Below are positions 1 to 64,000 of a stretch of 64,000 bases of DNA, in pieces. Numbering within the stretch: position 1 is the stretch's first letter; every line of letters starts with the position of its first letter. The stretch is from contig CANKZM010000004.1 of NCBI GenBank assembly GCA_947488305.1, forward strand, positions 501,501 to 565,500, in the 5' to 3' direction. Below the pieces are notes generated by a model. The model made no database searches. It was not told the DNA's origin and saw only the letters and a list, made by a program, of their open reading frames with translations. The stretch comes from an uncultured Roseobacter sp. (lineage in GTDB: Bacteria > Pseudomonadota > Alphaproteobacteria > Rhodobacterales > Rhodobacteraceae). Position numbers and translations under genes: made by a program.

Positions 1-990
1 GCAGACCGCCAAATCCGAAACCAGGTTGATCAACTCACTGCGTCTTTGGAAAATGTCAAACAACTGAACACCCAGATCACCAAAACGATTACGACGGGAG
101 CGGACCCTTCCGCGTTGCTTGATAACCGGCAGGCCCTTATTGATGAGATAAGCTCGATCGTACCTCTCCGCCAGGTGCCACGGGATAACGGGCAGGTCGC
201 CCTTTATTCAACTGGCGGTGCAATTCTGCTGGATGGTGGCGTTGCCGAAATCGAATTCAGCGCGGTCAACCAGGTCACTCCCTACATGTCCATCGAAGGG
301 GGCGAGCTTTCCGGTTTGACCATCAATGGATATCCAGTCCGAACCGACAGCGACCGTGGCGCGCTGAGTGGAGGATCACTTGGCGCACAGTTTGAAATCC
401 GAGATGAACTCGGCACCAGCGCACAATCGCAGCTTGATGCTTTTGCACGCGACTTGATTGAGCGTTTTCAGGATCCCGCAGTGGATCCGACGCTGCTTCC
501 GGGGGATGCTGGCCTTTTCACAGATGAAGGGATGGCCTTTGACCCTCTGGACGAAGTTGGCATCTCATCAAGGCTGCAATTGAACGCAGCCGTTGATGAG
601 CGCCAAGGCGGTGAACCCTGGCGTATCCGTGACGGAATAAACGCAGTTGCCCCGGGTGACGTTGGTGACGCGCGTCTCATCCAAAACCTTTCAGACGCAC
701 TGACGACTGCGCGCGCGCCACTTTCTGGGGATTTTGGTATTGGTGCGTTTTCAGCGGCCAATCTCATCTCGACACTGACGTCGCAAATTGGTGCAGACCG
801 TTACCAGGCTGAGAAAAGCCTGACTTTTGCGTCCTCCCAATTTGACGAACTAAGGCAGCAGATCCTCGCAGACGGTGTGGATAGTGACGAAGAACTGCAA
901 CGGCTTTTGATCGTAGAACAGGCCTATGCTGCGAATGTGAAGATGATCGAGGCCGCCGACGAAATGATGCAAACGATTTTGAGGATCTAA
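1..990 (+). CDS. flgK: Flagellar hook-associated protein FlgK, C-terminal part (5' end outside window)
   Basis: Frame open from base 1; C-terminus SLTFASSQFDELRQQILADGVDSDEELQRLLIVEQAYAANVKMIEAADEMMQTILRI is FlgK-like; followed by flgL and flgI. Confidence 0.9.
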   Translation, partial: ADRQIRNQVDQLTASLENVKQLNTQITKTITTGADPSALLDNRQALIDEISSIVPLRQVPRDNGQVALYSTGGAILLDGGVAEIEFSAVNQVTPYMSIEGGELSGLTINGYPVRTDSDRGALSGGSLGAQFEIRDELGTSAQSQLDAFARDLIERFQDPAVDPTLLPGDAGLFTDEGMAFDPLDEVGISSRLQLNAAVDERQGGEPWRIRDGINAVAPGDVGDARLIQNLSDALTTARAPLSGDFGIGAFSAANLISTLTSQIGADRYQAEKSLTFASSQFDELRQQILADGVDSDEELQRLLIVEQAYAANVKMIEAADEMMQTILRI

Positions 991-993
991 ACA

Positions 994-1998
994 ATGAGCT
1001 CCGTATCTTTGGGTGACCTTTCACATTCCTTTTTGTTGCAAAGGCGCAGTGTATCTTTGCGGCAGGATCTGGCTCGGTTGACGGATGAGCTCTCTAGCGG
1101 TCGCGTCGCCGACGTGCGCGACGTTCTATCCGGAAATCACAATTACCTGTCCGGATTGGAGCGATCGATTGCGGTGCTCGAAGGGTTTTCCGTCGCTACA
1201 ACCGAAGCTACATTTTTCACCGGCGCTGTTCAAACTTCACTTGACCGAATTCAGGAGTTCAGTGGGCAGCTGGGCATTGACTTGATTATGGCCAGTGGTG
1301 GACCTGTTGGGGTGATATCCGGAAGCCCGTCGGAAAACGCTGAAAAGCAACTTGAGAGCATCATGAATACCCTCAACGGCGCGATCGCTGGCCGCAGCAT
1401 GTTTGCCGGAACCGCAACCGATGGCCCTGCGCTGGAAAGTACGGAAACACTCTTGACCGAACTCATGACGGCAGTAAGTGGCCAGACAACACCAGAAGAC
1501 ATCATTGCCGCGGCGGAAACTTGGTTTTCTGATCCAGCAGGGTTTGATGCCTTGATTTACACAGGTTCAGATACGGCTTTGGCGCCATTTTCTTTGTCCG
1601 AAACTGAAAGCGTTTCGCTCGATATTCGCGCAAACGATCCAACCTTGAAGGAGGTGCTCAAAAATATCGCGGTTGCGGCATTGGCCAGCGATCCAACGTT
1701 GGGATTGTCGGTGAAGCAACAATCGGAACTTTTTGGTATTGTGGGACTTGGACTTCAATCCGACCAAGATTTGATAACGGACTTGCGGTCGCGCGTCGGC
1801 CTCGCAGAAGCGCGTATCGATCAGATTGCCGTTCGGAATCAGGCAGAAGAAACCAGCACTGAATTTGCTCGAAACTCTCTTCTTGAAGCCGACCCGTTTG
1901 AGACGGCAACCAGATTGGAAAGCGTGCAATTCCAACTTCAGAGCCTTTACTCAGTGACGGTTCGTAACTCACAGTTATCCTTGGTGAATTTCCTATGA
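994..1998 (+). CDS. flgL: Flagellin/hook-filament junction protein FlgL
   Basis: Flagellin-type N and C termini; position between flgK and flgI. Confidence 0.85.
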   Translation: MSSVSLGDLSHSFLLQRRSVSLRQDLARLTDELSSGRVADVRDVLSGNHNYLSGLERSIAVLEGFSVATTEATFFTGAVQTSLDRIQEFSGQLGIDLIMASGGPVGVISGSPSENAEKQLESIMNTLNGAIAGRSMFAGTATDGPALESTETLLTELMTAVSGQTTPEDIIAAAETWFSDPAGFDALIYTGSDTALAPFSLSETESVSLDIRANDPTLKEVLKNIAVAALASDPTLGLSVKQQSELFGIVGLGLQSDQDLITDLRSRVGLAEARIDQIAVRNQAEETSTEFARNSLLEADPFETATRLESVQFQLQSLYSVTVRNSQLSLVNFL

Positions 1999-3098
1999 AG
2001 ACAGTCCTGACAGCCGTACTTTTATTGGCGCTTAGCATCACATCCGCGATTTCGGGCCCAGTGCGGATCAAGGATCTGGTCGAATTTGACGGCGTCCGGG
2101 GGAATGATCTTGTCGGCTATGGCCTCGTAGTCGGATTGAATGGCACCGGGGATGGATTGCGTAACGCTCCTTTCACTGAAGAGATCATGTCGAACATTCT
2201 GGAGCGCTTGGGCGTCAATGTGACAGGGGAACAGTTCAGGCCCAAAAACGTTGCGGCAGTATTCGTAACCGCTGCTTTGCCGCCTTTTGCAAGAGGTGGC
2301 AGCCAGATTGACGTGACAGTATCAGCAATCGGGGATGCCAATAGTTTGCTTGGCGGCACACTTGTCATGACTCCGCTAAACGCTGCGGATGGCCAGATTT
2401 ACGCGGTTGCCCAAGGAACAATTATTGCGGGCGGTGCCGTCGCAGAAGGCGACGGCGCGAATGTGACTCAAGGCGTGCCCACGTCTGGCGTGATACCTTC
2501 GGGTGCCCGCGTCGAGAGAGAGATCGAATTCGACCTTTCCAGTCTGAATGACGTCAGGTTGGCGCTTAGAAATGCTGACTTTACCACTGCTGCCCGCATC
2601 GAATCAGCAATCAACAATGACTTCGGTCGCCCGGTGGCCCGCATGTTGGATTCTGGTACCGTACAGCTAAACGTAGCAGGAACGCAGATGATCTCGGTTG
2701 CTCATGCTTTGGGCCGGGTAGAAAACATTGCCGTGGAGCCGGAACGGAAAGCGCGCGTAGTTGTCGATCAACGCTCTGGGACCATTGTTATGGGTGAAGA
2801 TGTTCGTATTTCGCGTGTGGCAGTTTCGCAAGGAAATCTTACCCTCAGGATCCAAGAAGCACCGATCGCCGTGCAACCCAACCCTTTTTCGGAAGGTGAG
2901 ACTGTAATTGTGCCACGAACTCAAGCCGAGATAGAGGAAGAACCGGGCATCGGTCTGGCAGAAATACCGGAAGGGACGTCACTGTCGGAAGTTATTGCCG
3001 GGTTGAATGCGCTTGGCGTTTCCCCAAGAGACATGATCGATATTTTGAAGAGCATAAAGGCCGCGGGCGCATTGCACGCCGAATTCATCGTGCGGTGA
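1995..3098 (+). CDS. flgI: Flagellar P-ring protein FlgI
   Basis: RIKDLVEFDGVRGNDLVGYGLVVGLNGTGDG; signal peptide; ATGA overlap with flgL. Confidence 0.97.
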   Translation: MKTVLTAVLLLALSITSAISGPVRIKDLVEFDGVRGNDLVGYGLVVGLNGTGDGLRNAPFTEEIMSNILERLGVNVTGEQFRPKNVAAVFVTAALPPFARGGSQIDVTVSAIGDANSLLGGTLVMTPLNAADGQIYAVAQGTIIAGGAVAEGDGANVTQGVPTSGVIPSGARVEREIEFDLSSLNDVRLALRNADFTTAARIESAINNDFGRPVARMLDSGTVQLNVAGTQMISVAHALGRVENIAVEPERKARVVVDQRSGTIVMGEDVRISRVAVSQGNLTLRIQEAPIAVQPNPFSEGETVIVPRTQAEIEEEPGIGLAEIPEGTSLSEVIAGLNALGVSPRDMIDILKSIKAAGALHAEFIVR

Positions 3099-3664
3099 CG
3101 ATCAGCTTTGCGCTTTGAAGGTGATCGCCGATTGGAACTTTTTGTAGTTTGGATGTAGCGTAATCGGCCCTTCAGTGTTTTCAAACAGTCGCAAACTTCG
3201 ATCCAAGAAAACGCGATTGATCATCTATCGCTATCCGCTATTCGGTGCTGATCAGTTCTTTGTTTCATCATTGATCGCGCTACAGGTGCTTCAGCAATGC
3301 AGGTGACTTCGAGGTTTCAGCTAACGACCAATGATCTGGAGGTTCCGTGAAGCTGCTGATACCGATGCGGCGGGTGATAGCCTACAGAGATTATTGGCAG
3401 CACCCTTTGCACTCGCGGCGGAAACCGTCATCTGAGGCAATATTGTCAGCTCCTGCATCCACGCTACCTGGAACGCGCTTGCTCATGGATCAATGATCGG
3501 TCCAGTTTAGCAATTTGGGTTCTATAGGCTCCGCTACTAGCCGCCTCAATAAAGCGCCTAAATGAGAAGGCCATAAGCAACATCGCGGTGCATGCAGCTA
3601 CACCAATGATCGCTTTCCTTTCTTCGCTCCGGCAGTTTTCCTCAAGATAATTGCGGTCGTGCTC

Positions 3665-4807
3665 TCAATCCTTTTTGAGCAGACATAACAACTGCGACAA
3701 CATGATTTCGCATTGGTTCAATTGTAGTCTGGACACGTATTCGTCAGGTCTGTGGCCCTGAGCCTCCATCGAACCTGGCCCACAGACGACGCTGGGGATT
3801 CCGGCTCTTGCGAAAAAGCCAGCCTCGGTACCAAAGGCCACTTTGCCAAATGGAGTACCGACCGCGCGTTTAACAGTAAGTGCGGCAAATGAGGTCAGGT
3901 CAGTTGCAAGGCTGGGATATGCTGAAGTCCGTTCGATTTCGATGGTGACGCGGTCCCCAAGCCGTCGGCAAATGCCTTCAGCTGCCGCTTTGATTCGTTG
4001 CTCCAAGGCGTCCGGATCGTCCTCGGCCAGATGTCTGAATTCGAAAAGGATTTCGGCATGGTCGGGGACGATGTTGAGAGAGGTACCGCTTTCCAGGAGG
4101 CCCACATGAACAGTCGCGTAAGGTATGTCATAGGCATCATCGCGCTGGCCCGAAGCTTCGAGACGCACTTGCTCGGCCCGTAACTCCGCGACGAAGTCCG
4201 TCGCCGCATGAAGCGCGCTTGCAAATCGTGGGGCCAGCGCGGAATGACCGGCCTCCCCTCTGATCCGTGCGCGATAGGCACGCTTTCCCTTGTGGCCGAG
4301 CACAACGCCCATTATGGTCGGCTCTCCGATCAGGGCCATGCGGGGTTTGCCCATAAGAGGCACCAATCGATCCCACATACGTGCGATGCCGCGACACCCC
4401 ACCTCTTCGTCGTAGGAGAGAACAAGTTTCAAAGGTTCCGTCAGGGGCAGCCTGCTCGCGCGGTCCGCTGCCGCCAGCATCTCTGCCACAAAGCCCTTCA
4501 TGTCGGTCGTTCCACGACCGTAAAGAAAGTCGCCGTCCGCGGTGAGTTTGAAGGGTGGCCTGGTCCAGTGCTGGCCAGTGACAGGCACAACATCCGAATG
4601 TGCAGACAAAATCAGCCCCGGTCCCGGTGGTCCGATCTCGGCATAGAGACCCGCCTTGGGCGCATCCGGGTCCTCCAACCGTGCAACGCGAAACCCTCGC
4701 TCAGTAAGAAAATTCTGAACAAAATCTATCAGCGCCAGATTGGATTGAGCGCTGACCGTTTCGAATCCAACCAATCGATCCAGAACTTCAAGCGACAGGC
4801 TGGTCAC
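3665..4807 (-). CDS. M20 family deacetylase/peptidase (acetylornithine deacetylase ArgE-like)
   Basis: SAHSDVVPVTGQHW, GRGTTDMKGF, SYDEEVGCRG motifs; likely GTG start at 4807 overlapping the LysR stop; the longer ORF to 4963 has a non-homologous N-terminus. Confidence 0.88.
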   Translation of the reverse strand: MTSLSLEVLDRLVGFETVSAQSNLALIDFVQNFLTERGFRVARLEDPDAPKAGLYAEIGPPGPGLILSAHSDVVPVTGQHWTRPPFKLTADGDFLYGRGTTDMKGFVAEMLAAADRASRLPLTEPLKLVLSYDEEVGCRGIARMWDRLVPLMGKPRMALIGEPTIMGVVLGHKGKRAYRARIRGEAGHSALAPRFASALHAATDFVAELRAEQVRLEASGQRDDAYDIPYATVHVGLLESGTSLNIVPDHAEILFEFRHLAEDDPDALEQRIKAAAEGICRRLGDRVTIEIERTSAYPSLATDLTSFAALTVKRAVGTPFGKVAFGTEAGFFARAGIPSVVCGPGSMEAQGHRPDEYVSRLQLNQCEIMLSQLLCLLKKD

Positions 4808-5739
4808 AGGATTGTCTCTCCGCCGATGATGGCAAAACTGTCCGCCCTCGCACAATCGGTCGCGAATTGCAGAAACGATTGCACCACGCTGGATCGTGCT
4901 GCACCCTGTGCGGTCAGAAGACCCATGCGCAGCACGCGGACATCCCCGGAAATCGGAACGCAACGGATCGGTTTGCCATCAGGTGATATGTCGCTTTGCG
5001 GTCGGACGTTTGCAATTGAGTAGCCAAAACCGTTTCCAACGAGTGAGCGCATGACAGCCATATCGCGGGTCCGTTCCGCCACGTTGGGCTCCAAGTTGCA
5101 CGTCGCAAAAAGAGAGAGAAAGTAGTCAGCGCTGATCGGCAGGTCCAACAACACCATCGGTAACTGGGACAATGCATCCAACGATACGTCTGGGCCAGAT
5201 GCAAGGGGGTGTTCTGCTGCCAACAGCGCAAAGGGGCGCAGGCGGATCAAGCCGCTGAATTGAAGATCGGCAGGAATATCCATGTCATATGTCATCGCGA
5301 TGTCGATGTCTGAACGTCGCAGGGCGCTGAAAAGCTCAGCCTGGTTCATCTCTGTCTGCTGAAATCGGACCTCGGGAAACCTTTCCTCGTAGCCGCGTCT
5401 CAGCATTGGCAAGACCAGCTGCGCAAAGGTTACGAGGCATCCAACCGACAGAGGCCCACGCACAGACCCGGTGATGTCAGCTGCAACATCATGCATCGCC
5501 TGCGCGCCGCTCAAAACCTTCTGCGCCTGATCCATCATGCGCCGCCCGCCTGCCGTCAATGCCAAACCCTGTGCATGCTGCCGTACGAAAAGAGGCAATC
5601 CAAACGTCTGCTCAAGCTGTGTGATGGCCGCAGAGATCGACGGAGACGAAACGTTTATACGCTCCGATGCTCGGGCAATGCTGCCGGTTTCGCCAACCGC
5701 GACGAAATACTCAAGCTGCCGAAGGGTGAAAACGGTCAA
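4804..5739 (-). CDS. LysR family transcriptional regulator
   Basis: N-terminal HTH MTVFTLRQLEYFVAVGETGSIARASERINVSSPSISAAITQLEQTFGLPLFVR. Confidence 0.95.
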   Translation of the reverse strand: MTVFTLRQLEYFVAVGETGSIARASERINVSSPSISAAITQLEQTFGLPLFVRQHAQGLALTAGGRRMMDQAQKVLSGAQAMHDVAADITGSVRGPLSVGCLVTFAQLVLPMLRRGYEERFPEVRFQQTEMNQAELFSALRRSDIDIAMTYDMDIPADLQFSGLIRLRPFALLAAEHPLASGPDVSLDALSQLPMVLLDLPISADYFLSLFATCNLEPNVAERTRDMAVMRSLVGNGFGYSIANVRPQSDISPDGKPIRCVPISGDVRVLRMGLLTAQGAARSSVVQSFLQFATDCARADSFAIIGGETIL

Positions 5740-5799
5740 AACGGCACTCCCTCAAACCTTACGTGCGTATGAAACCAGCTTTCGCGTGTCAGCGCCAGA

Positions 5800-6909
5800 T
5801 CATGCCGATGCCTGACCTTGATCCTGACCGGCCAGCCAGGTCTGGAAATCCCGGATCGTGCCTTCGTAGTCTTCGCCCGCTAAGGGCCCTGCGGCAGCGT
5901 GATCCGAGGCTAGCGCCACCTGCATGCGCTCCAGCTTTTCGCGATCCTCGCGGTTGACCTCTTGCCACAGTTTGATGCGGCCCTGGAGCGTTTCGTGATC
6001 AAGGTTCTCCTTGTAGGTCGACATGGTCCATTTGACCCGGATCAGGCCCGCGTGGACCGGGAAGATCGACAGCGACACCAAGAGACTGGCAGCCTGGCTC
6101 GCGACCTGCGTGGGGAAAATCGAGAATAAAGACGAGCGTTTGCGTTCATCGTCGGTCAAACCGGGGGCGCCATCTCCTCGAGAGGCAATGTCGCCCGGAT
6201 AGTTGGCCGCATAGGAGGTAAACCCATCCCCACCTACCAGTTTGCGCGCAAGACCCGTAGGCGTGTATCCGTGCAGCGTTTGCGGATGCACGACGCTCAG
6301 GTGATAGCCTTCCATAAAGTTTTCGACGAGGCATTTCCAATTCGTGCGCCAGTCCTCCTCGGCAGTGTGGACGAGGTGGAAATCTGCCGTTTCATAAGGG
6401 GCGAGCATCGCGTCGAGTTCGGGATAGGCGAATGCCGCTGCAGTGGGATCGAGATTGACGTAAATGAACCCGTTCCAGAGGCAGGTGTTATGCTCTGGCA
6501 GGCGACAGGCTTTGGCATCAAATCCCGCGTTCTCCATCCTCGGAGCCCGCAGGAGCGCGCCGTCTCGCCCATACATCCATGCATGATAGGAACAGATGAA
6601 CCGCTTTGTATTGCCAGTACCTTCGGCCAACGGCATCCCTCGGTGGCGACAGACATTGGCCAGCGCACGGATTGTTCCATCGTCACCCCGAACAACCAGT
6701 ATTGGTTCGTTCAAAAGCTGGATGGTAAAAAAATCGCCGGGTTCGGGAATTTCATCCTGACGGCCAAGGCAATGCCAGCCCCTCCGCAAAACCGTTCTTG
6801 CCTCGTGCTCAAACTGCGCTTGCGAGGTATAATAGGCGCCGGGCATTCCCATCGGACGATCTGCGGGCAGGGCGGCGAGCTCTTGCAGGGTGTCGCGCAA
6901 ATGGTTCAT
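5800..6909 (-). CDS. Rieske [2Fe-2S] aromatic ring-hydroxylating/amine oxygenase alpha subunit
   Basis: CRHRG...CSYHAW Rieske motif and NWKCLVENFMEGYHLSVVH catalytic iron motif; start chosen at MNHLRDTLQEL. Confidence 0.93.
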   Translation of the reverse strand: MNHLRDTLQELAALPADRPMGMPGAYYTSQAQFEHEARTVLRRGWHCLGRQDEIPEPGDFFTIQLLNEPILVVRGDDGTIRALANVCRHRGMPLAEGTGNTKRFICSYHAWMYGRDGALLRAPRMENAGFDAKACRLPEHNTCLWNGFIYVNLDPTAAAFAYPELDAMLAPYETADFHLVHTAEEDWRTNWKCLVENFMEGYHLSVVHPQTLHGYTPTGLARKLVGGDGFTSYAANYPGDIASRGDGAPGLTDDERKRSSLFSIFPTQVASQAASLLVSLSIFPVHAGLIRVKWTMSTYKENLDHETLQGRIKLWQEVNREDREKLERMQVALASDHAAAGPLAGEDYEGTIRDFQTWLAGQDQGQASA

Positions 6910-6923
6910 CAAAACCTCCCCAA

Positions 6924-7598
6924 TCAGATATCGCCTGGTACGCCGTAAGACGGTGCTGCGTCCGGATTCAATGCGCGGCGTACATAGTCTTCGAGCTGGG
7001 GTTTGTAGATATCCCATGCTTCGGAAATCGCAGCGATCGGACAGCCTTGGGTCCAGTCGCAGCGCAGATCGGCGACGGGCCAGCTTACCTGATCGACCAA
7101 CATCATCCCGGCAGAATGGATCGGTCCTGCCTCGCCACCTGCGGCAAGGCCCGCCTTCAACGCAGCCAACAGCCGGTCACCCAAATGACCTGTGCTCGCC
7201 TCGAAGGCCGCGACTATGGCTGCCGGGATACCATCATGTGCCAGCAGATTGCCGCCCGAGGCCACGTCGCGTCCCTGCGCCTCGTTCCAGTGCCCTAAGA
7301 CATTTTCTCCGGAATGGATCGCAGTGCGCCCCTCGGAATCGATCGCTAGGACCTGACGGTACGAAATGTGTGGGGTCTTTGCCCTTATTTCGGCCACAGC
7401 GTCGGGCGCCGAGGTCCCAGACGCCATCAGATCGAGGGTGCGCGGCCCCAGACTGGGGTCCGTCACGTTCTGCGAGGCCACCGCACCAGTGCCTGCGCGC
7501 GCATGGGAACACCGCGCCGCGACCGCTGGCGAGGATGACGAAATCGCGACGCCGAACATTCCCGTATCGACACAGCGCGCAACTAGCGAGAACGTCAT
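6924..7598 (-). CDS. DUF1028 family protein (Ntn-hydrolase-like)
   Basis: MTFSLVARCVDTGMFGVAISSSSPAVAARC typical DUF1028 start; GGNLLAHDGI. Confidence 0.85.
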   Translation of the reverse strand: MTFSLVARCVDTGMFGVAISSSSPAVAARCSHARAGTGAVASQNVTDPSLGPRTLDLMASGTSAPDAVAEIRAKTPHISYRQVLAIDSEGRTAIHSGENVLGHWNEAQGRDVASGGNLLAHDGIPAAIVAAFEASTGHLGDRLLAALKAGLAAGGEAGPIHSAGMMLVDQVSWPVADLRCDWTQGCPIAAISEAWDIYKPQLEDYVRRALNPDAAPSYGVPGDI

Positions 7599-7602
7599 CG
7601 GC

Positions 7603-8019
7603 CTAGTCCGGGATCACGGCGGTGGCGTCGATCTCCACCAGCCATTCGGGACGGGCCAACGCTTGCACGACAAGTCCGGTTGAGACGGGATGCACGCCCT
7701 TTATGTATTCGCCCATCGTTCGATAGACCGCCTCGCGATGGCGCACATCAGTGATGTAGACGACCACCTTCACCAGATGCTCCATGCTGCCACCTGCCTC
7801 CTCGATCAGCTGTTGAATGTTCTGCATCACCTTGTGGGTCTGTTCGACCGGATCGTGGCTGTCGAGGTTGACGGCATCATCGAGGTTCTGAGGGCACTGA
7901 CCGCGCATCCAGACTGTGCTGCCGCCCCGCGTGACGACAGCCTGACACAGATCGTTATCGAGCGACTGCTCGGGGTATGTGTCGCGCGTGTTGAAAGGGC
8001 GAATGCGTTTGTGGATCAT
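7603..8019 (-). CDS. RidA/YjgF/Rid family protein
   Basis: VVTRGGSTVWMRGQ...VVYITDVRHREAVYRTMGEYIKGVHPVSTGLVVQALARPEWLVEIDATAVI. Confidence 0.92.
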   Translation of the reverse strand: MIHKRIRPFNTRDTYPEQSLDNDLCQAVVTRGGSTVWMRGQCPQNLDDAVNLDSHDPVEQTHKVMQNIQQLIEEAGGSMEHLVKVVVYITDVRHREAVYRTMGEYIKGVHPVSTGLVVQALARPEWLVEIDATAVIPD

Positions 8020-9158
8020 GCGGCGCGCCCCGCGTCGATCTTTGCCATCAAGTATTGCGCAAAATCATAGTTTGGTCGCTCCAGATGGCTGAGATGTCCG
8101 GGCTTAGCCAGATCGGAGCATAATCCCTGGAAAACTTTTTCCGTGCAGCCCCGATCCTCAACGTTCACATCATCCAGAAGGGTCTTGAGTCGCGTGAAAT
8201 TGTCCTGCGCGTCCGGGTCGTCCGCATAGTCATCCGACATCCCGCCGCCAAAACGGATATGGACCTGTCCCGGCCCCTTCGGATGCAGCGACAGATACCA
8301 GAAATATCCCGGCGTCAGCGTGATCATCAGGCTGGGATAGAGCGCCAGCAGGAATGTTGTTCGGCGTTCATCCCCTTTCAGCCTGTCATTGCTCGGATGC
8401 GCCATAGCAATGCCCAGAGAGTCGTCTTTGAGGATGGTGTGATAGTTGAACGCCGGATCACCGGGAGGACAGATCATATCCTCCAGCTTTGACAGCCCGC
8501 CAATCGTTCCTGCATGGCACACTGGCAGGTGATAGCTTTCCATGAAGTTCTCGGCCAGTACCTTCCAGTTGGTGTCCCAGACATGCTCTTCATAAAAAGC
8601 TTCGGTGTAGTTGTTCATGTCGTAGCCGGCGATCATGCCGGCGACCGGTGCCAATTGCTCCGAAACCGGCGGAGCCCCGAGATCGAGACAGACGAACACC
8701 CACCCCAGCCATTCCTCGCAGCGGACCTGGGGGAGTTTGTAGTGATCTTTGCAAAACCCCTCGTTCTGCGACATCGCCGGTGCCCCGCGAAGAGAACCAT
8801 CAAGGTTGTAGGTCCAGGCATGGTAGGGACAGACGATGGATCGGGTATTCCCGCGTCCCTGCAGTAAAGTGGACATGCGGTGCAGGCAGACATTGCTCAT
8901 TGCGCGCAAGGCGCCATCCTTGTCGCGCAGTACCACAATCGGCTGGCCTGCAAGTTCGCACGACACGTAGTCCCCCGGATTGCTCAACGCATCAGCACGG
9001 CCTACGCAATACCAATCCTTGCGGAAAATATGCGCCAGTTCTGCCTCCACGAAAGCTTCCGAGGTGTAGACCTCGGTTGGCATGGCTCGCGCTTGCTCGA
9101 AAGGGATAGACACGGTGTCACGCAACGCTTCCACCGGATCGATGTAATCCTTTGCCAA
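8016..9158 (-). CDS. Rieske [2Fe-2S] oxygenase alpha subunit (carnitine/betaine-type oxygenase family)
   Basis: CLHRMS...CPYHAW; NWKVLAENFMESYHLPVCH; ATGA overlap with ridA-like gene. Confidence 0.93.
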   Translation of the reverse strand: MAKDYIDPVEALRDTVSIPFEQARAMPTEVYTSEAFVEAELAHIFRKDWYCVGRADALSNPGDYVSCELAGQPIVVLRDKDGALRAMSNVCLHRMSTLLQGRGNTRSIVCPYHAWTYNLDGSLRGAPAMSQNEGFCKDHYKLPQVRCEEWLGWVFVCLDLGAPPVSEQLAPVAGMIAGYDMNNYTEAFYEEHVWDTNWKVLAENFMESYHLPVCHAGTIGGLSKLEDMICPPGDPAFNYHTILKDDSLGIAMAHPSNDRLKGDERRTTFLLALYPSLMITLTPGYFWYLSLHPKGPGQVHIRFGGGMSDDYADDPDAQDNFTRLKTLLDDVNVEDRGCTEKVFQGLCSDLAKPGHLSHLERPNYDFAQYLMAKIDAGRAA

Positions 9159-9362
9159 CGGCCTTCCTCCTTGCTGTGCCTACACCAAATCATACCTTGC
9201 CGTACTGCATCTGTCCTGAAAAGAAGTAGGATGCCTAATCATCGCTTCGGTTTTTCCTAATCGATATTCGATTTCACTGAAGTTACGTTTTGCAGACGTC
9301 GTGTTGATTGTCGTTGTCCACGCGATGACAGATGCGCGGATCATTCCAATGGAAGGCCTTAG

Positions 9363-10625
9363 ATGGAACAGTTTGACACGATTGTTGTCGGAGCGGGACA
9401 GGCGGGCATTGCCACCAGCGAACATTTGGGCAAGCTCGGAATTGATCATGTTGTGCTGGAGAGGGCGCGTATCGCAGAGCGTTGGCGTACGGAACGCTGG
9501 GACTCATTGGTGGCCAATGGTCCGGCCTGGCATGACCGTTTCCCAAACATGGAGTTCTCCTGCGACAAGGATGCCTTTGCCGACAAGGAAAGCGTCGCCC
9601 AATACTTCGAAGACTACGCACGCATGAATAATTCGCCGGTTCGGATTGGCGTCAATGTGTTATCCGTCGAGCGTTTGGAGCGCCTCGCGGGGTTTCATGT
9701 CAAAACTTCGCAAGGTGATATGACCGCCCGCAACGTGGTCGCAGCCACAGGTCCGTTCCAAAGCCCAGCCATTCCTGCCCTCATCCCGCAGACGGAAAGC
9801 GTGACGCAATTGCATTCGACAGCCTATCGCAATCCGCAAACGCTGGCCCCGGGGGCTGTCCTCGTGGTGGGCGGTGGTTCATCAGGCTCTCAGATCGCCG
9901 CGGAACTCAACGCGGCCGGGCGCAGGGTCTATTTCTCAATCGGGCCACATGATCGGCCGCCTCGGCGCTATCGCGGTCGCGACAACGTTTGGTGGTTGGG
10001 CGTGCTGGGCAAATGGAACATGGATACGCCAGGGCCGGGGACCGAGCATGTAACCATCGCGGTCAGCGGAGCACATGGCGGCAGAACCGTCGACTTCCGA
10101 CGTCTTGCCGGAGAAGGAGTCACGCTGTTGGGCATGACGAAAGGGTACGAGGCGGGCAAAATTCAGATCGCGGACGACCTTAAGGCCAATCTGGATGCAG
10201 GCGATGCGAATTATCTGTCGATACTCAGGGAAGCAGACGATCACATCGCGCGCAATGGGTTAGAGTTGCCCGAAGAACCTGAAGCCCATGTTCTCCCCGA
10301 CGATCCTGACTGCGTGAAAAACCCGATTGCCGAGCTTGATCTTGCAGCCGAGGGTATCAGCACGGTGATCTGGGCGACGGGGTTTCGATTTGATTATGGT
10401 TGGCTAAAAGTCGACACCCTCGACACTTCGGGCAAGCCACTGCACCAACGCGGTGTCTCACGTGTGCCGGGTTTATACTTTGTGGGACTACCTTGGCAGA
10501 CCCGTCGGGGCTCGTCCTTTATTTGGGGTGTCTGGCATGACGCGAAGTTCATTGCAGATCAAATCGAAATCGACCGGAATTACATCCGTTATCACACTGA
10601 CTGCCAGACAATAGAACAGACCTGA
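9363..10625 (+). CDS. NAD(P)/FAD-dependent flavin monooxygenase (CzcO-like)
   Basis: VVGAGQAGIATSEHLGKLGIDHVVLER and VVGGGSSGSQIAAEL dinucleotide-binding motifs. Confidence 0.9.
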   Translation: MEQFDTIVVGAGQAGIATSEHLGKLGIDHVVLERARIAERWRTERWDSLVANGPAWHDRFPNMEFSCDKDAFADKESVAQYFEDYARMNNSPVRIGVNVLSVERLERLAGFHVKTSQGDMTARNVVAATGPFQSPAIPALIPQTESVTQLHSTAYRNPQTLAPGAVLVVGGGSSGSQIAAELNAAGRRVYFSIGPHDRPPRRYRGRDNVWWLGVLGKWNMDTPGPGTEHVTIAVSGAHGGRTVDFRRLAGEGVTLLGMTKGYEAGKIQIADDLKANLDAGDANYLSILREADDHIARNGLELPEEPEAHVLPDDPDCVKNPIAELDLAAEGISTVIWATGFRFDYGWLKVDTLDTSGKPLHQRGVSRVPGLYFVGLPWQTRRGSSFIWGVWHDAKFIADQIEIDRNYIRYHTDCQTIEQT

Positions 10626-10834
10626 GCAGTCCAGAATCTAGACGGCACCGCCAACGAACTGCATGTCGCCATCAAAACAAGAGATCAATGCATCGCGGCG
10701 TTTTGCCTTGGTATTCGAGAATGGCATTCTGCCCCCTGGCGCGGAGCGGGCGAAAACCTTGCTAGATCACCGGTGCGCGAGCAATTGTCGGTTGCACCCA
10801 AAACTCGCAACAAAACGCGCCCTCAAACAGCCCA

Positions 10835-11278
10835 CTAACCTTTGTCGTTCCAGCCGCATGGTCCAGCCATCGCAACACTAAGCCGCCAAGATCCTTCGTC
10901 CAGCACACAGATATAAAGGGCATCGATCGCGGCTATTTCCGATCCATCAGACTTAAGTCGTCGCAAGTCTCTGAGTTCCGCCAAGGCGGCATACTCATTG
11001 CACATGGTCACAACCACTTCGCCGATTTCTGTATGATCGAAGTCTTCAGCTTCGAGTTCGGCAAACTGCCGTCGTAGCTTCGATATAACCGCGGCTTTGT
11101 CGGGTATGTGAAGGTTGCCGCCCGGTGCGATGTAAGTGGCTGGCACCGAGAAGAGTGACGCCATCTTTTCAAAATCACGATCGTTCCACGCAAAAAGATA
11201 GGTCTCGATCAGTTTGGCGATTTCTCTTTCAGACAATGCGAGGTCCTCCCATCCGAAATTTTTGCATTTCTGAAGCAT
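10835..11278 (-). CDS. SnoaL/NTF2-like domain protein
   Basis: LIETYLFAWNDRDFEKMASLFSVPATYIAPGG; size typical for the NTF2-like fold. Confidence 0.65.
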   Translation of the reverse strand: MLQKCKNFGWEDLALSEREIAKLIETYLFAWNDRDFEKMASLFSVPATYIAPGGNLHIPDKAAVISKLRRQFAELEAEDFDHTEIGEVVVTMCNEYAALAELRDLRRLKSDGSEIAAIDALYICVLDEGSWRLSVAMAGPCGWNDKG

Positions 11279-11572
11279 AGCAGGTTTCTAACACAATCCT
11301 TTGAAAACGGTCGTTCAGCGATCTGGCCCCCCGGTCCGCTTTGTCCGCGGCGCGGTCATCGGTGAAGCTTGCGGCCATCATCTCCGCTTCTGTCGGTTCC
11401 AATGGCTAGGTGAAAGCAAGGTACCAGTCGCTCGAACCTCCAAATCCGATCTGCTGACTCCCGTCGCAGCGTTGGTAGGAATGTGCAACTGCAATCCACC
11501 GATTTTCGCCTCTAGGGCCTGACCTTATCGGATGTCAGGGTTGCGGTTTTCTCGAATGGATACGCGGTAGTT

Positions 11573-13822
11573 CTATGGCTCGTCCAGAATTGGTCCTGGC
11601 GGCAGTCTACTAGTGACCGCATCATGCGCTGCGGCGCTGACAGCTTTCTTTTGTTCCTCCGTCAGGTTCTCGTCCCCGGCCAGTTCCACTTTGACGTTAC
11701 GTTCGGCCATACGGATGCCGTTGGCTTCGAATATGTCACGCACACCCTGATAAGCGTCACGGCGGACGAGCCATTGTTCGCCGGGTCGGGTCATAAACTT
11801 GACCCCGATGACCATGTTGAACTCTTCCATGCGGCGGACGCCCTGTGATTTCAGAGTCTCGATGATGGAGTCGCCATAGTCCGGGTTTTCCTTCAATTGG
11901 GCGCCGACTTGCTTGATCAGTTTCTTCACGAGCTTCAAGTCTGTATCGAACGGCACCCTGAATTCGAGTTTCATGATCACCCAGTCGCGCGAATAGTTGG
12001 TCATGGATTTCAACTCTCCGAATGGCAGGGTATGTACCGCCCCGCGGTGGTGGCGGATTTGCAGTGACCGGATCGAGATTTTCTCTACCGTGCCACGAAG
12101 TTGGTCGATCTCAACATACTCGCCCACTCGGAAAGCATCATCGATCAGGAAGAAGATGCCCGAGACAACATCTTTCACCAACGACTGTGCGCCAAAACCA
12201 ATTGCGATACCCAGGACGCTCGCGCCGGCAAGGATCGGCGCGATGTTTACGCCCATGGAAGACAGGATCGACATTGCCACCATCAACAAAAGCGCGACCA
12301 TTAGTACGACACGCAAGAGCGGCAAAAGCGTCGCCATCCGTGCCTCCGGACCCGGTGCGGACCCATCTGTCGGTGGACGGTACGAATTGAGCCTGCGATC
12401 AATGGCTGTCCGCGCCCAGGTCCAAAGAAGGTCGGCAATCAGTAACGCGGCTGCGCTGTCCAGAAGGATCGTAAAGATGCGTTGCATGACCGTTGGGTTT
12501 TCTGTCGTTTCAAAGATGCCCAAGTTCCAGATCAGCGCGAGTATCAAGCCAACCGTAATGATGGCTGCAAAACGCACGACACGCTGTGCGATCGGGCGGT
12601 ATGTCTCGTAAGGATCTATGATCTCGACTGTCTGCTCGCTTTCTGGATCAGGCGTGGTTTCATCGGTCGCATCGATGACCTGCGGTGGTGGAAGTTTTGC
12701 CATGTAATCTGCAATGGCACTGTCAAATGCGTGGTCGACCCAGTCACGAAGGAGCTTCAGCGATACAAGCAAGGCCCCTATGCAAAGAACGCTCCACATG
12801 ATCGGGCGCAGATCCAGGATCCACAATGCCAACGATATGACAATGAGCAAACTGAGAAAGCCGCGCCATTTGCCGGTGGACTTCGTGGCTGCATCAGAGC
12901 TTACGCGACCTGCGAAAAAGAACCCGACATGAAGGCACAACAACGCGGCAAAGGCGACGAAAAGCGACAGCATGACGGAGACCGCCAGGATCGCATTCTG
13001 ACCGCCAGGCGGGTTGAAAACCTCAATGACTTGCTGAAAGACATCACGAGACGCAACCGCGACGATCAGGACAGTCGCGAAGGCCAAGACAGAACGACAT
13101 ACAACCCTGGCCATTGCGGTACTGACAGGCACAAGCCGCAGACGGGGAACAAAGGGTGCGAAGAATAAGATGAGCATGGCGCCTACAACCCGAATGGCAA
13201 CGATTGCCATAAGGAGATTGAGGATCAGCGCAAAAAGGATTGGAGGCCAATCGAAAGCAGAAAACGCCCCGATGCTGCCTATTGCGAAAGCCAACAGACC
13301 TGTGAGGGTAAGAGCCGCGCGTGTGACAGCTGCTGTGATCCGCTTGGCAGGCGTCTTGAATTGAGTGATTTCAAGACGGCGACGAACAGGGTTCGAGTAT
13401 TGTCGGAAAAGCCATTCGAGGCCCGCACCGAGAAACAGGAAGATCAGAACGAACGTAAGGCTCTGTACCCGCCGGGTGTCGGTTACCTGCGCCTCCCACC
13501 GATCCTGCACCATTTCAGGGGCTTGCCCCAAGCCTTCCCATGTGCGGATTAGCGTGCCAATGCGTCGCTGCGTCTGTAAAACCAATGCATCAAACTGGTC
13601 GCGCAACCCGAGTGCTTCCGGTTCGATTAAGTCCTCGGCGCTCTCCGCCTGCTGCCGCAGCCACTCCTGAATGCGGTCGTCAGCAAGTAGCCGGGTGAAC
13701 TCATGAAGATCATTTGTCGATGGGGATTGAATTGACGGATCGGTCTGCGCCGATGCCGGCTCAGATAGTAGTAAAACGAGGCCACAAACCAAAGCCGCTA
13801 ACGCATGACGTAGGGCGATCAT
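11573..13822 (-). CDS. Mechanosensitive ion channel protein, MscS family (large form)
   Basis: Many TM segments; GASVLGIAIGFGAQSLVKDVVSGIFFLIDDAFRVGEYVEI MscS pore/beta domain. Confidence 0.95.
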   Translation of the reverse strand: MIALRHALAALVCGLVLLLSEPASAQTDPSIQSPSTNDLHEFTRLLADDRIQEWLRQQAESAEDLIEPEALGLRDQFDALVLQTQRRIGTLIRTWEGLGQAPEMVQDRWEAQVTDTRRVQSLTFVLIFLFLGAGLEWLFRQYSNPVRRRLEITQFKTPAKRITAAVTRAALTLTGLLAFAIGSIGAFSAFDWPPILFALILNLLMAIVAIRVVGAMLILFFAPFVPRLRLVPVSTAMARVVCRSVLAFATVLIVAVASRDVFQQVIEVFNPPGGQNAILAVSVMLSLFVAFAALLCLHVGFFFAGRVSSDAATKSTGKWRGFLSLLIVISLALWILDLRPIMWSVLCIGALLVSLKLLRDWVDHAFDSAIADYMAKLPPPQVIDATDETTPDPESEQTVEIIDPYETYRPIAQRVVRFAAIITVGLILALIWNLGIFETTENPTVMQRIFTILLDSAAALLIADLLWTWARTAIDRRLNSYRPPTDGSAPGPEARMATLLPLLRVVLMVALLLMVAMSILSSMGVNIAPILAGASVLGIAIGFGAQSLVKDVVSGIFFLIDDAFRVGEYVEIDQLRGTVEKISIRSLQIRHHRGAVHTLPFGELKSMTNYSRDWVIMKLEFRVPFDTDLKLVKKLIKQVGAQLKENPDYGDSIIETLKSQGVRRMEEFNMVIGVKFMTRPGEQWLVRRDAYQGVRDIFEANGIRMAERNVKVELAGDENLTEEQKKAVSAAAHDAVTSRLPPGPILDEP

Positions 13823-14934
13823 GCTGAGGCCTCGGCGTCGGAAGGCACGTCCGATGGTCGGGCATCCTCAAATGTGTAATCCGCAGGGTAAAGGGCCAGA
13901 ACTTCGATCTTGCCACCGTGGGGTTTCAATTGGCACGCCAGTCTGGAACCCTCGGGCGCCCCTACCTTGTACAATGTGCGTAGTTCCAAATCCGAAGGAG
14001 AAGGCAGCGGAAACTCTGAATTGATGATACGTACAGAACAGGTTCCGCACCTGCCGCGCCCTGCGCAGAGATTGGCATGCAGCTGGTCGTTGTGTTGGAA
14101 TCCCTCCAGCATGCTGACGGATGAATTGGAAATCATTTCCGTGCTGCCGTTTCGTACAAGAATAACTTCTTGTGTCTTCAGCATTGCAAGCCGAACGAAA
14201 CGGGCCACAAATGTCAAAATCACCAGGATGATGGAGCCTGTTATCACGGCATTAGTGACCTGTTTAATCTGTGCAAAAGGTACGATCACACCTTCGGGCA
14301 TTGGCGGGTTTTGAGCCAATCCTGCACCTAATTGTTGAGCCATCAACATCTCTCGTCCCGCTTCGGCATACCCCAAAAGGGCAACAACCGGAACGATCAC
14401 GGCGCCAAGGTACAGCCAATAAAGCAACCGCACAGCGTTCTCTTTAGACCGCAACCAGGTAAACAAGCCTGCGCATCCATGCACCCAAACGACCGACAAC
14501 ATGATGACTTGCAGCAATCCCACAGTAGGCGCTTGTAACCAAAATAATCTAATAGCATCCGCATAACCAAGGTGCAGACCAGCGTTGTCCGCCATAGAAA
14601 TACCTACCGCATGGGTCGCCAGCAGCGGCACCACGAGCAACCCTGTCATAAGTTGGACGATGTCTTGCGTGTTTGTGCGTAAAGTGGGCCGCCGGTAGAA
14701 TGCCCAAAGGCCCAAGGCAAAGTGGCTGACAAGCGACGCCAGCAGCAAAATGCCTGCATCGGCCCTTGTCCAGAGCCCCGTAAGGTAGGGTCGTGCTGCA
14801 TCCATAGCTTCAATCGAGATCAGGCCGAGACTGAGGTTCGCCAAGTGGCTCGTCACGAAGGCCAACATAAACAGACCAGACCAGATACGAATTGCCCTCA
14901 GGACAATTGCCGGCGTCATTCTGGAGTTTGTCAT
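13819..14934 (-). CDS. Membrane protein: SDH cytochrome b-like multi-TM anchor fused to C-terminal [2Fe-2S] ferredoxin domain
   Basis: CAGRGRCGTC...LACQ ferredoxin motif (CX5CX2C...C); four His in predicted TM segments; ATGA overlap with mscS gene. Confidence 0.85.
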   Translation of the reverse strand: MTNSRMTPAIVLRAIRIWSGLFMLAFVTSHLANLSLGLISIEAMDAARPYLTGLWTRADAGILLLASLVSHFALGLWAFYRRPTLRTNTQDIVQLMTGLLVVPLLATHAVGISMADNAGLHLGYADAIRLFWLQAPTVGLLQVIMLSVVWVHGCAGLFTWLRSKENAVRLLYWLYLGAVIVPVVALLGYAEAGREMLMAQQLGAGLAQNPPMPEGVIVPFAQIKQVTNAVITGSIILVILTFVARFVRLAMLKTQEVILVRNGSTEMISNSSVSMLEGFQHNDQLHANLCAGRGRCGTCSVRIINSEFPLPSPSDLELRTLYKVGAPEGSRLACQLKPHGGKIEVLALYPADYTFEDARPSDVPSDAEASA

Positions 14935-15125
14935 TGCTCAACTCGCTGTGCAGGTATTTCTATTGGGCACAGGTTTGGTCCGCCTCTGATCAAGTGGTCT
15001 GGCATACGTATCCTATTTTTCATCACTTTGGCGTTTTCTGTCCGGTATTGGCAACCTCCAAGGTTCTTTTGGCAGGTTGTGATGAGATATCCGCCGAACG
15101 ACTTCGGCCCTGTGTAACCTGCCTG

Positions 15126-15425
15126 CTATGGGAGAAATTTGGAGACACCTGAGGCCAGCTTTTCGGCTTCGTTTAGGGCGACGTCCCACGCCGCCCGAGG
15201 GGTCAGCTTAGAAGCAGGAGCCTTGGCCGCTGCAATCTCCGCATCAATTTTAGCCACTACCAACGCATATTTCCGCATGAGGTCCCTGTCGGAACGGACC
15301 TCGATCACCACTTTCCGCTCGGACTTGCCCAGCGCATCTTGTATCGCAGCAGAGATACGTTTTCGGTAGTCCCATTTTCCCTGCCCGAGTTCCTTGAGAC
15401 CTTTTAGCTTCATCATCACGCCCAT
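15126..15425 (-). pseudogene. Truncated tyrosine-type phage/island integrase, N-terminal remnant
   Basis: MGVMMKLKGLKELGQGKWDYRKRISAAIQDALGKSERKVVIEVRSDRDLMRKYALVVAKIDAEI resembles N-termini of tyrosine integrases; ORF stops after ~99 aa without catalytic domain; AGGAGG SD upstream; beside tRNA-Leu. Confidence 0.65.
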
Positions 15426-15427
15426 AT

Positions 15428-15458
15428 TGTGGACCTCCTGTGGACCTGAATGTGGATC
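15428..15458. repeat. Three direct repeats TGTGGACC / TGTGGACC / TGTGGATC, 11 and 12 bp apart
   Basis: Direct reading at 15428, 15439, 15451. Confidence 0.85.
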
Positions 15459-15515
15459 CGAGAAGGCAGCTATCAGCCCGTTTTCTTTGACAATATGGGG
15501 ATTTGTGAGGATGAT

Positions 15516-15601
15516 TGGTGCCCAGGAGAGGACTCGAACCTCCACGTCCATACGGACACTAGCACCTGAAGCTAGCGCGTCTACCATTCCGCCACCTGGG
15601 C
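15516..15601 (-). tRNA. tRNA-Leu (anticodon CAG), 3' CCA encoded
   Basis: GCCCAGGTGGCGGAATGGTAGACGCGCTAGCTTCAGGTGCTAGTGTCCGTATGGACGTGGAGGTTCGAGTCCTCTCCTGGGCACCA; 7-bp acceptor stem, long variable arm, loop TTCAGGT. Confidence 0.97.
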
Positions 15602-15763
15602 AGGTGTCGTGGGACAGGCGTCTAAGGCGAAGTCTGTGTGGTGTCAAACGAAAATTGGGGCTGTTTGGAGGGATGTAGCTGGGCTTGGTGCGCTTATTTG
15701 CGCCTTGTTTCGTTCGGTTGACACGGGTACATCAAATTCAGTGCAGCACAAATGAGGCGAGCG

Positions 15764-16747
15764 ATGTCAAAACTGGTCACAATCTATGGCGGATCGGGTT
15801 TCGTGGGGCGCTATGTCGCCCGTAGAATGGCGAAGGCTGGATGGCGGGTGCGCGTTGCTGTCCGCAGACCGAATGAAGCCATATTCGTGAAACCATATGG
15901 CGTCGTGGGTCAAGTAGAGCCCCTTCTGTGCAACATCCGTGATGATGCGTCTGTCCGCGAAGTGATGACAGGTGCCGATGCCGTCGTGAACTGCGTTGGT
16001 ATCCTGGCAGAGAATGGAAAAAACCGATTTGACGCGGTGCAAACAGAAGGGGCCGAACGTGTGGCCCGTATTGCTGCCGAACTGGGCGTGCCCAAGCTGG
16101 TCCACATCTCCGCGATTGGCGCCGACGAAGATTCGGAGAGTGACTATGCGCGAACCAAGGCGCTGGGCGAAGCCGGTGTTCTTGAACACATGCAATCGGC
16201 AGTTATCCTGCGCCCATCAATTGTTTTTGGACCCGAAGACCAATTCTTCAACCGGTTTGCTTCGATGACGAAACTCGGGCCCGTACTGCCTGTAGTTGGC
16301 GCAGAGACAAAGTTTCAGCCCGTTTACGTCGACGACGTGGCGAAAGCTGCCGAGAAAGCACTTACCGAAACCGTGGAACCCGGCGTTTACAGTTTGGGAG
16401 GGCCGGATGTTGCGAGTTTCCGCGAGCTCATGCAGATCATGTTAGAGACAATTCACCGGCGACGACTGATCGTAAACATACCCTTCTTTGCTGCGCGGAT
16501 CATGGCTTGGGGCTTTGACCTGGTGCAGACGCTTTCGGCAGGATTGATCACGAATGGAATGATCACGCGGGATCAGGTGCGGAACCTGTCAAAGGATAAC
16601 ATTGTCACGAATGGAGATCGTGGGTTCGCTGAGCTGGGAATAACGCCAACATCGCTTTCTTCGGTATTGCCTGAATACCTTTGGCGCTTTCGTCCATCCG
16701 GCCAATACGATGCGATCAAGGAATCAGCCAAAAACCTGCGGACTTAG
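15764..16747 (+). CDS. Complex I NDUFA9-type NAD(P)-binding (SDR-like) protein
   Basis: MSKLVTIYGGSGFVGRYVARRMAKAGWRVRVAVRRPNEA; VHISAIGADEDSESDYARTKALGE. Confidence 0.9.
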   Translation: MSKLVTIYGGSGFVGRYVARRMAKAGWRVRVAVRRPNEAIFVKPYGVVGQVEPLLCNIRDDASVREVMTGADAVVNCVGILAENGKNRFDAVQTEGAERVARIAAELGVPKLVHISAIGADEDSESDYARTKALGEAGVLEHMQSAVILRPSIVFGPEDQFFNRFASMTKLGPVLPVVGAETKFQPVYVDDVAKAAEKALTETVEPGVYSLGGPDVASFRELMQIMLETIHRRRLIVNIPFFAARIMAWGFDLVQTLSAGLITNGMITRDQVRNLSKDNIVTNGDRGFAELGITPTSLSSVLPEYLWRFRPSGQYDAIKESAKNLRT

Positions 16748-17547
16748 CTGTATGCGATGGCCAATAGCACCAGCCCGAGGGCGACACGGTAAATCACATA
16801 GGGTGTGAAGCTTACGCTTTTGAGCAGGCGCATCATCAAGCTGAGCGCCAAAAGTGCTGCGCAAAACGCGAAAGCGGCCGCGATGATGCCATCGCGCGCC
16901 ATTTGCCAATCTGCATCTCCAACGATACCGATACTTAACATCACTCCAGATGCGAAGATTGTTGGAATGGACATGAGCATGGACAAACGCGCTGCGTCTT
17001 CGCGCTTGTAACCCAAACGACGCGCGGCGGTGATTGTGACGCCGGAGCGGGATGTGCCAGGGATCAGAGCAAAAGCCTGTGCAAGCCCCATCAGAGTTGC
17101 GTCTCGGATTGTCCAACCTGCGGTCTGTCGCTCCTCCGATCCGGTTCTATCCGCCCAATACAACAAAAGACCAAATCCAAGCGTTGCCCAGCCAATTACG
17201 GTGATGGATCGCAACGCTTCGTCAAAGCCGGCGAGCCTTATGATCAGGCCAGCGGTTATGACCGGCACAGTTGCAATGCCAAGGCACAAAGAAAGAAATG
17301 CACCTTGTGTATCTACGCGGCCTTTCACCAAGCGTAAGCAGCCTGCGGCGGCAATTTTTACATCACTCCAAAAATAGACGATCACCGCAAACAGTGATCC
17401 AACGTGCACCGCCACATCAATGGCCAGCCCCTGATCTGGTTGACCGGTCAATTCAGGCAACAACACCAGGTGGCCGGAAGAACTGATTGGAAGAAACTCG
17501 GTCAGGCCCTGGATCACGGCGACGAGAAAAAGATGGAAAATAGTCAT
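16744..17547 (-). CDS. uppP: Undecaprenyl-diphosphatase (BacA family)
   Basis: MTIFHLFLVAVIQGLTEFLPISSSGHLVLLPELTG; PGTSRSGVTITAARRLGYKREDAARLSMLMSIPTI. Confidence 0.96.
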   Translation of the reverse strand: MTIFHLFLVAVIQGLTEFLPISSSGHLVLLPELTGQPDQGLAIDVAVHVGSLFAVIVYFWSDVKIAAAGCLRLVKGRVDTQGAFLSLCLGIATVPVITAGLIIRLAGFDEALRSITVIGWATLGFGLLLYWADRTGSEERQTAGWTIRDATLMGLAQAFALIPGTSRSGVTITAARRLGYKREDAARLSMLMSIPTIFASGVMLSIGIVGDADWQMARDGIIAAAFAFCAALLALSLMMRLLKSVSFTPYVIYRVALGLVLLAIAYS

Positions 17548-17630
17548 GGCCGGATCCCGCTGAGCACCGTGTGCCCCTGTGGTATAAGCGTGGAGAATCA
17601 ATGAAAAGCTCCAATTTATATCCGATTCGG

Positions 17631-17718
17631 ACCTAAAATCAGCTGAATTTTGCGTCCGATGCCCACGATAAGGGTAAATAAAGTGATTTTAGGTAACTCA
17701 TACTGACTTTATTTCCCT
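17631..17718. promoter_or_regulatory. Two interlocked inverted repeats upstream of gltD
   Basis: ACCTAAAATCA (17631-17641)/TGATTTTAGGT (17684-17694), and AGGGTAAATAAAGT (17671-17684)/ACTTTATTTCCCT (17706-17718). Confidence 0.6.
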
Positions 17719-17769
17719 GACGAAGTGTCTTATGGGGTTAGCTCTGAGTAAATTGGGAGGAACCGCGAG

Positions 17770-19203
17770 ATGGCCGGCCAGCAGATGTTGAAATTTGTGA
17801 CCGTCGAAAGAGATATGCCCGAGAAACGGGATGCCGATGCTCGTCGTGAGGACTTTAACGAGATTTACGCAGAATATGCGGAAGCAAAGGCTCAGGAACA
17901 GTCAAGCCGTTGCAGCCAATGCGGTGTACCCTACTGCCAGAGCCACTGCCCCCTACACAATAATATTCCCGATTGGCTGCGTCTGACGGCGGAAGGACGG
18001 CTCAAGGAGGCATATGAGGTCAGCCAGGCCACGAATACTTTCCCCGAGATTTGCGGTCGCATTTGTCCGCAGGATCGCCTGTGCGAAGGCAATTGCGTGA
18101 TCGAACAGTCCGGCCACGGTACCGTCACCATTGGTGCGGTTGAGAAATACATTACCGACACAGCTTGGGAAGAAGGCTGGGTACTTCCCATCAAGCCATC
18201 AACTGAGCGCGCGGAATCCGTAGGCATCATCGGTGCAGGGCCGGGAGGTCTGGCGGCTGCGGACGTGCTGCGACGCGCAGGTGTGCAGGTAACAATCTAC
18301 GACCGCTATGATCGCGCGGGGGGATTGCTGACCTATGGAATCCCCGGTTTCAAGCTGGAGAAAGACGTGGTGATGCGTCGGAATGAACAGTTGGAGCTTG
18401 GTGGGGTTACCTTCCGACTGAACTGCAATGTCGGTGAAGATATCTCGTTTGAGGACATCCGGGCGGCGCACGACGCGGTAATTATCGCCACGGGCGTATA
18501 TAAATCACGCGAAATCGAAGCACCAGGTGTGGGTGCATCTGGCCTCGTTCGCGCGATTGACTTTCTGACCGCAAGCAACCGCAAATGTTTTGGCGACAGC
18601 GTGCAGGAATTTGACAGCGGTGAGCTGAACGCCGAGGGCAAGAAAGTTGTCGTTATTGGCGGTGGCGATACGGCGATGGATTGTGTCCGCACCTCGGTCC
18701 GGCAAGGCGCGACAAGCGTGAAATGCCTCTACCGTCGGGACAGAGCCAACATGCCCGGCTCCCAGCGGGAGGTGCAGAATGCCGAGGAAGAAGGCGTCGT
18801 CTTTGAATGGCTTTCAGCTCCGAAGGGCTTTGTCGGTGATCCGGTCACGGGCGTAATGGTTCAAAAGATGCGTCTTGGCGCACCCGACGCGACAGGCCGT
18901 CAAGCACCGGAAATCATTGAGGGCGCGGACTACGTCGAAGAAGCTGATCTTGTCATCATGGCGTTGGGCTTTGAGCCGGAAGCCCTTCCGACGCTCTGGG
19001 ATCAACCGGACCTTCCCGTGACCCGCTGGGGGACCATCAAGGCGGCCTTCACGACAGGTCAGACGGACCTGGAAGGCGTCTACGCCGTTGGTGACATCGT
19101 GCGCGGGGCAAGCCTTGTCGTTTGGGCGATCCGCGACGGGCGCGATTGCGCAGAGGCAATCCTCGAGAAAATTGGCGCCAACGCTGCAATCGCTGCTGAG
19201 TAA
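17770..19203 (+). CDS. gltD: Glutamate synthase (NADPH) small subunit
   Basis: CSQCGVPYCQSHCPLHNNIPDWLRLTAEGRLKEAY; VGIIGAGPGGLAAADVLRRAG; IGGGDTAMDCVRT. Confidence 0.97.
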   Translation: MAGQQMLKFVTVERDMPEKRDADARREDFNEIYAEYAEAKAQEQSSRCSQCGVPYCQSHCPLHNNIPDWLRLTAEGRLKEAYEVSQATNTFPEICGRICPQDRLCEGNCVIEQSGHGTVTIGAVEKYITDTAWEEGWVLPIKPSTERAESVGIIGAGPGGLAAADVLRRAGVQVTIYDRYDRAGGLLTYGIPGFKLEKDVVMRRNEQLELGGVTFRLNCNVGEDISFEDIRAAHDAVIIATGVYKSREIEAPGVGASGLVRAIDFLTASNRKCFGDSVQEFDSGELNAEGKKVVVIGGGDTAMDCVRTSVRQGATSVKCLYRRDRANMPGSQREVQNAEEEGVVFEWLSAPKGFVGDPVTGVMVQKMRLGAPDATGRQAPEIIEGADYVEEADLVIMALGFEPEALPTLWDQPDLPVTRWGTIKAAFTTGQTDLEGVYAVGDIVRGASLVVWAIRDGRDCAEAILEKIGANAAIAAE

Positions 19204-19298
19204 GCTTGCCTGACGAGAGTTCAATGAGTGCCATTTCAAGTTTGAGCCGCGCTGAACGGTATCCAAATCAGCACCTTTGACCAAAAGGGAACCGAAAG

Positions 19299-19973
19299 AT
19301 GAAAATGCAGACACCCATTCTTTCCGTGCTGAGCCTCACCGCTCTGGTCGGAACAGCGCTTGCTGCGGATCAGGTCGCTGTGCCCAACGGCTGCACTCCC
19401 TTGGCAACGATCCATAAAGCGATGTGTCACACGACGACCATGATGGATTGCGGGGATCGTCGCGAGGCTTGGACTTATAACAATGGCGAACCGATTGTCG
19501 TGCATGTCTATGCGTCGGATTGGGACATGAAGCAGTTTCGCTATGCCGACGGGCAAGCGCTTCAAATGACGGCGGTTCCGAACTCGGGTTCCACAATGGA
19601 TCTTGCGGAGGCAGTTGCTTCGGGAAGCGTCCCGGAAACCGGTGTTTTTTTGATGAGCACGAATATCATCAAGGACAGAAAGTATACGCTGGATGGTCGT
19701 ATCGAAATGCCGGGTGAAACGGTCGACTTGAATGGAGTCAGTTTTCACAAGGGCCGCATCTACAGGACTTTCGAATTGAAGCCAGGCGCTGGTGGACTGG
19801 AATTCGAAGTAGATGTCTATGTCGCCCAAGACCGCGACCTGATCTTTGAAGCCAGTTGGCAGCGCAGTATCTTTGGCAACAACCTCGAGGTTTTCGACCA
19901 GACACCACATGCCGTTTATTTCGACGGAGAAGCCGGGTTTCTGGCCGCCAAACCGGAGATTGGCTGTGAGTAG
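19299..19973 (+). CDS. Hypothetical secreted protein
   Basis: Signal peptide MKMQTPILSVLSLTALVGTALA; SD upstream; no recognised domain. Confidence 0.7.
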   Translation: MKMQTPILSVLSLTALVGTALAADQVAVPNGCTPLATIHKAMCHTTTMMDCGDRREAWTYNNGEPIVVHVYASDWDMKQFRYADGQALQMTAVPNSGSTMDLAEAVASGSVPETGVFLMSTNIIKDRKYTLDGRIEMPGETVDLNGVSFHKGRIYRTFELKPGAGGLEFEVDVYVAQDRDLIFEASWQRSIFGNNLEVFDQTPHAVYFDGEAGFLAAKPEIGCE

Positions 19974-20400
19974 AAATCGGAACATCAAAGGCCAGTGCCT
20001 TTGCGGCGCGGTCAAGGTTGAGGCCATGTTTGAGGGCGATGGGCTCACAGCCTGTCATTGTGAGATGTGCCGCCGCCATACGAGCAGTGTGTTCGTCGCC
20101 TTGTCACCCGATCAGTCCAGTATCAAGATTGAGGGCCCAGCGAAGAGCTTTCGGTCGTCTGAATGGGCGGAGCGGGGGTTCTGTTCAGAATGTGGATCAA
20201 CGCTTTGGTACGGAACCGTGCATGATGGCGCGCGTTATCTGGCGGCCGGACTGTTCGACGATGCCGCCGGAGGCACAGTGGCTTTTGAATATTTCTCCGA
20301 CATGTGCCCGCAAGGCTACCGGTTGGAAAACGTCCAAAAACGCCTGAGCGCAGAAGAGACGATTGCATTCTTTGAGAGTGTTGGGGAACCGGGTACATGA
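19966..20400 (+). CDS. GFA/CENP-V family protein
   Basis: IKGQCLCGAVKVEA, ACHCEMCRRHT, FCSECGSTLW zinc motifs; GTG start at 19966 overlapping previous gene. Confidence 0.9.
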   Translation: MSRNRNIKGQCLCGAVKVEAMFEGDGLTACHCEMCRRHTSSVFVALSPDQSSIKIEGPAKSFRSSEWAERGFCSECGSTLWYGTVHDGARYLAAGLFDDAAGGTVAFEYFSDMCPQGYRLENVQKRLSAEETIAFFESVGEPGT

Positions 20401-20825
20401 GTGAAGTCTTGAAAGGTCAATGCCTTTGCGGCGCGGTCAAGGTGACTGTTGACGGGGCGCATTTCCCGGAACCCGGCGCCTGTCACTGCCGCATGTGCCA
20501 GCGTTGGTCGGGCGGGGTCTTCTTGTGTTTTGAGGCACAGGAAGATTCTGTGGCCGTTGAGGGTGACGTGACCCGGTTCAGATCCTCTTCCTTTTCTGAG
20601 CGCGCGTTTTGCCCAGCCTGTGGGTCACACCTTTGGATGCGCGATACGGACCAGCCCGGCGCAAATTACGAGTTGATGCCGGGTCTCTTCGATGAAGCGC
20701 GCGGCTGGAAGATGCGCTCAGAGATTTACACAGATGATGCGATTGCGCGGATCGTGGGTGATCACCCGACGGCGACGCGTGCGCAGTATGAAGCAAAGAA
20801 CAGATTCGTCGAGGGAGAGACCTGA
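20397..20825 (+). CDS. GFA/CENP-V family protein (second copy)
   Basis: LKGQCLCGAVKVTV, ACHCRMCQRWSGG, FCPACGSHLW; ATGA overlap. Confidence 0.92.
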   Translation: MSEVLKGQCLCGAVKVTVDGAHFPEPGACHCRMCQRWSGGVFLCFEAQEDSVAVEGDVTRFRSSSFSERAFCPACGSHLWMRDTDQPGANYELMPGLFDEARGWKMRSEIYTDDAIARIVGDHPTATRAQYEAKNRFVEGET

Positions 20826-23800
20826 TGGCAAAATTTGATGACGCATGGGTTGCGCGAGAAGAAGCCAAACGCGCCTACATGGCCGAGCATGGACTCTACG
20901 ATACGTCCGAAGAGCATTCTTCCTGCGGCGTGGGCCTTGTGGTTTCGATTGACGGGAAACCCAGTCGGCAGGTCGTGGACAATGGCATTCAGGCGCTCAA
21001 GGCGATCTGGCACAGAGGTGCTGTGGATGCAGATGGAAAGACCGGCGATGGCGCCGGTATTCACGTGCAGATTCCGGCGAATTTCTTTTACGATCAGGTG
21101 CGCCGGACAGGCCACCAGCCGAAGACCGATTTGCTCATGGCCGTCGGACAGGTGTTTTTGCCGCGCACGGATTTTGCCGCACAAGAAACCTGCCGGACCA
21201 TCGTGGAAACAGAAGTGCTGCGCATGGGCTACTATATTTACGGTTGGCGCCATGTGCCTGTAAACATTTCGGTCCTTGGCGAAAAAGCCAACGCCACACG
21301 GCCCGAGATCGAGCAAATCTTGATTTCGAATATCAAAGGGGTGGATGAGGAGACCTTCGAGCGTGAGCTTTATGTCATCCGCCGCCGCATCGAAAAGGCT
21401 GCAGCCGCTGCCCAGGTCCATTCGCTTTACATTGCGTCGCTGTCGTGCCGGTCGATCATTTACAAGGGCATGATGCTGGCGGAACAGGTGGCGGAGTTTT
21501 ACCCAGACCTGATGGATGAGCGTTTCGAGAGTGCATTCGCAATCTATCACCAGCGCTATTCAACCAATACCTTCCCGCAGTGGTGGCTGGCGCAGCCTTT
21601 CCGCATGTTGGCCCATAACGGCGAGATCAACACGCTGAAGGGCAATATGAACTGGATGAAGAGCCATGAGATCCGCATGGCGTCATCGACCTTTGGCGAT
21701 ATGGCCGAAGACATTAAGCCGATTGTCCCGTCTGGGTCATCAGACTCGGCGGCTTTGGATGCGGTCTTCGAAGTGCTTGTGCGCGCCGGACGTAATGCGC
21801 CAATGGCGAAGACAATGCTGGTGCCGGAAAGCTGGTCGAAGCAGGCGGTGGAATTGCCGCAGGCGTGGCGCGATATGTACTCCTACTGCAACTCCGTGAT
21901 GGAGCCCTGGGATGGCCCGGCCGCACTGGCCATGACCGACGGGCGCTGGGTCTGCGCAGGTCTGGATCGTAACGGCCTCCGTCCGATGCGGTATGTCGTG
22001 ACAGGAGATGGCATGCTGATCGCCGGGTCAGAAGCTGGCATGGTGCCCCTAAACGAGGCCAACGTCGTCGAAAAAGGGGCCTTGGGACCAGGCCAGTTGC
22101 TGGCTGTGGATATGGCCGAAGGCACCTTGTTCCATGACACTGAAATCAAGAACAAACTTGCGTCTGCGCAACCCTTTGGTGATTGGGTTGGCAAGATCAA
22201 CGACCTTGATGAGGCGCTTTCCAGCGTGACCGAAAAACCTGTCTTTTCCGGTGGTGAATTGCGGCGCCGCCAAGTGGCGGCGGGATATAGCATCGAAGAG
22301 CTAGAACAAATTCTGGCGCCGATGGCCGAAGACGGAAAAGAGACGCTTGCCTCCATGGGGGATGACACGCCCTCAGCAGTTCTGTCCAAGCAGTACCGCC
22401 CGTTGAGCCATTTCTTCCGCCAAAACTTCAGCCAGGTGACCAACCCGCCGATTGACAGTTTACGCGAATACCGCGTGATGAGCCTGAAAACGCGATTTGG
22501 CAATCTCAAGAACGTATTGGACGAGGATAGTAGCCAGACCGAGATCATCACGCTGGACAGCCCCTTTGTGGGCAACTCTCAGTTCGATGAGCTTGTTGGC
22601 CATTTCAATGCTGACCTGATGGAGATCGACTGTACGTTTGAACCGGGTCAGGGCAACCTGAGCTCTGGTTTGCAGCGCATCCGCGCTGAAGCGGAAGACG
22701 CCGTCCGGTCTGGTGCGGGTCATATTGTGCTGACCGATCATAAAAGTGGTGAGGGCAAAGTGGGCATGCCCATGATCCTCGCAACATCTGCGGTTCACAG
22801 CCATCTGGTGCGGAAAGGGTTGCGGACGTTCTGTTCGCTGAACGTGCGATCGGCCGAGTGTATTGACCCGCATTACTTTGCGGTGCTGGTTGGGGCAGGG
22901 GCGACGATCGTCAACGCCTATCTGGCAGAAGACTCGCTGGCGGATCGTATTGAGCGGGGGCTGCTGGACTGTACCCTGACCGAAGCCGTCGCGCGTTATC
23001 GGAATGCTATCGACCAGGGTTTGCTGAAGATCATGGCAAAGATGGGGATTTCGGTGATTTCCTCTTACCGCGGTGGCCTGAACTTTGAAGCCGTGGGCCT
23101 GAGCCGCGCCATGTGTGCGGAGTATTTCCCCGGCATGACCAGCCGTATCAGTGGCATCGGCATCCATGGCATTCAGCACAAAGTCGAAGAAGTTCATGCC
23201 AAAGCCTGGGAGAATGCGGGCTCCGTCCTGCCGATTGGTGGCTTTTACAAGGCACGCAAATCTGGCGAGACCCACGCCTGGGAAGCGACCTCAATGCATA
23301 TGATGCAGATGGCGTGTAATAAGGCGTCTTACGAGATGTGGAAGCAGTACTCGGCCAAGATGCAGAGTAACCCGCCAATCCATTTACGTGATCTGCTGGA
23401 CATCAAACCTTTGGGAAATCCCATTCCACTGGAAGAGGTGGAGAGCATTACCTCCATCCGAAAGCGGTTTGTCACTCCCGGTATGAGCCTTGGAGCGCTG
23501 AGCCCTGAAGCTCATAAAACGCTGAATGTTGCCATGAACCGTATCGGCGCCAAGTCCGACAGCGGTGAGGGTGGAGAAGATCCGGCGCATTTCGTGCCCG
23601 AGTCCAACGGTGACAACCCGTCGGCCAAGATCAAGCAGGTGGCCTCCGGTCGCTTCGGGGTCACTGCGGAATATCTCAACCAATGCGAAGAGCTTGAGAT
23701 CAAGGTGGCGCAAGGGGCCAAGCCCGGTGAGGGGGGGCAGTTGCCCGGCATGAAGGTCACCGACCTGATCGCGCGTCTGCGGCACTCGACCAAGGGCGTG

Positions 23801-25357
23801 ACGCTGATCTCGCCCCCGCCGCACCACGATATCTATTCGATCGAGGATCTGGCGCAGCTGATCTATGACCTCAAGCAGATCAACCCGCGGTGCAAAGTCA
23901 CTGTCAAACTGGTGGCCTCGTCCGGCGTTGGCACGATTGCCGCAGGCGTCGCGAAGGCCAAGGCGGATGTGATCCTGATCTCTGGCCACAATGGCGGAAC
24001 AGGTGCGTCACCTGCGACCTCGATCAAATATGCGGGCTTGCCGTGGGAAATGGGTCTGACCGAAGCGCATCAGGTTCTGGCGATGAACCACCTGCGCGAC
24101 AGGATCACCTTGCGGACCGATGGCGGACTTCGGACCGGGCGCGATATTGTCATGGCCGCGATGCTGGGCGCTGAAGAATACGGCATCGGCACGGCGGCCC
24201 TGATCGCGATGGGCTGTATCATGGTGCGCCAGTGCCAGTCGAATACCTGCCCGGTCGGGGTTTGCACGCAAGACGAGTCATTGCGCGAGAAGTTCACCGG
24301 AAACGCGGACAAAGTCGTCAACCTCATCACCTTCTACGCCACCGAGGTGCGCGAGATCCTTGCGTCAATCGGCGCCCGCAGCATCGACGATGTGATCGGG
24401 CGTGCGGACCTGCTGACGCAGGTGAGTCGCGGCTCGGCGCATCTGGACGATCTAGATTTGAACCCACTGCTCATCACCGTCGATGGTGCAGCCGACATCG
24501 TTTACAACCGAGACAAGGAACGTAACCCGGTTCCCGACACGCTGGATGCAGAGATCGTTCGAGATGCCCAACGTTTCCTTGAGGACGGCGAGAAAATGCA
24601 GCTTTCCTACGCGGTCCAGAACACGCATCGCACGGTGGGAACGCGCACATCGAGCCATATCGTCAAGAAGTTTGGCATGCGCAATACGCTACAGCCAGAC
24701 CATCTGACCGTGAAACTCAGCGGGTCTGCGGGTCAGTCATTGGGCGCTTTTGCGGCGCCGGGGCTTAAACTGGAAGTATCCGGTGATGCCAATGACTATG
24801 TCGGCAAAGGGTTGTCCGGAGGGCGGATCGTCGTGCGCCCGCCCATGGCCTCACCGATCACGGCTGGCGAAAACACGATTATTGGCAATACCGTGCTCTA
24901 CGGGGCGACCGACGGGTACCTCTTTGCGGCAGGCCGTGCCGGCGAAAGATTTGCCGTGCGAAACTCTGGTGCAAAAGTGGTGATCGAAGGCTGTGGCTCC
25001 AACGGGTGCGAATATATGACCGGCGGTGTCGCGGTGATTGTCGGCGACATCGGCGCAAACTTCGGAGCCGGGATGACGGGTGGTATGGCCTACCTCTACG
25101 ATCCCGAAGGCAAAGCACCTGCGCTGATGAACATGGAAACGTTGGTAACCTGCCCGGTCACCGTCGATCATTGGCTGGGAGAACTGGAAGAGCTCTTGGA
25201 GATGCACCTGAGCGAAACAGGCAGCCGGCGCGTCGCGGATATCTTGCAACATTGGGACACCGAACGGCATAACTTCCTACAGATATGTCCCAAGGAAATG
25301 TTGGTACATATCCCCGCACCTCTGAGCATGGAAGAAGGCGCTATTCCTGCGGAATAA
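20825..25357 (+). CDS. gltB: Glutamate synthase (NADPH) large subunit
   Basis: 1510 aa; EHSSCGVGLV processed N-terminal Cys; GQLPGMKV, ISGHNGGTGASPATSIKYAGLPWE, C-terminal GXGXG repeats. Confidence 0.98.
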   Translation: MAKFDDAWVAREEAKRAYMAEHGLYDTSEEHSSCGVGLVVSIDGKPSRQVVDNGIQALKAIWHRGAVDADGKTGDGAGIHVQIPANFFYDQVRRTGHQPKTDLLMAVGQVFLPRTDFAAQETCRTIVETEVLRMGYYIYGWRHVPVNISVLGEKANATRPEIEQILISNIKGVDEETFERELYVIRRRIEKAAAAAQVHSLYIASLSCRSIIYKGMMLAEQVAEFYPDLMDERFESAFAIYHQRYSTNTFPQWWLAQPFRMLAHNGEINTLKGNMNWMKSHEIRMASSTFGDMAEDIKPIVPSGSSDSAALDAVFEVLVRAGRNAPMAKTMLVPESWSKQAVELPQAWRDMYSYCNSVMEPWDGPAALAMTDGRWVCAGLDRNGLRPMRYVVTGDGMLIAGSEAGMVPLNEANVVEKGALGPGQLLAVDMAEGTLFHDTEIKNKLASAQPFGDWVGKINDLDEALSSVTEKPVFSGGELRRRQVAAGYSIEELEQILAPMAEDGKETLASMGDDTPSAVLSKQYRPLSHFFRQNFSQVTNPPIDSLREYRVMSLKTRFGNLKNVLDEDSSQTEIITLDSPFVGNSQFDELVGHFNADLMEIDCTFEPGQGNLSSGLQRIRAEAEDAVRSGAGHIVLTDHKSGEGKVGMPMILATSAVHSHLVRKGLRTFCSLNVRSAECIDPHYFAVLVGAGATIVNAYLAEDSLADRIERGLLDCTLTEAVARYRNAIDQGLLKIMAKMGISVISSYRGGLNFEAVGLSRAMCAEYFPGMTSRISGIGIHGIQHKVEEVHAKAWENAGSVLPIGGFYKARKSGETHAWEATSMHMMQMACNKASYEMWKQYSAKMQSNPPIHLRDLLDIKPLGNPIPLEEVESITSIRKRFVTPGMSLGALSPEAHKTLNVAMNRIGAKSDSGEGGEDPAHFVPESNGDNPSAKIKQVASGRFGVTAEYLNQCEELEIKVAQGAKPGEGGQLPGMKVTDLIARLRHSTKGVTLISPPPHHDIYSIEDLAQLIYDLKQINPRCKVTVKLVASSGVGTIAAGVAKAKADVILISGHNGGTGASPATSIKYAGLPWEMGLTEAHQVLAMNHLRDRITLRTDGGLRTGRDIVMAAMLGAEEYGIGTAALIAMGCIMVRQCQSNTCPVGVCTQDESLREKFTGNADKVVNLITFYATEVREILASIGARSIDDVIGRADLLTQVSRGSAHLDDLDLNPLLITVDGAADIVYNRDKERNPVPDTLDAEIVRDAQRFLEDGEKMQLSYAVQNTHRTVGTRTSSHIVKKFGMRNTLQPDHLTVKLSGSAGQSLGAFAAPGLKLEVSGDANDYVGKGLSGGRIVVRPPMASPITAGENTIIGNTVLYGATDGYLFAAGRAGERFAVRNSGAKVVIEGCGSNGCEYMTGGVAVIVGDIGANFGAGMTGGMAYLYDPEGKAPALMNMETLVTCPVTVDHWLGELEELLEMHLSETGSRRVADILQHWDTERHNFLQICPKEMLVHIPAPLSMEEGAIPAE

Positions 25358-25384
25358 CACGTTATCATCGGTGGTTCACAACCG

Positions 25385-25414
25385 GCCATGGCGCGCATAA
25401 AGTCGCGCCATGGC
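25385..25414 (+). promoter_or_regulatory. Perfect 11-bp inverted repeat (8-nt loop) containing mtgA start codon
   Basis: GCCATGGCGCG-CATAAAGT-CGCGCCATGGC; ATG at 25410 in right arm. Confidence 0.6.
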
Positions 25415-26141
25415 AAAACCCTCCAAACGTTCGAGCAAAAAGAAAACAACCAGGAAAGCAACGCGCCTCCGGTATGTCAGGCGGGCGCTTGGTTGGCTCT
25501 TCAGGGGCGCGCTTGCCATAGCGGTTTTGGTAATGGCGCTGATGGTGCTTGGCCGTTTCCTACCGGTCTGGACGACCCCATACATGTTCGCCGAAGGGCG
25601 CAAGCTCGGCGGGGTTGAGTATGAGTGGATCGCGCTGGAAAACATTGCCCCGGTGATGGCGCGGTCGGTTGTGGCGGCTGAAGATGCCAACTTCTGCACG
25701 CATTGGGGTTTTGATATGGTGGCGATCCGGGAGGCCATAGAAGAGGGAGGCGCGCGTGGTGCGTCCACGATCTCCCAACAGACGGTCAAGAATGTCTATC
25801 TCTGGCATGGGCGAAATTACACCCGTAAAGCATTGGAAGCCTTGATGACGCCCGCTCTGGAAGCGATTTGGCCAAAGAAGCGGATTATCGAAGTGTATCT
25901 CAACATCGCAGAGTTTGATGCTGGTGTCTTTGGGGTCAAGGCAGCGGCACGACACTACTTTGATGCTTTGCCTGCCGATCTGACCGCGCGGCAGGCTGCC
26001 CGGCTTGCGGCGATCCTGCCTGACCCTAAAGGTCGCTCGGCGTCGAATCCCTCTTCGTTCGTACGCAAACGTGCTGCGTCGATCATGGATGGGGCCGCAA
26101 CTATCCGCAAAGACGGACGTGCAGCCTGTTTCGAGAGTTGA
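25410..26141 (+). CDS. mtgA: Monofunctional biosynthetic peptidoglycan transglycosylase
   Basis: AAEDANFCTHWGFD, GASTISQQTVKNVYLW, EVYLNIAEF GT51 motifs. Confidence 0.95.
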   Translation: MAKPSKRSSKKKTTRKATRLRYVRRALGWLFRGALAIAVLVMALMVLGRFLPVWTTPYMFAEGRKLGGVEYEWIALENIAPVMARSVVAAEDANFCTHWGFDMVAIREAIEEGGARGASTISQQTVKNVYLWHGRNYTRKALEALMTPALEAIWPKKRIIEVYLNIAEFDAGVFGVKAAARHYFDALPADLTARQAARLAAILPDPKGRSASNPSSFVRKRAASIMDGAATIRKDGRAACFES

Positions 26142-26184
26142 ATCCGCGCGCAGTTGCAGGCATTGAAGGAGTATATTTCGGAAT

Positions 26185-26862
26185 ATGGAAGCTCTGATGG
26201 CGCGGTTATATCACGTTCCCCTCTCCCCGTTCTGCCGCAAGGTGCGCCTAAGCCTTGCCGAAAAGAAAGTTGAAGTGGAGTTGGTGGAAGAACGCTATTG
26301 GGAGGAAGATCCGGATTTCATGCGTCGCAATCCTGCGGGCAAAGTACCGGTTCTCAAAATCGACGGCGTGGTCATGGCGGAAAGTGCCGCCATTTGCGAA
26401 TACATCGAAGAGACCCGGCCTGACCCTGCCCTGATGCCAAAGGATCCGGTCGCGCGGCAGGAAGCGCGCCGACTGGTGGGATGGTTCGATGACAAGTTCC
26501 ACAGCGAAGTGACGTCGAAACTGCTATATGAACGCGTCAACAAGAAGGTCATGAAACAGGGCTACCCGGACAGCACGAATGTCAAAGCGGGGGCAAAGGC
26601 GATCAAGTATCACCTGGATTACATGACCTGGTTGCTCGATCATCGGCGGTGGTTGGCAGGCGACGTCATGACACTTGCGGATTTTGCCGCGGCGGCTCAT
26701 CTGAGTGCGCTCGACTATATTTCGGATGTGGATTGGAACCGATCCGAAGTGGTTAAGGACTGGTATGCCAAGATAAAATCCCGCCCTGCGTTCCGGTCGA
26801 TTCTGGCCGATCAGGTGTCGGGGTTTCCGCCGCCGAAGCACTACAATGATCTCGACTTTTGA
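26185..26862 (+). CDS. Glutathione S-transferase family protein
   Basis: ARLYHVPLSPFCRKVRLSLAEKKVEVELVE...NPAGKVPVLKIDGVVMAESAAICEYIEE. Confidence 0.93.
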   Translation: MEALMARLYHVPLSPFCRKVRLSLAEKKVEVELVEERYWEEDPDFMRRNPAGKVPVLKIDGVVMAESAAICEYIEETRPDPALMPKDPVARQEARRLVGWFDDKFHSEVTSKLLYERVNKKVMKQGYPDSTNVKAGAKAIKYHLDYMTWLLDHRRWLAGDVMTLADFAAAAHLSALDYISDVDWNRSEVVKDWYAKIKSRPAFRSILADQVSGFPPPKHYNDLDF

Positions 26863-26904
26863 TCCGGGAGAAGTGCGTTTCGCACTACCGGGGCTGGAAA
26901 CAGA

Positions 26905-27945
26905 ATGGACGGCTTAAAAGAACGGCTGCTGACTGAGGCATCAGAAGTGGGATTCATCGATTGCCGGGTCTGCCGCCCCGATGCGGTTCCGGAGGTGCCC
27001 GACCGCCTGCAGGCATTTGTGGCCTCGGGCTATCACGGTCAGATGACGTGGATGGAGGAACGAATGCACTGGCGCGGCAATCCTGCCGCGCTTTGGCCTG
27101 AAGCGCGGTCTGTCATTCTACTCGCGGAAAGTTACACGCCCTCCCACGATCCGTTGGCCGTTCTGGAAAAGCCTGAGCTGGGGGCGATTTCCGTTTATGC
27201 GCAGGGCCGGGATTACCATGACGTCGTCAAGAAGCGCCTCAAACGGCTGGCCAGATGGTTGATGGCTGAAGCAGCAGCGCTTGATCCGCAGGTGAAGGTC
27301 TTTGTTGATACGGCCCCGGTGCCGGAGAAGGCGTTGGGGCAAGCCTCCGGGCTGGGTTGGCAAGGCAAGCATACCAATCTGGTAAGCCGGACCTGGGGAA
27401 ACTGGGCCTTCATCGGGTCGATTTTCACGACGATCGATCTCGCCCCAGACGCGGCGGAAATCGATCATTGCGGGTCGTGCCGTGCCTGTTTGGACATTTG
27501 TCCGACCGACGCTTTTCCAGCGCCCTACCAGCTTGATGCAAGGCGCTGCATTTCCTACCTGACGATTGAACATAAGGGGCCCATCCCGGAAAAACTGCGT
27601 CCGCTTATGGGAAACCGCATTTACGGCTGCGACGATTGTCTGGCGATTTGCCCTTGGAACAAATTTGCCGTCACGGCGCGGGACATACGCCTGAGCTCAC
27701 GACCCGAATTAGTCGCCCCGAAGCTGGCCGAGCTCGCGCGGTTGGATGACGCAGCGTTCCGCACGTTATTCTCAGGATCAGCGGTGAAGCGCATCGGTCG
27801 TGAAAGGTTTGTTCGCAACGTCTTGTATGCCATTGGAAACTCTGCGGACCTCAGCTTACGGCCAGTGGCAGCGGATTTAACAAGTGATCCAGACCCCACG
27901 GTTTCTGACGCGGCGGGGTGGGCTTTGGCGCAATTGAGCGATTGA
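26905..27945 (+). CDS. queG: Epoxyqueuosine reductase
   Basis: [42 protein letters not shown]...[15 protein letters not shown]. Confidence 0.96.
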
Positions 27946-28011
27946 TGCCGCACATGGGCTGGACGTCACCACTCACTTTGTTACATCGCATGAAGCTGAA
28001 AGGAGAGGTAC

Positions 28012-30018
28012 ATGTCGCTGTTGCTGGGCGTTGATACCGGTGGAACCTACACCGATGCGGTGCTGATCCGTGACGAAAAAAGCGTCATCGCCTCGGCCAA
28101 ATCGCTGACCACGCGACACGATCTGGCAGAAGGTATCGGCCGCGCGGTTGGAGCCGTCCTTTCGGAGGCGGCCGTGAATCCAGCCGAGGTTAGCATGGCG
28201 TCGCTTTCGACAACACTTGCCACAAACGCTCTTGTTGAAGGCCAGGGTGGGCGTATCGGATTGATTTACATCGGTTTTCGGGAGCGTGACCTAGAGGCAC
28301 ACGGGCTGCTCGATGCGCTCCGGGGTGATCCGGTTTTGGTTTGTGCGGGCGGGCATGATCATGCAGGTGCGGAGAGTGTGCCGTTAGACGAAGCGTCTTT
28401 ACAGGGTTTTCTGGCGGAGCATGCGGGACATGTCAGTGCATTTGCGGTTGCGGCGCAATTTGCGACGCGAAACCCGGCCCATGAGTTACGTGCTGCGGCG
28501 CTCATAAGCGACATGACGGGCCGTCCCGTCTCTGCATCACACCAATTGTCAGCCAAGCTTAATGGTCCTAAGCGGGCCATGACGGCTTTGCTGAACGCAC
28601 GCTTGGTCGGGATGATCGACCGGCTGATTGGTCGGGCGGAAAATACCCTTACCTCCCTTGGGGTGACTGCGCCGATGATGGTGGTGCGTGGCGATGGCGC
28701 TTTGATCTCGGCTGCGCAGGCCAAGGAACGACCAATTGAGACCATTCTGAGCGGGCCTGCGGCCTCCATCGTCGGGGCGCACTGGCTGACCGGCGCAGAT
28801 CATGGGTTGGTGAGCGATATTGGCGGCACCACGACGGATGTGGCTTTGCTGCGGGAAGGCCGGCCCTCGATCGATCCCGATGGTGCCCGTGTCGGCCCGT
28901 ATCGAACGATGGTGGAAGCGGTGGCCATGCGGACGACTGGGTTGGGCGGCGATAGTATGGTCGAGATGGTTCAGGGTGGGTTGGATCATAGAGTCACCCT
29001 TGGCCCTCGACGCGTTGTGCCCGTTTCCTTGCTGGCGCAAAAAGAGCCGGAGCTTGTTCATGATGCATTGGACAAAGCTTTGCGTAATTTGACTCCGGGT
29101 GAACATGATGGGCGGTTTGTATTCGCCCTAGAGGGCCAATCGCTGGAAGGTCTTGGCGTGCGCGATAGGGCGCTATTGGACCGGTTGGGGGATCGTGTAT
29201 GCCCCATGGGACAGGTGTTGCGGGCAAGGATCGAATATGGTGCGCTGAACCGTCTGGTGGATCGTGGGATCGTCCAGATCAGTGGCGTCACACCGTCGGA
29301 CGCGAGCCATGTTTTGGGGGATTTGGACGAATGGGATCGCTCAGCAGCTGAAAAAGCCCTCGCGCTACTGGCGCGTCGGCGGGCTGGGTCCGGCAATGTG
29401 CTTGCAGGATCTGCGGAAGAGATGGCCCGGATGATTGTGGCGCAACTGACCGAGCAAACGGGGCGGGCACTATTGGAAACTGCATTTGCTGAAGAGACGC
29501 CAGGCTTTGATGAACCACCTGAAATTCTGGCGCGTCACATTCTGTTGCAAAGGGGGTTGTCCGGCCATAGCGGGCTGTTGCGGCTTGAAGCGGGACTGAA
29601 CGTGCCCGTGATTGGTCTCGGCGCGTCGGCAGCAACCTACTACCCTGCAGTTGGTAGGGCCTTATGCGCCAAAATGATCCTGCCTGAACATGCCGGGGTC
29701 GCCAATGCCATTGGTGCTGTCGTGGGGCGGGTTACCATGCGGCGGTCGGGATCAGTCACGTCACCGGGCGAAGGAAAATACCGCGTACATCTGCCGGACG
29801 GTCCGCTGGATTTTGGTGATCAGAAGACCGCGATGTCGGCACTTGAGGCCTGGCTGAGAAATCAGGCCGAATCGGCAGCGATCACAGCAGGGGCCGCCGA
29901 TATCCAGACAAGCGTGTCGCGGGACATTCAGGTCGCGGGGGTCGAGGCGCGTGAGATCTTTGTGGAGGCGACAATCACTGTTGAGGCTACGGGTCGCCCA
30001 CGTATTGCCGCCTCTTGA
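28012..30018 (+). CDS. Hydantoinase/oxoprolinase family protein (HyuA-type, stand-alone)
   Basis: LLGVDTGGTYTDAVLI; STTLATNALVEGQGGR; SDIGGTTTDVALL. Confidence 0.92.
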   Translation: MSLLLGVDTGGTYTDAVLIRDEKSVIASAKSLTTRHDLAEGIGRAVGAVLSEAAVNPAEVSMASLSTTLATNALVEGQGGRIGLIYIGFRERDLEAHGLLDALRGDPVLVCAGGHDHAGAESVPLDEASLQGFLAEHAGHVSAFAVAAQFATRNPAHELRAAALISDMTGRPVSASHQLSAKLNGPKRAMTALLNARLVGMIDRLIGRAENTLTSLGVTAPMMVVRGDGALISAAQAKERPIETILSGPAASIVGAHWLTGADHGLVSDIGGTTTDVALLREGRPSIDPDGARVGPYRTMVEAVAMRTTGLGGDSMVEMVQGGLDHRVTLGPRRVVPVSLLAQKEPELVHDALDKALRNLTPGEHDGRFVFALEGQSLEGLGVRDRALLDRLGDRVCPMGQVLRARIEYGALNRLVDRGIVQISGVTPSDASHVLGDLDEWDRSAAEKALALLARRRAGSGNVLAGSAEEMARMIVAQLTEQTGRALLETAFAEETPGFDEPPEILARHILLQRGLSGHSGLLRLEAGLNVPVIGLGASAATYYPAVGRALCAKMILPEHAGVANAIGAVVGRVTMRRSGSVTSPGEGKYRVHLPDGPLDFGDQKTAMSALEAWLRNQAESAAITAGAADIQTSVSRDIQVAGVEAREIFVEATITVEATGRPRIAAS

Positions 30019-30027
30019 GCTCTCTCA

Positions 30028-32103
30028 CTACGAAACCGCACGCAGATCGGTTGGGTGAGCGTTGGCGTCAGATGGAACGTCATCATTCAACACGAAAGTC
30101 GATGTCAAATCGTTGAGCAATTGGGCTTCTGTCGTCAGAATTTTTGTGGCAGCGTTTGTCTCAACCACGATCGCCGCATTCATTCGAGTTACTTCCTCAA
30201 GGCTGCTGATCGAGGTCATTATTTCGGAGATACCACCTGATTGCTCTTTGGACGCGATTGTTATGTCGCCGACCAGGTCCGCAACTTCTCCCACAAACCC
30301 TTCAATCTCAGACAAGGCTTCGCTGGTGCGCGAAACGAGGTCGACGCCCTGTTCAACCTGAGCGACCGAGCTTGCGATAAGCTGTGAAATCTGTGTCGCG
30401 GCTTCAGACGATCGTTGCGCCAGCGCGCGGACTTCCGAAGCGACGACTGCAAATCCACGTCCCGCCTCACCCGCGCGTGCCGCTTCCACGCCTGCGTTCA
30501 GCGCCAGCAAATTTGTTTGGAAAGCGATATCCTCAATCACGGAAGTGACTTTTGAAACCTCGTTCGAGCTGGCGGCAATCGCATCCATGGCGTTGCGTGC
30601 CTGTTTCATAACGCCAGTACCTGATGAGGCGTGGGATTTGGCCCTGCCAGCAAGGCCATTGGTGTGTTGCGCGATCTGCGCCGTTGACTTGACCGATGCA
30701 GTCATCTCATTGATCGCTGCGGCCGTTTGTTCCAATGCGGCGGCCTGGTTTTCCGTCCGGCGGCTGAGGTCATTGGCGGCGCCATTGATTTCCTGAGTGC
30801 CTTCGCCAATTCTTCTGGCGGCTTGCACGACGGTTTCAATGCTATTGCGCAGACGATCCAAGGCGCTGTTGAAGTCCGCGCGGAGCGGTTCAAACTCCAT
30901 AGAGAACGCGTCGTTGATCGGTTTGCTTACGTCGCCTTCGGCAAGGTGTTCCAAGCCCTCGCGAAGGGCCGTTACGGCACGTATTCTCGGTGTTATGTCG
31001 GTTGCGTATTTGACAACGCGCATGGGCTTTCCATCTGGGCCAAACGCCGGCTTGTATATGGCGAGTATCCAAACATCTTGCCCGGATTTGTGACGGCGCC
31101 GGTATTGCCCACTGAGGATCTCTCCACGTTGGAGCGTTGCCCAGTGGTCGTCATATTCGGTTCTATCAGCGTCGTATTCGGGCATGAATATGCTGTGGTG
31201 CTTACCAACGACGTCTTCGAGCGTGTACCCCATCAACTGCAGGAATGCATTATTTGCAGACTGAATTTTTCCATCAAGGTTGAACTCGACAACCGCCTGC
31301 GTATCCGAAGCCCTGCTGGCATATTTCGCAGCTTTGCTTTGACACGTGATATCGGAGGCAAGTTTCACGATGTTTTTTAGAGTTCCGTCGTCGTCGAAAG
31401 TAGGACAGTACACTGCTTGAAACCATCTCTCCGCGCCGGTCTTGCTAAGCCGTGAGAAAGCGCCTGATTGCGCTTCTCCATTCACCAGAGTCTGCCAAAA
31501 CGTATTGTACTCTTCAGAGTTGGCATATTCCGGCTTTACCAGAACCGAGTGGTTCTGGCCGATGACGTCAGCTCGCTCATACTCCATGGCGGCAAGAAAG
31601 GCATCGTTGGCCTCAAGAATGTTCCCTTGCGCGTCAAAAACCACCCGAGAAAGGGCCTGTTGAACGCTGTCATACTCTGACAGATGATCACGCGTTGTGC
31701 TGTTGGTGGCGGTAACGTCAGTTGCAATAAGCGCAATTTTGCAGACTTCACCACTGGCCTCTTTGATTGGCAAATAACTGGATTGAACCCAGAGCTGGTC
31801 GCTGCCTGGAATACGCCATTTGACAGTCGCCGCCACCGGGGTTCCTGTTTTAAGCGTCGCGAACAGCTGCGAAGCCCGCAGGTCATCCGTGACGGAAGCG
31901 TCCAGAAAACTGTCGTGAGGTTTCGCGAGAACGCTATCACGCTCAACACCAAGCATGTCACAGAATTTCGGGTTTGCATCGATCACCGTGGCCGACAGGT
32001 CAAACCAGACGATGCCATGCGCCATGTTCAAAGCTTGAACCAATTCGGCGTCTTGCGCAGATGCAGCACCATTTGCCTTTTTCGACGACGTGAAAAAACC
32101 CAT
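30028..32103 (-). CDS. Methyl-accepting chemotaxis protein with tandem PAS domains, apparently soluble
   Basis: Three PAS repeats; EDIAFQTNLLALNAGVEAARAGEAGRGFAVVASEVRALAQRSSEAATQI signalling hairpin; no TM segment seen. Confidence 0.95.
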   Translation of the reverse strand: MGFFTSSKKANGAASAQDAELVQALNMAHGIVWFDLSATVIDANPKFCDMLGVERDSVLAKPHDSFLDASVTDDLRASQLFATLKTGTPVAATVKWRIPGSDQLWVQSSYLPIKEASGEVCKIALIATDVTATNSTTRDHLSEYDSVQQALSRVVFDAQGNILEANDAFLAAMEYERADVIGQNHSVLVKPEYANSEEYNTFWQTLVNGEAQSGAFSRLSKTGAERWFQAVYCPTFDDDGTLKNIVKLASDITCQSKAAKYASRASDTQAVVEFNLDGKIQSANNAFLQLMGYTLEDVVGKHHSIFMPEYDADRTEYDDHWATLQRGEILSGQYRRRHKSGQDVWILAIYKPAFGPDGKPMRVVKYATDITPRIRAVTALREGLEHLAEGDVSKPINDAFSMEFEPLRADFNSALDRLRNSIETVVQAARRIGEGTQEINGAANDLSRRTENQAAALEQTAAAINEMTASVKSTAQIAQHTNGLAGRAKSHASSGTGVMKQARNAMDAIAASSNEVSKVTSVIEDIAFQTNLLALNAGVEAARAGEAGRGFAVVASEVRALAQRSSEAATQISQLIASSVAQVEQGVDLVSRTSEALSEIEGFVGEVADLVGDITIASKEQSGGISEIMTSISSLEEVTRMNAAIVVETNAATKILTTEAQLLNDLTSTFVLNDDVPSDANAHPTDLRAVS

Positions 32104-32169
32104 TTGGTGCCTCCAAAAGTCCTTAAGGCACTCTGGCAGGCACTGGTTAAGACAGTTTTAAGGGGTCAG

Positions 32170-32189
32170 CAGGCGGCCGGAGCCGCCTG
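32170..32189 (-). terminator. Possible terminator hairpin downstream of msrA
   Basis: CAGGCGGC-CGGA-GCCGCCTG perfect 8-bp stem/tetraloop 9 nt beyond the msrA stop; no strong U-tract. Confidence 0.4.
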
Positions 32190-32197
32190 GTTGATTT

Positions 32198-32719
32198 CTA
32201 TTCAGCGGCTGTGCTGGGCACGCTTCGTCTTGGCAGCACCCAATTTGGCCGCGGGAAATGGCAGGTATAGCCATTTGGGAAGCGTTCGAGGTAGTCTTGG
32301 TGCTCTGTTTCGGCTTCCCAGAACTCTCCAACCGGCTCGACTTCGGTCACGACCTTGCCGGGCCAAAGGCCAGAAGCCTCAACGTCTGCGATTGTCTCCA
32401 GCGCGCAGGCTTTTTGGGCATCATCCACATAATAAATCGCGGAACGATAACTCAAACCGACATCGTTGCCCTGACGATTTGGCGTCGTCGGATCATGTAT
32501 CTGAAAGAACAATTCCAACAGGTCGCGGTACGAGATTTCATCCGGGTTGAAGATCACTTCGATTCCCTCGGCATGTGTGCCGTGGTTGTGATAGGTCGCG
32601 TTTGGCACATCGCCACCGGTATAGCCCACACGGGTCGAAATCACCCCATTTCGCTTGCGGATCAGGTCCTGCATGCCCCAGAAACATCCTCCGGCCAAAA
32701 CTGCACGTTCCGTTGTCAT
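32198..32719 (-). CDS. msrA: Peptide-methionine (S)-S-oxide reductase
   Basis: [50 protein letters not shown]. Confidence 0.97.
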
Positions 32720-33165
32720 GCCACATCCTCCACCTGATCAATGTAATCGCCGTATCCTTCGGCTTCCATGTCGTCGCGATGCACAAACCGCAAACTCGCG
32801 GAATTGATGCAATACCGCAGCCCGCCCCGGTCTGTCGGCCCATCTGGGAAAACATGGCCGAGATGGCTGTCGCCATGGGTCGAGCGGACTTCGGTACGGA
32901 TCATACCAAGGCTCGCGTCCCGCAATTCGTTGATATGTGCGGCCTCAATAGGTTTGGTAAAGCTGGGCCATCCGCAACCAGACTCGTATTTGTCGGCCGA
33001 GGCGAACAGAGGCTCGCCCGAAACAATATCGACGTAGATGCCGGGTTCCTTGTTGTGCAACAGAGCGCCCGTTCCCGGGCGTTCTGTCCCATCCTGCTGG
33101 GTGACGCGGTGCTCTTCAGGAGAAAGGCGGGCAACGGCGTCGTCGGTTTTTGCGTATTTGGACAT
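32716..33165 (-). CDS. msrB: Peptide-methionine (R)-S-oxide reductase
   Basis: [17 protein letters not shown]...[31 protein letters not shown] overlap with msrA. Confidence 0.96.
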
Positions 33166-33375
33166 GGCACACTCCTTGTCTGGTATGACGCTATAAATGG
33201 GGGTATTTGCCGTGAATAAAAGAGTTAATGCAGGTGCTTCACGGTGCCGTGTCCTAACTTAACTGCGAAACGATCCTAGCCGACGTTCGGTTCCTCTTGG
33301 TCCCCGCCATCTTTGCGCTACTGTCAAGGACGACTTCTGAGCCTTCAATTTTGATTACGCGGCACTGGTAAACCT

Positions 33376-34623
33376 ATGAAATCTCGTCTGGAATGGCTAA
33401 AGCTCATCTTTCTGCGTTACTACCGCGACATGGGGCTTCGCGTTCTTTTTTATGCGTTGTTGTCCCTTGTGGCGACACTGATAAGCCCTCTGGCGAATTC
33501 GCTGTTGAGCGAGGCCACGAAGGCCAGGATCGAATTCTCTTCTGTTCTTCCGGTATTGACCATCTTGGCAACGTCGATGTTGGCGGTGTCGACTTTTTCA
33601 TTGAACATCATGGTGTCTGCGCATCGGGCCGCGGCAGATGCGACAACACCGCGCGTGCACCGCATCTTGCTTGAGAACACGACGACACAGTCGGTGCTGG
33701 CGGCTTTCATCGGTGCATTTGTTTATTCATTGGGGTCGCTGGTACTTTACCGATTGGGTTTTTATCCACCGGATGCAGCAATTATCGTGATGGCTGTGAC
33801 CACGCTGGTCGTCATCTGGGTGGTGGTGTCGCTGTTGCGCTGGATTCAACATCTCACCACGCTTGGCAGCGTTGAAGACAGTCTGCTGTCCGCAAAAGAA
33901 CGCGCGCGTACGTCTCTGCTTGCACAAGCGAAACATCCTAGATTTGGGGCATCCGAGCTCGCGGAGGAAACTATTTTGCCGACGGACTTGATCGATTTGC
34001 GCGCCCCGCAGTCCGGTTATTTGCAGCTGATTGATTTCGCGCGTCTGCAAGACTGCCTGCCCGAGGCGGCATCCATTTATCTCAGTGTCAGACCGGGCAT
34101 GCATGTGCTGGAGGGAGAGGTGATTGCACAGGTTTCTGGCGGGATAGATGCCGTGTTGAAGCGTACCTTGGTTGAGGCTTTTACTTTTGGCGCGCAACGA
34201 ACGCATGAGCAAGATGCAGAATTTGGATTGGTTGTGCTTTCGGAGATCGCATCGAAAGCCTTGTCGCCGGGGATCAATGATCCCGGAACAGCGGTAGAGG
34301 CGCTGATGATGGTCAAGACACTGTTGTGGGAGTTTGCGCGCGTGTCGCCCGACGAGGAACGACCAACTGCTCCAAAGGTGTTTGCGTTTTTTCCAGGACC
34401 ACAGGAATTTGTCGAGCAGGCATTTGGATCAATCGCGCGGGATGGTGCAGCGACGATTGAGGTCGCCCTGACGCTTAGACAGGCCTTATCTGCTTTGTCG
34501 GCGTCTGAAAATGAGCGAATGGCGGAGGCTGCTGCTGGTTTTGCAGAAACGGCGATCTTGTATTCAGAGCAGGCTGGTCTTTTGAAGCACGAAATGGAAC
34601 GGCTGCGGGAAATCAGCGTCTAG
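33376..34623 (+). CDS. DUF2254 family membrane protein
   Basis: N-terminal TM helices; STFSLNIMVSAHRAAADATTPRVHRILLENTTTQSVLAAFIGAFVYSL; ALSPGINDPGTAVEAL. Confidence 0.9.
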   Translation: MKSRLEWLKLIFLRYYRDMGLRVLFYALLSLVATLISPLANSLLSEATKARIEFSSVLPVLTILATSMLAVSTFSLNIMVSAHRAAADATTPRVHRILLENTTTQSVLAAFIGAFVYSLGSLVLYRLGFYPPDAAIIVMAVTTLVVIWVVVSLLRWIQHLTTLGSVEDSLLSAKERARTSLLAQAKHPRFGASELAEETILPTDLIDLRAPQSGYLQLIDFARLQDCLPEAASIYLSVRPGMHVLEGEVIAQVSGGIDAVLKRTLVEAFTFGAQRTHEQDAEFGLVVLSEIASKALSPGINDPGTAVEALMMVKTLLWEFARVSPDEERPTAPKVFAFFPGPQEFVEQAFGSIARDGAATIEVALTLRQALSALSASENERMAEAAAGFAETAILYSEQAGLLKHEMERLREISV

Positions 34624-34645
34624 GCAAAGACGCGCGCGTCATTCA

Positions 34646-35923
34646 CTATAACAGGTTGGGCAGCGTCAGCGAAATCGCCGGAACAAAGGTAATCAGCATG
34701 AGCGCGGCGAAAATGGCGATGTAGAATGGCCAGATGGTCTTGACCGCTTTTTCCATTGGTAGTTTCCCGACGGCGCAGCCCACAAAGAGACATGAACCAA
34801 CCGGGGGCGTACACAAGCCAAGGCCAAGGTTGACCAGGAGGATCATGCCAAACTGCAAAGGATCAATGCCCAGACTGTTGGCCACGGGCAAGAAGATGGG
34901 TGTGCAGATCAGGATCAGCGCTGCCATGTCCATGATCATTCCGAGGATCAGCAATACCAGGTTGATCATCAGCAGGATCAGAATTGGGTTTTCAGTCAGC
35001 CCGGTCAGCAAATCCACGGTCTTGGCAGGGACCCGGTAGAACGTCAGCATATAGGCAAATGCGCCGGCACAAGCGATCAGGATCATGACCATTGCGGTTG
35101 TGCGGACGGATGAAATCACCGCAGTCTTGAAATTTTCCACAGTGATGGATCTGTAGACCAGGATGGTTACAAGGAAGGCGTAGATGGCCCCGAACGCACC
35201 GGATTCCGTGACGGTGAACACACCTGAGAGGACACCACCCACGATGATGACCGCAGTCATAAGCCCGGGGATTGCTCCAAAGAAGGCCATCGTCAGAGCG
35301 GTCCAGCCCGGGAACTTTTCGGCGGCATAGCCGCGTTTGACGGCCACCAGATAGGCCGCCGCCGCAAGGCATAGGCACATCAGGATGCCGGGGACCACCC
35401 CCGCAAGAAAGAGTTTGGAGATGGAAATGCCGCCGCCTGCGGCAATGGCAAAAATGATCATGTTGTGGCTGGGCGGAATAATGATGCCGGCAATCGAAGA
35501 GGTAACGGTAACGTTCACCGCATAATCAGCGTCATACCCTTTTTCTTTCATGACCGGCACAAGGATTGATCCCAAAGCGGAGATGTCGGCAATCGCAGAG
35601 CCGGATATGCCGCCAAAGAGCATGGATGAGAATACGTTCACAATGCCAAGGCCACCCCGAACTGCGCCCACCGCCGCTTGCGCAAAACGGACTAGCCGCA
35701 TCGCGATACCGCCGTGGAACATCAATTCACCTGCAAAGATGAAGAACGGAATCGCCATCAGGGCGAAAACGTTGATCCCGGAAATGATGCGCTGGAAACC
35801 GATCATCAGAGGCAGGCCTTCGTACCAGAAGGCGACAATGGCGGAAATGCCGAGGGCGAAGGCAACCGGGGTTCCGATCAAAACGCAGAATGCAAAGGCA
35901 CCCAGAAGGACTGCAATTCCCAT
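34646..35923 (-). CDS. dctM: TRAP transporter large permease (DctM)
   Basis: Multi-TM; FIFAGELMFHGGIAMRLVRFAQAAVGAVRGGLGIVNVFSSMLFGGISGSAIADISALG. Confidence 0.96.
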   Translation of the reverse strand: MGIAVLLGAFAFCVLIGTPVAFALGISAIVAFWYEGLPLMIGFQRIISGINVFALMAIPFFIFAGELMFHGGIAMRLVRFAQAAVGAVRGGLGIVNVFSSMLFGGISGSAIADISALGSILVPVMKEKGYDADYAVNVTVTSSIAGIIIPPSHNMIIFAIAAGGGISISKLFLAGVVPGILMCLCLAAAAYLVAVKRGYAAEKFPGWTALTMAFFGAIPGLMTAVIIVGGVLSGVFTVTESGAFGAIYAFLVTILVYRSITVENFKTAVISSVRTTAMVMILIACAGAFAYMLTFYRVPAKTVDLLTGLTENPILILLMINLVLLILGMIMDMAALILICTPIFLPVANSLGIDPLQFGMILLVNLGLGLCTPPVGSCLFVGCAVGKLPMEKAVKTIWPFYIAIFAALMLITFVPAISLTLPNLL

Positions 35924-35932
35924 GAACGGGTC

Positions 35933-36460
35933 CTATTCTATACTGTCGCGGCGCATGTCGACGCCGGAAAATAAGCGGATCAGGTGACCCACCGAAAAGA
36001 GCAAAATGAGACCACCGCCAATGGTCAAAGGCAGCGAACGCAAACCTTCTGGCAACTGGATCAACGGAATGAGAGAGCCCCATTTGAAAAGGGTCAGCTG
36101 CGCGCCATACCAAAGCATAAGCCCACCAAAGCAGGCCATTACGACATCGGAGATGACAACAAAAACCGTGCGAACACGTGGCGGCACAGAACTGCGCAGG
36201 ATGGACACGGACAAATGCGTGTTTTCATGCACGCCCACCGCCGCGCCCAAAAAGGCGATGAGCATGACAAGCAGCAGTGCGACCTGTTCCACCCATGTTG
36301 GCGTCGCGTTTAGCACGTAACGGCCAAAAACCAGCCAACCAAAAATCACCGTCAGGACGACCAACGCTACCCCGGTAATGATACGACACGCCAAAGCAAT
36401 CAGATCAAGCACCGTCGCCATGCGCCTTATCCTTGAAGAGATTTGCGGAGTGTCACTCAT
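35933..36460 (-). CDS. dctQ: TRAP transporter small permease (DctQ)
   Basis: Four TM segments; FGRYVLNATPTWVEQVALLLVMLIAFLGAAVGVHENTHLSV. Confidence 0.93.
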   Translation of the reverse strand: MSDTPQISSRIRRMATVLDLIALACRIITGVALVVLTVIFGWLVFGRYVLNATPTWVEQVALLLVMLIAFLGAAVGVHENTHLSVSILRSSVPPRVRTVFVVISDVVMACFGGLMLWYGAQLTLFKWGSLIPLIQLPEGLRSLPLTIGGGLILLFSVGHLIRLFSGVDMRRDSIE

Positions 36461-36479
36461 TGGGTCTTTCCTGCATGAA

Positions 36480-36513
36480 AGTGTCCGGCTCCGAACATTC
36501 AGAGCCGGACACT
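36480..36513 (-). promoter_or_regulatory. Perfect 12-bp hairpin between dctP and dctQ
   Basis: AGTGTCCGGCTC-cgaacattca-GAGCCGGACACT. Confidence 0.75.
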
Positions 36514-36534
36514 AACTGACTTACTCAGAAGCAA

Positions 36535-37518
36535 TCATTCGGTCGCTTGGATCAATTCGACCAACGAGCGCAAGCTTGGGTTTGTCTCGAAGTAGGCTTC
36601 GTAGACAGGGCCCATCGCTTCCTGGAACGGTGCTTTGTCAGCGATTTCATTGACAACAACACCAGCTGCTTCGACAGCCTCGCGGCTGGCAGCTTCACGT
36701 GCGGCCCAAAGCTCTCTTTGAAGCACGGCAGATTCCTGCGCCGCTTCGGTGACTGCCGCCTGCATTTCTGGTGACAGCGCGTTGAAGGTGTCCGTATTGA
36801 CGCAGATACATTCCGGTATGATCAGGTGTTGGGACAGTGAATAGTAACCAGCGACCTCAAAGTGACCGGTAGATTCGTAGGACGGCCAGTTGTTTTCAGC
36901 ACCATCGACCACACCTGTTTTCAATGCTTGGTAAACTTCAGCAAATGCCATTGGTGATGGGTTGCCGCCAAGCTGCGAGATCATACCCGTGAACAGATCA
37001 TTGTTCATCACGCGGACCTTCATGCCCTGAACATCTGCGGGCGTGTTGATTGCTTTTTCGCCATTGTAAAAAGAACGTGCGCCGGCATCATACCAGGCCA
37101 GAGGAGTCAGGCCTTTTGCGGCCATGCCCGCTGCAATTGCTGCACCGCCATCACTTTCCAGCACGCGGAACATATGTGGCACGTCTTTGAACACAAATGG
37201 GAGCGATACCACGTTCGCCTCAGCAACAATCGGTCCGATGGGTCCGAGGTTGAAATTGCCAATCTCCAGTGCCCCTGCACGAACCTGTTCTACGGCATCA
37301 GGCTGGCTGCCGAGCGTTCCGCCATGGAACATTTGCAGCGTGATCTCACCACCGGTTTTATCCGCAAGCAGTTCTGCGAATTTGTCCATTGCCACGGTGT
37401 TTGGATAGCCATCGACATGGATATTCCATCCGCGCCAGTCTGCAGCGGTTGCTGCACCGCACAGGACCGATAGTGCCGCGACGGCACCCAACAGTGGTTT
37501 TGATATCTTGTAGTTCAT
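36535..37518 (-). CDS. dctP: TRAP transporter substrate-binding protein (DctP)
   Basis: Signal peptide; TLQMFHGGTLGSQPDAVEQVRAGALEIGNF; KVRVMNNDLFTGMISQLGGNPSPMAFAEVYQALKTGVVDGAENNWPSY. Confidence 0.96.
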   Translation of the reverse strand: MNYKISKPLLGAVAALSVLCGAATAADWRGWNIHVDGYPNTVAMDKFAELLADKTGGEITLQMFHGGTLGSQPDAVEQVRAGALEIGNFNLGPIGPIVAEANVVSLPFVFKDVPHMFRVLESDGGAAIAAGMAAKGLTPLAWYDAGARSFYNGEKAINTPADVQGMKVRVMNNDLFTGMISQLGGNPSPMAFAEVYQALKTGVVDGAENNWPSYESTGHFEVAGYYSLSQHLIIPECICVNTDTFNALSPEMQAAVTEAAQESAVLQRELWAAREAASREAVEAAGVVVNEIADKAPFQEAMGPVYEAYFETNPSLRSLVELIQATE

Positions 37519-37568
37519 TTCTTCCTCCCTGAAATGATGGGCTCATGCCCGGGTTTTTGTTCGGTGAA

Positions 37569-38360
37569 TTACGAGAAGAGTAACCCCCCGTTAATGTCGA
37601 TGTTTGCACCGGTGATGAAAGCCGCATCATCTGACGCGAGATAGGTCACGAGATTGGCTACATCCTCTGAACTGCCCTCTCGTTTGAGAGGGGTCACATT
37701 GGCCACGTGACTGCGCACGTCATCCTTTGTGAAGACGTTGTGAAAATCCGTATCAATCATGCCCGGGCAGACAGAGTTCACCCGAATATCAGGGCCCAGC
37801 TCCTTGGCGAGCCCACGGGTCATTGTCATTACTGCACCTTTTGATGCGGCATAGGCGACCGCACCGGGGCCCCCGCCATCGCGCCCTGCCTGGCTGGCCA
37901 GACCCACAATCGCGCCGCCTTGCGTCATATGGGGCAGGACCGCCTTGATCGCACGCATGAATGATGTGGCATTGAGGTCCATCACCGTATTCCAATGCGC
38001 TTCATCCATCTCTGCCATCGTCTTGCGCGCGACTAGTCCACCGGTGACATGCACTAGAATGTCAATTCTATCGCCAAATTCCGAAACAGTTTTGGCAACC
38101 AAACCCTCAACATCTGTTGTCGATGTCATGTCGCCTTTCAGGGCAAAGGCCGATCCGCCGGTCTCTCTAATTTCGGCAACGGCACTGTCTGCGCCTGCGG
38201 CGGAGCTATGGTAGTTTATGGCAACTGACGCTCCGGATTGCGCAAGTTTCATGACGCAAGCACGCCCGATATCCCGACCACCACCTGTGACAATTGCAAC
38301 TTTGCCAGCAAGCGAATTGTGCATGGGGCGGTGTTCGGCTGTCGCTGGCGACATGGTCAA
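37569..38360 (-). CDS. SDR family oxidoreductase
   Basis: [63 protein letters not shown]. Confidence 0.95.
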
Positions 38361-38431
38361 TTTTCCTTTTGTGATGGCAGCAGGATTTATGATGCCCCGG
38401 CTACATAACTTTCGATTGATTAACTTAGACG

Positions 38432-38445
38432 ACTAGTATACCAGT
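38432..38445. promoter_or_regulatory. Near-perfect palindrome ACTAGTATACCAGT, candidate GntR (UxuR/ExuR-like) operator
   Basis: Lies in divergent region between SDR/TRAP operon and GntR gene; one mismatch in a 14-bp dyad. Confidence 0.5.
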
Positions 38446-38593
38446 TTTGTCAACTGTTATTTTTTGGCTCTGGCAATGCGATCGTCATCGGTAGGACAAG
38501 CCCTTGGCAGGAAGCAGAACAAGAGTTAGGTCGCATAGCGCGCTGGGTGGTTCAGACGGGCAACCAGCAGAAGACGAAACGAAAAGGCAATCC

Positions 38594-39274
38594 ATGCAGG
38601 TGATCCACACCATAGCTGAGCGGCGAACAACATCGGACATTGTCTTTGAGCACCTTTTTGAAGCAATCGTTTCGCTAGAGATGCTCCCAGGGTCAAAGTT
38701 GTCGGAAGCGGATATTGCCAAACAATTTGGCGTGTCGCGGCAGCCCGTGCGTGATGCTTTCAACAAATTGGAAGCGCAGGATCTGCTGTTAATCCGCCCG
38801 CAAAAGGCGACGAAAGTGCGAGGGTTTTCGATGGAGAAAATCGCCCATGCACGGTTTGTGCGCCTTGCGGTCGAACTGGAAGTTGTGCGTGTCGCTTGCC
38901 AGAATTGGCAGTCTGAGTATTCCACTGCGATTGCAGAAAATCTCAAAGCGCAAGAACAAGCGATAGATGATGAGCAGACAGAAGAATTCCACAGGCTCGA
39001 CTATGAATTTCACCGCATAATCTGCGAGTTGGGTGGGCATCGGCTTGCGTTTGAGACGATCCAGGAATGTAAGCGCAAAATCGACAGGTTGTGTGTGCTC
39101 AGCCTGGGCCGAGCCAGCGAAGCGAGCACGCTTCTGGAAGATCACAAGCTTCTGGCCACCGCGCTGGATGCCCGTGATCACGAGGCAGCATGCGGCGTTA
39201 TCAGAACTCATTTGAGCAGGCTCGATGAGACCATCGAAGAAGTGCATTTGAAACACGCCGAATACTTTGAGTGA
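38594..39274 (+). CDS. GntR family transcriptional regulator (FadR/FCD subfamily)
   Basis: TSDIVFEHLFEAIVSLEMLPGSKLSEADIAKQFGVSRQPVRDAFNKLEAQDLLLIRPQKATKV. Confidence 0.95.
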   Translation: MQVIHTIAERRTTSDIVFEHLFEAIVSLEMLPGSKLSEADIAKQFGVSRQPVRDAFNKLEAQDLLLIRPQKATKVRGFSMEKIAHARFVRLAVELEVVRVACQNWQSEYSTAIAENLKAQEQAIDDEQTEEFHRLDYEFHRIICELGGHRLAFETIQECKRKIDRLCVLSLGRASEASTLLEDHKLLATALDARDHEAACGVIRTHLSRLDETIEEVHLKHAEYFE

Positions 39275-39632
39275 ACTCATTTCCGATGCACTCAGACAGA
39301 TGAAAGACGAGACCCTATTGATGCCAGAAAGTTACCCAATCGTCCCGACCGATCCTGGGGTCACCCGGCAGGTTTTAGCGGAAAACGCCGAGCTCATGGT
39401 CGTCTCTTTTCGTTTTGAAACCGGGTCCGAAGGCCGCTTGCATCATCATCCGCATGTACAATCGACCTACGTCAAATCGGGGTCTTTTGATTTTTCGATA
39501 GCGGGGAAGACAGTCAAGCTTGGCCCAGGTGATAGCGTCATCATACCGTCAGATGCGGAACATGGATGCATTTGCCGCGAAGAGGGCGAATTGATTGATT
39601 GCTTTACACCGAGACGCGATGATTTTCTGTAG
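39267..39632 (+). CDS. Cupin domain protein (KdgF-like)
   Basis: MVVSFRFETGSEGRLHHHPHVQSTYVKSGSFDFSIAGKTVKLGPGDSVIIPSDAEHGC; overlaps end of GntR gene. Confidence 0.85.
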   Translation: MSELISDALRQMKDETLLMPESYPIVPTDPGVTRQVLAENAELMVVSFRFETGSEGRLHHHPHVQSTYVKSGSFDFSIAGKTVKLGPGDSVIIPSDAEHGCICREEGELIDCFTPRRDDFL

Positions 39633-39668
39633 TTCAACAGATCGAATCCGCTGAGCGCCGAGATCGCG

Positions 39669-41456
39669 TTATTCGACTTCGACGATGTAGCCACAACACC
39701 ACTGATGGGACATTGTATCGTCCCACCAGAACGGGCCGCTCGGGCCGCCGCGCTGGCCAGACGACCGGAAGAAGCGGGAATAGTGTTGCTGGCCCTGAAA
39801 ATTGTCGGGATTGCCTCGGGAGAAGTTATTGTAGGTCAAAGCGTCTCCGCTGGCCCAGATCCAACCGCCGCGAGGCTCGTTGCTCCGGTCGGCCTGGTAA
39901 AGCCCGATCATGGGTCCGAACCAAGCGCCTTCGGAATCCTTGAGCGTGAACCTGTCGTCTTGCATGAAAAGATCGTAGAGGAACTGGTTTTCAGCGCGCG
40001 AGTTGATTGTTACCAGATTACCGCCAGCCCTCTTGGCATCCCGCAAGGCATCGTTCCAGCTGCTGTGGCCGCGATTTAGCACGACAACATAAAGAGTGCC
40101 CTCAAAGTAACCCCACAGCAATTCGCGTGTGCCCAATTCTCGGTGGACTTTGCGCAACCGGGGTTCCAGCGCTTCGGGCAGTTCATCCGCGTCATACCGT
40201 TTGGCTTTGCCGGTCTGGAGTTTCTTCATCTCGGGTACATTCGGCAACGCGCGCAGCAATGCGGCATCGATCTGTTGCCCCGGTGGCAAACCTGCGACCA
40301 GACGCGCAGCAGCGACCGCACGACGGGTGCGCGGGCCAAAATCTCCATCGATACCCCCAACGTCCTGACCCATATACAAGAGCGCCTCTTGCAACAGTTT
40401 GCGCTGATCCCTGTCCAGCACTGCTTCGCGTTGCCCGTTGGGGTATTCAGCCTTGAGCCAGGGTTCGCGGTTCAGGCGTCGCGTGTTGATCTCCGTTTCC
40501 TCGCGGAGCTTTTCACGCTTCAACGCGGCCAGTTTCACGACCTCATGCTCTGGCTGATCTTCGTACTTTTTGATGAAAGTGTTCCAACTGTAGATCGTGT
40601 TGTTCCGGTCCGCTCTCGCGAAATCGGCAATGATGGATGTGTTAGCGGCTGACGATGCGGGTGCCGCAGCGACGGGTACCGGTTCAACTTTTTTGGGTGG
40701 CGTCAGGTAGATGTCCTGCCCGGGAAGGGAGCCGTAGATAAAGGGCTCCTGATATCCGCCGGTAGCCGCAAACACCGTGTCGCGCACCTTGCGGAACATC
40801 TTCCCCAGTTCAAGGCCAGGTTCCTCGATATGTTTGAGCAAAGCTTTGGCGTAGGGGCTGTTGCGTCCATCCCCATCAAGCGCAAGCGTACCGCCTCGTG
40901 CAGCATACCCGACAACAACGCCACTTGGGTCAATGCGCCCCAATCCGCGCCCGATAGATCGGGTGGCGCTGCTGACGGCCATATCGGACAGGAAAGGGTT
41001 GTTTCGGCATGCGTCCACCAGAACGATCTTCAATCCTTTGGCGGAGGACAGGGCGTTCACAACAGCATCAAGGCGGATTGCCTCAAATTCGACATCGGTG
41101 TCCCGTTTCAACTCGGCATTCACGGGGATCAGGTAATTTGTGTTCTCGATCTCCACCCCGTGTCCTGCGAAGTAGACCACCGCGACATCTGCGTTTTCCG
41201 CAGTCTGTGCAAAATCCCGCAACGCCAACCGCATTTTGCGGTAGTCCATATCGACGCCCATGGTCACATCAAAACCAAGACGCTCGAACGAGGCGGCCAA
41301 ATCTTCCGCATCATTGGAGGGGTTGGTGAGGTTAGATACGAATTCGTAGTCGGAGTTGCCGACGACAAGCGCCACGCGCTTTTGTGAAGCTTGCGAAGCG
41401 GTCGCGCTCAAGCAGGTGAAAAAGAATATAAAAATCAGACGTATAAACAAAATCAA
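39669..41456 (-). CDS. Secreted caspase-family (C14) protein with PG-binding-like and C-terminal C-type-lectin-like domains
   Basis: Signal peptide; VVYFAGHGVEIENTNYLIPVN (His) and IVLVDACRNNPF (Cys); DQRKLLQEALLYMGQDVGGIDGDFGPRTRRAVAAAR; SSWNDALRDAKRAGGNLVTINSRAENQFLYDLF...WCCGYIVEVE. Confidence 0.88.
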   Translation of the reverse strand: MILFIRLIFIFFFTCLSATASQASQKRVALVVGNSDYEFVSNLTNPSNDAEDLAASFERLGFDVTMGVDMDYRKMRLALRDFAQTAENADVAVVYFAGHGVEIENTNYLIPVNAELKRDTDVEFEAIRLDAVVNALSSAKGLKIVLVDACRNNPFLSDMAVSSATRSIGRGLGRIDPSGVVVGYAARGGTLALDGDGRNSPYAKALLKHIEEPGLELGKMFRKVRDTVFAATGGYQEPFIYGSLPGQDIYLTPPKKVEPVPVAAAPASSAANTSIIADFARADRNNTIYSWNTFIKKYEDQPEHEVVKLAALKREKLREETEINTRRLNREPWLKAEYPNGQREAVLDRDQRKLLQEALLYMGQDVGGIDGDFGPRTRRAVAAARLVAGLPPGQQIDAALLRALPNVPEMKKLQTGKAKRYDADELPEALEPRLRKVHRELGTRELLWGYFEGTLYVVVLNRGHSSWNDALRDAKRAGGNLVTINSRAENQFLYDLFMQDDRFTLKDSEGAWFGPMIGLYQADRSNEPRGGWIWASGDALTYNNFSRGNPDNFQGQQHYSRFFRSSGQRGGPSGPFWWDDTMSHQWCCGYIVEVE

Positions 41457-41486
41457 GCGACTCCGGCGGAAATGTCCTGAGTGGCC

Positions 41487-42182
41487 TTATTGTTGCGCAT
41501 CAAGGATTTTTGTCAAATCCAATCCCGTGCTTTGCGAAAGGGACCGCAGCCCACCTACGTCATTCAGCTCTAGTTGGCCCGAGAAGCCAACGTCAAAAAG
41601 CATTGCCAGCGCGTCGTACCAGTAGCCAACGGCAGCAGCGTCCCGGGCGGATTGAGGCAGCTTTTCGGGGACGCGATATTCTATGTACCCGCGGGAGGAT
41701 GATGCCTCCGATGTACCGTGCCGTACTTCCCAGGCGTAAAGCTTGTCGGGCAACAATTGGACCTTCGAGCGTTCCAGGTTCAGCCCGTGATAACCGGCTG
41801 GGAATCGCCCGTCGATCGTGGCAACAAAACCCCGGGCCAATCCGACCTGTGGACTGATGGCTACGGTGACAGGTCCGTCGACGGGTTCCGCAAAATACCA
41901 GATCATCAAAGGCTTTCCGGTTGCAGTCAGCCCGCCTCCCGGTGGGGCCAGCAGTATGGTCTTTGTATTTGAGATATCGACGTCGCGCGTCCCGGCGCCC
42001 AGTCTGTCTGCTGGTGCACCAGATGCGGGTGGGATGAATACCAAATCATCGGATTGCTTGTCTGGCGCCTGTTCGTCACTGGCCAGCACACCAGTGGCGC
42101 AAAGCGATGCCACCAACACGATTGCGCATACCCAAAAGGCAATCGCTTGTAGTTTTTTTATGTCAAAGGGTCTGTCACTCAA
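41487..42182 (-). CDS. DUF928 family protein
   Basis: Signal/TM N-terminus; LVFIPPASGAPADRLGAGTRDV...WYFAEPVDGPV...WYDALAMLFD. Confidence 0.75.
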   Translation of the reverse strand: MSDRPFDIKKLQAIAFWVCAIVLVASLCATGVLASDEQAPDKQSDDLVFIPPASGAPADRLGAGTRDVDISNTKTILLAPPGGGLTATGKPLMIWYFAEPVDGPVTVAISPQVGLARGFVATIDGRFPAGYHGLNLERSKVQLLPDKLYAWEVRHGTSEASSSRGYIEYRVPEKLPQSARDAAAVGYWYDALAMLFDVGFSGQLELNDVGGLRSLSQSTGLDLTKILDAQQ

Positions 42183-44089
42183 TCGACTGCCCTCATCTGA
42201 AAAATCTCAATACGTGTTGATCCGTCGTCATGGAGCAAAGTGCCGACAGGCTCGGCGCTGACGCTTTGTCCGCTGCGGGTCAGCGTAGCACCTGACATGC
42301 ATATCAAAGCGTCGTCAGACTGTCGATCTTGCAGGATTTTGCCATAGGCTTCGATGCGGGCTGCCATGTTCACCGTGTCTCCGACAAGGTTGTATTGCAT
42401 TGTCCCCCGATTGCCGAGCACTCCTCCGTAGACAGTGCCGCTGTGCAGACCGATGCGGACCTTGTAGGCGGGCTCCTCTCCCGTTTCGGCGTTCAGTGCG
42501 GTCACTTGCTGTCCAAGGGCCCAGGCGCATCGGCAGGCCGCAAGGGCATCTGCGCAGATCTCATCCGGAGTGTTCCGCTGTAACGGCGCTCCGAACGCGA
42601 TCAGCAGGCCGTCACCGGTGAATTTTTCGATGAACCCACCGTGCGCGCGCGCGACATCGCTCAACGCATCTAGCGCGCGACTCATCCAACCGACAAAGCG
42701 CGCGGGATCGGTTTTCCCGCCGATGGCGGTTGACCCTGCGATGTCGAGGAACAGGATCGTGGCCTCCAAATGTTGTGGTCTTGGTTTGCCGCCAGACATG
42801 AAAAGCGCGCGATTTTGCCAAATCTGCGCGGCGAGGTCGGGGGAAAGATGATCCGAAAAAAGTGTCGCCATTATCTTGCGCTGACGCCTCGCTAAAATGG
42901 CGAGCGGTCCAAAGCTGAACAAAAATCCCAAGGCTAACGCGAGCAACGTTGGCACCATGGGCAGCCACAGCCCCCGGTTCAGCAAATGGTTCATCCCGCC
43001 CGCCATAATCAGGAGCAATGACGGGACCACAACGAGAAGAGCCATGCCGGACCGCGTGATCCGCCCCAATACCGCACCAAAGCCTGCCGCCAAAAGTATT
43101 AGCAGGTATTGTGCGGTTTTGGGGATGTCCCGCAAAAGCCTTTCACGACCGCTGGCAACATCCAACAGGGATTGCACCGCGCTGGCGTGGATTTGTGATC
43201 CGAAAGTGAATCTTGGGCCAATCCGGTTGTTCAGCGGGGTCAGGAAGTAGTCTTTGATAGATTCGCTATTTAAGCCAACAATCACAACCTTGCCCTTTAG
43301 GTCGTCCGTTGGCCCTGATTGCAAAATCTCTCGTGCCGCAAATGTCTGAGCGACTGGGAGCGCGTGGCCAAAAGCCAGCGGCACCTGGTATCCTGCGGCA
43401 TCGACCCGGGTATACCCGCCGAAACCGGAACCAATAGGCGGCAGCGGGTTGGCGCCCAGCATCATGACCGTTGGGTCATCCGGCGCTGGAGTGATCCCTT
43501 CCAGCCCAAGTTTCTGCATGACGAGTTTCAGGGCAAAGGACAAATGCACCCCATCGCGGTCGCTGACTAGCAACAGTGCTCGCCGAACCACGCCGTCCCG
43601 ATCAATGGGAATGTCAGAAAAGCCAAAGTTTCCGGTCGCCCGTACGGCCTCCGGTGGGTTGACGGTAAGCCCGCCCTCTGGGCCAAGTTTCGAAATTGCG
43701 ATTGCACTGGTTTCATCGAACGCCTTAGTGAGGGCGTCTGCACCGATACCGACAGAGCTGTCTCGGTAGATGTCCAACCCAATCGCGGCGGGGTCCGACC
43801 TATCGATTGCGAGCAGTATTTCCGCAATCTTTGCATCAGGAAGCGGCCACCCCCAAGTGGCGAGGTCCTGTTCCTCAACGGTGACCAGAACGACATCCGG
43901 CGCTGGTTCCACCAAGGCGACACGCGACGTAACCTTGTCATGGTGTATGAGTTCGAACCGCTCCAGTCCGCCGGTAAGCCGAAGTGCAGAAACGAGGCAA
44001 AAAGCGAGACAAGCGGCAAGGGCAATCAGGAACGCATTCCGCCTTGGATTTGATAACACTGCATCCATTTGCGCTCTCTTGCCCGGCAT
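42179..44089 (-). CDS. CHASE2-domain class III adenylate/guanylate cyclase
   Basis: CHASE2 N-terminus (FELIHHDKVTSRVALVEPAPDVVLVTVEEQDLATWGWPLPDAKIAEILLAIDRSDPAAIGLDIYRD), C-terminal TM helices, cyclase domain ILFLDIAGST...FIEKFTGDGLLIAFG...YNLVGDTVNMAARIE. Confidence 0.95.
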   Translation of the reverse strand: MPGKRAQMDAVLSNPRRNAFLIALAACLAFCLVSALRLTGGLERFELIHHDKVTSRVALVEPAPDVVLVTVEEQDLATWGWPLPDAKIAEILLAIDRSDPAAIGLDIYRDSSVGIGADALTKAFDETSAIAISKLGPEGGLTVNPPEAVRATGNFGFSDIPIDRDGVVRRALLLVSDRDGVHLSFALKLVMQKLGLEGITPAPDDPTVMMLGANPLPPIGSGFGGYTRVDAAGYQVPLAFGHALPVAQTFAAREILQSGPTDDLKGKVVIVGLNSESIKDYFLTPLNNRIGPRFTFGSQIHASAVQSLLDVASGRERLLRDIPKTAQYLLILLAAGFGAVLGRITRSGMALLVVVPSLLLIMAGGMNHLLNRGLWLPMVPTLLALALGFLFSFGPLAILARRQRKIMATLFSDHLSPDLAAQIWQNRALFMSGGKPRPQHLEATILFLDIAGSTAIGGKTDPARFVGWMSRALDALSDVARAHGGFIEKFTGDGLLIAFGAPLQRNTPDEICADALAACRCAWALGQQVTALNAETGEEPAYKVRIGLHSGTVYGGVLGNRGTMQYNLVGDTVNMAARIEAYGKILQDRQSDDALICMSGATLTRSGQSVSAEPVGTLLHDDGSTRIEIFQMRAVD

Positions 44090-44343
44090 GCCTGCAATAA
44101 AACTAACGACATTTCAGTATTTTGTCCTCATCTGAATCTGTTCGTCGGTTGGCGCTTGACAGAATGGGTCTACGAGCGGCTAGACTTTGAAAGAATCTGG
44201 GGTACTGCATTTTGAAACAGTCTCTTCTCCTTTGCATGTCGTTGCTGCGCCGGGCTACTGGGTGTGATCTGGTGGTGAGTTAGGCCCTTTCGCGCCGTCT
44301 CACCCGCCTTTGCGGATCTCCCTAACATTCTCAGAGTCTCATT

Positions 44344-46443
44344 ATGGAAAACGAAGACCAGTTGCGTCTGGCCATCGATATTGGTGGTACTTTCACCGAT
44401 GCCGTATTGATGGGGGCGACCGGCCAGACACTTGCCACGACCAAGGTGCCGACAACGCCTGACACGCCAGCACACGGCGCAATTTCGGGCGCAGAACAGG
44501 TCTTGCGGCAAGCTGGGGCCGAGTGGGGTAATATCACCTCCTTCATTCACGGGACGACACTGGCGACAAATGCTCTGATCGAGCGGCGCGGCGCGCGGGT
44601 TGCGACGATTACCAACGACGGCTTCAGGGATATTCTGGAGATTGCTTATGAAAGGCGGCACAGCCAATACGATATTGATATTGAGAAGCCTGACCTGATT
44701 GTGCCGCGTCATCTGGCCTTTACGATATCAGGCAGGATTGATGCAAAAGGGTCTGAACGTACCCCTCTCGCAGAAGCCGAAGTGGCTGATATAGCGCGTA
44801 AACTACGGGAGGAAAAGGTTGAGGCGGTGGCCGTTTGCCTGCTACACGCTTACGCCAACCCTGCACACGAATCCCGTCTGCGGTCCCTGCTGCAATCCGA
44901 AATGCCGGGACTTGTCATTTCGCTCAGCCATGAGGTCAGCCCCGAGGCGCGGGAATTTGATCGTCTCTGCACAACGATCGCAAATTCTTACATCCAGCCG
45001 CTCATGGCAGGCTATCTTGCCGATATCCGGACAGAATTCTGCGAACGCGGGCTGCGTTGCCCAATCCTCATGATGACAGCGAGTGGGGGAATGACCACGC
45101 TTGAGACCGCCGCCCATCTGCCGATCCGATTGGTCGAATCCGGTCCGGCGGGCGGCGCTATTCTTGCAGCACGCATCGCAGCGCAGGTAGGAGCCGAGCA
45201 AGTCCTGTCGTTCGACATGGGCGGCACCACGGCCAAGCTTTGTCTGATCGACGATTTCCGTCCTCAGTCAGCGCGTAAGTTTGAAATCGCCCGTGCGGAG
45301 CGGTTTACCAAGGGATCAGGCATGCCGGTACGTATCCCGGTCACCGAGATGATCGAAATTGGCGCGGGAGGTGGCTCCATCGCCGCGTTGGACACCCTTG
45401 GCCGGGTAACCGTTGGGCCGCAAAGCGCGGGCGCTGAACCCGGACCTGCCGGTTTTGGGAAAGGGGGGACGGATGCAACCGTAACGGACGCGGATATCCT
45501 ACAGGGCTACATCCTGCCCGAACGGTTCGCCGAGGGCCGGTTGCGTATCATCCCAGCCGCCTCAGAACAGGCGATGCAGGAGGGCATTGGCACTGGTTTG
45601 GGAACGGATGCCGGGTCCGCAGCAAGTGCTGTCAGTGAAATCGTGGACGAAGCAATGGCCGCCGCCGGCCGCATGCATGCGGTGGAATCCGGCAAGGATC
45701 TAAGCACTCGGGTCATGATCGCATTTGGCGGCAATGGCCCGCTGCACGCGACGCGGGTCGCCCGGCGCGCGGGTGTCGAGCGTATCATGATCCCGCCAAA
45801 TCCCGGCGTTGGGTCAGCGGTAGGTTTCCTCTTTGCGCCCGTGTCATTCGAGATCATCCGGTCTCACTACGTCACATTGGATGATCTTGATGCCGAAGCG
45901 CTGGCACGTCTTTTCGAGAACATGCAGCATGAGGCTGAAAGCGTGGTTCGTTCGGGGGCACGGGACGTGCCGCTCACCTCAAGGCGCGTTGGCTTCATGC
46001 GCTATAAAGGGCAGGGGCATGAGATCGAGATTAACCTTGGCGATGGCCCCTTGGATCAATTGGATGTGGGTGTTCTGGAGGCGGCCTTTGCAATGGAATA
46101 CAGCCGCCAATTCGGGCGTGTGGTGCCAGGTATGACGGTGGAAGTGCTCAACTGGGGTCTGGTCGTGGCCACAGAAACTTCGCGGCCCAAACCACAAGCG
46201 CGGAAACCGCAACGCAACCTGCGGCGCGCGGAAGAAAAGCGCGAGCTTTGGTGTAACGTCACGCGAAATTGGCGGCAGGCAGGGGTGTTTGAGCGTGCAG
46301 CACTTGCGCCGGGCGACAGCCTGGTTGGACCGGCCCTGATCGTCGAGCCTCAAACAACCACATTCGTGAGTGCCGACTTTTGCGCCGAAGTCGATGACGC
46401 TGGAAATATCTGGCTGATACAGGAAACGGAGACTGACCCATGA
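44344..46443 (+). CDS. Hydantoinase/5-oxoprolinase subunit A (HyuA-type)
   Basis: RLAIDIGGTFTDAVLM; HGTTLATNALIERRGARVA; SFDMGGTTAKLCLI. Confidence 0.96.
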   Translation: MENEDQLRLAIDIGGTFTDAVLMGATGQTLATTKVPTTPDTPAHGAISGAEQVLRQAGAEWGNITSFIHGTTLATNALIERRGARVATITNDGFRDILEIAYERRHSQYDIDIEKPDLIVPRHLAFTISGRIDAKGSERTPLAEAEVADIARKLREEKVEAVAVCLLHAYANPAHESRLRSLLQSEMPGLVISLSHEVSPEAREFDRLCTTIANSYIQPLMAGYLADIRTEFCERGLRCPILMMTASGGMTTLETAAHLPIRLVESGPAGGAILAARIAAQVGAEQVLSFDMGGTTAKLCLIDDFRPQSARKFEIARAERFTKGSGMPVRIPVTEMIEIGAGGGSIAALDTLGRVTVGPQSAGAEPGPAGFGKGGTDATVTDADILQGYILPERFAEGRLRIIPAASEQAMQEGIGTGLGTDAGSAASAVSEIVDEAMAAAGRMHAVESGKDLSTRVMIAFGGNGPLHATRVARRAGVERIMIPPNPGVGSAVGFLFAPVSFEIIRSHYVTLDDLDAEALARLFENMQHEAESVVRSGARDVPLTSRRVGFMRYKGQGHEIEINLGDGPLDQLDVGVLEAAFAMEYSRQFGRVVPGMTVEVLNWGLVVATETSRPKPQARKPQRNLRRAEEKRELWCNVTRNWRQAGVFERAALAPGDSLVGPALIVEPQTTTFVSADFCAEVDDAGNIWLIQETETDP

Positions 46444-48089
46444 CCCAATCGCAAACCGAACTGCAAGTCATGTGGAACAGGTTGCTGGCCGTGGTCGAGG
46501 AGCAGGGCCAAGCCCTGATCCGCGCCGCGTTCAGCCCCATCGTCCGGGAATGCGGAGATATATCGGCGGGCATCTTTGATGCTGAAGGGCGGATGCTTGC
46601 ACAAGCCGTGACCGGGACCCCAGGGCACATCAATACCATGGCCGAGGCCGTCAAAACGCTGCGGTCACACTTTGCCGATACGAATATGGCACCCGGTGAC
46701 ATATACATGACAAACGATCCATGGATTGCGTCTGGTCACTTGAATGATTTCCTCTTGTTGATGCCGGTTTTTGTGGGCGGGAATGTTATTGGTTACACCT
46801 CCTGCACCTCGCACCTTGTCGACCTGGGTGGCCTTGGCATGGGGCCTGAAGGGTCCGACATCTTTGATGAGGGGTTGTTGATCCCACCGTGCAAGCTGGT
46901 CAGCGCGGGTACGGTCAATGCATTGCTGATGGACATCATCAAGGCCAACTCTCGCGAACCCATTGCGAATGAGGGCGATGTCTATGCGCTGATTGCGTGC
47001 TGCGAAGCCGGTGCCACGCGTCTGGAGCAGATGATGGCAGAATTCGGCATCAATACGCTTGATGCGCTTTCAGACTACATCATCGGGACATCACGCCGTG
47101 CCACTGAAAAAGCAATTTCTGAGCTTTCACTTGGTACATGGAACAGCCAGTTGATCTGTGATGGGTACGATGCGGATGTTACCCTTTGCGCTGAACTGAC
47201 CGTCGGCAAGGATTGCCTCGTGGTTGATTTCAAAGGGACAGACGCCTGCGTCGAAAAAGGCATCAACGTCCCACTGAATTACGCCACGGCTTACGCGGTC
47301 TTTGCGCTCCGCTGTCTGATTGGCCCGGAGATCCCCAACAATGCGGGCTCGCTCGCCCCGTTTCAGGTCAAGGCGCCGAAGGGCTGCATCCTCAATGCGC
47401 AACCGCCGTCGCCCGTGGCCATGAGGCACACTTTGGGGCAGATGATGCCAGACCTGGTCTACGGTTGTCTGGCGCAGGCGTTGCCGACCCGGGTCCCGGC
47501 AGAGGGGGCGTCCTGCATGTATGATTTGCCTTTGCGGCATCTGCCCGAGGCCGCAGACGATGACGGGAGCCATTTTGCGCTGGAACTGGTTTTCAATGGG
47601 GGCACTGGCGCGCGTCCTCAGCGTGACGGTTTGTCGGCGACCGCCTTCCCCAGCGGCGTTTGGGGTAGCCAGATCGAGACAACCGAAGCCGTGGCACCGG
47701 TTCTATTTCGAAGGCGTGAATTGCGCAGGGACTCAGGCGGTGCAGGTGCGCAGCGAGGAGGCTTGGGTCAACACATCGAGGTTTGTCCAGCCGAGGATGA
47801 GGGCTTCATGCTTTTTCTGTCGGTCGAGCGCGTCAATAACCCTGCGCGGGGGCGGGAAGGCGGCGGCGATGGCGCTGCCGGGCGTATCCGCATCGGGATG
47901 CATGGCGATGATTTGCCGGGCAAAGGAGTCTTTCGCGTCGAAGCAGTTGAGACACTGATTTTTGAAACCCCCGGAGGCGGTGGCTTCGGCCCACCCAAGG
48001 CGCGTAAACAAGACGCCGTGGCACGGGATTTACAAGCCGGTTTCATAAGTGCCGAAGCCGCGCGCGTCATCTATGGAAAGACCTCATGA
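46440..48089 (+). CDS. Hydantoinase/5-oxoprolinase subunit B (HyuB-type)
   Basis: VVEEQGQALIRAAFSPIVRECGDISAGIFDAEGRMLAQAVTGTPGHINTMAEAV; FETPGGGGFGPP; ATGA overlap. Confidence 0.96.
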   Translation: MTQSQTELQVMWNRLLAVVEEQGQALIRAAFSPIVRECGDISAGIFDAEGRMLAQAVTGTPGHINTMAEAVKTLRSHFADTNMAPGDIYMTNDPWIASGHLNDFLLLMPVFVGGNVIGYTSCTSHLVDLGGLGMGPEGSDIFDEGLLIPPCKLVSAGTVNALLMDIIKANSREPIANEGDVYALIACCEAGATRLEQMMAEFGINTLDALSDYIIGTSRRATEKAISELSLGTWNSQLICDGYDADVTLCAELTVGKDCLVVDFKGTDACVEKGINVPLNYATAYAVFALRCLIGPEIPNNAGSLAPFQVKAPKGCILNAQPPSPVAMRHTLGQMMPDLVYGCLAQALPTRVPAEGASCMYDLPLRHLPEAADDDGSHFALELVFNGGTGARPQRDGLSATAFPSGVWGSQIETTEAVAPVLFRRRELRRDSGGAGAQRGGLGQHIEVCPAEDEGFMLFLSVERVNNPARGREGGGDGAAGRIRIGMHGDDLPGKGVFRVEAVETLIFETPGGGGFGPPKARKQDAVARDLQAGFISAEAARVIYGKTS

Positions 48090-49168
48090 TTGAGCCTCAA
48101 GCACAATTCGCAGAGATGTCGGGCTACGCGGTCGCGGAATTGACGGTGTCGGCAGGCCAGCAAATTTATTCCCTGTCTCAGAACGAAAGCCTCAGACCGC
48201 CAAGTCCCGTGGCGCTCGCCGCGGCTGGCAAATCGATTGAAGATGCAGCGGCGTATCCTGATTCGGATTGGCGGTTGTTGCGCTCTGCATTGGGCAGGCT
48301 CCATGGCATAGATCCGGAATTGATCCTCTGTGGCAATGGATCGCTGGAACTGATCGGAACAACTGCGCAGGTCTATGGTGGGCCGGGTCGGTCGGTGCTG
48401 GCGCCCGTTCACGCATACCCCTTCTTTCGAACAGCCGCATTGATGTCCGGCGCGCGGTTTGACACAGCGCCGGAAAACGGTTTGACCGTATCCGTCGATC
48501 ATCTTGTCGGTGCAGTGCGCGAGGATACATCGATTGTTTTTGTGGCCAACCCCGGCAACCCGACAGGAACACGTCTGCCTGTGAGCGAACTACGACGTTT
48601 GCGGGCTGCGCTACGGCCGGAAATCCTACTCGTGATTGATGAGGCTTACGGCGAATTTGCAGATGCCATAGGCGATCGGTGCTGGGACATGGTTGACGCG
48701 GGCAATTGCATTGTCCTTCGGACGTTTTCCAAAGCCTACGGGCTCGCTGGGCTGCGTATTGGGTGGGGTCTTTTTCCGCAATCTGTTGCCCAGAACATAC
48801 GAAAGGGTCTGAACCCGAATAGTGTGAGTTCCGTGGCCCAGGTTGCGGCAATGGCTGCCCTGGAGGATCAGGGCTACATGCAAGAGACCTGTGAAATCAC
48901 CTCGGAGAGTCTGGAAAAGTGGCGCGCCGTTCTGACGGATCGAGGTTTCGACGTTCACCCTTCAACAACAAACTTCATGCTGATCCGCATGGCCAATGCG
49001 CAGGAAGCTGTTCACGCTGATGCCGCTTTGCGATCCGAGGGCATTTTCCTACGGGGACAAGGGGGAGCCGGGCTTTCCGAATACCTGCGTATTACAATTG
49101 CACCGGACGCCGTAATGACCAAGGCGGTTTCACAGCTCACAAAATGGAAGAAGGAGGCGCAATCATGA
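48086..49168 (+). CDS. Class I/II pyridoxal-phosphate aminotransferase (HisC-like)
   Basis: VFVANPGNPTGTRLP; VIDEAYGEFAD; LRTFSKAYGLAGLRIGW. Confidence 0.95.
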   Translation: MIEPQAQFAEMSGYAVAELTVSAGQQIYSLSQNESLRPPSPVALAAAGKSIEDAAAYPDSDWRLLRSALGRLHGIDPELILCGNGSLELIGTTAQVYGGPGRSVLAPVHAYPFFRTAALMSGARFDTAPENGLTVSVDHLVGAVREDTSIVFVANPGNPTGTRLPVSELRRLRAALRPEILLVIDEAYGEFADAIGDRCWDMVDAGNCIVLRTFSKAYGLAGLRIGWGLFPQSVAQNIRKGLNPNSVSSVAQVAAMAALEDQGYMQETCEITSESLEKWRAVLTDRGFDVHPSTTNFMLIRMANAQEAVHADAALRSEGIFLRGQGGAGLSEYLRITIAPDAVMTKAVSQLTKWKKEAQS

Positions 49169-49941
49169 AAGCATCGCGCGGATACGCCCGTCTTGGCTTG
49201 CTAGTACCCTTCACCAACTCAAACCTCGAACCGGATTTCGCTCTGATGTGCCCCGATGGATTTTCCATCCATGTTGCGCGTCTTGGTGGCTACGACGAAG
49301 AGGAAATCCCCGATGAAAGTCAGATGCGGGGGCTTGGTGCATCAGATCTTGATGAGCCTATCCGATTGCTCGCCGGTGTACGTCCGGAAGTCATGATCTA
49401 CGGGTGCACGTCCGCAACATTGACGCATGGGCCTGAATTCGACCAAGAGCTTGCGCTCAGAATCGCAGAAAAAAGTGGTGCAAAAACGGTGACTGCTGCA
49501 GGCGCATTGGTTTTTGCGTTGTCGGCCCTGCAGGCCAAACGCATTGCCTTTGCCTCGCCCTACGTGTCCGCGATTAACGACTTGGCGATCCAGTTTCTGT
49601 CCGAAATGGGGATCGAGACCTGTGCCCGGGCAGAAGTCGCTGCCCCGCTGAGCAATGAGGGGCAGGGCGCCATGTCGCCTGATGATGTTTTTGCGTTGGG
49701 CTTGCGTGCCGACACCGACACGGCTGACGCTCTTGTACTGTCCTGCACGGATATGCGCAGCGTTGAGGTGATTGATCGTCTTGAGCAAGCAATTGGAAAG
49801 CCAGTCGTTTGTTCAAACCAGGCGATGTTGTTCCAGGTACTTGCGCTGTTGGGGGAGCAGAAACCGATTTCGGGTTTTGGCACCTTATTGCAACATCCGC
49901 AGATGATGTCTGCCAGACAACCAAATACCGGAGTGATCTGA
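49165..49941 (+). CDS. Aspartate/glutamate racemase superfamily protein (maleate isomerase/arylmalonate decarboxylase-like)
   Basis: YGCTSATLTHG and LSCTDMRSVEVIDRLEQAIGKPVVCSNQAMLF; two active-site Cys regions. Confidence 0.88.
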   Translation: MKASRGYARLGLLVPFTNSNLEPDFALMCPDGFSIHVARLGGYDEEEIPDESQMRGLGASDLDEPIRLLAGVRPEVMIYGCTSATLTHGPEFDQELALRIAEKSGAKTVTAAGALVFALSALQAKRIAFASPYVSAINDLAIQFLSEMGIETCARAEVAAPLSNEGQGAMSPDDVFALGLRADTDTADALVLSCTDMRSVEVIDRLEQAIGKPVVCSNQAMLFQVLALLGEQKPISGFGTLLQHPQMMSARQPNTGVI

Positions 49942-50909
49942 TGGGCAACGTCCCGCGCGTTCTTTTGCATAACGACGAGACGGATGATCTGGCACGCGCC
50001 TTGGAGCTGGCGCACCCCGATGTCGGGTTTATCTGCTGCAATTCTTACGAGACGTTGCCGGATACATTGGAACGTTTTCGACCTGATATCGTCTACACCG
50101 TTAGGTTTGCGGGCATGCAGGGGTTTCCGCGCCAAGCGCTCTTTTCCGACATCGGCCCCGTCTGGATTGCGAACGGGGGTGCCGGTGTTGACCACTTTGG
50201 GACATGGGATCCTTCGCGCGTCACGGTGACCAATGCGGCAGGTGTCGCGGCTGACATGATGGCAGAATATGTCTTGGGAGGTTTATTGCATTTCACGCTC
50301 GATATTCCCGGACTGATGGCCGACAAAAATCTTCGGCGTTGGCCCGCACGAAAAATGAATCCATTGAAAGGCAAGACACTGCTCATCATTGGGTTAGGAC
50401 ATACGGGTCGGTCGATTGCCGCGCGTGCAAAAGCGTTTGGCATGTATGTAGTGGGAACGCGCGCCTCGCCGCGGCCAATGAAAAACGTGGATGAAGTTCA
50501 TGCTGCTGATCAATTGGACATGTTACTGTCTCGCGCAGATTTTATCGCAGTTTCGACGCCTTTGACGGAGAAGACGCGCGGTTTGCTAGGAGCAACACGG
50601 CTGGCGCGCGTCAAGCAAGGCGGGGTGCTGGCGGATGTGTCGCGCGGCGGCGTGGTCGATCAGTCGGCGCTTCTTTCAGAACTGAAAGAGGGCAGGCTCG
50701 CCGGGGCCGTTCTGGATGTATTTGAGCAAGAACCTTTGCCAAGCGACCATCCATTATGGGAGGCACCTGACGTCATCATTTCCCCGCATTGCTCCTCGGT
50801 TTATGAGGGATGGGAGGCCGCGTCCTTTGATCTTTTTCTCAAGAATCTTGCTCTGTGGCGGGCGGGGGAGCAACTCTTTAATGTGGTCGATCCGGCCAAA
50901 GGGTATTGA
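49941..50909 (+). CDS. D-2-hydroxyacid dehydrogenase family protein
   Basis: TLLIIGLGHTGRSIAARAKAFGMYVVGTR; DVSRGGVVDQSALLSELKEGRLAGAVLDVFEQEPLPSDHPLWEAPDVIISPH. Confidence 0.94.
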   Translation: MGNVPRVLLHNDETDDLARALELAHPDVGFICCNSYETLPDTLERFRPDIVYTVRFAGMQGFPRQALFSDIGPVWIANGGAGVDHFGTWDPSRVTVTNAAGVAADMMAEYVLGGLLHFTLDIPGLMADKNLRRWPARKMNPLKGKTLLIIGLGHTGRSIAARAKAFGMYVVGTRASPRPMKNVDEVHAADQLDMLLSRADFIAVSTPLTEKTRGLLGATRLARVKQGGVLADVSRGGVVDQSALLSELKEGRLAGAVLDVFEQEPLPSDHPLWEAPDVIISPHCSSVYEGWEAASFDLFLKNLALWRAGEQLFNVVDPAKGY

Positions 50910-51065
50910 ACGCAAACGGTGATTAGCCGACTCATTTTGCTGCGTGCACCTCATACTGCGGTTTACGGCGTGTTCTTTGCTGTTTTCGGACCGGACTTGG
51001 CTTGACTTCCCACTGCGCAAAAGGTGTATCTGCGCCGAACCTGAACGCCCCGAAGGGAAGTACCG

Positions 51066-52841
51066 ATGCACGCCTATCGCAGCCACTCCTGCGCCGACCT
51101 GACCGCACAGAATGTTGGACAAACCGTAAGATTGTCTGGCTGGGTGCACCGTATCCGCGACCATGGTGGCGTCCTGTTCATTGATTTGCGCGACCACTAC
51201 GGCATGACACAGGTCCTTTGCGACCCGGACAGCCCTGTTTTTTCGGAAGTTGAAAAACTGCGCGCCGAGTGGTGCATTCGCATCGACGGCGACGTGAAGG
51301 CCCGCGACCCGGAGTTGGTAAACGCGAAGATTCCAACTGGAGAGATCGAAGTCTTTGTGCGCGACCTAGAGGTTCTGGGGGCAGCGGGCGAGTTGCCATT
51401 GCAGGTGTTCGGAGAGCAGGAGTACCCGGAAGAAACGCGGCTGCGCTACCGCTATCTCGATTTGCGTCGTGAAAAAATGCAACGCAACATGGTTCTGCGT
51501 TCGGATGTTGTCTCTTCGATCCGTCGGCGCATGTGGGATGCAGATTTCAAGGAATTCCAAACGCCGATCATTACCGCGTCAAGCCCGGAGGGCGCGCGCG
51601 ATTTTCTTGTGCCGTCCCGTTTGCACCCCGGTAAATTTTATGCGTTGCCGCAAGCGCCACAGCAGTTCAAACAACTTCTTATGGTCTCGGGCTTTGACAA
51701 GTACTTCCAGATCGCGCCCTGTTTCCGCGATGAAGACCCGCGCGCGGACCGTTCTCCGACCGATTTCTACCAGCTTGATCTGGAAATGAGCTTTGTCTCA
51801 CAGCAGGATGTCTTTGACGCGATCCAACCGGTTCTGACAGGTGTGTTTGAGGAGTTCGGCGGCGGGCGGCCCGTGGATCAGGACTGGCCACAGATCTCTT
51901 ACAAGGACGCGGCACTTTGGTATGGGACGGACAAGCCTGACTTGCGCAACCCGATCAAAATGCAAGTGGTCTCCGACCACTTCCGCGATTCCGGCTTTGC
52001 GATTTTCACAAAGCTGCTGGAGCAGGAAGGCACTGAGATCCGCGCTATCCCCGCGCCAAGTGGCGGCAGCCGGAAGTTCTGTGACCGGATGAATGCCTTC
52101 GCGCAGAAAGAGGGTCTGCCGGGCATGGGGTATATTTTCTGGCGCGATCAGGGCAACGGACGGGAAGCCGCAGGGCCCTTGGCCAAGAATATCGGGCCAG
52201 AGCGCACGGAAGCCATCCGCCAACAGCTTGGGTTGGACGTTGGCGATGCGGCCTTTTTCCTCGGGGGCAAGCCCAAGACCTTTGAATCGGTTGCGGGCAA
52301 GGCGCGCACCGTCATTGGGTCCGAACTGGGCCTGACCGACGAAAACCGCTTCGCCTTCGCATGGATCGTCGATTTCCCGATTTATGAGAAAGATGCTGAA
52401 ACCGGCAGGATCGATTTCGAACATAACCCATTTTCGATGCCACAAGGGGGGATGGAGGCACTTGAGGGCGATCCGCTCGACGTGCTGGGGTATCAATATG
52501 ACCTTGCGTGTAACGGGTATGAACTGGTGTCCGGTGCGATCCGGAACCACAAACCTGAGATCATGTTCAAAGCATTTGAAATAGCAGGATACGGCGAAGA
52601 CGAGGTGCGTAAGCGGTTTGGTGGGATGGTGAATGCGTTCCAATATGGCGCACCACCGCACGGGGGTTGTGCTGCCGGGATCGACCGCATTGTTATGCTG
52701 CTTGCAGAAGAGACCAACATCCGCGAAGTGATCCTTTTCCCGATGAATCAGCGCGCCGAAGATCTCATGATGGCGGCACCCTCTGAGCCTACGAGTGACC
52801 AGTTGATGGATCTTGGGCTGCGCGTTATCCCCAAGGACTGA
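51066..52841 (+). CDS. aspS: Aspartate--tRNA(Asp/Asn) ligase
   Basis: [46 protein letters not shown]; class II motifs; [14 protein letters not shown]. Confidence 0.98.
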
Positions 52842-52881
52842 GCAACAAGGGTCGGTGCCAGTTAGAACAACGTGGGACACG

Positions 52882-53604
52882 ATGAGCAGAAGCACAGATA
52901 GCATCCCGACGCTTGGCGAACCGGTTGCAGGGTGGAAAGTACCTCCCGAGCCTGTTGGTCAGGTCTTGTCGGGAAGCTTCGTACAACTGGTCCCCCTTGA
53001 TCCTGATGCGCATGCAGAGGCATTGCTGCCTTCCTATCTTGGGCATGACCAGGTCTGGGACTACCTGCCCTACGGGCCATTCGAAACGGTGGCGGCTTTT
53101 CGGGCCTGGATGAAGGAGGTCACGCAACTGCCAGCACACCAGTTCTTTGGTATCAAGAACCTGGAAATGGATGCGTGGCAGGGGGTTGCAAGTTATCTCA
53201 GAATTGACCCCAAAAACGGATCAATCGAAGTGGGGCATATCAATTTCAGCCCGGCGTTGCAGGGGACACGCGCTGCCACGGAAGCCATTTACCTCATGAT
53301 GCGGTGGGCGTTTGAAAATGGGTATCGGCGGTATGAATGGAAATGCAATGCGCTGAACCATGCGTCCCGGCGCGCAGCGCAAAGACTAGGCTTCAGTTTT
53401 GAAGGCGTGTTCAGACAGGCGACGATCTCCAAAGGCCGCAACCGGGATACCGCGTGGTTTGCCGCGATTGACAGCGAGTGGCCTCGCCTGCAACGAGCAT
53501 TTGAATCCTGGTTGTCACCGGACAATTTCGTGAATGGCAGGCAGATCAAGTCATTGGGCGAATTTACCGCGCCAATTCGAGTTGCGAGCGACCCAACGCT
53601 GTAA
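52882..53604 (+). CDS. GNAT family N-acetyltransferase
   Basis: VGHINFSPALQGTRAATEAIYLMMRWAFENGYRRYEWKCNALNHASRRAAQRLGFSFEGVFRQ. Confidence 0.94.
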   Translation: MSRSTDSIPTLGEPVAGWKVPPEPVGQVLSGSFVQLVPLDPDAHAEALLPSYLGHDQVWDYLPYGPFETVAAFRAWMKEVTQLPAHQFFGIKNLEMDAWQGVASYLRIDPKNGSIEVGHINFSPALQGTRAATEAIYLMMRWAFENGYRRYEWKCNALNHASRRAAQRLGFSFEGVFRQATISKGRNRDTAWFAAIDSEWPRLQRAFESWLSPDNFVNGRQIKSLGEFTAPIRVASDPTL

Positions 53605-53615
53605 AAGGCAAATTG

Positions 53616-54335
53616 TCAGATCGCCATTTTCTGGGTAAGCCGTTGTTGGACCAGACCGGCAAGTGTTTCGGCTTCTAATCGTGCCGAAGTGCCGGTTGCG
53701 CGGGCCTTGGCAAGCGCTTCGGCTGCCTGCTCCAAACCGCGGTCTTGTACGGATCTTGCAACCCCGCCAATGAATTGCGCCACATAATCCAAGGCACTGT
53801 CATTTTCAGGATCATCCAGAACATCGGCGATATGTGCCATGTCATCCTGGAAAGCCATCAGGTCGGGATGCACAACCTCGTCAGAGACTTCGCGTACGCC
53901 GGATGGTTGCCGTTCGGCCGGCAGATTTGCCAATACAGCCTGCTGGAACACTGCGAGCGAAGTGATCGGCTTCGCAAGGAAACCATCTGCGCCAGCGGTC
54001 AATGCCATTTCCTCGCCGTTGGTATCGCCAGACGTGCCCAAGACCACATCCACGCGTGGCTCCGTCGTCGATAACTCGGCAATCAGATCGGCGCCACTGC
54101 CATCCGGTAAGCCCAAGTCAATGATGACGACGGTGGGTCGGTAAACCTGCAAATGGCGTCGAGCAGATTTCAAGCAATCTGCGCGCCGGATGCGTGCACC
54201 GCTGCGCAGGCACAACAGGCGCATGGCCTCACAGGCGAACCGGCTGTCTTCGATGACCAGCACGGTAAGCCCAAGCAGGGGACGAGCGGCGGTCGGCGCC
54301 GGAATCGTCGCTGCAAAGGGATCTTTCTTGTCCAT
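53616..54335 (-). CDS. Response regulator with receiver domain, no recognised output domain
   Basis: VLVIEDSRFACEAMRLL...VVIIDLGLPDGSG...GADGFLAKPI. Confidence 0.92.
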   Translation of the reverse strand: MDKKDPFAATIPAPTAARPLLGLTVLVIEDSRFACEAMRLLCLRSGARIRRADCLKSARRHLQVYRPTVVIIDLGLPDGSGADLIAELSTTEPRVDVVLGTSGDTNGEEMALTAGADGFLAKPITSLAVFQQAVLANLPAERQPSGVREVSDEVVHPDLMAFQDDMAHIADVLDDPENDSALDYVAQFIGGVARSVQDRGLEQAAEALAKARATGTSARLEAETLAGLVQQRLTQKMAI

Positions 54336-54492
54336 CTTCGCCTCCCGAGTGACTCGATACGCGACTCACCATGGCCTATGTTGGATAACAGGTCGTTAAT
54401 GCCCGCCTCCTCTGTTAATGCGGCGCTGCGTCACTTGCGCTTGTGCTGCACGCGCCGCATAAACCCGGAAACTATAGTGAAGGGAACAACCG

Positions 54493-54897
54493 ATGATCGG
54501 ACGCCTCAATCATGTAGCCATTGCCGTACCTGACCTTGAGGCTGCGGCCAATCAGTACCGGACGGCGCTTGGTGCCAATGTCGGCGCACCACAGGATGAA
54601 CCGGATCACGGGGTGACAGTGATCTTTATCGAGCTACCAAACACCAAGATTGAGCTTTTGTATCCTCTGGGTGAGAAGAGCCCAATCCAAGGGTTTCTGG
54701 ATAAGAACCCCTCGGGTGGTATCCATCACATATGTTACGAGGTGGATGATATTCTGGCGGCACGCGATCATCTGCTGCAAACCGGTGCGCGGGTTCTGGG
54801 AACGGGCGACCCCAAGATCGGCGCGCATGGAAAACCCGTACTGTTCCTGCACCCGAAAGACTTCAATGGCTGTCTTGTCGAACTGGAGCAGGTCTGA
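54493..54897 (+). CDS. mce: Methylmalonyl-CoA epimerase
   Basis: IGRLNHVAIAVPDLEAAANQYRTALGA...GGIHHICYEVDDI...FLHPKDFNGCLVELEQ. Confidence 0.95.
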   Translation: MIGRLNHVAIAVPDLEAAANQYRTALGANVGAPQDEPDHGVTVIFIELPNTKIELLYPLGEKSPIQGFLDKNPSGGIHHICYEVDDILAARDHLLQTGARVLGTGDPKIGAHGKPVLFLHPKDFNGCLVELEQV

Positions 54898-54900
54898 CCC

Positions 54901-55197
54901 ATGGGTATCACCTCTGCACTCGTTCTTTTTGCTGTCATTTGGTCGCTGATGTTCCTCATCATCCTGCCGATCCGCGTCAAAACTCAAGGCGATCTGGGAG
55001 AGATCGTGCCGGGCACTCATGCCGGTGCGCCTGAGGTCCACAACATCGGCAAGAAAGCGAAGATCACGACAGTGTTGAGCCTTATCCTGTGGGGGATCAT
55101 CTCAACCATCATTATCTCAGAGGTGATTACGGTCAGGGATCTGGACTGGTTTGGCCGTATGGGGCCTGAGGCGCCAGCCGGTGAAACAACTGAGTAA
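54901..55197 (+). CDS. DUF1467 family membrane protein
   Basis: SALVLFAVIWSLMFLIILPIRVKTQGDLGEIVPGTHAGAP; immediately downstream of mce. Confidence 0.9.
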   Translation: MGITSALVLFAVIWSLMFLIILPIRVKTQGDLGEIVPGTHAGAPEVHNIGKKAKITTVLSLILWGIISTIIISEVITVRDLDWFGRMGPEAPAGETTE

Positions 55198-55852
55198 ACG
55201 TGGCTGCCCCGAGGATCGGGATAATCAGGTTGAGCAGCGGCACTGACAAGGGGATCGCCATCAAGAACCCGGCCGCCCAAATTTTTATCAGATGACGTGA
55301 CCGGAGCACTTTTGCTTGTGCGCGCCCGACACGTCGGATGGCCGCCAAAGTAAAATATTCACGCCCGAGTAGAAAGCCGTTCAAGCCCCAGAAAATGATC
55401 GGTGCCAAGGGTGAAAAGATCACATAGAGGACAAGCGCCAGCAAATTGGCAAGGATCAGGACGCCGAGAAAGCTGAAGGTATCCCGCAGTGCGTCAAGGA
55501 TCGGGACGGGTTGAGCCGCCGCAAGTTTAGGATAGTGTTTGTCTTCCACCGCTTGCGCAACAGTGTCGAGGAACATCGACGTGATTGCCGAGGCGACTGG
55601 GACCATCAAAAACATCGACAAGACCAGAACAGCCAGACCCGACCCCCACCCCACCAGATCATTGAGCCAGGTTACTTCACCAATCAACGGCACGCTGGCA
55701 TCGTCGCCGATAAGGCTGCCGACAAACCACACAAACAGGACGGACACCCCGATCAGCAGCACCACCGTCAGGCCGACTCCGGTCAGGAGCACCTTGCGAA
55801 ACTTCGGATCGGTCATCTGGTTCAATGCGGCAAAGAATGAAGCAAAGATCAT
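55133..55852 (-). CDS. EI24/CysZ-like membrane protein
   Basis: Multi-TM; LNGFLLGREYFTLAAIRRVGRAQAKVLRSRHLIKIWAAGFLMAIPLSVPLLNLIIPILGAATFTQLFHRL. Confidence 0.88.
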   Translation of the reverse strand: MIFASFFAALNQMTDPKFRKVLLTGVGLTVVLLIGVSVLFVWFVGSLIGDDASVPLIGEVTWLNDLVGWGSGLAVLVLSMFLMVPVASAITSMFLDTVAQAVEDKHYPKLAAAQPVPILDALRDTFSFLGVLILANLLALVLYVIFSPLAPIIFWGLNGFLLGREYFTLAAIRRVGRAQAKVLRSRHLIKIWAAGFLMAIPLSVPLLNLIIPILGAATFTQLFHRLAPQAPYGQTSPDP

Positions 55853-56427
55853 GCCGACACCCAGCTCGTGATGTTGTCGATGTCGGGGCGCGGCCTGTCG
55901 GGGGGCGCCGATGTCTCTGTCGCGATGTGAATGAAACCCGCAATGCGCTCGTGGTCGTCCAATCCGAGCCCTTCTTTCATGAACCCGCGATCATGGCTTG
56001 GCCAGCCGCTCAGCCAGTTTGCACCCCAGCCAGCAGCGAGGGCGGCGTTCAACAGGGCGAGGCATACGGCACCAGATGAGTAGGTCTGTTCGAGATCCGG
56101 AATCTTCTCAGAGGCTTTGGGGCTTTCGATGACGGCGACCGCCAGAATGCCCTGATCGAACTGCGAACGTCCTTTTGCGATCTGCTCCGGATCGAGTCCG
56201 AGGGCCGTGCCACGATCCCCTGCGAGTTGTGACAAACGCGCCATTGCCGGTTGCTCGATCACAATGAACCTCCAGGGTTCCAGCTTGCCGTGATCGGGGG
56301 TCCTTGCCGCGGCTTCGAGCAGGGGTCGCAACGTCTCTTTGGTTGGGCCGGGCGATTGCAGGGTCTTTGCCGGGCGTGACCTGCGGGTGGTCAGAAACTC
56401 GAAAGCTGCGGGATTGGGTGTGGGCAT
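55849..56427 (-). CDS. Nitroreductase family protein
   Basis: FLTTRRSRPAKTLQSPGPTKETLRPLLEAAARTPDHGKLEPWRFIVIE. Confidence 0.94.
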   Translation of the reverse strand: MPTPNPAAFEFLTTRRSRPAKTLQSPGPTKETLRPLLEAAARTPDHGKLEPWRFIVIEQPAMARLSQLAGDRGTALGLDPEQIAKGRSQFDQGILAVAVIESPKASEKIPDLEQTYSSGAVCLALLNAALAAGWGANWLSGWPSHDRGFMKEGLGLDDHERIAGFIHIATETSAPPDRPRPDIDNITSWVSA

Positions 56428-56442
56428 GTCAAATCCTGTGCA

Positions 56443-57543
56443 TCATAGCTGGCTAGCCAGATAATCGATTTCGGCCTTTATGAAGGCATCGAAGCGGGGT
56501 CCTGGCTGACGCACGGCAAATGCCTGCGCGGCGGGGTCAGGAGCAGACTTATGACTGCCTGAAAGCGCTTCAAGAGTGGCATGGCCGCAAAACGGCACAT
56601 AAATCTCGGAATACCCGCCTTCATGCACCAGCACCAGCCGTCCGCCGCAATGCTGTTCCGCTGCCGCTTTGACGCGTAGCGTCATCTGACGGAAGGTGTC
56701 AGCCGTGGCCAGCATCCTTGCCAGAGGATCGACTGCGCCAGCATCAAATCCGCAAGCCACGATGATGACGTCCGGTTTGAAAGCCGCTATCTGCGGCAGC
56801 ACGATCGTGTCCATCGCATGCAGGTACCCGGTGTGCCCAGTGCCAGCGGGCAAGGGTAGGTTGACGTTGAACCCCAGTCCCGCGCCGCGCCCGCGATCCT
56901 CGATCCCGCCGGTATCGAGCGGGTAGTTGCCTTCCTGATGCAGCGAAATGGTCAGGACGTCGGCGCGATCATAAAAGATTGCCTCCGTTCCATTGCCATG
57001 GTGCACATCCCAATCCAACACAACGACACGTTCCGCCAGTCTCTTGGCCTTTGCGGCCTCGATAGCGATTGCAATGTTGGCCAGCAGGCAGAACCCATTT
57101 GGCTTGTCTGGCAAGCAGTGATGGCCAGGCGGGCGGGAAAGCGCATAGGCGTTTTGCAGATCACCCGTCATGACCGTCTCGACTGCTGCCTTAGCCAGTC
57201 CTGCCGAAAGTGCTGCGATCTCGTAGCCACCGTTGGCAAAGGGCGCGTTGCGGCCCAACTCACCCCCTTTGTCATCAGACATTGCCTTGAAGGCATCGAG
57301 ATAGCTTGCAGGGTGGATGCGCAGCAGGTCCTCTCTGGTCGCCTCGGGCGCGCTGCGGAGATCGAGATCGTCCGACAATCCGGTCACGTCCATCAGGTTT
57401 TTCAATCTACGTTTGGTTTCCTGCGTTTCAGGCAAGCCCGCACCATTCAGCGGTTGCACCAGACCGCCAATCGGCAATGTGAACGCATAATTCCCCCCTG
57501 CGTGCCAAAAGCACTTCTCATCAAAGAAAAACCCCGTGCTCAT
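56443..57543 (-). CDS. Histone deacetylase superfamily protein
   Basis: SRPPGHHCLPDKPNGFCLLANIAIA; VLDWDVHHGNGTEAIFYDRADVLTISLHQ; VACGFDAGAVDPLARM; start MSTGFFFDEKCFWH. Confidence 0.95.
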   Translation of the reverse strand: MSTGFFFDEKCFWHAGGNYAFTLPIGGLVQPLNGAGLPETQETKRRLKNLMDVTGLSDDLDLRSAPEATREDLLRIHPASYLDAFKAMSDDKGGELGRNAPFANGGYEIAALSAGLAKAAVETVMTGDLQNAYALSRPPGHHCLPDKPNGFCLLANIAIAIEAAKAKRLAERVVVLDWDVHHGNGTEAIFYDRADVLTISLHQEGNYPLDTGGIEDRGRGAGLGFNVNLPLPAGTGHTGYLHAMDTIVLPQIAAFKPDVIIVACGFDAGAVDPLARMLATADTFRQMTLRVKAAAEQHCGGRLVLVHEGGYSEIYVPFCGHATLEALSGSHKSAPDPAAQAFAVRQPGPRFDAFIKAEIDYLASQL

Positions 57544-57613
57544 CGTGCAACCCCACATATTGTTCGCGGCGAAATTGGCCGAGAAGGGGACGATTGTCCA
57601 TGGGACAGGCGGA

Positions 57614-58093
57614 TCAGTTGCGGCCTTCGGCGATGATCGCGTCCACGTCCAGCCGGTCATTGACCATGGCAAGATTACCTTCTGCGTCGCGGGGCCACTC
57701 GTCGGGCGCCCGGTCGCGGTAAAGCTCGACCCCGTTGCCGTCCGGGTCGCGCAGATAAACCGCTTCGCTCACGCCGTGATCTGCGGCGCCTTCCAAGTCA
57801 TATCCTGCGTCAAGAACGCGCTGAATAACCTGCCCCAACGCCTTGCGGTCCGGGTAAAGGAACGCGCTGTGGTAGAGGCCAGTATGACCTTCAGGCGGGG
57901 GAGAGCCGTTCTTGCTGTGCCAAGTGTTCAGGCCGATGTGATGGTGATACCCACCTGCGCCAAGAAAGGCAGCTTTGTCGCCAAACCTCTGGGTTTCGTC
58001 AAAGCCCAGCACATCGCGATAAAAGGTAATCGCGCGATCCAGATCGGCGACCTTGAGATGGACGTGCCCAACGGTCGGATGCGAAATCGTCAA
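57614..58093 (-). CDS. VOC/glyoxalase superfamily protein
   Basis: VGHVHLKVADLDRAITFYRDVLGFDETQRFGDKAAFLGAGGYHHHIGLNTW; LRDPDGNGVELYRD. Confidence 0.95.
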   Translation of the reverse strand: MTISHPTVGHVHLKVADLDRAITFYRDVLGFDETQRFGDKAAFLGAGGYHHHIGLNTWHSKNGSPPPEGHTGLYHSAFLYPDRKALGQVIQRVLDAGYDLEGAADHGVSEAVYLRDPDGNGVELYRDRAPDEWPRDAEGNLAMVNDRLDVDAIIAEGRN

Positions 58094-58186
58094 GACATGG
58101 CTCCTTTCCTTTGCGCGTCCAAATTAGGCGCAAAAGGTCTGTTCTGCCATATCAGTCCACGCGCAGTATCTGTGCGCGTAAAGGGC

Positions 58187-59197
58187 TTACCGAACTATCC
58201 CGATGATTTCATATGTCTTGGCAAGGATCGGCGCTGTGATCTCGCGCGCTTGCTCCGCGCCGCGCGCAAGAAGCCGGTCAATTTCCGGTGTGTCGTCCAT
58301 CAGCCGGGCCATCTCGCTCGAAATCGGCGAGAGCTTTGAAACGGCCAGTTCCGCCAGTTTTGGCTTGAAGGTTCCAAACTGTTGACCCCCGACTTCGGCT
58401 AGAACTTGCTCCACAGTCTGGTCGTTAAGAGCGGCATAGATATTCACCAGATTGCGGGCCTCTGCGCGGTCTTTCAGCCCTTCGGCCTCAGAGGGCAGCG
58501 CGTCCGGGTCTGTCTTGGCCTTGCGGATTTTCTTGGCGATGGCATCTGCATCGTCCGTCATGTTGATCCGGCTGGCGTCGGAGGGATCAGACTTCGACAT
58601 CTTCTTGGACCCATCGCGCAAGGACATCACGCGGGTGGCGGCCCCCTCGATCACGGGTTCGGTCAGCGGGAAGAAATCAACGCCGTAATCATGGTTGAAT
58701 TTCGTGGCAATATCGCGGGTCAGTTCAAGGTGTTGTTTCTGATCCTCGCCCACCGGCACATGGGTTGCGTGATAAACCAGAATATCCGCCGCCATCAGTG
58801 CGGGATATCCAAAGAGCCCCAGCGAGGCGTTCTGCGCATTCTTGCCCGCCTTGTCCTTGAACTGTGTCATCCGCTGCATCCACCCCATGCGGGCGACACA
58901 GTTAAAGACCCACCCCAGTTGCGCATGTTCTGGCACCTGGCTTTGGTTGATGAGGATCGACTTCTCGGGACTGATCCCGCTTGCGATGAACCCCGCCGCC
59001 AACTCACGAGTGTTATGCGCGAGGTCAGTCGGGTTCTGCCACGTCGTGATCGCATGCAAATCCACCATGCAATAGACACATGGGAATTCATCCTGCATGG
59101 AGACAAATCGCTTAATTGCGCCAAGGTAATTACCCAGTGTCAGGCCGCCGGATGGCTGGATCCCGGAAAAAACGCGAGGGGCAAAGGTCGTGGTCAT
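58187..59197 (-). CDS. trpS: Tryptophan--tRNA ligase
   Basis: [45 protein letters not shown]. Confidence 0.98.
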
Positions 59198-59278
59198 GGC
59201 AAATGGTCCATTCTCGCTGGAATTGCAGTCCGCGCTGGCTTACCCATGCGTCACAGCATCGTCAAGGAAGCCCGCGTC

Positions 59279-59965
59279 ATGAGTGACCCCTATAACGCGC
59301 CACCGGTAAACCCACTGCCGCCCGTGGTGCTCTTGCTCTTTGCGGCTATCGCCTTGCCTGAGCTTGCCTTCACGCTGGGCGCGCAGGGCTGGATAGGGGG
59401 TGCAGAAGCGGTTGGGTGGCGGCTGGCCGCCGTGCAGCAATACGGGTTCTCTGGAGATCTTTTTGATTGGATGCTGTCGAATGGGCGCTGGATCCCGGAG
59501 CATTTGAAGCGGCTTGTCACCTATTCGTTTGTACACAACAGCTTTACCTCTGCTCTCTTTTCCACCGTCCTGATGCTGGCGCTTGGCAAATTGGTGGGTG
59601 AGACAATGGGGCAGGTCGCAGTAGTGGTGCTCTACTTTGGTGGCAGTGTCTTTGGGGCATTCATCTATGGGCTATTGCTCAACGACCCAACCTGGCTCGT
59701 TGGTGGCTTTCCTGCGGTCTATGGGTTGATCGGCGGGTATTCCTTCCTCATGTGGCAAAAGCTGGCGGACGCGGGGCAGCAGCAGCTGCGAGCGTTCAGC
59801 CTGATCGCGATGCTGATGGGGATACAGCTGGTCTTTGGCGTGTTTTTCGGACCATCAACGCTGTGGGTTGCTGATCTGGCGGGGTTCGTTTTTGGCTTTG
59901 GTGCGTCGGTCTTGCTTGTGCCGGGTGGTCTGGCGCGGGTCTTGCACCACATGCGCAGGGACTAG
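59279..59965 (+). CDS. Rhomboid-like membrane protein, catalytic dyad apparently lost
   Basis: TYSFVHNSFTSALFSTVLMLALGKLVGETMG; GGFPAVYGLIGG in place of GxSG; VADLAGFVFGFGA in place of the catalytic-His helix. Confidence 0.82.
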   Translation: MSDPYNAPPVNPLPPVVLLLFAAIALPELAFTLGAQGWIGGAEAVGWRLAAVQQYGFSGDLFDWMLSNGRWIPEHLKRLVTYSFVHNSFTSALFSTVLMLALGKLVGETMGQVAVVVLYFGGSVFGAFIYGLLLNDPTWLVGGFPAVYGLIGGYSFLMWQKLADAGQQQLRAFSLIAMLMGIQLVFGVFFGPSTLWVADLAGFVFGFGASVLLVPGGLARVLHHMRRD

Positions 59966-61506
59966 GCCTTGCGCCGTAGCGCTGCCTTGAACTCGGCCAG
60001 ATGGAAAGCTCCCAAAAGCTGCCCCGCCCCGAAATAGGTGACGACGCCGATGGCGATCAATCCCGTCAGCGCCAGTGCGCGCCACCAAGCGAGTGCAAGG
60101 AACGGCTGCAAAGCCGCTGCGGCCCCCCACAGAACGATACCCATCACAAAGGAGGCAATGACCATTCGCCAGATGCGATTTCGGAATCGTGTGTCGAACC
60201 GGGCAACATCGCCGTACTGGCGCGCGCCATAATGCAGCAGGAACACCATGGCCCAGGCCGCGACGGTTGTGGCAATGGCAGGGGCAAACCACCCTATGAC
60301 AGGTGCCAGACCAATGGCGAGTGCCGCGTTCACAACCATGGATACCAACGCGTAGTGAAACGGGCGCCGGGTATCTTCGCGGGCGAAATAGATCGGTTGC
60401 AGGATTTTCTGGAGAACAAAGGCTGGCAGTCCCAAGCCATAGATTGCCACTGCGATTGCAATCGCCGCAGAATCCTGCGCAGTTGCCGCCCCGCGTTCGA
60501 AGAGTACCGAGACCAACGGCAGCGGGATGACGATCAGGGCCACCGCAGACGGAATAGTGAGGGCAAGTGCGATCTCGCCCGCCCGGCTCAGCGCGGTTTT
60601 GGCGCCACTGTCATCCTCGGCTTTCAGGCGGCGCGAGAGATCGGGTAAAAGGACCACGCCGACCGCTATTCCCACCACACCCAGTGGCAGTTGATACAGC
60701 CTGTCTGCAGCAAAAAGCCACCCTACTGCCTTGTCGAAGTAACTTGCCACTTGCTGACCGACCAACAGGTTGATTTGAACAACCCCGCCTGCAAGAGCTG
60801 CAGGGATGGCAACCCGGATCAGTCGACGCATTTCGGGGGTCAGACGGGGCCGCTTCGGCCTAATCTGGAAACCTGCACGCTTTACCGCGACCCATAGAAG
60901 AACGAATTGAGCGACCCCTGCAAATGGCACCGCCCAGACGAGGGCCCGCGCTACCTCTCCGCCTAGCAGTGCGGCACAAGTCATTGCAAAGATAAGCAGG
61001 ACATTGAGCAGGACGGGTGCTGCTGCGGCGGCTGCAAACCGTCCCGCTGCATTCAACATCCCCGACAGCAGAGCCGCCAGTGAAATAAAGAGGATATAGG
61101 GAAATACGATACGGCCAAATTCGACCGACAGGCCAAACTGCTCCTGTCCGGCGAAACCGGAGGCAAGTGCAAACACAAGCCATGGCATCGTTGCCAGCGC
61201 CAGTAAGGTCAGCCCGATCAGGATCGTGGCCAACCCTGCGAAAGCATCAGATGCGAATTCATCTGCGTCCTCACCGCCCTCCACTTTTTTCGAGAACATG
61301 GGCACGAAGGCCATGTTGAACGCGCCTTCAGCAAAGAACCGGCGGAACATGTTAGGCAGTCGGAACGCCACCACATAGGCTTGATACAGAGGCCCGGTGC
61401 CAAGAAATGCGAGGATCATCGCGTCTCGTACAAAGCCCAGCACCCGGCTCATCAAGGTCCAGCCGCCAACGGTGAAAAAGCCGGAGACGAGCTTGATGGG
61501 TTTCAA
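59962..61506 (-). CDS. murJ: Lipid II flippase MurJ (MviN)
   Basis: MKPIKLVSGFFTVGGWTLMSRVLGFVRDAMILAFLGTGPLYQAYVVAFRLPNMFRRFFAEGAFNMAFVPMF. Confidence 0.97.
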   Translation of the reverse strand: MKPIKLVSGFFTVGGWTLMSRVLGFVRDAMILAFLGTGPLYQAYVVAFRLPNMFRRFFAEGAFNMAFVPMFSKKVEGGEDADEFASDAFAGLATILIGLTLLALATMPWLVFALASGFAGQEQFGLSVEFGRIVFPYILFISLAALLSGMLNAAGRFAAAAAAPVLLNVLLIFAMTCAALLGGEVARALVWAVPFAGVAQFVLLWVAVKRAGFQIRPKRPRLTPEMRRLIRVAIPAALAGGVVQINLLVGQQVASYFDKAVGWLFAADRLYQLPLGVVGIAVGVVLLPDLSRRLKAEDDSGAKTALSRAGEIALALTIPSAVALIVIPLPLVSVLFERGAATAQDSAAIAIAVAIYGLGLPAFVLQKILQPIYFAREDTRRPFHYALVSMVVNAALAIGLAPVIGWFAPAIATTVAAWAMVFLLHYGARQYGDVARFDTRFRNRIWRMVIASFVMGIVLWGAAAALQPFLALAWWRALALTGLIAIGVVTYFGAGQLLGAFHLAEFKAALRRKA

Positions 61507-64000
61507 CTCTCGGCCCTTTCGACGCCGCGATCAATGGCGGCCCTGAGGCGGCGGTCAAGCATACGCTGCTTGCTTTCAGAGTAATATTTCAGCCCGAACA
61601 TGTCCTTGACGTAGAAGGTGTCTACTACTTGTTCTCCATAGGTCGCAATGACGGCATTTGCGACGTAGACGTTCGCGTCGGCCAATGTACGTGCGAGGTC
61701 GTGCAAAAGGCCGGGGCGGTCACGGGTGTCGACTTCGATGATGGTGTAAATTTCCGATCCTTCATTGTCGAAGGTGATATGTGTCGGCACTTTGAAGGCA
61801 CGTTCGCGCTTCTTGACCTTGTCGCGGGACTTCATAGCTTCAGTCGTCACAACCTCGCCCATCAAGGTCCTTTCGATCATCTTCCGCAGGCGCGGCAGCC
61901 GCGAGGCGTCATAAGGATTGCCGTCAGAATCCTGAATCCAATAGGCATCGGTCACCAGACCGTCCTTGGTGGTGTAACTGCGCGCGTCCACCACATTCGC
62001 GCCGACCAGCGCCAATGCACCACAAATGCGGGCAAAAATGCCGGGATGGTCGGCCATGACGAAGCAGGCGCGAGTGGCGTCGCGGTCTTCATCAGGATGC
62101 AGGTCGATCCTGATCTCGTCGTCTTTCACGTCACGCAGCATTTCGGCAAAGACCTTGTGAGCTGTCACATGAAGCCCTTGCCAGTAGGGATCGTAATGGC
62201 GCCCTGTCTCGGTTTGCAGATCCTTGCGTGACCAGTCCTTGAGTTCTTCGCGCAGGGCACGTTTGGCCTCCGCCCCCCGGTTTTCGCGGTTGAGTGCTTC
62301 GAGGCCGGTCTCCAATGCCCGTTTGGTTTGCCGGTAAAGCGCGCGGATCAGAACCGCCTTCCAGTTGTTCCAGGTGTTTGGACCAACACCGCGAATGTCA
62401 CACACGGTCAAGACGCAAAGCAGGTCCAGTCGTTTGACAGTCTGCACCGCCTTGGCAAAGTCGCGCACGGTCCGCGGATCGGCGATATCGCGTTTTTGTG
62501 CCATGTCGGACATCAGCAGGTGATAGCGGACAAGCCACTCGACTGTATCGGTATCTGCCCTGTTCAGGCCAAGCCGTGGGGCAATCTTGCGCGCCATTTG
62601 CGCCCCGAGGATCGAATGGTCTTCCGGCCGACCCTTGGCGATATCGTGGATCAGAAGTGCCGTATATAGCACCTTCCGGTCGACGCCGCGTTTCAGGATC
62701 GACGAGGCAACGGGCAAGTCTTCTTCCAGCTCGCCTTTTTCGATCTGCGCAAGGTTCTTGATGCACTGGATGATATGCTCATCGACGGTGTAGCTGTGAT
62801 ACATGTTGAACTGCATCATCGCGACGATGGGCTCAAACTCCGGCAGGAAGGCCGAAAGTACACCCAGTTCATTCATCCGGCGCAGGGCGCGTTCTGGGTT
62901 GCCGTGTTTGAGCAGCAGATCATAGAAGATACGGCGCGCTTCCGGTGTGTTGCGCATATCGTCGTCAATCAGGTCAAGGTTCGCTTTCACCAGACGCATG
63001 GCGTCGGGGTGGATCAACATGCCGGTCCGCAGGGCTTCTTCAAAGAGCCTGAGCAAGTTGAGCTTGTCCGCCAGAAATTTCTTTTCGTCCTCAACCGCGA
63101 TCCGGTTGTTCACAACCGCATATCCAGATTTGATTTTTGGTCTGCGCCGGAAAATGCGTTCCAGCAAGGGTTGTTCCTTGACGTGATCCGCTTCCAGCTT
63201 GGTCAGAAAGATCCGTGTCAGGTCACCGACTTCCGTGGCATGCAGAAAATACGCCTGCATGAAGACTTCTACGCCTCGGCGGCCTTTTGTGTCCTCGTAC
63301 CCCATGGCGTCAGCTACCTGAACCTGCATATCAAACGTTAGCTGCTCGTTGGCTCGCCCTGCGATCAGGTGCATATGTCCACGGACGCCCCACAGGAAAT
63401 CCTCAGCGGCAACAAAGCTGCCAAACTCATCGGGCGTGAAGACATTCAACGGCACAAGATCAGCGGCATCTGTGACACCGTGAATGTGCTTCGCAATCCA
63501 GAAGAGGGACTGAAGATCTCGCAGCCCGCCTTTGCCTTCCTTGACATTTGGTTCGACGACATATCGTTGGCCGTGTTTGATATGGCGGTTTTCACGTTCG
63601 GCCAGTTTTGCCTCGATAAACTGTTTACCTGACCCTGCAAAAAGATCGGCGCGCAGACGTTCATCAAAGGTCAGTGCCAGCGCCTTGTCCCCCGCCAGAA
63701 AGCGATGCTCGAGCATGGCAGTCTGGATGGTAAAATCAGTTGCGCCGAGCCTGATGCAATCCTTGATGGTGCGGCTGGAATGCCCGACCTTCATTTTCAG
63801 ATCCCACAGGACATAGAGCATGGATTCGATGACGCTCTCGGCCCAGGCGGTGATCTTGTAGGGTGTCAGAAAAAGCAGATCGACATCGGAAAAAGGTGCC
63901 ATTTCACCGCGCCCATAGCCCCCCACGGCAATGACGGCGAGGTGTTCGCTGGCGGTCGGATTTGGTTTCGGATGCAGATGGTCCGTCGCGACTTTGAGCG
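61503..64000 (-). CDS. glnD: [Protein-PII] uridylyltransferase GlnD (N-terminus outside window)
   Basis: GGYGRGEMAPFSDVDLLFL nucleotidyltransferase motif; HD domain; C-terminal ACT domains; frame open beyond 63926 to the window end. Confidence 0.97.
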   Translation of the reverse strand, partial: LKVATDHLHPKPNPTASEHLAVIAVGGYGRGEMAPFSDVDLLFLTPYKITAWAESVIESMLYVLWDLKMKVGHSSRTIKDCIRLGATDFTIQTAMLEHRFLAGDKALALTFDERLRADLFAGSGKQFIEAKLAERENRHIKHGQRYVVEPNVKEGKGGLRDLQSLFWIAKHIHGVTDAADLVPLNVFTPDEFGSFVAAEDFLWGVRGHMHLIAGRANEQLTFDMQVQVADAMGYEDTKGRRGVEVFMQAYFLHATEVGDLTRIFLTKLEADHVKEQPLLERIFRRRPKIKSGYAVVNNRIAVEDEKKFLADKLNLLRLFEEALRTGMLIHPDAMRLVKANLDLIDDDMRNTPEARRIFYDLLLKHGNPERALRRMNELGVLSAFLPEFEPIVAMMQFNMYHSYTVDEHIIQCIKNLAQIEKGELEEDLPVASSILKRGVDRKVLYTALLIHDIAKGRPEDHSILGAQMARKIAPRLGLNRADTDTVEWLVRYHLLMSDMAQKRDIADPRTVRDFAKAVQTVKRLDLLCVLTVCDIRGVGPNTWNNWKAVLIRALYRQTKRALETGLEALNRENRGAEAKRALREELKDWSRKDLQTETGRHYDPYWQGLHVTAHKVFAEMLRDVKDDEIRIDLHPDEDRDATRACFVMADHPGIFARICGALALVGANVVDARSYTTKDGLVTDAYWIQDSDGNPYDASRLPRLRKMIERTLMGEVVTTEAMKSRDKVKKRERAFKVPTHITFDNEGSEIYTIIEVDTRDRPGLLHDLARTLADANVYVANAVIATYGEQVVDTFYVKDMFGLKYYSESKQRMLDRRLRAAIDRGVERAES

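Follow-up and report, generated by a model that had tools for sequence, protein, structure and literature searches.

The locus spans positions 39669-44089 of the window, the 64,000-nucleotide stretch of uncultured Roseobacter sp. DNA that was analysed, and comprises three minus-strand genes transcribed in the order CHASE2 adenylate cyclase, DUF928 protein and caspase (Table 1). The open reading frames are exactly as described in an earlier, sequence-only reading of this DNA, with a 4-nt overlap between the first two genes and a gap of 30 nt before the third, and because of this spacing the three are likely to form a single transcription unit. Both the DUF928 and the caspase gene use TTG start codons, directly upstream of which a GA-rich Shine-Dalgarno-like tract can be read by eye from the sequence; a promoter scan of the locus gave matches no better than chance level. 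The neighbours of the cassette in the window are metabolic genes and the base composition of the locus is ordinary. A recent mobile island was considered as an origin and rejected on this unremarkable composition. In a genome of the same genus (G269) the syntenic hydantoinase genes are kept and the cassette is absent, the empty site not being cleanly readable.

Table 1. Features of the cassette (positions in the window; aa, residues of the encoded protein)
Feature	Residues	Positions	Strand	Basis or remark
CHASE2 adenylate cyclase gene	636 aa	42179-44089	minus	ORF and Pfam
CHASE2 domain	aa 29-339	43073-44005	minus	Pfam CHASE2, 1.9e-41
Class III cyclase catalytic domain	aa 439-587	42329-42775	minus	Pfam Guanylate_cyc, 4.5e-17
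DUF928 gene	231 aa	41487-42182	minus	TTG start overlaps cyclase stop by 4 nt
DUF928 Arg66 codon		41985-41987	minus	Identical in 30/30 homologues; candidate cleavage/recognition site
Caspase gene (exported orthocaspase, predicted)	595 aa	39669-41456	minus	TTG start
Caspase p20 domain	aa 26-244	40725-41381	minus	Peptidase_C14, 1.6e-39; phmmer MALT1, 6e-9
Catalytic His99 codon		41160-41162	minus	Dyad alignment
Catalytic Cys150 codon		41007-41009	minus	Dyad alignment
PG_binding_1 domain	aa 349-401	40254-40412	minus	6.6e-6, 26.6 bits against a cut-off of 23
C-type lectin-like domain	about aa 446-595	39672-40121	minus	NPD...WxD motif; profile and phmmer

Domains and predicted topology of the three proteins

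The cyclase retains a complete catalytic set, comprising the metal-binding Asp449 and Asp493, the adenine-type pair Lys489 and Asp571, and Asn574 and Arg578, of which the earlier reading had named the two metal Asp, the Lys and the VNMAAR motif, and by these residues it is a predicted class III adenylate cyclase. The CHASE2 domain is flanked by a predicted transmembrane helix (residues 20-38) and by three such helices within residues 326-391, with basic residues on their inner side, which fits a predicted topology with CHASE2 in the periplasm and the catalytic domain in the cytoplasm. This is the architecture of a CHASE2 receptor cyclase, in which an extracytoplasmic CHASE2 lies between transmembrane helices and is followed by a cytoplasmic output domain. 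A single clade (support 100/99) unites the four caspase-linked cyclases. Two CHASE2 cyclases of the same genome that lack the linkage fall outside the group of all DUF928-linked cyclases (99/99, with long branches). The remaining three CHASE2 genes of the window genome each adjoin genes for FecR-domain proteins and, by analogy, DUF928 may be to the present receptor what FecR proteins are to the others. Genes for a cadherin/RTX adhesin, for an Omp85 protein and for type I secretion lie beside the genome's other CHASE2 cyclase (L023).

The DUF928 protein of the window scores 20.6 bits against Pfam PF06051 (4e-4; curated cut-off 26), while its aligned homologues match the same family in 14 of 14 cases at E <= 0.01 (best 8e-36) and have a conserved motif in common with it. 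Its N-terminus has a single hydrophobic helix, behind which lies a plausible cleavage site. The AlphaFold2 model (pLDDT 81) places an Ig/Fn3-like beta sandwich after the signal helix; since Foldseek finds weak matches to Fn3 and Calx-beta folds (best E 1.4e-3, low TM-scores), the fold is stated only as Ig/Fn3-like. Almost nothing on the DUF928 family was found in open-licence papers.

The third protein has a p20 domain with a His-Cys dyad, matched by Peptidase_C14 over residues 26-244, and is accordingly an orthocaspase, an assignment made from the p20 model only. The H99/C150 dyad and the pocket residue D148, an aspartate two positions before the catalytic cysteine, do not vary among the five linked caspases. 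Against the NCBIfam model for EACC1-associated caspases (NF047832) the protein reaches 57.5 bits, short of the cut-off of 140. Downstream of the p20 domain lies a predicted PG_binding_1 domain, scoring above its cut-off, and the region of residues 334-394 also matches a lytic transglycosylase (phmmer, 7.5e-4). The lectin model falls below its cut-off of 22.6 in the whole protein (20.6 bits) and exceeds it when the domain is excised (23.7 bits). This domain matches human RegIII-alpha (3.1e-6) and DC-SIGN (4.8e-4) by phmmer, and a profile of eight homologous domains, compared with solved C-type lectins, finds C-type mannose receptor 2 at 1.5e-12 and multi-lectin receptors lower. Sequence comparison thus makes the C-terminus a C-type lectin-like domain, and the earlier proposal of a lectin fold passes by phmmer, profile and excised-domain score alike. 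The AlphaFold2 model of the caspase, built on an alignment of five sequences, is poor (pLDDT 51.9).

A single hydrophobic helix and a plausible cleavage site also begin the caspase and, together with the DUF928 N-terminus, fit the predicted export of both proteins to the periplasm. The signal peptide, the His/Cys pair and the PG-binding-like repeat assigned to the caspase by the sequence-only reading are borne out by the predicted signal helix, by H99/C150 and by the PG_binding_1 score, and a placement of CHASE2, DUF928 and caspase in the periplasm agrees with the predicted signal helices and transmembrane topology.

Conservation and neighbourhood of DUF928 genes

The census of other genomes was seeded by DUF928, so that the CHASE2 and peptidase neighbours were left unselected. 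A genome scan with a single DUF928 query gave no matches and one with a three-row alignment query succeeded. A CHASE2 gene adjoins DUF928 in 20 of 24 non-cyanobacterial loci (window included), where the chance of such a neighbour within about 5 kb is roughly 1%, as estimated from four CHASE2 genes per 4.8 Mb; CHASE2 also accompanies five of six cyanobacterial plasmid loci. The peptidase in the 24 loci is CHAT in 12, a caspase in 4 and none in 8, counted over the stretch seen, in which some contigs are short. The CHAT dyad is intact wherever both CHAT motifs were recovered. Genes for two-partner secretion, TpsA and/or TpsB, accompany 11 of the 12 TPR-CHAT loci and 0 of the 12 others (Pfam check on examples); the cassette is not of this CHAT-TPS type, TpsA and TpsB being absent beside all four caspase loci.

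Cyclase, DUF928 and caspase genes are all present in 4 of 4 roseobacter DUF928 loci, at 24-51% identity and with a different gene order in one. Carriers of the cassette include the non-pathogenic Ruegeria arenilitoris HKCCC1153 and Ruegeria strain HKCCSA071. DUF928 was detectable with the window protein in 3 of 298 sampled genomes of the family, and in all three the caspase and cyclase are nearby. The combination of CHASE2, DUF928 and CHAT recurs in Gammaproteobacteria, Desulfobacterota, Nitrospirota and cyanobacteria, among which one cyanobacterial locus (L094) encodes a CHAT-CHASE2 fusion. Caspases and CHAT proteins are both clan-CD cysteine peptidases, and for this reason the caspase appears, by gene content, to stand in for CHAT in the roseobacter cassettes. 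A caspase-CHASE2 fusion is known from Trichodesmium (PMC3501461, PMC2853523). The linkage asked of other genomes is therefore found, both in the roseobacter loci and as the CHAT variant in other phyla, and the association of DUF928 with CHASE2 and CHAT, which the sequence-only reading gave, is correct by this census. A description of such a system was not found in the open-licence literature on DUF928, on CHASE2 with CHAT or on CHAT with two-partner secretion.

The caspase is the loosely attached member, as its tree intermixes linked and solo copies and a Phaeobacter plasmid carries its closest full-length relative (53% identity) as a solo gene. Closely related caspases also stand alone, both in the same genome and in others, and since the closest full-length caspases are among these solo genes the cassette is not obligate; the tree suggests that caspases were either recruited repeatedly or departed from it. 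As judged from these comparisons, CHASE2 with DUF928 is the core of the cassette.

The arginine linker of DUF928

An alignment of 30 DUF928 proteins contains five fully identical columns, one of which is Arg66, within the motif PPxxGxPxxRxGGxTR. The surrounding segment (residues 62-69) is modelled at pLDDT <50 and directly precedes the well-predicted Ig-like domain; this invariant arginine in a low-confidence linker is new here. Orthocaspases cleave after basic residues by means of an acidic pocket (PMC6426788), which makes Arg66 a candidate cleavage or recognition site, and the invariant acidic residue D148 matches that preference. The arginine is also kept in the CHASE2-DUF928 loci without a nearby peptidase.

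The linker takes a different form in four loci. Tandem 12-nt units in this segment encode (xxRG)n, with up to 19 RG steps, in L029, L030 and L041, and the linker is arginine-rich in L039; these are exactly the non-cyanobacterial DUF928 loci without nearby CHASE2. A periplasmic-binding-protein receptor gene adjoins DUF928 in place of CHASE2 in L029 and L041, the receptor of the latter being fused to an MscS-type channel. L090, a cyanobacterial locus without CHASE2, has no linker array. Arginine-rich or array linkers thus occur in 4 of 5 loci without CHASE2 versus 0 of 25 with it (Fisher p = 2e-4), a contrast that we treat as a lead because it was spotted post hoc, in a small number of related rows and with a threshold set by eye. 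A PF06051 search of G718, the DUF928-array class, gave no additional examples.

Proposed mechanism and comparison with known systems

The gene order, domains, catalytic residues, export signals, linkage, the exchange of caspase for CHAT and the invariant arginine are seen directly in the sequences. On the reading that we tentatively prefer, the three genes make up a cAMP switch that senses the envelope and whose CHASE2 output would be set by exported DUF928 and a protease tethered to wall or glycan. CHASE2 would sense in the periplasm and the cyclase domain would respond in the cytoplasm, with DUF928 acting as an exported Ig-like partner in a putative physical complex with CHASE2. The caspase, held on peptidoglycan and/or glycan through its PG-binding and lectin domains, would act by cutting a basic site of an envelope protein, which may be DUF928 (at the Arg66 linker) or the CHASE2 ectodomain, and this cleavage would alter cyclase output; the control step, its substrate and its direction are all conjectural. 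That an altered ectodomain can plausibly change output follows from Sinorhizobium meliloti CyaD1, in which loss of CHASE2 leads to constitutive cAMP production and to succinoglycan synthesis (PMC5498481). In Burkholderia, an operon that encodes a CHASE2 kinase and a LysM-FecR protein controls biofilm (PMC5192318), and the cAMP made here would probably drive surface traits such as polysaccharide, adhesion or biofilm. We consider unlikely at present a wider version, with the DUF928 arginine linker being cut across phyla by an exported peptidase of clan CD, either CHAT or, in roseobacters, a caspase tethered to wall or glycan, so that CHASE2 output is set and caspase-like proteolysis outside the cytoplasm is turned into cAMP inside it.

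Some observations run counter to the proposed switch: the peptidase of the cyanobacterial fusions lies on the cytoplasmic side by prediction (for the caspase fusion, PMC3501461) and not outside it as in this cassette, solo caspases exist, and 8 of 24 DUF928 loci have CHASE2 with no peptidase nearby. The latter two also speak for a second reading, in which the CHASE2 cyclase and DUF928 form the signalling pair and the caspase is a co-regulated effector of wall or envelope remodelling, or of self-lysis, that does not act on the sensor. Its PG-binding and lectin domains would suit such a wall-directed effector, and the solo plasmid gene that is its nearest full-length relative implies that it is able to act without cyclase and DUF928. 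However, the partner is exchanged only within clan CD, and some cyanobacterial proteins fuse a peptidase to CHASE2 (PMC3501461). Both points suggest that peptidase and sensor are directly linked, and we regard a mere co-regulated effector as somewhat improbable.

It is quite unlikely that, by analogy with LapD/LapG/LapA, where a periplasmic Cys protease cuts an adhesin under second-messenger control, the peptidase acts on an exported adhesin, maturing or releasing it, while the cyclase reports the state of the adhesin. Such logic would fit the prevalence of TpsA/TpsB at CHAT loci and the adhesin and secretion genes beside L023, but neither Tps gene occurs at the caspase loci and the sole ShlB of the genome lies on another contig.

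Caspases and cyclases are known in defence systems, and the cyclase matches the PADLOC PycC models (4e-19), which could speak for abortive infection through a cyclic nucleotide and the caspase. The PycC match, however, is limited to the generic cyclase domain, the caspase is predicted to be exported, no cyclic-nucleotide effector gene adjoins, the neighbours are metabolic, no defence-island context was found in the window and no relative turned up in viral contigs or phages; an anti-phage or cell-death role is very unlikely. Assignment to Pycsar was rejected, as only the cyclase domain matches and no cyclic-nucleotide-gated effector is among the neighbours. Of the sequence-only reading, the envelope-sensing part is reasonable from topology and linkage, whereas the phage-response or predation part finds no support in these results. 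That the lectin domain serves as a hypervariable receptor diversified by a retroelement, as in cyanobacterial targets that include orthocaspase-CLec proteins (PMC7517822), is hardly credible, the whole genome having no reverse transcriptase (PF00078) and the surroundings of the lectin no template-like repeat, which rules out a variable protein of this kind for the window genome within search sensitivity.

The cassette looks like a system for surface sensing that is linked to a protease, and no description of it was found in the literature searched. DUF928 gains a defined context as exported partner of CHASE2 receptors and clan-CD peptidases, with Arg66 as a specific candidate site. The ligands of CHASE2 have been described as unknown (PMC5192318), and a genetically linked exported partner is therefore a concrete handle on them. 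If proteolysis at Arg66 gates the cyclase, a caspase-fold protease outside the cytoplasm would be an upstream element of second-messenger signalling and not a death executioner.

Several known systems resemble the cassette in part. Cyanobacterial orthocaspase-CLec proteins likewise join a caspase domain to a C-terminal lectin fold but are tied to diversity-generating retroelements (PMC7517822). The CHASE2-DUF928-CHAT-TPS loci (L009, L027, L028, L035, L045 and L047), on which no paper was found in the open-licence literature, have the same sensor and DUF928 families with an exported clan-CD peptidase, but carry CHAT-TPR in place of the caspase as well as TpsA/TpsB. The S. meliloti cyclases CyaD1, CyaD2 and CyaK likewise pair a CHASE2 ectodomain with a class III cyclase that turns an envelope signal into cAMP (PMC13001267, PMC5498481), whereas their reported upstream part is NsrA, an outer-membrane barrel protein. 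The Burkholderia BiofilmReg operon (PMC5192318) combines a CHASE2 receptor with an exported partner of peptidoglycan-binding (LysM) type, but this is a FecR-LysM protein, the output is a histidine kinase with a response regulator, and there is no protease. The Trichodesmium erythraeum fusion (PMC3501461, PMC2853523) likewise couples a caspase p20 domain to CHASE2, but does so in one polypeptide with a caspase predicted to be cytoplasmic, whereas here the caspase is a separate, predicted exported protein with PG-binding and lectin domains, accompanied by DUF928 and a cyclase output.

CHASE2 genes and neighbours in the window genome

An exported-type partner, either a FecR-domain or a DUF928 protein, lies beside all four CHASE2 genes of the window genome. 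In L024 and L025, where the neighbour is a FecR-domain protein, one CHASE2 protein matches the CHASE2CYC profile and the other is a GGDEF-EAL protein; an MscS channel gene is an additional neighbour in L024. The further cyclase gene, in L023, is adjoined by the gene for a 1377-aa adhesin (FecR/cadherin/RTX/VWA); further neighbours encode an Omp85 protein and components of type I secretion. Next to the cassette, the hyuA/hyuB cluster is kept in the same-genus genome G269, where the upstream genes differ.

Additional caspase genes

The solo caspase of the window genome is similar in architecture to the cassette caspase, and its nearest relative is the linked caspase of L034. The tandem caspase of L033 directly follows the cassette caspase and lacks the lectin domain. 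At least six caspase genes are clustered within about 35 kb in genome G055, with a CHASE2-type cyclase gene lying among them; transposase-like ORFs are also present.

Linker arrays and variant receptors at DUF928 loci

In three DUF928 proteins the linker forms (xxRG)n, encoded by tandem repeats of a 12-nt unit, and the length of these arrays is probably variable. The binding domain-MscS fusion gene adjoins one such DUF928 gene and CHAT. The CHAT-CHASE2 fusion neighbours DUF928 and a two-partner secretion (TPS) exoprotein. The CHASE2 protein of L027 carries a C-terminal Ser/Thr kinase instead of the cyclase.

Coordinates of the features discussed
Locus	Position	Source	Feature
Window	44344-50909		hydantoinase-like hyuA/hyuB cluster
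L023	1-14001 (C3:174000-188000)	window genome	further CHASE2 cyclase gene, adhesin/secretion neighbours
L024	5552-10134	window genome	CHASE2 protein adjoining FecR-domain protein
L025	4851-8833	window genome	CHASE2 protein adjoining FecR-domain protein
L026	6690-8564	window genome, C9	second full-length caspase, solo
L033	11697-13415	Ruegeria arenilitoris	second caspase, tandem
L084/L085	C1:966000-1004000	G055	caspase gene cluster
L029	7181-8062		tandem repeats, DUF928 linker
L030	674-1594		tandem repeats, DUF928 linker
L041	8485-9513		tandem repeats, DUF928 linker
L041	9553-12558		MscS channel fusion carrying a receptor-type periplasmic binding domain
L094	6190-8541	Nostoc plasmid	CHAT-CHASE2 fusion
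L027	161-2461		CHASE2 protein of DUF928-CHAT-TPS locus
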